IMG/VR virus record: IMGVR_UViG_3300024308_000052
Location: 1 to 30,898 of that record
DNA: 30,898 nt
Direction: 5' to 3' (one strand)
Origin: a virus
How positions within the stretch are numbered: position 1 is the stretch's first letter; each line of letters opens with the position of its first letter. Shown here piece after piece: positions 1 through 30,898 of the stretch. A program made the translations under genes and the position numbers. Under the pieces are notes generated by a model, which was given only the letters and a program-made list of their open reading frames with translations, ran no database searches and was not told the origin of the DNA.

Positions 1-1
1 C

Positions 2-193
2 GCGGAGGGCTATGGCCTCTGCAAGTGGCACCACATGCGGCATCCGCTGGAGGGGAACACCTTCGCAACGATGCGCCAGATCTACGGCCCGAGCCTGATG
101 GATGGCTCGCGGACCTTCCACGAGACGTACGGCTCCGACGACGAGCTGATTGCAAACCAGACCTACATCAACGAACTGAGGGCAGCAGCATGA
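2..193 (+). CDS. Ref-like recombination nuclease, C-terminal fragment
   Basis: The frame is open from the window edge and ends at TGA 191-193, giving the last 63 residues. They include GLCKWHH near the start, then TFATMRQIYGPSL, FHETYGSDDEL and a short helix. This resembles the C-terminus of the phage P1 Ref family (RecA-dependent HNH-type nucleases), in which a C-x-x-HH motif completes the metal site and is followed by a 'FH..FG.DDELL' stretch. The catalytic core lies outside the window, so the call rests on this end only. The stop overlaps the next start (ATGA), placing it in the same operon. Another small HNH-fold phage protein is the main alternative. Confidence 0.55.
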   Translation, partial: AEGYGLCKWHHMRHPLEGNTFATMRQIYGPSLMDGSRTFHETYGSDDELIANQTYINELRAAA

Positions 194-702
194 TGGACAG
201 GAGCAAGACCAATGCAGGCCGAGTGCGCGCGCTGTTCGAGCGCCTGCCATCCGCGGCGCTGGTGGCCCGCGAGATCTACCAGGGCGTGGGTGCAACGACG
301 CCCGCCGACCGTGACCGAATCCGCAGCGCACTGCGGGACCTGACCGAGGCCGGCTACCTCGTGAAGGATGGGATGGGCCAGCGGGCGTTGTTCCGGCTGT
401 CGGGCATCGGCATGCCCCGGGCATTCGTTGTAACGGATGAGCAGCGCGAGCGCTGCCGTCTCGACAAGGCGCACAAGGAGGCTCTGCGCCGGGCCGCAAG
501 GCGAGGCAAGACGGCCATCCCACGTCCTGCGGACAAGATGACGATCAACCGGTCGCGTGTGGAGAGGCTGTCTGGCCTGGCGCCGGCGAAGGCTTGGGGC
601 AAGGAGAGGGATGGCCAGATCCTGACTGAAACGGTGGAGCAGTTCGAGGCACGCGGCGGGCAGGTGCAGCGCCTGACGGCCAGCTGGGAGCAGCGAGCAT
701 GA
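190..702 (+). CDS. hypothetical phage protein, possible winged-helix domain
   Basis: This is a 170-residue protein starting at ATG 190, which overlaps the previous stop as ATGA and has GAGGG just upstream. An ATG at 193 is an equally possible start. Residues about 8-70 (GRVRALFERLP, AREIYQGV, DRIRSALRDLTEAGYLVKDGMG, ALFRLSG) read like a small winged-helix domain: helices, a recognition-type helix, then a short wing. The rest is rich in Arg, Lys and Ala and has no recognised domain. It sits among small genes upstream of rusA and Q, so a DNA-binding or accessory replication role is possible but unproven. Confidence 0.7.
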   Translation: MMDRSKTNAGRVRALFERLPSAALVAREIYQGVGATTPADRDRIRSALRDLTEAGYLVKDGMGQRALFRLSGIGMPRAFVVTDEQRERCRLDKAHKEALRRAARRGKTAIPRPADKMTINRSRVERLSGLAPAKAWGKERDGQILTETVEQFEARGGQVQRLTASWEQRA

Positions 703-1076
703 GCAAGCGGAAGATCATCGCTGCGGCCAAGCGGCGTGGCCTGTCTGTCGTCAACGCGGCGTGGGAATGGACGGTGGGTGGTGGCGAGCGCTACCCCCAA
801 TGGGTTGTCGACTTCGGACCGGAGATCGATGAGCTATACGGCGAGAGCGAGGAACAGTTCTTCGAGGACACCGACGCAGCCATGCAGTGGCTGGAGGACC
901 TGATCGCGCTTCCGCCGAGGCCCAAGTGGCTTCCTATCGCCGAGGCGCCGCAGGACGGCACGCGGCTGATGCTGTGGGACTCGGTGAGCAGGCGGCCGGT
1001 GTTCGGGAGCTGGCGCGGGGACAACCCGGCGATCACGCACTATGCGGCCGAGCCGGCCGGCCCGGAGGTGGCCTGA
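699..1076 (+). CDS. hypothetical phage protein
   Basis: A 125-residue protein starting at an ATGA overlap with the preceding gene. The N-terminus is short and basic (MSKRKIIAAAKRRG). The middle is acidic and aromatic (YPQWVVDFGPEIDELYGESEEQFFEDTDAAMQ reads as one helix-rich stretch from about residue 33). Near residues 77-103 it has WLPIAEAPQDGTRLMLWD, matching a 'W.PI..AP.DGT.LLLW' motif that recurs in small proteins of many temperate phages with no settled function. The stop overlaps the next start. No function is assigned. Confidence 0.65.
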   Translation: MSKRKIIAAAKRRGLSVVNAAWEWTVGGGERYPQWVVDFGPEIDELYGESEEQFFEDTDAAMQWLEDLIALPPRPKWLPIAEAPQDGTRLMLWDSVSRRPVFGSWRGDNPAITHYAAEPAGPEVA

Positions 1077-1216
1077 TGGCAACCAAGCCTTTTGTGGCGG
1101 GATGGGCGCTGATCCTGATCGGAGCCTGCGGGAATGGACCGTGGTGGGCGAACGCCGCGGTTGGCCTGATCGGTGTGCTTGTTGTCAGGTCGTGTAGCCA
1201 GAAGGAGCGCAGTTGA
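1076..1216 (+). CDS. small predicted membrane protein
   Basis: A 46-residue ORF whose ATG at 1076 overlaps the preceding TGA, and whose own TGA at 1214-1216 overlaps the next ATG. Residues 7-21 (VAGWALILIGACGNG) and 25-38 (ANAAVGLIGVLVV) are hydrophobic, with a Gly-Pro-Trp-Trp turn between. This suggests two short membrane segments or a re-entrant hairpin, followed by a basic polar tail. The tight fit between neighbours argues that it is translated. No family is recognised. Confidence 0.5.
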   Translation: MATKPFVAGWALILIGACGNGPWWANAAVGLIGVLVVRSCSQKERS

Positions 1217-1563
1217 TGGACGCCATCGAGAAGCGGTCGCGTGAGCTGTTGGCTGTGGAATACGAAAAGTTCGACCTGCCCAGCACTGCGGCAGGGGCCC
1301 GGGCGGGCGCATATGACCTCAACCCGTCTATGCGCGCCGTGGTAGCCGCCCTCACGCCGCCCGAAGAACCGGACCAGGCGCTGCTGGTGAGCATGGCGAT
1401 GCTCGTCTACCACGGGTTCGGTCTGCTGACGCCGGAACAGAAACAGTCCCAGCTGCGCGAAATGCGGAAGCTGTGGGACGAGGTCATGGGCCGGGGTTAC
1501 TACTCGCCCGAAAACCGCGAGCGCTACATCGCCATGCTCGCTGCTCGCCCGGAGGCCCCATGA
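1216..1563 (+). CDS. hypothetical phage protein
   Basis: A 115-residue protein. ATG 1216 shares a base with the preceding TGA; an in-frame TTG one codon earlier is the alternative start. It is mainly helical by eye. A tidy C-terminal stretch from about residue 78 (LLTPEQKQSQLREMRKLWDEV) is followed by GRGYYSPENRERYIAML, typical of small phage proteins of unknown role. The stop overlaps the next start as ATGA. No catalytic motif, signal peptide or metal site is visible. Confidence 0.6.
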   Translation: MDAIEKRSRELLAVEYEKFDLPSTAAGARAGAYDLNPSMRAVVAALTPPEEPDQALLVSMAMLVYHGFGLLTPEQKQSQLREMRKLWDEVMGRGYYSPENRERYIAMLAARPEAP

Positions 1564-1793
1564 GCCAGCAACCCGCCGATCACCACCACAACCGCGAGCC
1601 GGGCTGGCCGGCATGGGGCCGGCAGAACCTGACGCTCACTGCTGCTGTACGGATGGTCCGCATGTACGGAGACCGTATCCCATCGGTTGCCCAGCTTCGG
1701 GCCGACTTCGGCGTCAGCCGTGCGACGGCATTCCGTTGGCGCGCGGCCTTCCGCGATGCGATCGAGCAGAACGAGGCCGCCCATGCAGGCTGA
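1560..1793 (+). CDS. small helix-turn-helix protein
   Basis: A 77-residue protein starting at an ATGA overlap. After a polar, His-rich N-terminus, residues about 27-70 form a helix-turn-helix: [43 protein letters not shown]. The '[11 protein letters not shown]' stretch looks like a recognition helix. Small DNA-binding proteins of this type are common next to rusA and Q in lambdoid phages and may be regulators or accessory replication factors. It overlaps rusA by 11 bases, indicating coupled translation. Confidence 0.6.
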
Positions 1794-2196
1794 CCGCGCG
1801 CTGGAGCTGGTGCTTCCCTGGCCGAGCAAGGATCTGTCGCCGAACGCCAGAGTGCACTGGCGGAGGAAGGCCGAGGCCACGGCGTTGGGACGGCAGCTGG
1901 CCGCTGTTCGTGCGTACGAGGCGGGGTGGAAGGGCGCGAAGCTACCGCTGGGCCGACTGCATCTCTGGCTCGACTTCTACCAGGCGCCGGGGAAGACGCT
2001 TCCAGACGACGACAACATGATTCGCAGGTTCAAGCCGTATCGCGACGGTATCGCCCAGGTTCTGGGTATAGACGACAGGCGATTCGTCATCCATCCATAT
2101 GTGCACGACGAGCGCCGCAAGGGCGGCCAGGTGGTGGTTCGGATTACGGGCGGGCCGGCGGCGGCCGGCCAATCAACGACTGGGGAACGGGCATGA
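1783..2196 (+). CDS. rusA: RusA-type Holliday junction resolvase
   Basis: A 137-residue protein, close to the roughly 120 residues usual for RusA. The chosen ATG places [18 protein letters not shown] at the N-terminus, matching the RusA 'LP.PPS.N..W' opening. The acidic active-site region is clear: [10 protein letters not shown] (Asp75-77), [10 protein letters not shown] (Asp88) and DDRRF (Asp97-98), the spacing at which RusA dimers bind Mg2+ to cut four-way junctions. It would resolve recombination intermediates before packaging. It lies directly upstream of the Q-like gene, the same order as in lambdoid phages, and overlaps it as ATGA. Confidence 0.88.
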
Positions 2197-2888
2197 ATCC
2201 ACGTGAGGCGATGGGACGGCTGGGGCCGACCACGGTGAAGTTCGATATCGGCCGGGGCGGCGGGAAGCCGGACCTTACGAACCAGGACATTGCCGCGGCG
2301 CTGGGCATGGTGCCGGCGGGGCTGGGTCGGGAGTTGCTGGAGGCGTGCTGGTGGCCGGACGCCGCCGCGCTGCGCCGGCACAAGCTTCGGGATGCGGTCA
2401 TCGCGCTGGTAACGCCAGAGCTGCAGCGACAGCAGCGCCGGCTGGCTGAGGCTCGCACGGATCTTGGACTGGCCGAGGTTTGCATCGGCTGGGCCGGCGC
2501 AGCAACGGCGGAACAGCGGGCCAACCGCGATGCGGCCCAGCAGCGGCTGGGCCGGGTGAAAGCGCAATGCTGGCCGATCAGCACCTTGGAATCACTGCCG
2601 ACGCTGGCTATGGCCGTGATCAATGAGATTGCCCAAAGGCCGCACTGCGTCAGCTGCGAGGGCAGGGGCCAGGCGGTGTCGGGCGAGCTGCTGATGACGT
2701 GCAAGGTGTGCGGCGGGTCCGGGCTGGGCCAGGTCAGTGACCGCCGGCGCGCGGCGGCCATCGAGAGGGACGAGGCGGGCTACCGGCGGACGTGGAAGCC
2801 TGTGTACGAATGGCTGCTCACCAAGATGGTTGAGGCAGAACAGGAGGCGGCTTGGCACATGAAGCATGCACTGAATCCGGCTGCATAG
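2193..2888 (+). CDS. probable late-gene antiterminator, lambda Q-like, zinc finger
   Basis: A 231-residue protein starting at an ATGA overlap with rusA. It carries a DnaJ-type zinc-binding pair: CVSCEGRGQ (Cys152, Cys155) and CKVCGGSG (Cys170, Cys173). These are followed by a C-terminal helical region ending [23 protein letters not shown]. Lambda/82-type Q proteins have this layout of helical N-half, C-x-x-C-x-G-x-G pair and helical tail. Q joins RNA polymerase near the late promoter so that it reads through terminators. Position is the second argument: just after rusA and just before the lysis, head and tail genes. The assignment is by motif and place, not by strong sequence identity. Confidence 0.65.
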
Positions 2889-2892
2889 GGGG

Positions 2893-2901
2893 TGCTAAGA
2901 T
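2893..2901 (+). promoter_or_regulatory. possible extended -10 promoter ahead of late region
   Basis: TGCTAAGAT fits an extended -10 element (TG-n-TAnnnT) five bases after the Q-like stop codon. No good -35 hexamer is seen 16-18 bases upstream, which extended -10 promoters can tolerate. Its place, between Q and an intrinsic terminator before the lysis genes, is where a pR'-type late promoter would be expected. This is a weak sequence match supported mainly by context. Confidence 0.3.
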
Positions 2902-2927
2902 CCCGCACAAAATCCATGGAGTGGCTG

Positions 2928-3398
2928 ATGATCTTGGAATTCCAGACCGCCGCACAGGCAGTTAAGGCCGGTGCTGATCTGCTTCGCGGAGTGCTGACGG
3001 CGGAGAAGGCTCTCAGCGAGGCCGAGTGGAAGCTGAAGTTGGCTGATGCGATCAGTTTGCTTGCCGACGCTCGGATGGCGATCGTCGATGCGGGCGACAA
3101 GACGGTGGAGCTACAGAAAGAAATTGATCGCTTGAATGGCGCGCTTGCCTGTAAGGATGCTGTGGTTCGGTTCAATGGCATGTATTACCGAAAGGCGGAA
3201 GACGGTATGCCTGTTGGGGAGGCCTACTGTTCACATTGCTTCGAAGTTGAAGGACGGCTGGTGCATGTAATCCGAAACACGGGAAAGTTCATTGCGCCCT
3301 GCCCGCGATGTAAAGCCGAGTACGATAAGCGCATGACTGCTGCTATCCCCGCTCGAACAGGAAACGGTGCGGAGGTGACACCTCCGCAGGAAACCTGA
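2928..3398 (+). CDS. coiled-coil zinc-ribbon accessory protein
   Basis: A 156-residue protein. I chose ATG 2928 because GGAG lies six bases upstream; ATG 2916 and GTG 2892 in the same frame are alternatives. Residues about 1-80 are helical and probably coiled-coil (AEKALSEAEWKLKLADAISLL, TVELQKEIDRLNGAL). A zinc ribbon follows at about 107-140: YCSHC, a 20-odd residue strand region, then CPRC. Proteins built this way occur widely in bacterial genomes and prophages without a defined function. Base composition is visibly lower in GC than its neighbours, suggesting a later insertion between Q and the lysis genes. Confidence 0.7.
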   Translation: MILEFQTAAQAVKAGADLLRGVLTAEKALSEAEWKLKLADAISLLADARMAIVDAGDKTVELQKEIDRLNGALACKDAVVRFNGMYYRKAEDGMPVGEAYCSHCFEVEGRLVHVIRNTGKFIAPCPRCKAEYDKRMTAAIPARTGNGAEVTPPQET

Positions 3399-3427
3399 CA
3401 AAGTAGCTACCATCGCGCACGACCCGA

Positions 3428-3453
3428 CCCCGGCCGCCCAGCCGGGGTTTTTC
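3428..3453 (+). terminator. intrinsic terminator before lysis genes
   Basis: A 7-bp perfect stem CCCCGGC/GCCGGGG with a 6-base loop is followed directly by TTTTTC. It lies between the zinc-ribbon gene and the endolysin. In a Q-controlled phage this is the expected place for the terminator that stops late transcription until antitermination occurs. Confidence 0.8.
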
Positions 3454-3468
3454 ATTTCAGGATCCGCC

Positions 3469-3957
3469 ATGGCACAGATCACCCTCCAACAAGCTGGCGG
3501 CGTGAACGTCGTGGCCTTCCTCGACATGCTTGCCTGGTCCGAAGGTACGGACAATGGCAAGCAGGCCACCAAGGACCGCGGCTATGACGTGATCGTCGGC
3601 GGGCAGTTGTTCAAGAGCTACGCCGACCATCCGCGCGTGCTGGTGGATCTGCCGAAGCTGAAGATCCAGTCCACGGCAGCCGGCCGCTACCAGCTGCTGC
3701 GCCGCTACTACGACGCCTACAAGAAGACGTTGGGCTTGAAAGACTTCGCGCCCTTGAGCCAGGACTTGATCGCGCTACAGCAGATCCGGGAGCGCCGCGC
3801 GCTGCCGCTGATCCAGGCGGGCAAGATTCCCGAAGCCATCAAGGCGGTGCGCAACATCTGGGCGAGCCTGCCGGGCGCTGGCTACGGCCAGCACGAGCAC
3901 AAGTTGGCCGACCTGCTGGCGGTGTACCGCAAGGCCGGCGGGACGGTGGCGCCATGA
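3469..3957 (+). CDS. endolysin, lambda R-like (GH104) lytic transglycosylase
   Basis: A 162-residue protein, close to lambda R (158). The lambda endolysin pattern is preserved: VVAFLDMLAWSEGTDNG holds the catalytic Glu25, then GYDVIVGGQLFKSYADHPR, AAGRYQLLRRYYDAYKK, SQDLIALQQI, and IWASLPGAGYGQHEHK near the C-terminus. These enzymes cleave the MurNAc-GlcNAc bond to form 1,6-anhydro sugars once the holin opens the inner membrane. There is no signal peptide, so release depends on a holin. It is the first gene of the lysis cassette and overlaps the next start as ATGA. Confidence 0.93.
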   Translation: MAQITLQQAGGVNVVAFLDMLAWSEGTDNGKQATKDRGYDVIVGGQLFKSYADHPRVLVDLPKLKIQSTAAGRYQLLRRYYDAYKKTLGLKDFAPLSQDLIALQQIRERRALPLIQAGKIPEAIKAVRNIWASLPGAGYGQHEHKLADLLAVYRKAGGTVAP

Positions 3958-4268
3958 TCGGGGTCAACGTGGACTGGCAGGCCGTTGGTACGGCAGTTGG
4001 CGGCCTCATGGTCGGCGCCGGTGGCGTTGCGCTGTGGTGGCGCAAGCAGTTTGTAGAGACCGCCAGGGAAGGGGCCGAGGTCAACGTGATCCAGCTGATG
4101 CGCGAGGAAGTGACCCGGCTGGGCGAACGAGTTGGCCGGATGGAGAGGCGGGAACTGCGCCTCATACGGCATATTTACCGGCTTGAAGGCCTGATGCGGG
4201 CGGCCGGTTTGGAGCCGCCGCCGTTCGACCCGGACAGCGAAACGATCAAGGCAGGAGGTTCGGAGTGA
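3954..4268 (+). CDS. one-helix membrane protein, holin candidate
   Basis: A 104-residue protein beginning in an ATGA overlap with the endolysin. Residues about 9-28 (AVGTAVGGLMVGAGGVALWW) form one membrane segment. This is followed by a long charged helix, probably a coiled coil (FVETAREGAEVNVIQLMREEVTRLG to IYRLEGL), and a polar tail with Pro-Pro-Pro. One helix plus a cytoplasmic coiled coil, between endolysin and Rz, fits a small holin or lysis regulator. The assignment comes from position and topology, not from a recognised family. Confidence 0.55.
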   Translation: MIGVNVDWQAVGTAVGGLMVGAGGVALWWRKQFVETAREGAEVNVIQLMREEVTRLGERVGRMERRELRLIRHIYRLEGLMRAAGLEPPPFDPDSETIKAGGSE

Positions 4269-4741
4269 ACCGCATTGCCATTGCAATCGCTGCCTTCGCC
4301 CTGTGGTCCAGTGCCATGTTTGTGGCCGGATGGGCCTGGCGTGGTGACCAGGCTGAGCGCGACGCATCTGACAAGTTGCTATCAAGTACCGCGCAAGCTT
4401 TACAGCAAGAGCAGTCGGTGCGGACCACTGAACACCGGCAGGCCGACACCCTGGCCACCATCGGAGCCAAGCATGAAGAAGATCGCACTGCGGCCGCGGC
4501 CGTCCCTGCTGCTGTTGCTGCTGGCGTGCGTGATGGCAGCCTCCAGCTGCGCGACGACCTCGCCACCTGCAATACCGCTCGCCTGTCCCAAGCCGTCGCC
4601 GGCGCCGTCGAACGTGACCAGGCAGCCCAACTACGAGCAGAGGTCGCGGGCGCTCTTGTTCAAATCGGACGAGACGCCGACGACCACGTCCGTGCCTGCC
4701 AAGCCGTAATCGATGCAGACCGAAGCCCAGGACCGGGCTGA
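4265..4741 (+). CDS. i-spanin, Rz-like
   Basis: A 158-residue protein starting at GTGAACC within the end of the previous gene, with AGGAGG about six bases upstream. It has one N-terminal membrane segment at about 4-26 (IAIAIAAFALWSSAMFVAGWAW). A long Gln/Glu/Ala-rich periplasmic helix follows (ASDKLLSSTAQALQQEQSV onward), ending in a polar tail. This is the Rz shape: inner-membrane anchor plus periplasmic coiled coil, which pairs with an outer-membrane Rz1 lipoprotein to fuse the membranes at the last step of lysis. Rz1 lies inside it in another frame. The stop TGATG is shared with the HNH gene start. Confidence 0.8.
   Translation: MNRIAIAIAAFALWSSAMFVAGWAWRGDQAERDASDKLLSSTAQALQQEQSVRTTEHRQADTLATIGAKHEEDRTAAAAVPAAVAAGVRDGSLQLRDDLATCNTARLSQAVAGAVERDQAAQLRAEVAGALVQIGRDADDHVRACQAVIDADRSPGPG
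4473..4709 (+). CDS. o-spanin, Rz1-like lipoprotein nested in Rz
   Basis: A 78-residue ORF wholly inside Rz in another frame. It starts ATG at 4473, giving MKKIALRPRPS, the hydrophobic run LLLLLLACVMAASS, then Cys26. The lipid-anchored Cys is probably Cys26, after Ala-Ser-Ser; Cys19 (Leu-Leu-Ala-Cys) is the alternative. The mature part is short and Pro-rich (PPAIPLACPKPSPAPS), as in lambda Rz1. Rz1 spans from the outer membrane to Rz. The embedded layout is known in lambda-type phages, which supports both calls. Confidence 0.8.
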   Translation: MKKIALRPRPSLLLLLLACVMAASSCATTSPPAIPLACPKPSPAPSNVTRQPNYEQRSRALLFKSDETPTTTSVPAKP

Positions 4742-5109
4742 TGCCACGCCGCGCGCCGAAGCACAACGCCATGCCAGGGCAGGCGGCGGTGCACGTTCCG
4801 CCCGCAGCAGTGAGGCAGACCACGGCTGAGCGTGGCTACGGCGGCCGATGGCAGCGAGCCCGAGCGACCTACCTGCTGAGGCACCCGCTGTGCGCCGAGT
4901 GCCAGCGGTCGGGCCACGTCACGGTCGCGACGGTGGTCGACCACATCACACCTCACAAGGGCAGCCAAGCGCTGTTCTGGGACACCGACAACTGGCAGCC
5001 CCTCTGCAAGCCCTGCCACGACCGCAAGACCGCGACCGAGGACGGCGGGTTCGGCAACTGGCACCGAGGTGCCAAGGCGACCCCGAAATGCGCGCGTAGA
5101 CGCGAATGA
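4741..5109 (+). CDS. HNH endonuclease, packaging-associated
   Basis: A 122-residue protein sharing one base with the Rz stop. After a basic N-terminus (PRRAPKHNAMP) and YGGRWQRARATYLLRHP, the HNH core is clear: LCAEC, then VVDHITPHKG, then NWQPLCKPCHDRKTATEDGGFG. The paired C-x-x-C motifs bind structural zinc; D-H and the C-terminal H-D-x-K form the beta-beta-alpha-metal site. In HK97-type phages an HNH protein beside the terminase genes helps cut cos. The gene is immediately before the proposed cos site and small terminase, so the same role is likely here. Confidence 0.9.
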   Translation: MPRRAPKHNAMPGQAAVHVPPAAVRQTTAERGYGGRWQRARATYLLRHPLCAECQRSGHVTVATVVDHITPHKGSQALFWDTDNWQPLCKPCHDRKTATEDGGFGNWHRGAKATPKCARRRE

Positions 5110-5128
5110 ATCGCAACAACGACAGATA

Positions 5129-5158
5129 GGGCGGGGGGAGGGTCAAAAGTTGGGGCGG
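5129..5158. other. possible cos region between HNH and small terminase
   Basis: The 110-base gap 5110-5219 has no gene. Its left half is strikingly strand-asymmetric, with G runs in GGGCGGGGGGAGGG, then TCAAAAG, then TTGGGGCGG. A T7 tract and an AT-rich stretch follow up to the small terminase start. G-rich DNA between an HNH gene and terS is where cos lies in several HNH-containing siphophages. No cleavage position can be read from this sequence, so this is a candidate by location and composition. Confidence 0.35.
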
Positions 5159-5219
5159 TTCGCCTCCCTGACCGTGCGCCCAGCCTTTTTTTCGCACCGT
5201 CAAAATTGAGATTTGAAAA

Positions 5220-5636
5220 ATGAGAGGACGGAAGCCGACCGCTCCGGCCCTCAAGGTGATTGCCGGAACCGCCCGGCCGGACCGTGAGGCGCCTGACGCT
5301 CCCGAGTTCGACCTGATCGACGTGTTCCCCGACCCGCCGCAGCACCTGAACGTCAACGGGGCTGCAATGTGGAATGACCTTGGCCCCCAGCTGGTGGCAG
5401 CCAAGGTTCTCCAGACGGTGGACCTGTATGCACTGCAGCAGCTCTGCTACGCCTGGCAGGTCCAGGTGGCCAAGCAGATGGCAGGGGTGGATATCACAGC
5501 CGCTGAACAGACCGCGCTGAAGGCGCTGATGTCCGAGTTCGGTATGACGCCGGCGAGCAGACGCAAGGTGAGTTCTGGTGGCGCCGAGAAAAAGCCCGGC
5601 AACAAGTTCGGCGCCCTCCCGGCGCTCGCCAAGTAA
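5220..5636 (+). CDS. terS: terminase small subunit, P27 family
   Basis: A 138-residue protein beginning MRGRKPTAPALKVIAGTARPDR, the usual opening of P27-type small terminases. It continues with PPQHLNVNGAAMWNDLGPQLVAAKVL, DLYALQQLCYAW and the closing LMSEFGMTPASRRKV. The small subunit recognises the packaging site in DNA and directs the large subunit to it. The ribosome site is weak (GAG about ten bases upstream in AT-rich DNA). Its last 59 bases overlap the large terminase in another frame, consistent with translational coupling. Confidence 0.92.
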   Translation: MRGRKPTAPALKVIAGTARPDREAPDAPEFDLIDVFPDPPQHLNVNGAAMWNDLGPQLVAAKVLQTVDLYALQQLCYAWQVQVAKQMAGVDITAAEQTALKALMSEFGMTPASRRKVSSGGAEKKPGNKFGALPALAK

Positions 5637-7383
5637 AAAGAAGCCAGCGAAGCCGACGACTGCGGCGCGCCACCGGCGGCGCCCGAGCCCGGATCCGGCC
5701 GACTACGTGGCGGTGGCCATCGACTACGCGCAGGAAGCGGTGGAGGATCGGAAGGGCAAGGCATTCGGGTTGCTGATTCGCCAGGCGGCCAAACGCTTCT
5801 TGGACGACCTGGCCCGCGCGAAGAAGAGAGGATCAGCGTTCACGTTTTCACCCGCGCATGCAGTGCACGCCTGCGGCTTCATTGAGCTGCTGCCGCACGT
5901 TGAAGGCTCTTGGGAGACTCCCGAGATCCGCCTGCACCGGTCCCACGTATTCTTCGTGGTCCAGCTGTTTGGGTTCCGGAAGCTCGATGGCACACGTCGC
6001 TTCACCTCAGCGCTGTTTGCGGTGGCGCGCAAGAACGCCAAGTCCACATTGGCCTCAGCCATCCTGTTGTACTGCCAGTGCTGCGAGAACGAGGAAGGCG
6101 CCCAGGTCATTTCGGCGGCCACCACCTTCCCGCAGGCTTCGATCATCTTCAATGTCGCCAAGCGGATGGTGGAGAAGACGCCGGACCTTCGGGAGGCGTA
6201 TGGGCTTGAGACCTGGGCCAAGTCGATCAGCCGCATGGAGATCGGCGCCAGCTTCAAGCCCATCCACGCGAAGGCAAGCACTCAGGACGGCTTGAACCCG
6301 TCCCACGTCGGCCTTGATGAGATCCACGCGCACAAGACCCCTGACCTACTGAACGTCCTGCAGTCCGCTGCTGGCGCCCGCCGCAACCCGCTCTGGCTGT
6401 TCACCACGACCGAGGGATACACCAACCCCGGCCCCTGGGCTGAGATCCGGCAGTTCGTGAAGCAGCTGCTGGCCGGCGTGTTCAAGCACACGGCCGACCA
6501 TTACCTGGCAGTGTTCTACGCTGTCGACGAAGACGACGAGGACTTCGACGAGGCGAGTTGGCGAAAAGCCAACCCCCTGATGGAGGTAAACCCGCACCTC
6601 CTGGGAGCTATCCGAAAGGAGGCGGTCGAGGCTAAGGCCATGCCGTCCAAGCTGGCTGAGTTCCAGATCAAGCGGCTGAACCGGCCGGCCTCGGCGGCAA
6701 ACGGCTGGGTTGCACTTCGCAAGTGGGCAGCCTGCTCTGGTGAGGTCGACCTTGAAGCGCTGAAGGATGTTCCATGCTGGGGTGGGCTGGATCTGGCCAG
6801 CACCAGCGACCTGACATCGTTCCGGCTTGTCTGGCGGGTGGACGGGAAGATCATCACCTGGGGCCGCCGATGGGTTCCAGAAGAGGCAGTAAAGCAGCGT
6901 ACGGAGCGCGGCACGGTCCCATACGCGGGCTGGGTCGCGTCTGGCCACCTCGAAACGACCGAGGGCGAGGTCACCGACTACGCCCATATCGAGAGGTCGA
7001 TCCTGGACGTCGTCTCTGGTTTCAACGTTCAGTCAATCGCGTTCGATAGCTGGAATGCAACCGAGGTTGTGGGCCGGCTTCTGGCCGCCGGCGTGCCGAT
7101 GGTGCAGTTCATCCAAGGACCGAAGTCGTATCACCCGGCCATGCAGGATCTGGAGCGCGCCTACGTAGGCAAGCGCTTCGTCCATGACGGCGATCCGGTG
7201 CTGACTTGGTGCGCTTCCAACCTGGTGGCACGGCGAGACCAGAACTTGAACATGGCGCCCGACAAGAAGCGATCGAGCGAAAAGATCGATGACATGACCG
7301 CGCTGCTGATGGCTGTTGGTATCAGCATCCCCGTTGCTGAAGAAAAGAGTGACAAGAAGCTTGTCCTCATGACCCTGGGATAG
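5578..7383 (+). CDS. terL: terminase large subunit
   Basis: A 601-residue protein using a GTG start preceded by AGGTGAG, overlapping terS. The N-terminal 35 residues are basic and low-complexity. The ATPase half carries a Walker A variant ARKNAKST (150-157) and Walker B VGLDE (244-248; Asp247, Glu248), with the coupling motif LFTTTEG near 275. The nuclease half has acidic residues Asp405 (GGLDLAST), Asp490 (IAFDSW) and Asp571/572 (KIDDMTA), as in RNase H-fold terminases. It pumps DNA into the prohead through the portal and cuts the genome ends. The length is usual for this HK97-like family. Confidence 0.95.
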   Translation: MAPRKSPATSSAPSRRSPSKKKPAKPTTAARHRRRPSPDPADYVAVAIDYAQEAVEDRKGKAFGLLIRQAAKRFLDDLARAKKRGSAFTFSPAHAVHACGFIELLPHVEGSWETPEIRLHRSHVFFVVQLFGFRKLDGTRRFTSALFAVARKNAKSTLASAILLYCQCCENEEGAQVISAATTFPQASIIFNVAKRMVEKTPDLREAYGLETWAKSISRMEIGASFKPIHAKASTQDGLNPSHVGLDEIHAHKTPDLLNVLQSAAGARRNPLWLFTTTEGYTNPGPWAEIRQFVKQLLAGVFKHTADHYLAVFYAVDEDDEDFDEASWRKANPLMEVNPHLLGAIRKEAVEAKAMPSKLAEFQIKRLNRPASAANGWVALRKWAACSGEVDLEALKDVPCWGGLDLASTSDLTSFRLVWRVDGKIITWGRRWVPEEAVKQRTERGTVPYAGWVASGHLETTEGEVTDYAHIERSILDVVSGFNVQSIAFDSWNATEVVGRLLAAGVPMVQFIQGPKSYHPAMQDLERAYVGKRFVHDGDPVLTWCASNLVARRDQNLNMAPDKKRSSEKIDDMTALLMAVGISIPVAEEKSDKKLVLMTLG

Positions 7384-7386
7384 CCC

Positions 7387-7959
7387 ATGAAGAACGAGAA
7401 CCGCGCCTACAGCCTGCTGGAGGTCAAGAACTACGACGACGACGAGCAGGTGATCACCGGCTGGGCGACAACCCCCGAGCCTGACCGGTACGGCGATGTG
7501 GTCGAGCCTCTGGGCGCGAAGTTCGCTGCCGAGCTTCCGTTGCTCTGGCAGCACCGGCACGACAGCCCCGTGGGCATCGTGAAGTTCGGCAAGCCCACAA
7601 AGGATGGCATCCCATTCACCGCTAGTGTGGCGAAGATCGCCACCCCGGGCGCGCTGAAGGACATGTGCGATCTGGCCTGGCAGTCGGTCAAGGAAAAGCT
7701 GGTGCGCGGCGTGTCGATCGGCTTCCGCGCCCTCGAGTACAGCTACATGGATGGCGGTGGAATTCGATTCACCGAGAGCGAGATCTACGAGCTCTCTCTG
7801 GTAACGATCCCGGCCAACGCCGCGGCAACGATCCAGAGCATCAAGGCCATGGATACCAGCGGAACGCGCCGCCGAAGCAGCTACGGCGTGCCCCTGATTC
7901 AGTGCCAGAAGGCAGTGGTAGCGAGGCCTCCTGGCGGCGCAGTGAAGTTGCTGGACTGA
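7387..7959 (+). CDS. prohead maturation protease, HK97 type
   Basis: A 190-residue protein starting three bases after terL. It shows the HK97 protease (S78) pattern: ITGWATTPEPDRYGDVVEP, then WQHRHDSPVG (catalytic His56 or His58), RGVSIGF (Ser110) and SEIYELSLVTIPANAAA (Glu132 or Glu135). The enzyme cuts the scaffold-like delta region from the major capsid protein inside the prohead and then degrades itself. It lies directly upstream of the capsid gene, as expected. The last 40 residues are basic and variable and may be a self-cleaved tail. Confidence 0.93.
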   Translation: MKNENRAYSLLEVKNYDDDEQVITGWATTPEPDRYGDVVEPLGAKFAAELPLLWQHRHDSPVGIVKFGKPTKDGIPFTASVAKIATPGALKDMCDLAWQSVKEKLVRGVSIGFRALEYSYMDGGGIRFTESEIYELSLVTIPANAAATIQSIKAMDTSGTRRRSSYGVPLIQCQKAVVARPPGGAVKLLD

Positions 7960-7965
7960 AGTAAC

Positions 7966-8038
7966 GGCCCACAGGGCCACGCGGGGTGGAACCCGCTCCC
8001 CTCCATTTTGCAGGCACTGCCCGGGGTGGAACCCGGGC
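7966..8038 (+). promoter_or_regulatory. hairpin leader ahead of major capsid gene
   Basis: The 111-base gap 7960-8070 between protease and capsid holds three stems. The first is GGCCC/GGGCC with a 3-base loop at 7966-7978. The second is GCGGG-GTGGAA-CCCGC at 7981-7996. The third is GCCCGGG-GTGGAA-CCCGGGC at 8019-8038. The last two share the same six-base GTGGAA loop although their stems differ, which suggests selection for an RNA element. Neither is followed by a T run, so they do not look like terminators. Possible roles are mRNA processing or stabilisation, protein binding, or control of capsid translation. Confidence 0.5.
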
Positions 8039-8070
8039 CGAAGGGCTGCGCCAATCTCAGAGAGATCAAG

Positions 8071-9480
8071 ATGACCATTCAGGAACAGCTGGAGAAGCTC
8101 CGCGCCACGCGTGACGCCCAGCAGAAGAAGCTCAACGAAGTCGCCCAGAAGTCCATGGACGAAAGCCGTTCGATGGACACCGGCGAAAAAGAAGAGTTCG
8201 ACAGCATCGAAGACCAGATCAAGTCCCTGGACGATGACATCGACCGCCTGACCCGACTACTCGCCGTGCAGGCGAAGTCCGCTGTGCCGGCCGCGCAGAT
8301 CGTGCAGGAAAACGGCTCCGCGACCGATCCGAAGCGCGCCGCCGGCGCCGCCAGTGGCAAGGGCCCGGCTCTAATCCACAGCCGCAGGAACGAAGAACAG
8401 GGCATCGGCTTTGCCCGATTCGCCATGGCGATGTATGCGGGCAAGGGCGACGTTTCCAGCGCCAAGGCCTTCGCGGACAACACGTTCCGCGACGATGTGC
8501 GGCTGAACGAGATCATGAAAGCAGCGGTTGCCGCTGGCAACACCACTGATCCGTCGTGGGCGGGCAACCTGGTCCAGTACCAGAACCTGTCGAGCGAGTT
8601 CGTCGATTTCCTGCGCCCGCGCACCATCATCGGCCAGCTCGGCCAGGGTAACGTGCCGGGCCTGCGCCGCGTCCCGTTCAACGTCCGCATCCCGGGCAAG
8701 ACTGCCAAGGGTCGTGCACAATGGGTGGGTGAGGGCTTCCGTAAGCCGGTGACCAAGTCGGGCTACGACGCGGCGGAGCTGAAGTGGGCCAAGATTGCCG
8801 GCATTTCGGTGATCACCGAGGAGCTGGCGCGCTTCTCCGACCCGTCGATCCAGATCCTGGTGCGCGACGACCTGTCCGACGCGGTCATCGAGCGCATGGA
8901 CGAGGACTTCGTCGATCCGGCGAAGGCCGCCGGAACTGGCGCAGGTCTGTCGCCGGCCTCGATCACCAATGGCGTGACCGCGATCCCTTCCACGGGCGAC
9001 GTTTACGCCGATATCCAGGCTCTGTGGGCCACGGCCGACGATACGAACCTGCCGGTGTCGAGTGCGGTCTACATCACCGACAGCGCTACCGCACGTCGCC
9101 TGTCTGGTCTACGCAACCCGCTGATGGCCCGTGAGTTCCCCAACGTCTCGATGACCGGTGGCGACATCGATGGCGTGCCGCTGGTCGTGTCCAACTACGT
9201 TCCGTCGGGCATGTTCATCCTGGCCTTCGCCAGCGAGATCTACCTGGCTGACGACGGCGTGGTCACCATCGACGTTAGCCGCGAGGCCACGATCATCATG
9301 GACGATGACGCGACCGCCACTCCGACGATCGCGCAGATCCAGAGCATGTTCCAGACGAACCAGCTGGCCATCCGTGCCGAGCGCTTCGTGAACTGGAAGA
9401 AGCGCCGGCCGCAGGCGGTCTCCTACCTGACCGGTGTCGAATGGGGCAACCCGGTCGACGCGGGCGGTGGTGGCGGCTGA
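8071..9480 (+). CDS. major capsid protein, HK97 fold
   Basis: A 469-residue protein. I chose ATG 8071, preceded by AGAGAGATCAAG; the frame is open upstream, but that part is the hairpin leader. Residues 1-70 are a charged coiled coil (the delta scaffold domain) and 80-105 an Ala/Gly/Pro linker where protease cleavage is likely. From about 112 the HK97-fold core follows, with FVDFLRPRTIIGQLG, GKTAKGRAQWVGEG, LKWAKIAGISVITEELARFSDP and a C-terminal AERFVNWKKRRPQAV. It builds the icosahedral shell. A strong terminator follows the gene, suggesting that its transcript level is set separately from the portal. Confidence 0.94.
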   Translation: MTIQEQLEKLRATRDAQQKKLNEVAQKSMDESRSMDTGEKEEFDSIEDQIKSLDDDIDRLTRLLAVQAKSAVPAAQIVQENGSATDPKRAAGAASGKGPALIHSRRNEEQGIGFARFAMAMYAGKGDVSSAKAFADNTFRDDVRLNEIMKAAVAAGNTTDPSWAGNLVQYQNLSSEFVDFLRPRTIIGQLGQGNVPGLRRVPFNVRIPGKTAKGRAQWVGEGFRKPVTKSGYDAAELKWAKIAGISVITEELARFSDPSIQILVRDDLSDAVIERMDEDFVDPAKAAGTGAGLSPASITNGVTAIPSTGDVYADIQALWATADDTNLPVSSAVYITDSATARRLSGLRNPLMAREFPNVSMTGGDIDGVPLVVSNYVPSGMFILAFASEIYLADDGVVTIDVSREATIIMDDDATATPTIAQIQSMFQTNQLAIRAERFVNWKKRRPQAVSYLTGVEWGNPVDAGGGGG

Positions 9481-9494
9481 TTTCTGTAGTTGTC

Positions 9495-9523
9495 GGCGGG
9501 GGCTTCGGCCCCCGCCTTCTTTT
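9495..9523 (+). terminator. strong intrinsic terminator after capsid gene
   Basis: A 9-bp perfect stem GGCGGGGGC/GCCCCCGCC with a TTCG tetraloop is followed by TTCTTTT. It separates the capsid gene from the portal-side genes inside the late operon. It probably raises capsid mRNA relative to downstream mRNA, with partial read-through or antitermination. Confidence 0.88.
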
Positions 9524-9538
9524 CCTTGGGAGAAAGGT

Positions 9539-9805
9539 ATGGCGAAGGTCGAGATGATCCGGCGGAACCGCGTTTTCAGTGTGGACGCCAGGCTGGCCCC
9601 CCTCCTGGAAGCTCATGGTGGCTACCAGCGGCGCGACATGCAGGCGCAGCCGGCAGCCGCCCCACTCGCGGCGTCGCAGCCAGAAGCTCCGGACGTGGCG
9701 AAGCAACCGGCGCAGACTGACGGCGGGAAACCCCCGCGCACGGCCGCCAAAAAGGCAAAAGGTGCTGCCGGGCCGAAGACTGCGCCGGCTAAGGACGAAA
9801 TCTGA
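9539..9805 (+). CDS. small basic phage protein before portal
   Basis: An 88-residue protein with a good ribosome site (GAGAAAGGT) just upstream of ATG 9539. Residues 1-30 are ordered (MAKVEMIRRNRVFSVDARLAPLL). The rest is rich in Ala, Pro, Lys and Gln and ends PKTAPAKDEI, so it is probably disordered. It sits between capsid and portal and its TGATG overlaps the portal start, implying coupled translation. It may assist head assembly or bind DNA, but no family is recognised. Confidence 0.7.
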   Translation: MAKVEMIRRNRVFSVDARLAPLLEAHGGYQRRDMQAQPAAAPLAASQPEAPDVAKQPAQTDGGKPPRTAAKKAKGAAGPKTAPAKDEI

Positions 9806-11235
9806 TGGCTGGATTCTCGCCCCGTGAATTGGCTACCGAGGCCGGTGTGCGCAGGTACGGGACTGACTACCTCAAGTCGCTGCACCCCGTGCATGCGTCC
9901 GGCGGAATGGGTGGCTGGCATTCTCTGGTGCGAGAGCCCTTCACCGGCGCTTGGCAGCGGAACTTGGAAGAGCGGCACGAATCGGTGCTCACCTACCCGA
10001 CGCTGTATGCGTGCCTGAACCGCATCGCGTCGGATGTCGGAAAGCTGCCTTTCGTGCTGAAGGCAGAGGATTCCAATGGGATTTGGCGCGTAGATAGGAA
10101 CAACACTGCCTACTGGCCCGTGCTGCGGAAGCAGAACATTTACCAGACGTCGCAACAGTTCCGCTCGGCCTGGATGTTGTCGAAGCTAGCCCAGGGCAAC
10201 ACCTATGTACTGAAGGGTCGGGACGAGAGGAACGTGGTCAACAAGCTATGGATCTTGGACCCGTGCAGTGTTCAGCCGATGGTGTCCGACAGTGGCGACG
10301 TGTTTTACCAGCTGAACTACGGCACCGGCACCAACCTGCTTCCCGAGAACTATCCAGGTGAGCAGCTGGTTGTTCCGGCTAGCGAGATCATCCACGACCG
10401 AATGAACTGCTTCCACCATCAGCTCATCGGTGTCCCGCCCCTGTGCGCTGCACAGTGGCCGGCGGTGAAGAACCTGAAGATCCTCAAGGATTCGACCAAC
10501 TTCTTCTCCAACGGAGCAAATCCGGGCGGCATTCTGACCGCGCCCGCGGGCATGTCCGACGAGGATGCCCAGGCGGTTAAGGAATACTGGAACACCAGCT
10601 TCCAGGGATCCAACGCGGGCAAGGTCGCGGTGATCGGTGCGGATATGAAGTTCACACCCTTCGCATTCAAGGCTGCCGACTCCCAGCTGGTTGAGCAGAT
10701 GCGGTACTCCGACGAGCAGGTGTGCCAGCCGTTCGGCATTCCCCCGTTCAAGATCGGCATTGGCTCGATTCCTGCTGGCATGAAAGTCGATGACATCAAC
10801 CAGCTGTACTACTCGGATGCCCTCCAAGCGCACATCGAGGCCATGGAGGAGCTGCTGGACGAGGGTTTGGGTATTTCCCGCCCAATGGGCGTCGAGCTTG
10901 ATCTGGAGCCGCTTCTGCGGATGGATGTTGGCAAGCAGGCCGAGGTGCACAACACGCTGACCGGCGGTGGTATTGAAACTCCGAACGAGGCGCGGTTGGT
11001 GTTCAACCTTCCCCCTCTGGAGGGTGGCGATACGGTCTATATGCAGCAGCAGGACTTCCCGCTGGATCAGGTCAGGCAGAACAGGATCGTTGCTCCGACC
11101 GAACCGCCCCCTGTCGCTGAGGATCCGGAAGACGACCAGCCTTCTGCTGATGGCGAGCTCAGATCTTTGCAGCAGTCGAACTTCATCTTGATGGCCCTGC
11201 GCGCCGCACGGGCCGAGGTATTCCGTAATGACTGA
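9805..11235 (+). CDS. portal protein, HK97 family
   Basis: A 476-residue protein with the usual portal run: HESVLTYPTLYACLNRIASDVGKLPF, ILDPCSVQPMV, IIHDRMNCFHHQLIGVPPLCAAQW, FFSNGANPGGIL, DEQVCQPFGIPPFKIG, DDINQLYYSDAL and LEPLLRMD, followed by TGGGIETPNEAR. The portal is a dodecameric ring at one vertex that DNA passes through; it docks terminase and later the head-tail connector. Family length is about 400-480. Unlike HK97, where the portal precedes protease and capsid, here it follows them. The C-terminal 60 residues are Pro/Glu/Asp-rich. Confidence 0.94.
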   Translation: MAGFSPRELATEAGVRRYGTDYLKSLHPVHASGGMGGWHSLVREPFTGAWQRNLEERHESVLTYPTLYACLNRIASDVGKLPFVLKAEDSNGIWRVDRNNTAYWPVLRKQNIYQTSQQFRSAWMLSKLAQGNTYVLKGRDERNVVNKLWILDPCSVQPMVSDSGDVFYQLNYGTGTNLLPENYPGEQLVVPASEIIHDRMNCFHHQLIGVPPLCAAQWPAVKNLKILKDSTNFFSNGANPGGILTAPAGMSDEDAQAVKEYWNTSFQGSNAGKVAVIGADMKFTPFAFKAADSQLVEQMRYSDEQVCQPFGIPPFKIGIGSIPAGMKVDDINQLYYSDALQAHIEAMEELLDEGLGISRPMGVELDLEPLLRMDVGKQAEVHNTLTGGGIETPNEARLVFNLPPLEGGDTVYMQQQDFPLDQVRQNRIVAPTEPPPVAEDPEDDQPSADGELRSLQQSNFILMALRAARAEVFRND

Positions 11236-12103
11236 TCCCATCGACTTCGGCACGGAGATCGGCGCCTTGATCCGTGAGGCGGTCGCACCCGTCAAGCGAG
11301 AGCTGGAGGAGCTGCGCCAGCGCGCTCCAGAGAAGGGTGAGCCCGGAAGGAATGCCGATCCGGTCGATGTGGAGGCTCTCGCCGACCTGGTCGTGGCCAA
11401 GTTGCTGGACTCGCCGCGACTGCTGACGCTCGTGGACGTTGCCACCGCAGACGCAGTGTCCAAGCACTTCGAAGCCAACCCGGTTCAGAACGGCCGCGAT
11501 GCCGATCCGGCGGTGATTCAGGCAACGGTGAAGGCTGCGGTTGAGGCACTTCCGGTGCCGAAAGATGGGCTTGATGCGGAGCCTGTCACCGATCAGCAGA
11601 TTGCAGCGGCAGTGGCAAAGCATCTCGCCGTGCACCCGCCGCAGGCCGGCGCTGATGGTGTGGGCCTGGCCGGCGCCATGATCGATCGCAGTGGGGAGCT
11701 GGTCATCACGACCACGAAGGGTGAGGCCATCCGTCTTGGCGTCGTGGTTGGCCGTGACGGTGAGGACGGCCAGCATGGCCTCAGCTTCGAAACTGCCTCC
11801 GGTGAATACGACAGCGAGCGCGGGTTCGTCATCACCTTGGGGGCTGGCGAACGCCGTGCCGAGCTAGTTCTGCCGTACATGGTCCATCGCGGCTTCCATC
11901 GCGATGGCATGGGCATGAAGGCAGGTCAGTCGGTGACCCATGACGGTGCACTTTGGATCGCAAAGCGCGCGAATGCTTCCCGGCCATGCCTGGAGAACAC
12001 TGACGACTGGATCTTGGCTGCCCGAAAGGGGCGTGACGGCAAGGACGGCCGGAGCGTGCGGATTCCGGCTGGGCCTGTGAGTCTGGGAGATGGCGATGGT
12101 TGA
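11228..12103 (+). CDS. head-region protein with collagen-like and carbohydrate-binding-like parts
   Basis: A 291-residue protein overlapping the portal end by 8 bases. Residues 1-45 are helical (REAVAPVKRELEELRQRAP). A long segment of Ala/Val-rich helices with KGEPGRNADP, GRDADP and PKDGLDAEP spacers follows. The C-terminal part (about 215-275) has YMVHRGFHRDGMGM, GQSVTHDGALWIAKR, then DDWILAARKGRDGKDG. This matches the carbohydrate-binding module family 5/12-like fold, with its aromatic 'Y.G.y..G..y..gd.Vt..g.lw.a' pattern, followed by collagen-like G-x-x repeats. It could decorate the capsid and bind host or environmental glycans. Its position is in the head genes rather than the tail fibre genes. 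Confidence 0.7.
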   Translation: MTDPIDFGTEIGALIREAVAPVKRELEELRQRAPEKGEPGRNADPVDVEALADLVVAKLLDSPRLLTLVDVATADAVSKHFEANPVQNGRDADPAVIQATVKAAVEALPVPKDGLDAEPVTDQQIAAAVAKHLAVHPPQAGADGVGLAGAMIDRSGELVITTTKGEAIRLGVVVGRDGEDGQHGLSFETASGEYDSERGFVITLGAGERRAELVLPYMVHRGFHRDGMGMKAGQSVTHDGALWIAKRANASRPCLENTDDWILAARKGRDGKDGRSVRIPAGPVSLGDGDG

Positions 12104-12491
12104 GTTCGTGACCAAGGCACAGGCCCAGGAGCAGATCCGGCTTGACCCTGGCGCCGATGACTCCTGGCTGGCATTTGCCATACCGGCTGTCAGCGCGGCG
12201 GTGGACAGCTGGCTGAAGGCGCCATGGCGGCGATACGAGCTTCAGAGAGACAGCGCTGGCGCGCCAATCATCGGCGCTGACGGGATCCCCCTGCCGGTTC
12301 TGGACGATGAAGGGGAACCGGTGCTCGCTTCGCAGGTGGTGCTGGCCACGCTGGTAGAACTGGCAAGCCACTCCAGGTTCCGGGAGGGCGAGGGCGACAA
12401 CACGGTGCCCGCCGATGCCGGGCACGGGTACGTCCTTTGTCGCGCTGCAACGGCCCTGCTGGCGCCGCTACGGCGTTCCACGGTGGCATGA
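12096..12491 (+). CDS. head-tail connector protein, HK97 gp6-like
   Basis: A 131-residue protein. ATG 12096 is preferred because GGGAG ends six bases before it; ATG 12090 lies too close to that site. It opens VEFVTKAQAQEQIRLDPGADDSWLAFAIPAVSAAVDSWLKAPW, the helical pattern of gp6-type connectors that form a ring under the portal. The middle carries an unusual acidic insert (SAGAPIIGADGIPLPVLDDEGEPV), followed by the helix VVLATLVELASHSRF and the tail helix VLCRAATALLAPLR. Its place after portal and before the head-closure gene supports the call. Confidence 0.8.
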   Translation: MVEFVTKAQAQEQIRLDPGADDSWLAFAIPAVSAAVDSWLKAPWRRYELQRDSAGAPIIGADGIPLPVLDDEGEPVLASQVVLATLVELASHSRFREGEGDNTVPADAGHGYVLCRAATALLAPLRRSTVA

Positions 12492-12671
12492 GTGGCCTGC
12501 TCCGGCTGCGCGCGCCGCCGCGCCTGGCTCATGAAATGGATGCGAGAAGCGAATGAACGAGCAAAGCGAATTGCTGGCCGCGCTGCGAGCCCAGACCGAG
12601 GCGACGCACCAGCTGGTGGCGGCGCTGCAGGAAAAGACCAAGGCCGACCTGGAGAACGCGAAAGCGGTTAA
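12492..12671 (+). CDS. small CxxC protein with GTG start, overlapping next gene
   Basis: A 59-residue ORF beginning GTG immediately after the connector stop (TGA 12489-12491). The product opens MACSGCARRRAWLMKWMREANERAKR. A 'C-x-x-C-x-x-R-R-x-W' start followed by a basic amphipathic helix recurs in tiny phage proteins in this kind of neighbourhood, as I recall it. The conserved-looking part ends near 12575; after that the frame runs through the next gene's frame to TAA 12669-12671. There may therefore be a genuine overlap, or the last 30 residues may carry little information. Function is unknown. Confidence 0.45.
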   Translation: MACSGCARRRAWLMKWMREANERAKRIAGRAASPDRGDAPAGGGAAGKDQGRPGERESG

Positions 12672-12759
12672 CCGTCTGGTGGACTACCTCTGCGACAGCG
12701 AGGGCGGTGGGGCGGAGCCGGCTGGGTCCGGCAGCTACCTGAGCGGGAAGCCGCGATGA
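12553..12759 (+). CDS. small coiled-coil protein
   Basis: A 68-residue protein with a helical N-terminal two-thirds (NEQSELLAALRAQTEATHQL, then ALQEKTKADLENAKAVNRL) and a Gly/Ser-rich tail. It overlaps the GTG-start CxxC ORF in another frame, and its stop overlaps the next ATG as ATGA. Third codon positions are G/C-rich, which supports translation. It sits between the connector and closure genes and has no recognised family. Confidence 0.6.
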   Translation: MNEQSELLAALRAQTEATHQLVAALQEKTKADLENAKAVNRLVDYLCDSEGGGAEPAGSGSYLSGKPR

Positions 12760-13091
12760 TCGCCGCCGGCCGCCTGCGCCATCGGGTGCAGCTTCAGCGT
12801 CAGGTCTACGGGCAGTCGCCTGTGACCGGCGCGCAGACCGTCAGCTGGGAGCCGCTGGCCGATGTGTGGGCCGAAGTGGCGCCGCTGTCGGCCCGCGAGT
12901 TCGTGGCAGCCAAGGCGGTGGACAGCGAGGTCACTTTGCGGGTGACCATTCGTCATCGCGAGGGCGTGACCGACAAGTGCCGGGTGATCCACCGCGGCAA
13001 GATCCTGAACATCCATGGCGTGCTGCCCGACCCGGTCAGCGGGCTGGAATACCTCACGCTCCCCTGCAGCGAGGGTGTCAACGATGGCTGA
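12756..13091 (+). CDS. head-tail adaptor / head closure protein
   Basis: A 111-residue protein with the short beta-barrel pattern of the SPP1 gp16/HK97 gp7-type closure family: IAAGRLRHRVQLQRQVYG, then SWEPLADVWAEVAPLSAREFVAAKAVDSEVTLRVTIRHREG (one continuous conserved stretch) and the ending ILNIHGVLPDP and LEYLTLPCSEG. This ring closes the DNA exit channel after packaging and gives a platform for the tail. Length and position are typical. Translation is coupled to the previous gene by ATGA. Confidence 0.88.
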   Translation: MIAAGRLRHRVQLQRQVYGQSPVTGAQTVSWEPLADVWAEVAPLSAREFVAAKAVDSEVTLRVTIRHREGVTDKCRVIHRGKILNIHGVLPDPVSGLEYLTLPCSEGVNDG

Positions 13092-13566
13092 TGGCATCCG
13101 TTTCGACGTGAGCGGCCTGGACGGCATCCGCAACAAGATGGCGCAGGTGAAGCGCGAGGTGAACTACAAGGGCGGCCGGGCCGCCCTGCGCCGGGCCGCC
13201 AACGTACTGCGCGACCAGGCGCAGAGCAACGCCCGGCGAGTGGATGACCACGAGACCGAGACCGCCATCTGGAAGAACGTCGTGGTGCGCTGGAATGGCC
13301 GGGCGTTCAAGCAGGACGGTGTGCTTGCCTTCCGCGTTGGTGTACTGGGCGGTGCCCAGGCCGGCCGCGCAGCGCAGCTCGGGACCAGCAACCCCGGCGG
13401 CATCACCTGGTACTGGCGCCTGCTGGAGTTTGGCACGTCGAAGATGGCCGCCCAGCCGATCTTCCGCCCCGTGCCCGACCAGGCCGGCCAGAAGGCCGTT
13501 GACGTTTTCGCGCGCACCTTCAACCAGGCGCTGGACCGCGTGCTGGCGAAGCAGGGGGCTGCATGA
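13084..13566 (+). CDS. tail completion protein, HK97 gp10-like
   Basis: A 160-residue protein. ATG 13084 (overlapping the previous gene by 8 bases) places the family opening MADGIRFDVSGLDGIRNKMAQV at the start. Further hallmarks are RAALRRAANVLRDQAQSNAR, the 'WYWRLLEFGTSKMAAQPIFRP' signature at about residues 110-130, and a final helix ALDRVLAKQG. Gp10-family proteins join the head connector to the tail tube. Its stop overlaps the next start as ATGA. Confidence 0.9.
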   Translation: MADGIRFDVSGLDGIRNKMAQVKREVNYKGGRAALRRAANVLRDQAQSNARRVDDHETETAIWKNVVVRWNGRAFKQDGVLAFRVGVLGGAQAGRAAQLGTSNPGGITWYWRLLEFGTSKMAAQPIFRPVPDQAGQKAVDVFARTFNQALDRVLAKQGAA

Positions 13567-13928
13567 TCGCCCCGATCTTCCAGCTATGCCTCGCCTCGCC
13601 GGCGGTCCTGCAGTCATTCGGGGCCGGTCCCACCCGCGTATACCCCTTCGCCGAGATCGAAAAATCTCCTGGCCGCCCGTATGCGGTCTGGCAGACGGTG
13701 AACGGCGTGCCCGAGAACTACCTCGCCCAGCGGCCAGATTTGGACGCGCTGACGACGCAGGTCGACGTCTATGCGGAGGACGAGGCATCTCTGATCAAGG
13801 GGGCCAGGGCTCTCCGTGATGCCTTTGAGCGACGTGGGTACATCACCCGATGGGGCGGCCAGATGCTCGACCCCGAAACGAAGCTGCTGCGCCTGTCATT
13901 CGATGTGGACTGGCTGGTCCCCCGGTAA
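13563..13928 (+). CDS. tail terminator / completion protein, DUF3168-like
   Basis: A 121-residue protein opening MIAPIFQLCLASPAVLQSFG, with RVYPFAEIEKSPGRPYAVWQTV, then LDALTTQVDVYAEDEASLIKGARALRDAFE and the ending LLRLSFDVDWLVPR. The pattern of strand, helix and Q-V-D-V-Y strand fits the DUF3168/SPP1 gp17-type proteins that cap the tail tube and join it to the head. An intrinsic terminator follows directly, so this is the end of the connector block. Confidence 0.85.
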   Translation: MIAPIFQLCLASPAVLQSFGAGPTRVYPFAEIEKSPGRPYAVWQTVNGVPENYLAQRPDLDALTTQVDVYAEDEASLIKGARALRDAFERRGYITRWGGQMLDPETKLLRLSFDVDWLVPR

Positions 13929-13950
13929 CGCCCGCTACATCCCCACCCAC

Positions 13951-13975
13951 GCCCCGCACTGCGGGGCTTTTTATT
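13951..13975 (+). terminator. intrinsic terminator before tail tube gene
   Basis: A 7-bp perfect stem GCCCCGC/GCGGGGC with a 3-base loop ACT is followed by TTTTTATT. It sits in the 63-base gap between the completion gene and the tail tube gene. Confidence 0.85.
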
Positions 13976-13991
13976 GCCCGCAGGAGAAACG

Positions 13992-14711
13992 ATGAGCATC
14001 CTGACCCAAGGAACCCAGCTGTACGGCCTGATCGACGGACAAGTCCGCGAGATCGAGTGCATCACGGCCTTCAACCCCGGCACTGCGCCGGCGGACCAGA
14101 TCGACGACACCTGCCTGTCGGAGACGAACACCCGCACCTATAAGAAGGGTCTGCGCACCCCCGGCCAGGCGTCGGTCACCGTCAACGCCGATCCGAAGAA
14201 CGAGAGCCACTACCTGTTCTGGCAGCTGGCCGAGCAGGTGGACAGCGGCGATCCGATCCAGTGGGCCATTGGCTGGTCCGACGGCGTGGACATCGAACCA
14301 ACCCTGCAGCAGGTTGGCAGCATCTCGAGCATCGAAGTGACCAACGGCGGCACCGGCTACACCAGCGCGCCGACCGTGGCCATCACCGGTGGTGGTGGCA
14401 GTGGAGCCACGGCTACTGCGATCGTCGATTCCGGCTCGGTGATCGGCGTCAACATCACCAATCCAGGCACCGGCTACACCAGCGCGCCGACTGTCGCTTT
14501 CACCGGCGGCGCTGGCACCGGCGCCGCTGCGACTGCCGAGCGCTCGACCGTCGCCGAGCTGGTGCTGCCGAACACCCGCACCTGGTACACCTTCCAGGCC
14601 TACGTGAGCGACTTCCCGTTCGACTTCCAGGGCAATGCTGTGGTTACCACTGCGGCGACCATGCAGCGGAGCGGCTCCGGCGTCTGGCTGCGTAAGGCGC
14701 AGACCCCGTGA
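13992..14711 (+). CDS. major tail tube protein with internal glycine-rich repeat domain
   Basis: A 239-residue protein with an excellent ribosome site (AGGAGA) before ATG 13992. Residues 1-98 ([52 protein letters not shown]) and the final 50 ([40 protein letters not shown]) make up a tail tube beta-barrel. Residues about 112-186 are an inserted domain of two repeats with the pattern '[20 protein letters not shown]'. The tube protein stacks into hexameric rings around the tape measure. The repeats probably project from the tail surface, as extra Ig-like or Gly-rich domains do in other tube proteins. Confidence 0.85.
14349..14374 (+). repeat. 26-bp direct repeat, copy 1, in tail tube gene
   Basis: Exact 26-bp sequence repeated 117 bases (39 codons) downstream, coding for G-T-G-Y-T-S-A-P-T in both copies. 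Identical codons across both copies point to recent duplication or conversion of the domain repeat. Confidence 0.9.
14466..14491 (+). repeat. 26-bp direct repeat, copy 2, in tail tube gene
   Basis: Second exact copy of the 26-bp unit within the inserted repeat domain of the tail tube protein. The flanking bases differ between copies, so exact identity is confined to this core. Confidence 0.9.
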
Positions 14712-15097
14712 GCCGCGCCGCCAAGAAGACAGCCACCGCGCGTGCAGTGAGCCTGAGCGTGGCCGGCCTGCAGAAAGCAGGTGCGTTCACTGGCCGGCCA
14801 GTGGAGAAGGAGATCCGCTGGAAGCAGGGCGACGAGGAACTGACCGCCACCGTGTATGTGCGGCCGCTGGGTTTCCAGGCGGCGGTGTCCGACGTTCTGT
14901 CGGCCACGAACAAGCACGATGGTGTGGCCGGCCGCATCGCGGCCAGCATCTGCGACCAGGACGGCAAGGCGGTGTTCACCGTTGCTGATATCACCGGCGA
15001 GGCCGATCCGGACCGCGGCGCCTTGGACGGCAACCTGTCGGTGGCGCTGCTGATGGCCATTGGCGAGGTGAACAACCTGGGAAAAGCTACGAGCTGA
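14708..15097 (+). CDS. tail assembly chaperone, gpG-like
   Basis: A 129-residue protein overlapping the tube gene stop by four bases. It opens with a basic, Ala-rich stretch ([14 protein letters not shown]). A compact domain follows: [31 protein letters not shown], and [24 protein letters not shown]. Between tube and tape measure genes this is the place of lambda G, whose product coats the tape measure and recruits tube subunits. Near its end, at 15079-15085, is a GGGAAAA slippery site. Most ribosomes stop at TGA 15095; a minority should shift -1 and make a 227-residue G-T fusion. Confidence 0.88.
15079..15085 (+). other. programmed -1 ribosomal frameshift site
   Basis: G GGA AAA lies exactly in the X XXY YYZ register of the upstream frame (GGA at 15080-15082, AAA at 15083-15085). 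After slipping, the next codon is AGC at 15085, and the -1 frame is open through 15390. Lambda uses GGGAAAG at the same place to make gpG-T. The 0-frame stop follows only ten bases later. Confidence 0.9.
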
Positions 15098-15390
15098 CCC
15101 CGGAGGATGAGCTGTGGTGCGAGCTGGTCCTGAGTGGGATCGGCGGCCGCAGCATCGCTGAGGCAATGGAATGCCTCAGCATCCGGGAGTTCCAGCTCTG
15201 GAGCGTGTACCGCGCCAAGCGCGGCAGCCTGAACTTGGGCGGGCGGATGGATGCTGCTGCAGGGATGCTGGCCGCGCTGTTCGCCAACTCCAACCGCAAG
15301 CCAGGCAGCGCCCAGTTCAAGGCCGCCGACTTCATGCCCTACGTGGATGCCGAGCCCATCAGCCTCGAGGAGGCGATGAAGCAGTGGTAG
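15085..15390 (+). CDS. gpT-like extension of tail assembly chaperone, made by frameshift
   Basis: A 101-residue coding segment with no usable start near its beginning, read as the C-terminal part of a G-T fusion after the -1 shift. It runs [20 protein letters not shown], then RSIAEAMECLSIREFQLWSVYRAKRGSLN (a helix pair), and ends DAEPISLEEAMKQW. An internal ATG at 15166 gives a 74-residue ORF, but that would cut off the first 27 residues, which fit the family. In lambda the fusion protein bridges tape measure and tube subunits and is absent from the virion. Confidence 0.85.
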   Translation, partial: SYELTPEDELWCELVLSGIGGRSIAEAMECLSIREFQLWSVYRAKRGSLNLGGRMDAAAGMLAALFANSNRKPGSAQFKAADFMPYVDAEPISLEEAMKQW

Positions 15391-15416
15391 CCGGTCCGTA
15401 GGGCGTGCATCAATCC

Positions 15417-15435
15417 GGCCGGCCATCGGCCGGCC
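15417..15435 (+). promoter_or_regulatory. hairpin before tape measure gene
   Basis: An 8-bp perfect stem GGCCGGCC/GGCCGGCC with a 3-base loop ATC lies in the 63-base gap between the chaperone and tape measure genes. It has no T run, so it is not a typical terminator. It may limit read-through, stabilise mRNA ends or separate translation units. Confidence 0.5.
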
Positions 15436-15453
15436 CCTGCAGCAGAGAGAGCT

Positions 15454-18063
15454 ATGTCCCGGTCCCTTGGTACGCTGACCATCGACGTGATCGCCGAGGT
15501 CGGCGGATTCGCGTCCGGCCTGGACAAGTCCGAGCGCCGGGCGGAGAAGTGGCGCAAGAAGGTCGAGGCCGAGGCGAAGCTGGCAGGTCTTGCACTGGCT
15601 GCTGGCATGACCGCGGCCCTTGCCGGCCTGTCGACCGTGGGCCTCCTGGTCGCTCGCAACACCATGAGTGCGGAGCGCGAGGTTGCCCAGCTTGACGCAA
15701 TCATCCGGTCTACCGGCGGCGCCGCAGGTTACACCCGGCAGCAGTTGCTGGACATGGCCGATACGTTGGCAAGCAAGTCCACCTTCAGCGGCGGGGAGAT
15801 CGTAGAGGCGCAGACCCGGCTGCTGTCCTATTCCGGCATCTTGGCCTCCAACATCCCGCGAGCCATGCAGGCGGTCATTGACCAGTCAGCGCGGCTCGGC
15901 ATCAGTGTCAGCCAGTCGGCGGAGACCATCGGTCGCGCACTGGAGTCGCCCAGCAAGGCTGCCGCCGCGCTCGCCCAGCAGGGCTTCGGTGCGGCCTTCA
16001 CCAAGGAAGTGCGCGGCACGATAGACGAGCTGGTCAAGGCCGGCAAGGAAGGCGAAGCCCAGGTGATGATCCTGGAGATCCTTGAAGAATCCTACGCTGG
16101 TGCCGCACTGGCGGCACGGGACACCTTCGGTGGTTCGCTGACGGCGCTCCGGCACACCATTGACGATCTGACCACGGGCCGCGATGGAAGCCTGGCGGGG
16201 GCCACCGCTGCAATCAATTCGTTCATCGACGCGCTCAACGACCCCCTGGTCAGGGAGGGGTTCGACGCGATGATTGTAGGCCTCGGATCGATCCTGACTG
16301 ATTTCGCCACCTATCTGAAGGACGGCACTGAGGTTCGAAACCTCACCATTTCGATTGCGGATAGCTTCCGGCAGATCAGCGACCTCGGTGGAATCTTCAG
16401 CGGGACGATTGAAGGCCTGGACCGTGTTCGTGGTGGCCTGGTTGCAATCGAGAAGCAGGGCAATGCCGTGATGAAGCTGGCTACAGGCCAGTACAGTGGA
16501 CTGTTCGGTTCCCAGGGGGGGGGCTGGAGCCAGTTCCTCAAGGACTACCAGACGGGGACGCAGTTCGCCGACCGCGGTTGGGCCGCGATGCAGCCCAAGC
16601 CAACGCCTACGGTCAGGCTCATTGAGGCCAGCCTACCGCCTTCTGGCGTCACGGGTGATCCACAGGCTCGCGCTGCGGCCGCAGCCGCCGCGGCTGATGC
16701 AGAGAACGCGAAAAAGCGTCTTGCCGCTCAGAAGCAACTGCAGCAGTCGTACAACGCTGAGCTCCTGAAGTACCAGCGCTTGGCCGCTGTCACGAACACC
16801 GAGTCGGGAAAACTCTCGCAGACGACGAAAGAACAGGAAGCGATCTTCGACACCACTAAGGGTGCGTTGAAGGGGCTGAACGATGAGCACAAACGTACCT
16901 TGGTCGAGGCCGCTAAGGCTGCTGATGCGGTGTTCGCGCTGAAGCGAGCGAACGAAGAGGAGGCAAAGTCGACTGAGTTTTCGGCAAACCTTAAGAAGCA
17001 GCTCCGCAACGTCCAGGATACCTTGGACGTCGATTTTGTTGGAGCTGGTGCCGGGGAAGAGGCACGTAGGCGCGCGCGAGATCTGCTGTCGATTCAGCGC
17101 GACTATCAGTCGAAGAGGGATGACCTCCTAGCTCAGATGCAAGCGGCTGATATTTCGGAAGAACTCTACTCAAAGGAGACGCAGGCTCTTGAGTCAGCTC
17201 TAGCCGAGCGCTTGCGAATGCAAGAGGAGTACTACCGAAAGACGGACGAGCAGCGAGACAACTGGCGCGATGGAATGTCAGATGCCTGGGCCAACTACGC
17301 TTCCGATGCATCCGACTACAACAAGCAGGCCTATGAGGCCACGACAGGGTTCCTGGATTCAACAACCGGCGCGGTGGCGCAGTCGATCGCAGATCTCGTG
17401 AAGGGTAACGAGTCGCTGTTTGATTCTGTGAAGAACCTTGCGGTATCGATGGGCGAAACAGTGATCAACACACTTGCCCAGATGGCCGCGCAGTGGTTGG
17501 TATATCAGGGCGTCCAGTTGCTTGTAGGAAAGAGCACTGCTGGCGCCGGCGCAGCGGGATTGGTCGGCAATGCTATTGCAACACAGGCACAGGCGTCCCT
17601 GGCGGCGTTCGCCTCTACCGCTGCGATTCCAATTATTGGTCCTGCTCTCGCACCGGCGGCCGCCACCGCGGCTATGGCCGCTACTGCGCCTATGGTTGCA
17701 ATGGTCACCGCCGGATCCCTCGCTGGCATGGCCCACGACGGTATCGACAGCGTTCCTGAGACGGGAACCTGGCTTCTGCAGAAGGGCGAGCGGGTCACCA
17801 CTGCGGCCACCAGCGCCAAGCTGGACGCAACCCTCGACCGCGTGTCCCGCGATTCTGCTGGCGGAGGTCGGGGCGACACCTTTGAGATGAATTTCAACGT
17901 GAACGGCTCCATCAGCGAGCGGGAACGGCTGATGCAGGAGCAGACAGTGCGGCGCGCGGTAACGCTGGCGCGGCAGGACCGTGTAGCAGACACCACATCC
18001 GGCACCGGCCCCCAATCACGCGCGATGCGATCGAACTGGAATGTCAGAAGGAAGGTCGGGTAA
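15454..18063 (+). CDS. tail tape measure protein
   Basis: An 869-residue protein with GAGAGAG before the start. The length predicts a tail of roughly 130 nm by the usual 1.5 angstrom per residue rule. Residues 1-45 and 430-600 are long charged helices. Hydrophobic stretches lie at about 48-72 (LAGLALAAGMTAALAGLSTVG) and in the C-terminal third (LVGNAIATQAQ to APMVAMVTAGSL). From about 500 the lambda gpH-type C-terminal domain appears (DFVGAGAGEEARRRARDL, ISEELYSKETQALES). HDGIDSVPETGTWLLQKGE is the usual closing motif. It sets tail length and enters the host envelope with DNA. A run of nine Gs lies within codons 354-357. Confidence 0.93.
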   Translation: MSRSLGTLTIDVIAEVGGFASGLDKSERRAEKWRKKVEAEAKLAGLALAAGMTAALAGLSTVGLLVARNTMSAEREVAQLDAIIRSTGGAAGYTRQQLLDMADTLASKSTFSGGEIVEAQTRLLSYSGILASNIPRAMQAVIDQSARLGISVSQSAETIGRALESPSKAAAALAQQGFGAAFTKEVRGTIDELVKAGKEGEAQVMILEILEESYAGAALAARDTFGGSLTALRHTIDDLTTGRDGSLAGATAAINSFIDALNDPLVREGFDAMIVGLGSILTDFATYLKDGTEVRNLTISIADSFRQISDLGGIFSGTIEGLDRVRGGLVAIEKQGNAVMKLATGQYSGLFGSQGGGWSQFLKDYQTGTQFADRGWAAMQPKPTPTVRLIEASLPPSGVTGDPQARAAAAAAAADAENAKKRLAAQKQLQQSYNAELLKYQRLAAVTNTESGKLSQTTKEQEAIFDTTKGALKGLNDEHKRTLVEAAKAADAVFALKRANEEEAKSTEFSANLKKQLRNVQDTLDVDFVGAGAGEEARRRARDLLSIQRDYQSKRDDLLAQMQAADISEELYSKETQALESALAERLRMQEEYYRKTDEQRDNWRDGMSDAWANYASDASDYNKQAYEATTGFLDSTTGAVAQSIADLVKGNESLFDSVKNLAVSMGETVINTLAQMAAQWLVYQGVQLLVGKSTAGAGAAGLVGNAIATQAQASLAAFASTAAIPIIGPALAPAAATAAMAATAPMVAMVTAGSLAGMAHDGIDSVPETGTWLLQKGERVTTAATSAKLDATLDRVSRDSAGGGRGDTFEMNFNVNGSISERERLMQEQTVRRAVTLARQDRVADTTSGTGPQSRAMRSNWNVRRKVG

Positions 18064-18521
18064 TGGCGCTGATCATGCAGCCGAAGTGGTTGCCCGAACC
18101 GCTGCGCGAGGGCTATGGGCTGCGCCACGTATCCCCGCAGACGCGGTCCACCTTCGTAAGCGGGCGATCCCTGCCGCGGCGGGCCTACACAGCGACCCCG
18201 AGCCAGACCGAGGTGCGATGGCTGTTAAATGACCAGCAGGCTGCTCTGTTCGAGAAGTGGTTCCAGGAGCAGCTGTTCGATGGCGTGTCCTGGTTTGCCT
18301 GCCGCCTTCGCAGCCCGCTGGGAATGGATTACTACAAGGCTCGATTCACCGACATATATGACGGTCCGACGTTGACCAACAGCAACCTGTGGATGTTCAC
18401 AGCACAGCTGGAACTCTACCTCCGGCCGCTCCTGGCTGATGGATGGTCCGAGTATCCGGAGGGCTTCCTGCAGGCCAATGTGGTCGACCTGGCCGCAAAC
18501 AGGGAGTGGCCGTTGCCATGA
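18063..18521 (+). CDS. minor tail protein, distal tail region
   Basis: A 152-residue protein starting at TAATG, sharing a base with the tape measure stop. It has WLPEPLREGYGLRH, TEVRWLLNDQQAALFEKWFQEQLFDG and WFACRLRSPLGMDYYKARFTDIYDGP, ending in an 'LWMFTAQLELYLRP' strand. The mix of beta strands and the place directly after the tape measure fit a minor tail protein of the lambda M/L region. I do not recognise a precise family. Translation is coupled to the next gene by ATGA. Confidence 0.7.
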   Translation: MALIMQPKWLPEPLREGYGLRHVSPQTRSTFVSGRSLPRRAYTATPSQTEVRWLLNDQQAALFEKWFQEQLFDGVSWFACRLRSPLGMDYYKARFTDIYDGPTLTNSNLWMFTAQLELYLRPLLADGWSEYPEGFLQANVVDLAANREWPLP

Positions 18522-19000
18522 GCATCCTTGAACGTCTGTATGCGTCCGGTGGCAGCGAGATCGAGCACGAGACGCTGGCCATCACCGTCGGTGGCGAAAC
18601 CCACTACCTGACCAAGGGGTGGGAGGACCTGACTGCAGTGCTGGAAACAGGCCAGACGGTGACCTTCAAGGCCTGCGGTATGGACGTGGCCAAGCCGGCC
18701 CGCAACGCCGACGGCGTGCAGGATCTCCGGTTCGCCCTGACCAACATCGATGGCGTGGTGAGCACCAAGATCCGCGCCGCGCTGGCCGCGCGGCAGGAGA
18801 TGACCGTAACCCTGCGGGTCTACCTGAGCAGCGATCTTTTGGCGCCAATCAAGCGCCCGCTCTCGATGGTCATCAAGGGCGGCCAGTGGTCGGCCACCGA
18901 GGTCCAGGTGACTGCGGGCTTCATGAACATCCTCGACACGGCCTGGCCGCGCGACCGCTTCAACCTCTCCAAGCACCCAGGGCTGCGCTACATCTCATGA
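18518..19000 (+). CDS. DUF1833-like tail protein
   Basis: A 160-residue protein starting at ATGA 18518. It has the DUF1833 pattern: ERLYASGGSEIEHETLAITV, THYLTKGWEDLTAVLETGQTVTFKACG, GVQDLRFALTNIDGVVSTKIRAALA, VTLRVYLSSDLLAPIKRPL and the closing F-N-L-S-K-H-P-G-L. Genes of this type lie between the tape measure and NlpC/P60 genes in many siphophages and probably build the distal tail hub, like lambda L. No enzyme motif is present. Confidence 0.8.
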   Translation: MSILERLYASGGSEIEHETLAITVGGETHYLTKGWEDLTAVLETGQTVTFKACGMDVAKPARNADGVQDLRFALTNIDGVVSTKIRAALAARQEMTVTLRVYLSSDLLAPIKRPLSMVIKGGQWSATEVQVTAGFMNILDTAWPRDRFNLSKHPGLRYIS

Positions 19001-19374
19001 CGATCAATCTTGAAAAGTACCTGGACGTGGTCTGGGTCAGCGGCGGCCGAGTGTTCCCCGAACTGGACTGCTATGGCGTGGTCAACGAGGTTCGGCGGGA
19101 CCTTGGGTTGCCGGCGTGGGATGAACACTCCGGGGCCACCCGAGACGATCTGCCCGAGCTGGCTCAGAAGGCTGTTCTGCAGCACGCCGGAAGCGACCTG
19201 GTGGAGGGCGCCGTGGCGTTCTGCTACGAGGGCAGCATGGTGACCCACGTTGCAGTGCTGGTAGAGGTAGATGGCCGCATGTGCACGTTGGAATGTAACG
19301 ACGGCCGCAACGTGACGGTTCTGCCCGTGGCGCGCTTCGAGCGCCGATTCAACCGTGTGGAGTACTACGCGTGA
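18997..19374 (+). CDS. NlpC/P60-type tail peptidase, lambda K-like
   Basis: A 125-residue protein beginning at ATGA 18997. The NlpC/P60 nucleophile motif is visible as ELDCYGVVNEVRRDLG (Asp24, Cys25), with the catalytic His84 in VTHVAVLVE and a polar third residue likely in the following strand near LECNDGR. These are papain-like enzymes that cut peptidoglycan stem peptides; at the tail tip they open a path through the cell wall. Lambda K has an additional metal-peptidase part that is absent here. It overlaps the tip protein start as GTGATCC within the stop. Confidence 0.88.
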   Translation: MTINLEKYLDVVWVSGGRVFPELDCYGVVNEVRRDLGLPAWDEHSGATRDDLPELAQKAVLQHAGSDLVEGAVAFCYEGSMVTHVAVLVEVDGRMCTLECNDGRNVTVLPVARFERRFNRVEYYA

Positions 19375-22300
19375 TCCGGGTGTTTCCTTCCCGCATGCCA
19401 GGTGAGGCGCTGGAGACCCACCAGCATGGCCGGATGACGGTGGATGGCTGGCTGCGGGCGAACGTACGCGGGTACACCGGAGAGGGTGATCAGCCGATCG
19501 AGCTGGAGGTGGACGGCGCACCGGTTGCGCCAGAGGCTTGGGCAGCCACCTGGATCGACGATGGCAGCGACGTGCGCATCTATCCGGTCCCTCATTACGA
19601 GGGCATTGCCGCGGTGATCTACTGGGTTGTGGTTGCGGTGGTGGCTGCGTATGCCATCTACATGGCCAACAATCTGCCTGGTAGTCGAAACGGGCAGGGC
19701 GACAGTCTCAGCCTCGACACGGCGCGGGCGAACACCGCGCGGCTCGGGAGCCCGGTCCGGGAGGTTCTGGGGCGATGCCGCGTTTGGGCCGACTACTTGG
19801 TCCAGCCGGTTTCCCGCTTCGTAGGCGAGAAGTCCTATCGAACCAACATGTTCGTGTGCGTGGGGAAAGGCCGGCACATCATCCCTGTGGGCTCGGCCCG
19901 GCTGGGGAATACGCCTATCAGCTCGTTCGGCAGCGACGTGCAGATGACCATCTACCCACCGGGTGCGGATGTGAGCGGCGACGTGCGCTCCGAGAACTGG
20001 GTCAACTCAACCGAGGTCGGGGCGACGGCCTCCGGCACGGCCGGCCTGGATCTGAGCGACACGGCCGACGTGTCTACGGGCATCAACGCAGACTCAGTGA
20101 CGGTCTCTGGAAACATCATCGCCCTGAACAACGCAACGGTCACCGATGCGAACGGAAATGAGCGGCCGACCAACTCCGTTCCCAGCAGCTGGGTTGTCGG
20201 CGCCGTGCTCACGCTCAAGGTGGCTGCTTCCTTCACCGCTACCACGAGCGGCCTTTACTCGATCATCGCCGGCAGTGCTGTGGCGGAATTGGCGCCCTAC
20301 GTGAGTATGCCGGTGCTGCTGACCTACAACGGTGCCGACTACGCACTGTTCGTAGCCAGCTACGTTCCTGGCTCGCCCGCCGTGCCGGGTGTCGGTGGTA
20401 GCCCGGCGCGTGTGACCGGGTCGGCGGCTGCCAGCAACTTCGATTTCAGCGGTTCTCCGGTGACCTTCGGGATCAGCTGGCGGGGAACCACCTACAGCGT
20501 TGCGCTGGTGGCCAACTACATCACCCTCGGCGTGCTGCTGACCGCCATCAACGACCAGTTGGTGGATAGTGGCCTGGTGGCGACCCAGTCCGGTGGTGTG
20601 GTCACGATTACTGAGGCGGCCAGCCCGTTTGCCGGTGGGAGCATCACCTACAGCGGATTGCCGGCCTCGGTCTTCGGCAGCAGCCCAACGTCCACGGCGG
20701 GTGTGGCCACGAGCGGTGGAACACCTGCGACACAGCCCCGGGTGACGTTGGCCTATGACGGCCCTACTGGAACTGCTTTCGGTGGTCTGCCGCCTGGCGT
20801 GGTATCGCTGGCAATGTCTCGCGGCCAAAGCGACTATCGAATTGCGGCTGTGGCCGGGCTCACCTTGGCCGTAGAGCGACTGACAGAGGCTGGCGTGGTC
20901 GACACGAGCTGGCCAGGCTGGACCAACCGGACGGCCACCGACTACAGCGCCACCGGCTTCCAGGAGGGCGAGGAGTGGCTGGGGCCCTTCCTGGTGTGCC
21001 CGAACGGCGAAACCACAGATGCGTTCGAGTACGACTTCAACTTCCCCGGCGGCCTCATCTGGTACACCAGCAAGGGCAACAAACGCACGTTCACGGTCAG
21101 CATCCGCGTTGGGTATCGGGTGTATGGCTCGGGCGCGCCCTGGACGGTTAGAACGCACACGTACACCGGATACTCCGAAGATGCCGTGGGCTTCACCGAG
21201 CGCATCACCCTCGGCGTCCCTGGGCAGGTCGAGGTGCGGGTCAGGCGGGTGACCGAGCGAGGAGGCAACTCAGCACGGGATGCGTGCTACTGGCAGGGCC
21301 TTCGCGCTCGCCTCTCGCAGCGGCCAACGCGCTACGACGACCTGACGACCATTGGCCTGACGGTGACCACTGGCACGAAGCTGGCGGCCCAGACTGATCG
21401 GCGCTTCAACGTGGAGGCTACACGGCTGTACGACCAGGGCACTGCACGCAGTATCAGTGGCGCCATGATCCACGTCATGCGGTCCCTTGGCCTGCCGGCG
21501 GACCAGATCGATACGGATACGCTCCAGCACCTGGAGGACACCTACTGGACCCCGCGCGGCGAGTTCTTCGACTTCAGCGCGGAGAAGTCCGGCACCAGCG
21601 CACTGGACATGTTGCAGATGGCGGCGCAGGCGGGGATGGGTTACTTCCTGCTGATCGATTCGATGTGTTCGGCCGGCCGCGAAGGGGTGAAGGGTTGGCG
21701 GGGAGGGATCTCGCCGCAGCGCCAGCTAGAACCGCTGAGCACGTCGTTCATATCGCCGGGGCCGGACGACTACGACGGCGTGGACGTGACCTACATCGAC
21801 GAGGTGACGTGGGCGCCGGAAACCGTGGAATGCCGCCTGCCGGGCGTGACCGAGCCGTGGAAGGTGGAGGCGTTCGAGCTACAGGGTGTTGGCACGCGTG
21901 ATCGTGCGTACCGGATCGGCATGCGCCGCCTGATGAAGCACCAGGGCCAGCGGCTGACCTACAAGACCAAGACCGAGATGATGGGCCTGGTCTACCAGTA
22001 CGGCGACCGGGTGAAGCTGTTCGATGACATTCCGGGGTCGAGTACCACCAGCACCATGATCGAGTCGGCCAGGCTGGACGGTACTCGGCTGCTGATCGAG
22101 GTGGGTGAGTACCTGGACTGGAGCCTGCCGGCGCCGCGGTGCCTTGTTCGCTTCCAGGACGGCACGTTGTCGAACGTGATGGTTCCCACGAAGGTGGACG
22201 ACCACCGGCTGACGATCGCGGCATCGGCGCTGCCGGGCGAGCACGCCTTCAACACCTGGATCATGGACGACCCGACGATTGACCCGCCGGAGCTGATCTT

Positions 22301-22433
22301 CTGCGACAGCACGCGCACTGGGTATGACGCCGTGCTGGCAGACCTCACGCCTGGCGAAGACGGCTCGGTTGAGCTGACCGCCCTGCAGTACGACCCCGCC
22401 TTCTACCAATACGACGACGCAACCGCGCCGTAG
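19371..22433 (+). CDS. tail tip host-specificity protein, J/TipJ type
   Basis: A 1020-residue protein with a GTG start, overlapping the previous stop. Residues 1-75 look like a beta-grasp domain (MIRVFPSRMPGEAL, IELEVDGAPV, SDVRIYPVP). A membrane-like segment follows at about 79-100 (IAAVIYWVVVAVVAAYAIYM), as in lambda gpI. From about 120 it is TipJ-like: ANTARLGSPVREVLGRCRV and VCVGKGRHIIPVG. Later parts have QMAAQAGMGYFLLIDSM and QRLTYKTKTEMMGLVYQYGDRVKLFDD, typical of J hubs. A beta-rich, Gly/Ser/Thr-rich insert lies between about 215 and 480. The protein binds the receptor and ends the tail; here gpI-like and J-like parts appear fused. Confidence 0.88.
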   Translation: MIRVFPSRMPGEALETHQHGRMTVDGWLRANVRGYTGEGDQPIELEVDGAPVAPEAWAATWIDDGSDVRIYPVPHYEGIAAVIYWVVVAVVAAYAIYMANNLPGSRNGQGDSLSLDTARANTARLGSPVREVLGRCRVWADYLVQPVSRFVGEKSYRTNMFVCVGKGRHIIPVGSARLGNTPISSFGSDVQMTIYPPGADVSGDVRSENWVNSTEVGATASGTAGLDLSDTADVSTGINADSVTVSGNIIALNNATVTDANGNERPTNSVPSSWVVGAVLTLKVAASFTATTSGLYSIIAGSAVAELAPYVSMPVLLTYNGADYALFVASYVPGSPAVPGVGGSPARVTGSAAASNFDFSGSPVTFGISWRGTTYSVALVANYITLGVLLTAINDQLVDSGLVATQSGGVVTITEAASPFAGGSITYSGLPASVFGSSPTSTAGVATSGGTPATQPRVTLAYDGPTGTAFGGLPPGVVSLAMSRGQSDYRIAAVAGLTLAVERLTEAGVVDTSWPGWTNRTATDYSATGFQEGEEWLGPFLVCPNGETTDAFEYDFNFPGGLIWYTSKGNKRTFTVSIRVGYRVYGSGAPWTVRTHTYTGYSEDAVGFTERITLGVPGQVEVRVRRVTERGGNSARDACYWQGLRARLSQRPTRYDDLTTIGLTVTTGTKLAAQTDRRFNVEATRLYDQGTARSISGAMIHVMRSLGLPADQIDTDTLQHLEDTYWTPRGEFFDFSAEKSGTSALDMLQMAAQAGMGYFLLIDSMCSAGREGVKGWRGGISPQRQLEPLSTSFISPGPDDYDGVDVTYIDEVTWAPETVECRLPGVTEPWKVEAFELQGVGTRDRAYRIGMRRLMKHQGQRLTYKTKTEMMGLVYQYGDRVKLFDDIPGSSTTSTMIESARLDGTRLLIEVGEYLDWSLPAPRCLVRFQDGTLSNVMVPTKVDDHRLTIAASALPGEHAFNTWIMDDPTIDPPELIFCDSTRTGYDAVLADLTPGEDGSVELTALQYDPAFYQYDDATAP

Positions 22434-22454
22434 CGCCACTGGAGACGCAGCAAC

Positions 22455-24650
22455 ATGACGACCTTCAACACCGGCAATCCGCTGGGTTCGAACTCGCCCA
22501 AGGATCTCTACGACAATGCCGAGAACCTGGACAATGGCATCAACGGAACCGCGCTGACCTGGCAGGATCGCCGCGGGGTTACTCGGAAGAGCTGGAATGG
22601 CATCGAGACGGATTTTCAGCAGTTTCTGGCCGATGGCAGCACCATCGAGTTTCCCACCTGGGCAGCGGCCAGCGCGGCGGCCGGCGCGGGACAGATCCCG
22701 CTGAATCGCCAGGTGGCGGTGGTTGGTGACGCTGGCGCGCACACGGATCCCATCTCCGGCCAGACCGTTCCCAACAGCGGCCGCTACGTCATGGTTGCAG
22801 CAGGCCTGCAGTGGCGCTCTGCCGATGTCATGACGCAGAAGGCTGACAAGGCAGAACTGGAAAAGGTGTCAGACGGCCTGATGAATGTGGCGACCCTTGA
22901 AAACCACGACCTTGACGATGGCGGTGTGGTCATCACGGACGAGTCCGCAAACATTCTGATCGGTTTCTACACGAATCGAATTGAACACCCTCAGATCAAC
23001 GATATTCAGGCTGCCGTGGATGCCTCCTCCGCAGCGGGCGACGCCATTCGCAACGTCGACGTTGAAGAAGGTGGGGTGGTGATGACCGATGAGACGGGGA
23101 ACATTCTGATGGGTATCACGCCTAGCAGGGTCAGTCACCCGGACATCAATCAGATTCGATCAGGGGGCTTGCGGAATCGATCGATGATTGCTGGGTTCGT
23201 TTCCCCGCCGCAGAGCTCGGTGCGGACGCTGGCATCGATCATGCACGTCCTGATCTATGGACAGTCCCTATCTTTGGGCTTCAATGCGAGACCGGCTTTG
23301 TCCGCTGCCCCGATCGATCATGCGCTGATGTTCGAAGGCGGTGTGCGTCCTTACGACAACAGTGGTGACTCCAGCTCGATCTACGCAAGCCTGAAGCCGC
23401 TTCAAGAATCGACTACCGGCGCATCGGCAGGGGGGACCGGCTATATCTCCAGCACCACGCTCACCATCTCTACGAAAACCGCCGGAACTGCACAGTTTGC
23501 CGTGGGGCAGTACCTTGGCATGAGCGGTGCTGCAGCTGGAACGAGGATCGTTGCGCTCGGCACTGGCGCAGGTGATGTTGGGACTTACGAGGTCAGCATC
23601 AGTCAGACCGTCGGAAGCGCGAGCGCCCCTCGACAGGTCCTCGCCGGACCAGGGGCAATCACCGGTGGCGGTGGCGGACAGACCATTTCCTACTCGGCAG
23701 CGCAGATGTTCGACCAATTGTTGGAGCAGGAGAACGGAATTTCCATGGCTGCCTTGGCTCAGAGGCAGCTGTTCAGCGCATCCGGCCAGGTCGGTACTGC
23801 TATCGCGGGGATTTCGAAGGGAACTCCGCCCTTCGCCCGGCTGATTGCTGACATCGGCGCTGGGAGGACCCGATCCGATTCTCTGGGTCTTTCGTACGCG
23901 GTCGGCGCGGTCATGATGCTTGAAGGGGAGTCGGACTATGCTGAGGGAACCTCCGCAGCAGACTTCAAGCAGAAGTTCCGTCAGTTGCTTGCAGATGTTC
24001 GATCCGAGGCGTTGGCGGCAACGGGCGTTTCGCGTCCGATTCCACTTCTCACCTACCAAACCGCAACCCACCGGAAGTACCTGCGCGACGTTCCTTCGAT
24101 AGCGCTTGCGCAGCTGGAGATGGCCACTCAGGACGATCACATCGCAATGGCTGCTCCGACCTACATGCTCGGCTATCACAGTGACGGTGTTCACCTTTCG
24201 AACCGTGGTCAACTGATCCTTGGAGCCTACTTCGGCGTCGCACTGAAGCGGTGGGTGATTGATGGCGTGAAGCCTAGGATGATCACCGCTTCTGCCGCCT
24301 ACCGGGTTGGGCGGGACATTGTGCTGGAGTTCGATGTTCCGAGCAGGACGCCGCTGGTATTGGATTCGTCACTTGGTGCCTCTAACTACGGCTTCAGTTT
24401 GGTTGATGGAGCTGGAGCGGCAGTTCCTGTCGTCAGCGTCCAGGTGGTCGGGCCGGCGGCCGTGCTGCTGCGTACTTCGTCTGACGCTGACGCCGCATCT
24501 GCGAGTGGCTGGCGGTATGCCTGGAGCGGAAACGCGAACATGGGCCTTGGTGGCCTGCGGGACTCGCAGGGCGACTGGATGGTCTACGACCATGACGGCA
24601 CCAAGATCGAGTTGCACAACTGGCTTCCAATCTCTCAAGGAGCAATCTGA
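22455..24650 (+). CDS. tail fibre with SGNH hydrolase (esterase) domain
   Basis: A 731-residue protein with GGAGAC upstream. Residues 1-60 are a tail-attachment domain (FNTGNPLGSNSPKDLYDNAENLD). Two stem repeats follow at about 154-188 and 203-238, each with 'GGVV.TDE..NIL.G'. The SGNH core starts with IYGQSLSLGFN (Ser271), continues with LEGESD (Glu492-Asp494) and ends HSDGVHLSNRGQ (Asp577, His580). This is the catalytic order of acetylxylan/sialate esterase-like hydrolases that remove acetyl groups from surface glycans. A Gly/Thr-rich beta insert lies at about 322-398 inside the fold. A C-terminal beta domain (about 600-731) may trimerise or bind. It likely deacetylates host polysaccharide. 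Confidence 0.82.
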   Translation: MTTFNTGNPLGSNSPKDLYDNAENLDNGINGTALTWQDRRGVTRKSWNGIETDFQQFLADGSTIEFPTWAAASAAAGAGQIPLNRQVAVVGDAGAHTDPISGQTVPNSGRYVMVAAGLQWRSADVMTQKADKAELEKVSDGLMNVATLENHDLDDGGVVITDESANILIGFYTNRIEHPQINDIQAAVDASSAAGDAIRNVDVEEGGVVMTDETGNILMGITPSRVSHPDINQIRSGGLRNRSMIAGFVSPPQSSVRTLASIMHVLIYGQSLSLGFNARPALSAAPIDHALMFEGGVRPYDNSGDSSSIYASLKPLQESTTGASAGGTGYISSTTLTISTKTAGTAQFAVGQYLGMSGAAAGTRIVALGTGAGDVGTYEVSISQTVGSASAPRQVLAGPGAITGGGGGQTISYSAAQMFDQLLEQENGISMAALAQRQLFSASGQVGTAIAGISKGTPPFARLIADIGAGRTRSDSLGLSYAVGAVMMLEGESDYAEGTSAADFKQKFRQLLADVRSEALAATGVSRPIPLLTYQTATHRKYLRDVPSIALAQLEMATQDDHIAMAAPTYMLGYHSDGVHLSNRGQLILGAYFGVALKRWVIDGVKPRMITASAAYRVGRDIVLEFDVPSRTPLVLDSSLGASNYGFSLVDGAGAAVPVVSVQVVGPAAVLLRTSSDADAASASGWRYAWSGNANMGLGGLRDSQGDWMVYDHDGTKIELHNWLPISQGAI

Positions 24651-25396
24651 TGTCCACCCTCCAGATCGTTGTCAAAGGTGACAATGACTTTTCCAGCACT
24701 GGTCTCGGCAAGTTTTCCCCCCTTCCTTTCGCTGACGATCTCTTCGCCGCATACGCGATGGGAAGCCGATATGGGCTGGGGCCTACCGTTGACAACATCG
24801 GGCGACGCGGCGAGCTGACAGTGTCGGGTGCTCCTGCCGTCGGCGAGTATGCCTCCGCGCTATCCGCAAGTGGATATTTCGAAGCGCCATTCACCGGCGG
24901 GGAGCTGATGGCGCAATCCGGGGCGTGCACGATCGTATCTGTCGCTCTGGTTCCCCAAGCGCAGCAATCCACGCTGGCCGCAGCGTTCCGGCTGATCCCC
25001 AGCAGCAATGGGCTTGGCCTGGTTACCCGAAGCGATGCACGAAAGCTTGCTGCAGTTGATCTGGGTGGCTCTTCCGAGCTGGTGCTGAACAGCAGCGTGG
25101 ACCGCGCCACTGGGTATGAGGTGTCGATCGCTAGCTTCGGTCCGTCTGGCAAGCGACTGTATCGACGCAGAGCGGGCTTCTCGGCGGCTGAAGTGTCTTC
25201 GGATCCGACCCCTGCCGGAAGTGGCGGTGGCGCAAGCCGGGTTGCCATTGGCTACATGCCCGGTTCCGGTGGATTCGCGGGCACGTCCACTGCGGCTCTT
25301 GCGCTGTTCTATTCGCGGGACATGCTGGCCGCAGGCCTGGGGGATCAGGTCTACGCAGGCCTCAAGAAGTTCTTGGACGGACGCATCGCGCTGTGA
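24650..25396 (+). CDS. accessory tail fibre / tip protein
   Basis: A 248-residue protein sharing one base with the fibre stop (TGATG). It is beta-rich, with many short Ser/Gly/Ala strands (CTIVSVALVPQAQQSTLAAAF, ASRVAIGYMPGSGGFAGTSTAALALFYSRD), which recalls lectin-like jelly rolls (concanavalin A type) seen at the tips of phage fibres. It lacks a visible catalytic motif. It is the last gene of the tail operon and the ORF that follows is on the opposite strand. A host-binding or fibre assembly role is inferred from position. Confidence 0.65.
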   Translation: MSTLQIVVKGDNDFSSTGLGKFSPLPFADDLFAAYAMGSRYGLGPTVDNIGRRGELTVSGAPAVGEYASALSASGYFEAPFTGGELMAQSGACTIVSVALVPQAQQSTLAAAFRLIPSSNGLGLVTRSDARKLAAVDLGGSSELVLNSSVDRATGYEVSIASFGPSGKRLYRRRAGFSAAEVSSDPTPAGSGGGASRVAIGYMPGSGGFAGTSTAALALFYSRDMLAAGLGDQVYAGLKKFLDGRIAL

Positions 25397-25415
25397 GTTA
25401 GCACCGAACGCAGCG

Positions 25416-26081
25416 TCATGCGATCTGCAGCAACAGATCCTCTCGGTTGTTGCGCGGCGTGTTCACAGCCCGGCTGACCCGGTACGCCTCCATGGACGGC
25501 GTCTCGCTGGCCAGCAGCATCGCCATCGCATCGTCAGGGCTGGCTGCCATCCACTCATCGATCTGGCCGGCCTGCAGCCACACCGGCATGCGGTCGTGGA
25601 TGTCGGCCGAGACGCCGCTGCTGTCGCCGGTGATGATGGTGAAGGTGCCCAAGTTGCCGTCGGGCAGCAGGGGGCTGGTGTCCTCCCACAGGCCGGCCGC
25701 CAGCAGCGGCCCGGTGGCGTGGATGAACCACGGATCTTTCTTCCCGTCCTCGGGGCTGACCGACCACTCGTAGTAGCCGGCCATGGGGATGACGCAGCGG
25801 CGCTTCTTGAAGGCCGACCGGAAGGCTGGCTTGTTGGCCACCGTCTCGATGCGCGCATTGATGGTCGAACCCTGCAGGGCCTTGGCCTTGGCCCAGAACG
25901 GCAGCAGGCCCCAAGCCAGCCGGGTGACCTGCCGGCCTTCGCCGCGGTCCAGGATCACCGAGGCGCGCTGCGTCGGCGCCAGGTTGTAGCTGGGCAGGAT
26001 CTCGGCTAGGCCAAGGGCAAGGTCAGCCAGCCCCGGCTGGCCGAAGTCGATTACGGGGAGCTGGACGAATCGGCCGCACAT
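25416..26081 (-). CDS. SRAP-domain DNA-protein crosslink protein (YedK/HMCES-like)
   Basis: A 221-residue protein starting MCGRF, so Cys2 becomes the N-terminal catalytic residue after Met removal. It matches E. coli YedK at key positions: Asn33 (SYNLAPTQ), Glu105 (AGYYEW) and His162 (DIHDRMPV). SRAP proteins form a thiazolidine crosslink with abasic sites in single-stranded DNA and shield them during replication. In a phage it may protect replicating DNA or act on damaged or modified bases. It is transcribed against the tail operon. The first 28 bases of its 5' end region are repeated at 27355-27382. Confidence 0.93.
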   Translation of the reverse strand: MCGRFVQLPVIDFGQPGLADLALGLAEILPSYNLAPTQRASVILDRGEGRQVTRLAWGLLPFWAKAKALQGSTINARIETVANKPAFRSAFKKRRCVIPMAGYYEWSVSPEDGKKDPWFIHATGPLLAAGLWEDTSPLLPDGNLGTFTIITGDSSGVSADIHDRMPVWLQAGQIDEWMAASPDDAMAMLLASETPSMEAYRVSRAVNTPRNNREDLLLQIA

Positions 26082-26083
26082 GG
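26056..26083 (-). repeat. 28-bp direct repeat, copy 1, at SRAP gene start
   Basis: An exact 28-bp sequence covering the first eight codons of the SRAP gene (MCGRFVQL) plus part of the next, and two bases upstream. The second copy is 1299 bases away in the same orientation. The two copies flank the BLUF-like and Ntn-hydrolase genes. Confidence 0.95.
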
Positions 26084-26103
26084 CCGGAGGGTAGCCCGGC
26101 CGG

Positions 26104-26129
26104 CCGTGCCCGGGGCGTGTAGGGCACGG
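26104..26129. promoter_or_regulatory. hairpin in divergent SRAP / BLUF-like intergenic region
   Basis: An 8-bp perfect inverted repeat CCGTGCCC/GGGCACGG with a 10-base spacer in the 137-base gap between two divergently transcribed genes. It could be an operator or an mRNA leader stem for the SRAP gene. I see no clear -35/-10 pair on either strand in this gap. Confidence 0.35.
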
Positions 26130-26218
26130 GCGAACTGTGACGCCGGTCAGGCGGCCTCTACGCGAAACTTACGGTAGCGGTTCTACGCTCGGGCTCCCCA
26201 TGGAGGCCGGAGAGAGAC

Positions 26219-26647
26219 ATGCCCAACAGGGCTGTTGTGTTTGTCAGCGAAGCGGTCGGCGACCTGACCATGGCGCGCCTGTCGCAGATCATGGCGGACG
26301 CGGAGCGATTCAATCGCACTGCCGGAGTTACCGGGGTCACGCTGTTTGATGGGCAGAGGTTCCTCGCTTACATGGAGGGACCGCCCGATGGCCTGGATGT
26401 GGCCTTCTCCAGAGCAGCGGGCGCCACCAGCCATTCAAGCCTGATCGAGATTGCGCGGGGGCGGGTTGGGCAGCGCAGGCTTCCCTACTGGCCTATGCGT
26501 TGCATCCCCCTGTCGCCGCCGGAGCTGGTGCAGCTGGTGCGGGCCGACTGGACTTCCTTCCTGCAGCGGGGAGGCGATCAAGTCGCCCCAGCCACCGCCA
26601 TGGAGATGCTGGTGGCACTTGTCGAACCATTCGCCGAGGCTGCTTAA
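26219..26647 (+). CDS. BLUF-fold protein lacking photoactive residues
   Basis: A 142-residue protein with GAGAGAG before ATG 26219. Residues 4-98 match the BLUF (blue light using FAD) fold: RAVVFVSEAVGDLTMARLSQIM, RFNRTAGVTGVTLFDGQRF, YMEGPPDGLDVAF and RRLPYWPM. BLUF sensors need a Tyr and a Gln that hydrogen-bond flavin; here position 8 is Phe (Tyr8 in PixD) and position 50 is Ala (Gln50 in PixD), while Asn32 is kept. Photocycling is therefore unlikely, though flavin or protein binding may remain. The C-terminal 40 residues are helical. It lies 80 bases before the Ntn-hydrolase gene on the same strand, so the two may be co-expressed. Confidence 0.8.
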   Translation: MPNRAVVFVSEAVGDLTMARLSQIMADAERFNRTAGVTGVTLFDGQRFLAYMEGPPDGLDVAFSRAAGATSHSSLIEIARGRVGQRRLPYWPMRCIPLSPPELVQLVRADWTSFLQRGGDQVAPATAMEMLVALVEPFAEAA

Positions 26648-26727
26648 GCAGCGCCGCGCTGGCGCAAGCGCAGTGGACAGAGGGTAGGGCGACGGCCATA
26701 GTCACGGCTGGCCAATGGACGTGCCCT

Positions 26728-27342
26728 ATGAGCATCCTCAACGTACTGATCAGCCGTGACCAGCTTGTCGTTGCAGTGGATACGCTCGCGGAGGATGCGC
26801 TGACAGGCGCTTACTCTGCTGGTGCAAAGTTGCTCCTGATACCGCAGCACAACGTGCTGCTGGCCACCAGAGGCGGAGCGCAGTTCTTCTTGAAGATCTA
26901 CGAGCTGGCTCTGCAGGCGAGCTTCCGGGCCGACTTCTCCATTGAGCAGCTTTCGGCCGAGATGGGGCCTGTAATGGACCAACTGTGGTTGAACTATGAG
27001 AAGGCGGCCGCAGAGGCTGACCTGCCTATCGAACAGCTGGGGACGGAGATCGTCCTGGGCGGTTGGTCGCCCAGAAGCAGCAGGATGATGGCCACGGTTT
27101 ATGCCAAGAGCGACAGCCGGCAGGCTACGTCAGTGCAGCCGATCGGTGGCCAGTTCGCATCACCCGGTGACCCTCTCAAGGGCGTGGCGCCGAGCATGCT
27201 GCAGGCCGACCTGATGGCTGCCGGACGGCTCCAGGCGGGCTACCTCAACGAGCAGATGGGCCGGCAGGTCGCCGGCGGGCGTCTGCTGATCGGGTTCTTG
27301 CAGCAGGGCCAAGCGGTGGTGAAGGATCTGGGAGCGATCTGA
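26728..27342 (+). CDS. HslV/proteasome-like Ntn hydrolase
   Basis: A 204-residue protein. I chose ATG 26728 because it makes Ser the second residue. Numbering that Ser as 1 puts Asp at 17 (LVVAVDT) and Lys at 33 (SAGAKLLLI), the same positions as Thr1, Asp17 and Lys33 of HslV and proteasome beta subunits. The following LLATRGGAQFFLKIYELAL matches the HslV 'GFAGgtaDAftlfel' helix region. Ser would replace Thr as nucleophile after Met removal. Such enzymes are self-compartmentalising peptidases; no ATPase partner gene is present here. A non-peptidase amidase role is the alternative. The ribosome site is weak. Confidence 0.65.
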   Translation: MSILNVLISRDQLVVAVDTLAEDALTGAYSAGAKLLLIPQHNVLLATRGGAQFFLKIYELALQASFRADFSIEQLSAEMGPVMDQLWLNYEKAAAEADLPIEQLGTEIVLGGWSPRSSRMMATVYAKSDSRQATSVQPIGGQFASPGDPLKGVAPSMLQADLMAAGRLQAGYLNEQMGRQVAGGRLLIGFLQQGQAVVKDLGAI

Positions 27343-27354
27343 CGATCTGGGCTA

Positions 27355-27382
27355 GGGAGCTGGACGAATCGGCCGCACATGG
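27355..27382 (-). pseudogene. stump of a second SRAP gene (28-bp repeat, copy 2)
   Basis: An exact copy of the SRAP 5' end, in the same orientation. On the minus strand ATG at 27378-27380 reads MCGRFVQLP, then diverges to SPDRQIAPRS with no SRAP features. The bases upstream of the stump (plus-strand 27383 on) still resemble the leader of the intact gene (a CCCGGCC stretch and GTG). This is best explained as the remnant of a duplicated or replaced SRAP gene, whose body was lost when the Ntn-hydrolase end was joined to it. Confidence 0.7.
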
Positions 27383-27642
27383 GCTAACTCTACCCGGCCG
27401 TGGTGCACTTGGAGTAGACAGCCTCAAGCCAGCGGAGTGCACCCACTCGGCGCCTGCCTGCACATTGGCACGCCATTTGCATTCCCCACACAACCTCCAC
27501 TCATGACTGTTCTAACTTAACGAATGGTTATTTGTTCAGAAATATCCAGTAGTGGACCGCTGATCCAGAGTGAAACCCAAGGTGTTCCACGTTGTAAGAT
27601 TCGGCTGCCAGCGCTAGGACGGCGCTATCAGGGGGCAGCAAT
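27383..27642. other. intergenic region, lower GC, no gene seen
   Basis: A 260-base stretch between the SRAP stump and the serine protease gene. The first part resembles the leader of the SRAP gene. The middle (27500-27560) is AT-rich, with TAAC/GTTA arms around GAATG, and could hold a promoter for the downstream gene. I found no convincing -35/-10 pair, no tRNA and no ORF with good codon bias. A GGGGG ribosome-site-like run precedes the TTG start at 27643. Confidence 0.4.
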
Positions 27643-28707
27643 TTGAACAGTTCGGCAATTCACGCGCTTCGGACGGAAGATCCGGATCGCGATTATTTGT
27701 TGGTGTCTGCGGGCATTTCCAGAAGGCTGCACACACGTTTGAGTGACTTGCTGAGCAGTCGACCGCTCAAGTCAAAAGCGACGGTCTTCCTCACGACCTA
27801 TGGCGGTGATCCGGACGGTGGATACCGCATTGCGCGGTGCCTTCGGCATTACTACAAAGATGGTCTTCGCATCGCGGTTCCCAGCTGGTGCAAGAGCGCC
27901 GGAACGCTGGTTGCAATCGCTGGTGACGAGTTAGCGATTGGTGATCGCGGCGAGTTGGGGCCTCTGGATATCCAGGTCTTCAAGGGTTCTGAGTTGCTTG
28001 AGCGCAGTTCGGGTCTAGATATCACCGAAGCCTTGGGCTTCGTATCGGACCATGTCAGATGGGGATACCACTCCATGCTGAAGGAAGCACGGCGGATGGG
28101 GCTTTCCACCAAGCTTGCGGCAGAGATGGCTGCGCACATCGGCGCGGCTGTTGCTGGTCCTCTTCTCAACCAAGTGGATCCGCTCCGGCTAGGGGAGTTG
28201 CAAAGGGCTACCCGGATTGCACATGAGTACGGGAGCAGGCTGGATGCCTATTCGAGGAATCTTAAGCCTGATGCCCTACAATCGTTGATTTCCGGCTACC
28301 CGTCGCACAGTTTTGTGATCGACCGCAAGGAAGCCAACGACCTATTTCACCGAGTCTTTCCGCTTACGGCGGCAGAGTCGGGGTTCGTCGAGAAGTTCTG
28401 GGGGGCGTTCGCTGAACCCTTGGAAGAAGACCCTGAACTAATTGATTTCTCTAAATTTCCCATTCCCACGGTAGGTACGCCCAATGAGCCCTCTCCTGAA
28501 GCTGCAAATGACAACGTCGAAGCAGGCGCAGGCCCGGATCCAGAGCACGAGCAACAGTCCGGGGACCCACAGCCAGGTGGTGAAGGCGTACGAGTTCGCT
28601 CAGGGGTCCAGGATGGTGAAAACGGAGAGGATGCAGGCGGCGGGTCCGCTGAAGCGGGCTCTGGAGGGCTCCTTCACACGTTGATGTATCGAAGCTCGGG
28701 TCGCTGA
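27643..28707 (+). CDS. SDH/ClpP-like serine protease
   Basis: A 354-residue frame starting at TTG 27643 behind AGGGGG; no in-frame ATG exists before the conserved domain. Residues about 17-180 show the ClpP/crotonase fold of the SDH protease family: TVFLTTYGGDPDGGYRIARCLRHYY (oxyanion strand and helix), then VPSWCKSAGTLVAIAGDEL with the nucleophile Ser85, and GELGPLDIQV. No signal peptide is present, so it is cytoplasmic. Residues about 265-354 are low-complexity (Gly, Glu, Pro, Asp) and coincide with an overlapping ORF in another frame, so the real end of the protein is uncertain. Third positions have less G/C than neighbours, suggesting separate acquisition. The role is unknown; defence or superinfection control is a guess. 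Confidence 0.75.
   Translation: MNSSAIHALRTEDPDRDYLLVSAGISRRLHTRLSDLLSSRPLKSKATVFLTTYGGDPDGGYRIARCLRHYYKDGLRIAVPSWCKSAGTLVAIAGDELAIGDRGELGPLDIQVFKGSELLERSSGLDITEALGFVSDHVRWGYHSMLKEARRMGLSTKLAAEMAAHIGAAVAGPLLNQVDPLRLGELQRATRIAHEYGSRLDAYSRNLKPDALQSLISGYPSHSFVIDRKEANDLFHRVFPLTAAESGFVEKFWGAFAEPLEEDPELIDFSKFPIPTVGTPNEPSPEAANDNVEAGAGPDPEHEQQSGDPQPGGEGVRVRSGVQDGENGEDAGGGSAEAGSGGLLHTLMYRSSGR
28484..28684 (+). CDS. small basic protein overlapping protease gene 3' end
   Basis: A 66-residue ORF in the +1 frame within the protease gene tail, starting at ATG 28484 with TAGG upstream. By eye, nearly 90% of its third codon positions are G or C, much more than the protease frame over the same DNA, which reads as Gly/Glu-rich low complexity. 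The product is basic and helical (LKLQMTTSKQAQARIQS, VVKAYEFAQGSRMVKTERMQAAGPLKRALEGSF). It ends 34 bases before the terminator stem. It is likely a real gene, with the protease frame running on by chance over it. Function is unknown. Confidence 0.6.
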   Translation: MSPLLKLQMTTSKQAQARIQSTSNSPGTHSQVVKAYEFAQGSRMVKTERMQAAGPLKRALEGSFTR

Positions 28708-28717
28708 GCTACGCGCA

Positions 28718-28751
28718 CAAGAAAGGGCCCTTCGGGCCCTTTCTTGCTTTT
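28718..28751 (+). terminator. strong bidirectional intrinsic terminator
   Basis: A 13-bp perfect stem CAAGAAAGGGCCC/GGGCCCTTTCTTG with a 3-base loop TTC, followed by CTTTT. The A-rich left arm gives T residues on the other strand, so it should work both ways. It closes the protease/small-protein unit. Confidence 0.9.
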
Positions 28752-28776
28752 CAACTGATGGCCGCCCGAATAGTGT

Positions 28777-28842
28777 GTCAAGTAGTTGACGGTCGGATTG
28801 GCGGCTACGGAATTGACAGGGTTATATGTCCTGTCCTAACGA
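28777..28842 (+). promoter_or_regulatory. candidate promoter with two operator-like inverted repeats
   Basis: TTGACA at 28813-28818 with TAACGA 18 bases further is a possible promoter for the gene at 28903. An inverted repeat with arms GACAGG and CCTGTC (28815-28820, 28830-28835) covers the -35 and spacer, as a repressor operator would. A second repeat GTCAA-GTAG-TTGAC lies at 28777-28790. The -10 match is poor, so the promoter is tentative; the repeats are seen directly. Confidence 0.4.
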
Positions 28843-28902
28843 TTCAGCCAGGTCGCCGCCGCGTTCGCAGGATCTGCGACGGCCGGCCGTATCCTTCCGG
28901 CC

Positions 28903-29403
28903 ATGTATTCCTCCCACGGCTTTCGCACCGCCCCAATTCCCTCTGGCTGGGTCCAGACCGGTGAGCGCTGGGCGCTCTGGTACAACGGCCGGGAAACGGC
29001 GAACATCACGCTCGATGGCGGTCCTGGCGTTCGGCTGTGGATGGAAGGCCAGAAGATGTGGCACACCAAGGAAGCGCGCGCCGCCAACGTCCGGCAGGCG
29101 AAGCGCTACGCGGAGCGCTGGTGCGCGGCCAGGCTGTATCCCGACCTGCCTCTGCGTCAGGCTGTCGCCCGGCTGACCGATAGCACGCCGATCCAGCCGC
29201 CGCCGCCACTGCCAGGTCTGCCGCCAACCCGCGAGCAGCAGCAACAGGCTCGGCGCCTGGCAGAGGCTGGGGCGAAGGAGATCGAGCGGATCAAGGAAGC
29301 GCTTGAACCGCGCCGACCTCCGAAGGAGACCAAGCCCCGCCCGAAGGACGCGCGCAAGGCGTGGATGAGGGCAGGGCTGCAGCAGATGCGCCGCGACGTG
29401 TAG
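28903..29403 (+). CDS. hypothetical accessory protein
   Basis: A 166-residue protein starting at ATG 28903. Residues about 15-85 form a small beta-rich domain (GWVQTGERWALWYNGRETANITL, VRLWMEGQKMWHTKEARAANVRQAKRYAERWCAARLY is the strand-helix part). A Pro-rich linker follows (IQPPPPLPGLPPTREQ), then a long basic helix (ARRLAEAGAKEIERIKEAL) and a Lys/Arg-rich end. It faces the integrase gene with only three bases between their stops and no terminator. It has its own promoter candidate, so it may be expressed in the lysogen. No family is recognised. Confidence 0.65.
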   Translation: MYSSHGFRTAPIPSGWVQTGERWALWYNGRETANITLDGGPGVRLWMEGQKMWHTKEARAANVRQAKRYAERWCAARLYPDLPLRQAVARLTDSTPIQPPPPLPGLPPTREQQQQARRLAEAGAKEIERIKEALEPRRPPKETKPRPKDARKAWMRAGLQQMRRDV

Positions 29404-29406
29404 GCA

Positions 29407-30615
29407 TCAAGCAACCCGCAGCTGCACCACGTTGCCGTCGCGCAGCCTATCCAAGTAGTCCGCCCACTCCTGCATCATCCGAACCCGCTCATCGAGGTGG
29501 GTCGTGCGGTTGTAGGCACGGCCGTTCAGATCCTTCACTTCATGGGCCAGCTGGTGCTCGATGATGTCGGGGCGGAACTTCAGTACCTCGTCCAGGATGG
29601 TGCGCGCTGTCGCGCGGAAGCCGTGCCCAGTGACCGTGCCCGACTCGAACCCCATTCTGCGCAGAGCCGCAGTCACTGCGTTCTCTGACATCGGCCGTGC
29701 TTTGGAACGAGCCGAGGGGAAGACGTACTTTCCCCGTCCGGTGAGCGGCTTGATTTCCTCAAGGATCGCGAGAGCCTGCACCGACAGCGGGACAATGTGC
29801 GGTCGGCGCATCTTCATCCTTCCCTTGGGGATCGTCCATATCCGCTCTTCAAGGTCGAATTCTGCCCACTCGGCCTGTCGTAGCTCGCCAGGACGCAGAA
29901 ACAGCATTGGAGCGAGGCGGAGGGCCATCCGAACCGTCAGCGTTCCAGAGTAGCCATACATAGCGCGCAGCAGGGGCGCCAGTTCGACGGGCTCGGTAAC
30001 CGCGGCGTAGTGATTCTCTGGCGAGGGGGTAAGAGCGCCGCGCAGGTCCGCAACCGGGTCGCGCTTCGCCCTGCCGGTGGCGATGGCGTACCTCATCACC
30101 TGGCTGCAGTTCTGCATGATTCGGTGCGCCGATTCGATGGCGCCGCGGGCCTCAACGCGCCGAGCGACCGACAGGAAATCCGTCGCTTCCAACTCGGCCG
30201 CCGGTCGGCTTCCGACCCACGGGAACACGTCATTGGCGAACCACGCTTTGACCTTGATGCGGTACTTCGGCACCCAATCGCGCTTGGCCAGCCATTCCCG
30301 CGCAATGACCTCGAACGTGTTGGCTCCCAGTTCCGCCCGAGCCACGGCTGCCGCCTTCTTGTGCTCGCCTGGATCCACCCCGCGCGCCAGCAGCTGCCGC
30401 GCGTCGTCCCGCCGCTGCCGGGCGAGAGCCAGGGTCACGTCTGGGTATACGCCCAATGCGAGCCGCTTCTCCTTTCCGTCGAAGCGATACTTCAGCCGCC
30501 ACCAGCGGCTGTCCTTGGGCGAGATCTCCAAGTACAGACCGCCGCCATCGAAGATCTTCTGCGTGCGGTCCGTTGCTTTGGCCTTGCGAATGGCCAGATC
30601 GGTCAGTGGGGGCAT
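29407..30615 (-). CDS. int: phage integrase, tyrosine recombinase (DUF4102-type arm domain)
   Basis: A 402-residue protein. I chose ATG at 30615 because it gives MPPLTDLAIRKAKATDRTQKIFDGGGLYL, the standard start of P4-like integrases; the frame is open further upstream into the tmRNA flank. The arm-binding domain spans 1-100, the core-binding domain about 101-195, and the catalytic domain about 205-390. Catalytic residues are Arg241 (FLRPGEL), His331 and Arg334 (HGFR), His358 (HQLAHE) and the nucleophile Tyr368 (AYNR). It catalyses integration at the adjacent tmRNA 3' end, a common target of this family. Transcription runs away from the tmRNA and into the prophage. Confidence 0.95.
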   Translation of the reverse strand: MPPLTDLAIRKAKATDRTQKIFDGGGLYLEISPKDSRWWRLKYRFDGKEKRLALGVYPDVTLALARQRRDDARQLLARGVDPGEHKKAAAVARAELGANTFEVIAREWLAKRDWVPKYRIKVKAWFANDVFPWVGSRPAAELEATDFLSVARRVEARGAIESAHRIMQNCSQVMRYAIATGRAKRDPVADLRGALTPSPENHYAAVTEPVELAPLLRAMYGYSGTLTVRMALRLAPMLFLRPGELRQAEWAEFDLEERIWTIPKGRMKMRRPHIVPLSVQALAILEEIKPLTGRGKYVFPSARSKARPMSENAVTAALRRMGFESGTVTGHGFRATARTILDEVLKFRPDIIEHQLAHEVKDLNGRAYNRTTHLDERVRMMQEWADYLDRLRDGNVVQLRVA

Positions 30616-30703
30616 GTGTCTTTCAGGTCCGGGCGGATGCCCCAAAATATGCCCCCACCGTCTCACGGCCTGCAACGAACTGAAGCGAACTAGGCCGGAA
30701 AGT
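30616..30703. promoter_or_regulatory. integrase leader with ATGCCCC repeats, part of att region
   Basis: An 88-base stretch between integrase start and tmRNA terminator. ATGCCCC occurs at 30637-30643 and ATGCCCCC at 30649-30656, spaced 12 bases apart, with the inverse GGGGGCAT at 30608-30615 spanning the integrase start codon. Repeats of this kind beside the start codon suit arm-type binding by integrase and self-regulation. The exact crossover cannot be read because the other att copy is outside the window. Confidence 0.5.
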
Positions 30704-30746
30704 AAAAAAGCCCGGAAACCCTTGTGATGCGGGGGTTTCCGGGCTT
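30704..30746 (-). terminator. tmRNA terminator
   Basis: Read on the minus strand, a 14-bp stem AAGCCCGGAAACCC/GGGTTTCCGGGCTT with an 11-base loop is followed by a T6 run (A run at 30704-30709). It lies 25 bases past the tmRNA 3' end and shields the integrase region from ssrA transcription. It may be host DNA or carried in by the prophage. Confidence 0.85.
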
Positions 30747-30771
30747 CTCCGGTCCTTGACGGACCGTTCGT

Positions 30772-30898
30772 TGGTGGAGGTGGGCGGAATTGAACCGCCG
30801 TCCGAAGGCACTCCATCCCCAGCACTACATGCTTAGCTCACCGTTGAATCTCATCCCCGAGCAGCACGGTGTGCAAAGCGCACCCGGGAACCAGCCTG
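30772..30898 (-). ncRNA. ssrA: tmRNA, 3' part (partial)
   Basis: On the minus strand the sequence ends with the tRNA-like domain: the T arm region GACGGCGGTTCAATTCCGCC and the acceptor ending in CCA (plus-strand TGG at 30772-30774). Upstream are the features of the tmRNA 3' half (AAGCATGTAGTGCTGGGGAT and GTGCCTTCGGAC). tmRNA rescues stalled ribosomes. Only the last 127 bases are in the window; the tag-coding part and 5' end lie beyond the edge. Integration next to the 3' end keeps the gene functional. Confidence 0.93.

What the first reader, a model, noticed from the sequence alone, without database searches (positions are those of the whole stretch)
26728..27342. Phage HslV/proteasome-like hydrolase with Ser1-Asp17-Lys33 in exact register
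With Met removed, the nucleophile position is Ser, and Asp17 and Lys33 fall on the HslV/proteasome catalytic numbers. A stand-alone proteasome-type protein without an ATPase in a phage accessory zone, with Ser instead of Thr, is unusual. It may degrade host or competing phage proteins, or be an Anbu-like assembly.
Basis: partly seen in the sequence, partly recalled or inferred. Interest (0 to 1): 0.72.

Follow-up and report, generated by a model that had tools for sequence, protein, structure and literature searches.

The report
Prophage proteasome-like enzyme with serine nucleophile
Many Stenotrophomonas prophages carry a small stand-alone gene, with its own promoter, for a protein predicted to fold like a proteasome subunit and to cut with an exposed first serine; such phage proteins are known in outline, but this group is unstudied and its targets are unknown.

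Summary
The ORF at 26728-27342 gives 204 residues; without Met, Ser1, Asp17 and Lys33 are exactly in place. Among 94 distinct full-length relatives one deviates, by a one-codon deletion; a 33% singleton outside that set has Arg for Lys33. AlphaFold models of the window protein (pLDDT 86) and a 55% relative (pLDDT 90) match 20S proteasome chains and Anbu over about 170-180 residues (Z 16-18.5), Ser1 on their residue 1. So it is a proteasome-type Ntn hydrolase by fold and register, though Pfam, NCBIfam and PDB sequence searches find nothing. The only family hit is a PHROG probably mislabelled 'terminase'. The gene is cargo of Stenotrophomonas prophages and islands (matches in 36 of 81 genus genomes, 2 of 369 class genomes), with its own promoter (50 of 57 non-redundant copies; control 0 of 57) and dN/dS near 0.1. 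The window's island holds no ATPase. One helix of the H3/H4 pair is reduced, so a canonical double ring is doubtful. Ser1 and phage carriage have precedents (BPH, PPH, AAH). Best reading: an ATP-independent Ser-nucleophile hydrolase made in lysogens, substrate unknown. Two island copies lie beside anti-phage defence genes. Identity with the 2021 cluster GPH could not be tested.

The parts
26728..27342 (+). CDS of the Ser-type proteasome-like Ntn hydrolase, 204 aa (P0001)
   Evidence: models (this protein; 55% relative)
26731..26733 (+). Ser1 codon, predicted nucleophile after Met removal
   Evidence: 116 of 116 full-length hits; first aligned pair is model residue 2 with chain residue 1 in many rows
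26779..26781 (+). Asp17 codon
   Evidence: 115 of 116 hits
26827..26829 (+). Lys33 codon
   Evidence: 115 of 116 hits; Arg in the divergent singleton P0003
26869..26874 (+). Arg47-Gly48 codons; Gly48 is the likely counterpart of the oxyanion-hole Gly47 of the proteasome (one-residue offset by my own alignment)
   Evidence: each 115 of 116 hits; both invariant in 84 of 84 distinct 204-aa proteins
26674..26702 (+). own sigma70-like promoter: TGGACA, 17 nt, CATAGT
   Evidence: at least 9 of 12 matches to TAGACA-N16-19-GATAGT in 50 of 57 non-redundant copies, 0 of 57 control stretches
26219..26647 (+). neighbour: BLUF-domain protein (Pfam PF04940)
   Evidence: a match in 43 of 104 stretches, 40 of them 100 aa or longer
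25416..26081 (-). neighbour: SRAP / SOS-response-associated peptidase (PF02586)
   Evidence: a match in 38 of 104 stretches, 22 of them 150 aa or longer
27643..28707 (+). neighbour: ClpP-like SDH-type protease homologue (PF01972 below its cut-off; phrog_21683)
   Evidence: only in the window and its near-copy L002 among 104 stretches
28903..29403 (+). neighbour: conserved protein of phrog_26768
   Evidence: a match in 61 of 104 stretches
29407..30825 (-). tyrosine integrase, right end of the prophage

Best explanation
An autonomous prophage cargo gene (moron) for a proteasome-type Ntn hydrolase. Shown: the conserved reading frame, the triad register, a confident predicted proteasome-like fold, a conserved promoter-like sequence of its own, purifying selection, and wide spread in Stenotrophomonas prophages and islands. 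Inferred from the family: host methionine aminopeptidase removes Met before Ser; the hydroxyl of Ser1, activated by its own amino group with Lys33 and Asp17, attacks an amide bond; Gly48 stabilises the intermediate. Inferred with less certainty: it works without an ATPase on short or unfolded peptides, alone or in a small or open assembly rather than a canonical double ring, and is made in the lysogen from its own promoter, so it serves the lysogen or the resident prophage rather than virion building.
For: Fold: window model pLDDT 86.4, pTM 0.83; Foldseek PDB best E 1.2e-7, all 50 rows shown are proteasome or Anbu chains; VIA-align Z 16.8, rmsd 2.8, 172 aligned to a chain of the human 20S proteasome; L076 model pLDDT 90.0, pTM 0.87, Z 18.5, rmsd 2.4, 180 aligned to Anbu 5nyw, tied with 20S chains at Z 18. 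Conservation. A distant relative has Thr1, Asp17 and Lys33 in exact register (L189), another Ser1, Asp17 and an aligned Lys after an 18-residue insert (P0002). Promoter 50 of 57 against 0 of 57 control stretches and 5 of 285 shuffles. Median dN/dS 0.10 on 42 pairs. Context. Met removal and Ser1 in BPH: PMC5777263, passages.
Against: No direct sequence similarity: Pfam 0 hits for the window protein and no Proteasome hit in any of 28 alignment members, NCBIfam, PDB. Own profile searches against HslV, Anbu and BPH-like sets give nothing significant; hhalign to three BPH-like sequences gives E 0.003, 0.009 and 0.017 over residues 1-55 or 1-56, at probabilities of only 3-10%. A divergent singleton has Arg for Lys33 and Ser for Gly48. 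Several copies are broken, so the gene is dispensable. No experiment shows activity. The promoter consensus was drawn from the same sequences that were scored.
Confidence: 0.65

Rival explanations
1. A specific Ntn enzyme that is not a general peptidase: a small-molecule amidase or a peptide ligase like connectase, acting as a monomer.
For: Connectase has the same fold and triad but is a monomeric ligase (PMC8665760, parts 1-4 of 6 read). The models show only one full helix of the H3/H4 pair, which mediates ring-ring contacts. An invariant Arg47 sits next to the likely oxyanion Gly.
Against: H1 and H2, absent in connectase, are present here (helices 51-64/65 and 72-96); no long insertion between the third and fourth strands in the window protein.
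Confidence: 0.2
2. Filing rival: this is the cluster GPH (gammaproteobacterial proteasome homologue) or another of the 22 groups of Fuchs et al. 2021, already listed though uncharacterised.
For: That survey found many low-similarity bacterial and phage groups; GPH is gammaproteobacterial and connected to distant group II clusters.
Against: GPH has 159 sequences at 90% and 97 at 70% identity, and no phage mark in Table 1 as I read its columns; my sample, which is not exhaustive, has 49 and 10 clusters. The paper says the sole exceptions to having H1-H4 are connectase and PPH/RPC; here one of H3/H4 is reduced. Stenotrophomonas and Xanthomon do not occur in its main text.
Confidence: 0.2
3. A catalytically dead member of the fold that binds rather than cuts.
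For: P0003 shows that Lys33 and Gly48 can be lost. Residues at the places of Ser129, Asp166 and Ser169 of the proteasome (recalled, my own alignment) do not look kept: position 145 (Met numbering) is Ser in 74 and Ala in 10 of 84, position 182 is Ala in 84 of 84.
Against: Ser1, Asp17, Lys33 and Gly48 invariant in 84 of 84 distinct 204-aa proteins, with median dN/dS 0.08 in the part that holds them.
Confidence: 0.07
4. A terminase large subunit, as the only PHROG match is labelled.
For: phrog_13702 matches at E 3.2e-5 (window protein) to 2.3e-7 (L076) and carries that label.
Against: The window has its own terminase large subunit at 5578-7383 (phrog_9, E 5e-151); the protein is 204 aa with an Ntn model; phrog_13702 also finds L189, with Thr1-Asp17-Lys33, and, weakly, L133, which passes the Pfam Proteasome cut-off.
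Confidence: 0.01

Closest known systems
BPH (betaproteobacterial proteasome homologue), PMC5777263
   Same: Stand-alone, no propeptide, Met removal exposes residue 1, Ser1 outside Betaproteobacteria, Asp17, no known ATPase partner (passages)
   Different: No significant sequence similarity (best hhalign E 0.003, residues 1-55, probability 10%); Lys at 33, not 37; one helix of H3/H4 reduced in the models; prophage cargo
PPH and AAH, the phage-carried proteasome homologues of PMC8665760
   Same: Proteasome-like proteins of phages and prophages, function unknown
   Different: PPH has about 140 residues and lacks H2; this has 204 and a long second helix. AAH sequences were not at hand
Anbu
   Same: Closest single PDB match of the better model, Z 18.5, tied with 20S chains
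   Different: No C-terminal helix H5; Ser1 where Anbu has Thr1 (recalled; my 13 Anbu sequences were cut at a Thr by my own pattern); no profile similarity
HslV
   Same: Fold, and Asp17 and Lys33 in the same register
   Different: No significant profile similarity; no ATPase in the window's island; one Stenotrophomonas host (G001) has chromosomal HslV and Anbu of its own, labels assigned by me

Membership tests
proteasome-like Ntn hydrolases | beta-sheet sandwich fold of the proteasome subunit | tested here: met
   (predicted structure, not solved)
proteasome-like Ntn hydrolases | Thr/Ser1, Asp17, Lys33 and an oxyanion Gly | tested here: met
   Gly48 with a one-residue offset by my alignment; the singleton P0003 departs
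proteasome-like Ntn hydrolases | recognised by the Pfam Proteasome profile PF00227 | tested here: not met
   no Proteasome hit for any of 28 alignment members, the window protein included; the 2021 survey admits members of very low similarity
proteasome-like Ntn hydrolases | free N-terminal nucleophile and hydrolase activity | not testable with these tools
   needs mass spectrometry and assay
HslV | sequence family | tested here: not met
   no HslV hit in either direction of profile search; hhalign E 0.12-0.23
HslV | HslU ATPase partner | tested here: inconclusive
   none among the window's island proteins nor among 10 neighbours in other loci scanned with Pfam; most neighbours were not annotated, and a host HslU could serve
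Anbu | C-terminal helix H5 forming a coiled coil | tested here: not met
   both models end in strand 195-203
PPH | about 140 residues, lacks helix H2 | tested here: not met
   204 aa, helices 51-64/65 and 72-96; criteria from PMC8665760
BPH | sequence family | tested here: inconclusive
   hhalign E 0.003, 0.009 and 0.017 against 3 BPH-like sequences, negatives 0.056-0.87; hhalign also failed on HslV against Anbu (0.087), so it is insensitive here
GPH | sequence cluster around WP_152342571.1 | not testable with these tools
   sequence not at hand; cluster sizes differ
AAH | sequence cluster around WP_035979212 | not testable with these tools
   sequence not at hand
phage moron (recalled term) | own promoter and independence from the neighbouring phage genes | tested here: met
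   promoter by sequence only, and no terminator was found beside the gene

The most novel reading that the evidence does not exclude
A proteasome-fold enzyme that has given up the canonical double ring and works as a specific, ATP-free Ser-nucleophile peptidase or ligase, made from its own promoter and used in warfare between phages in Stenotrophomonas: a defence or superinfection-exclusion protein that prophages and integrase-borne defence islands (one copy beside Kiwa genes, one beside a Thoeris-type TIR gene) carry and diversify side by side in one host.
Probability: 0.2. Interest if true: 0.78.

Novelty: new variant of a known kind. Interest (0 to 1): 0.48.

Why it matters
Proteasome relatives in phages were catalogued in 2021 without a function. 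This is a compact, testable case: a small protein, a predicted nucleophile, a defined promoter-like site, many natural variants (intact, broken, and one with altered catalytic residues), and a genus in which 36 of 81 genomes carry matches, some of them fragments. It would show what a proteasome subunit can do without ring partners or an ATPase, and what temperate phages gain from it. It also suggests correcting a misleading PHROG label.

Tried and rejected
Rejected: HslV or Anbu proper, terminase, the alternative upstream start (TTG 26500), a conserved 5'UTR hairpin (good stems in some copies, none in others), and a conserved pair with the ClpP-like neighbour (only the window and its near-copy). 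Nothing found: tblastn in 50,697 phage records with the window protein, P0002, L133, L189 and an L188 read-through; tblastn in 72,556 plasmid records with the window protein alone; megablast of window 1-24900 against phages; IMG/VR scans with P0002, L189 and P0003 as single queries. The phage search itself works: the tail protein finds 225 records. PADLOC: 0 hits for 5 island proteins of the window. In one search hhalign did not connect HslV and Anbu, so its negatives mean little. In one search my decoy filter left four true family members in both the decoy list and the chance test; I discount them. phrog_13702 also hit two 916-925 aa frames that look like topoisomerase I (my reading) at E 7e-4 to 8e-4, so its link to L133 (E 9.5e-4) is weak. 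The L188 hit (E 9.9e-19) is a decayed gene with four stops and was not used further. On checking I changed three things: the claim of no ATPase is now limited to the proteins that were scanned; the Thr1 of Anbu is marked as recalled, because my own pattern imposed it; and the probability of the novel reading went from 0.15 to 0.2 after searches found defence genes beside two copies. Those neighbours were picked by eye, so this is no test of enrichment.

Full report
What is there. The window is a 30,898-base virus record, by its genes a temperate siphophage: antiterminator, terminase, major head, portal, tail, tape measure and tail fibre genes on the plus strand and an integrase at the right end. 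Between the tail fibre and the integrase lies an island of SRAP (minus strand), BLUF, the gene in question, a ClpP-like SDH-type protease homologue and a conserved protein of phrog_26768. The gene at 26728-27342 encodes 204 residues with Ser1, Asp17 and Lys33 after Met removal.

Chance and conservation. Of 2513 mechanically called ORFs of 100 aa or more from the collected stretches, four had [S/T/C]1-Asp17-Lys33, and all four were family members that my text filter missed. IMG/VR gave 18, then 79, then 57 loci, overlapping. The bacterial genome scan gave 23 loci, 21 titled Stenotrophomonas and two '[Pseudomonas] hibiscicola' (recalled to belong to Stenotrophomonas). Among 116 full-length hits, 94 distinct proteins, Ser1 is kept in 116 and Asp17, Lys33, Arg47 and Gly48 each in 115. 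The exception has lost one codon and its promoter. In 84 of 84 distinct proteins of 204 aa all five are invariant. Against: a 33% singleton (P0003), found later and not in those counts, keeps Ser1 and Asp17 but has Arg at the Lys and Ser at the Gly position.

Fold. AlphaFold gave pLDDT 86.4 for the window protein and 90.0 for L076, 55% identical. VIA-align 2 put both on 20S proteasome chains and Anbu: Z 16.8, rmsd 2.8, 172 aligned for the first, and Z 18.5, rmsd 2.4, 180 aligned to Anbu for the second, rows within 1 being tied. In many rows the first aligned pair is model residue 2 with chain residue 1, so the register came out without being imposed. Both models have helices at 51-64/65, 72-96 and 159-177; the second adds one turn at 147-150. 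The 2021 survey describes four helices, H1-H4, with H3/H4 making ring-ring contacts; one of that pair is reduced here. This is from models, and its consequence for assembly is inference.

Sequence relatives. No Pfam, NCBIfam or PDB sequence match is meaningful. phrog_13702 matches from residue 1 (E 3.2e-5 for the window protein; 2.3e-7 for L076). The same PHROG finds L189 in another genome of the phylum, with Thr1-Asp17-Lys33 in exact register, and, at the edge of significance, L133, a protein that passes the Pfam Proteasome cut-off. P0002 (27-28% identical) keeps Ser1 and Asp17 and an aligned Lys after an 18-residue insert. Direct profile comparison with HslV and Anbu fails; a small BPH-like set gives E 0.003, 0.009 and 0.017 over residues 1-55 or 1-56, against 0.056-0.87 for negatives, at probabilities of 3-10%. 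I regard homology to the proteasome family as supported by fold plus register, not by sequence statistics.

Distribution and mobility. 36 of 81 genomes of the genus have a match, some of them fragments only, 10 of 250 of the order (G186 through the divergent P0002), and 2 of 369 of the class, G001 itself and G026, which was also in the genus set. Of 104 stretches with the gene, 61 hold a phrog_26768 relative, 43 a BLUF match, 38 an SRAP match (22 of 150 aa or more), 22 an integrase match and 2 the ClpP-like gene (many flanks are short, so these are lower bounds, and L008 and L009 come from one contig). BLUF lies to the left of the gene in 32 and to the right in 11, so the genes travel as separate cassettes. 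Five genomes hold two full-length copies (G002, G043, G217, G1037, G1039). Broken copies exist: truncations, frameshifts, a copy with a stop, and five genomes with the same break at codons 54/55.

Copies outside obvious prophages. I listed the ORFs around 11 copies and scanned neighbours picked by eye. Near L098's copy lies a DUF6538 integrase, and ORFs that begin alike lie near the copies of L096 and L097. L097 has KwaA and KwaB of the Kiwa defence system, ending about 500 bases before the gene (PADLOC E 9.6e-74 and 7.5e-127), and L096 has a ThsB-type TIR protein downstream (E 1.3e-139); L094 has TniQ and L089 a radical SAM protein. This places some copies in defence-bearing islands, but it is not a test of enrichment. 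In the window's own island PADLOC finds nothing.

Expression. At least 9 of 12 matches to TAGACA-N16-19-GATAGT occur before the ATG in 50 of 57 non-redundant copies, with the second hexamer starting at -30 to -33 in 48 of the 50; in 0 of 57 control stretches further upstream and in 5 of 285 shuffles, although the sequences around it differ. The consensus was taken from the same sequences, so the figures are optimistic. Only 2 of 57 have a Shine-Dalgarno-like motif. Median dN/dS is 0.10 over 42 pairs (of 700 sampled, those 80-98.5% identical), 0.081 in residues 2-128 and 0.145 in 129-180.

Function. The family pattern predicts Met removal and Ser1 attack. In BPH, Met removal, inhibitor adducts at residue 1 and Ser1 outside Betaproteobacteria are reported (PMC5777263, passages). 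PMC8665760 (parts 1-4 of 6 and passages) describes PPH and AAH in phages, gives the triad as Thr1/Ser1, Asp17, Lys33, and reports no AAA+ partner and no function. PMC7289586 lists a 'Proteasome-like' CDS in a marine myovirus (one passage). None of the papers listed by searches, which cover open-licence PMC only and of which I saw listings, is about this Stenotrophomonas family by title or shown abstract. I commit to an ATP-independent Ser-nucleophile hydrolase made in lysogens, and leave the substrate open.

Verdict. A real, conserved phage-cargo group of the proteasome-like family, with no study of it found; in my judgement a new variant of a known kind, with the caveat that it may coincide with a listed cluster.

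Noticed in passing
L193:900-9255 (G026:C86); same break in G993, G1037, G1012, G1039: A homologue is split at codons 54/55 in five genomes, by about 8.4 kb in three and 18.8 kb in two. The one read (G026) has 38-bp inverted ends, a Tn3-type transposase, a resolvase, a MerR regulator and a flavoprotein with a heavy-metal domain, probably a mercury-resistance transposon.
   Followed up: partly
L097:2862-4507 and L096:6171-7184: Kiwa genes (KwaA, KwaB) just upstream of one copy and a ThsB-type TIR gene downstream of another, in integrase-bearing islands.
   Followed up: partly
window 26219-26647 and 28903-29403, and relatives: The BLUF gene and the phrog_26768 gene each have conserved upstream sequence, and many copies of both share a GAACGATTCA / TGAATCGTTC-like motif in opposite orientation, perhaps a common operator.
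   Followed up: no
window 27643-28707: ClpP/SDH-like protease homologue directly downstream, found beside the gene only in the window and its near-copy L002.
   Followed up: partly
L195:504-1115 (P0003): Divergent singleton homologue with Arg at the Lys33 position and Ser at the Gly48 position, a natural candidate for an inactive form.
   Followed up: partly
phrog_13702 (matches window 26728-27342): PHROG labelled 'terminase large subunit' seems to be a proteasome-like family; the label is probably wrong.
   Followed up: partly
L189:1465-2109 (G636): A Thr1-Asp17-Lys33 relative in another genome of the phylum; no relative of it was found in the phage and IMG/VR searches.
   Followed up: partly
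window 25416-26081: SRAP protein begins Met-Cys, so it too would need Met removal to expose its nucleophile (recalled mechanism): two such genes in one island.
   Followed up: no
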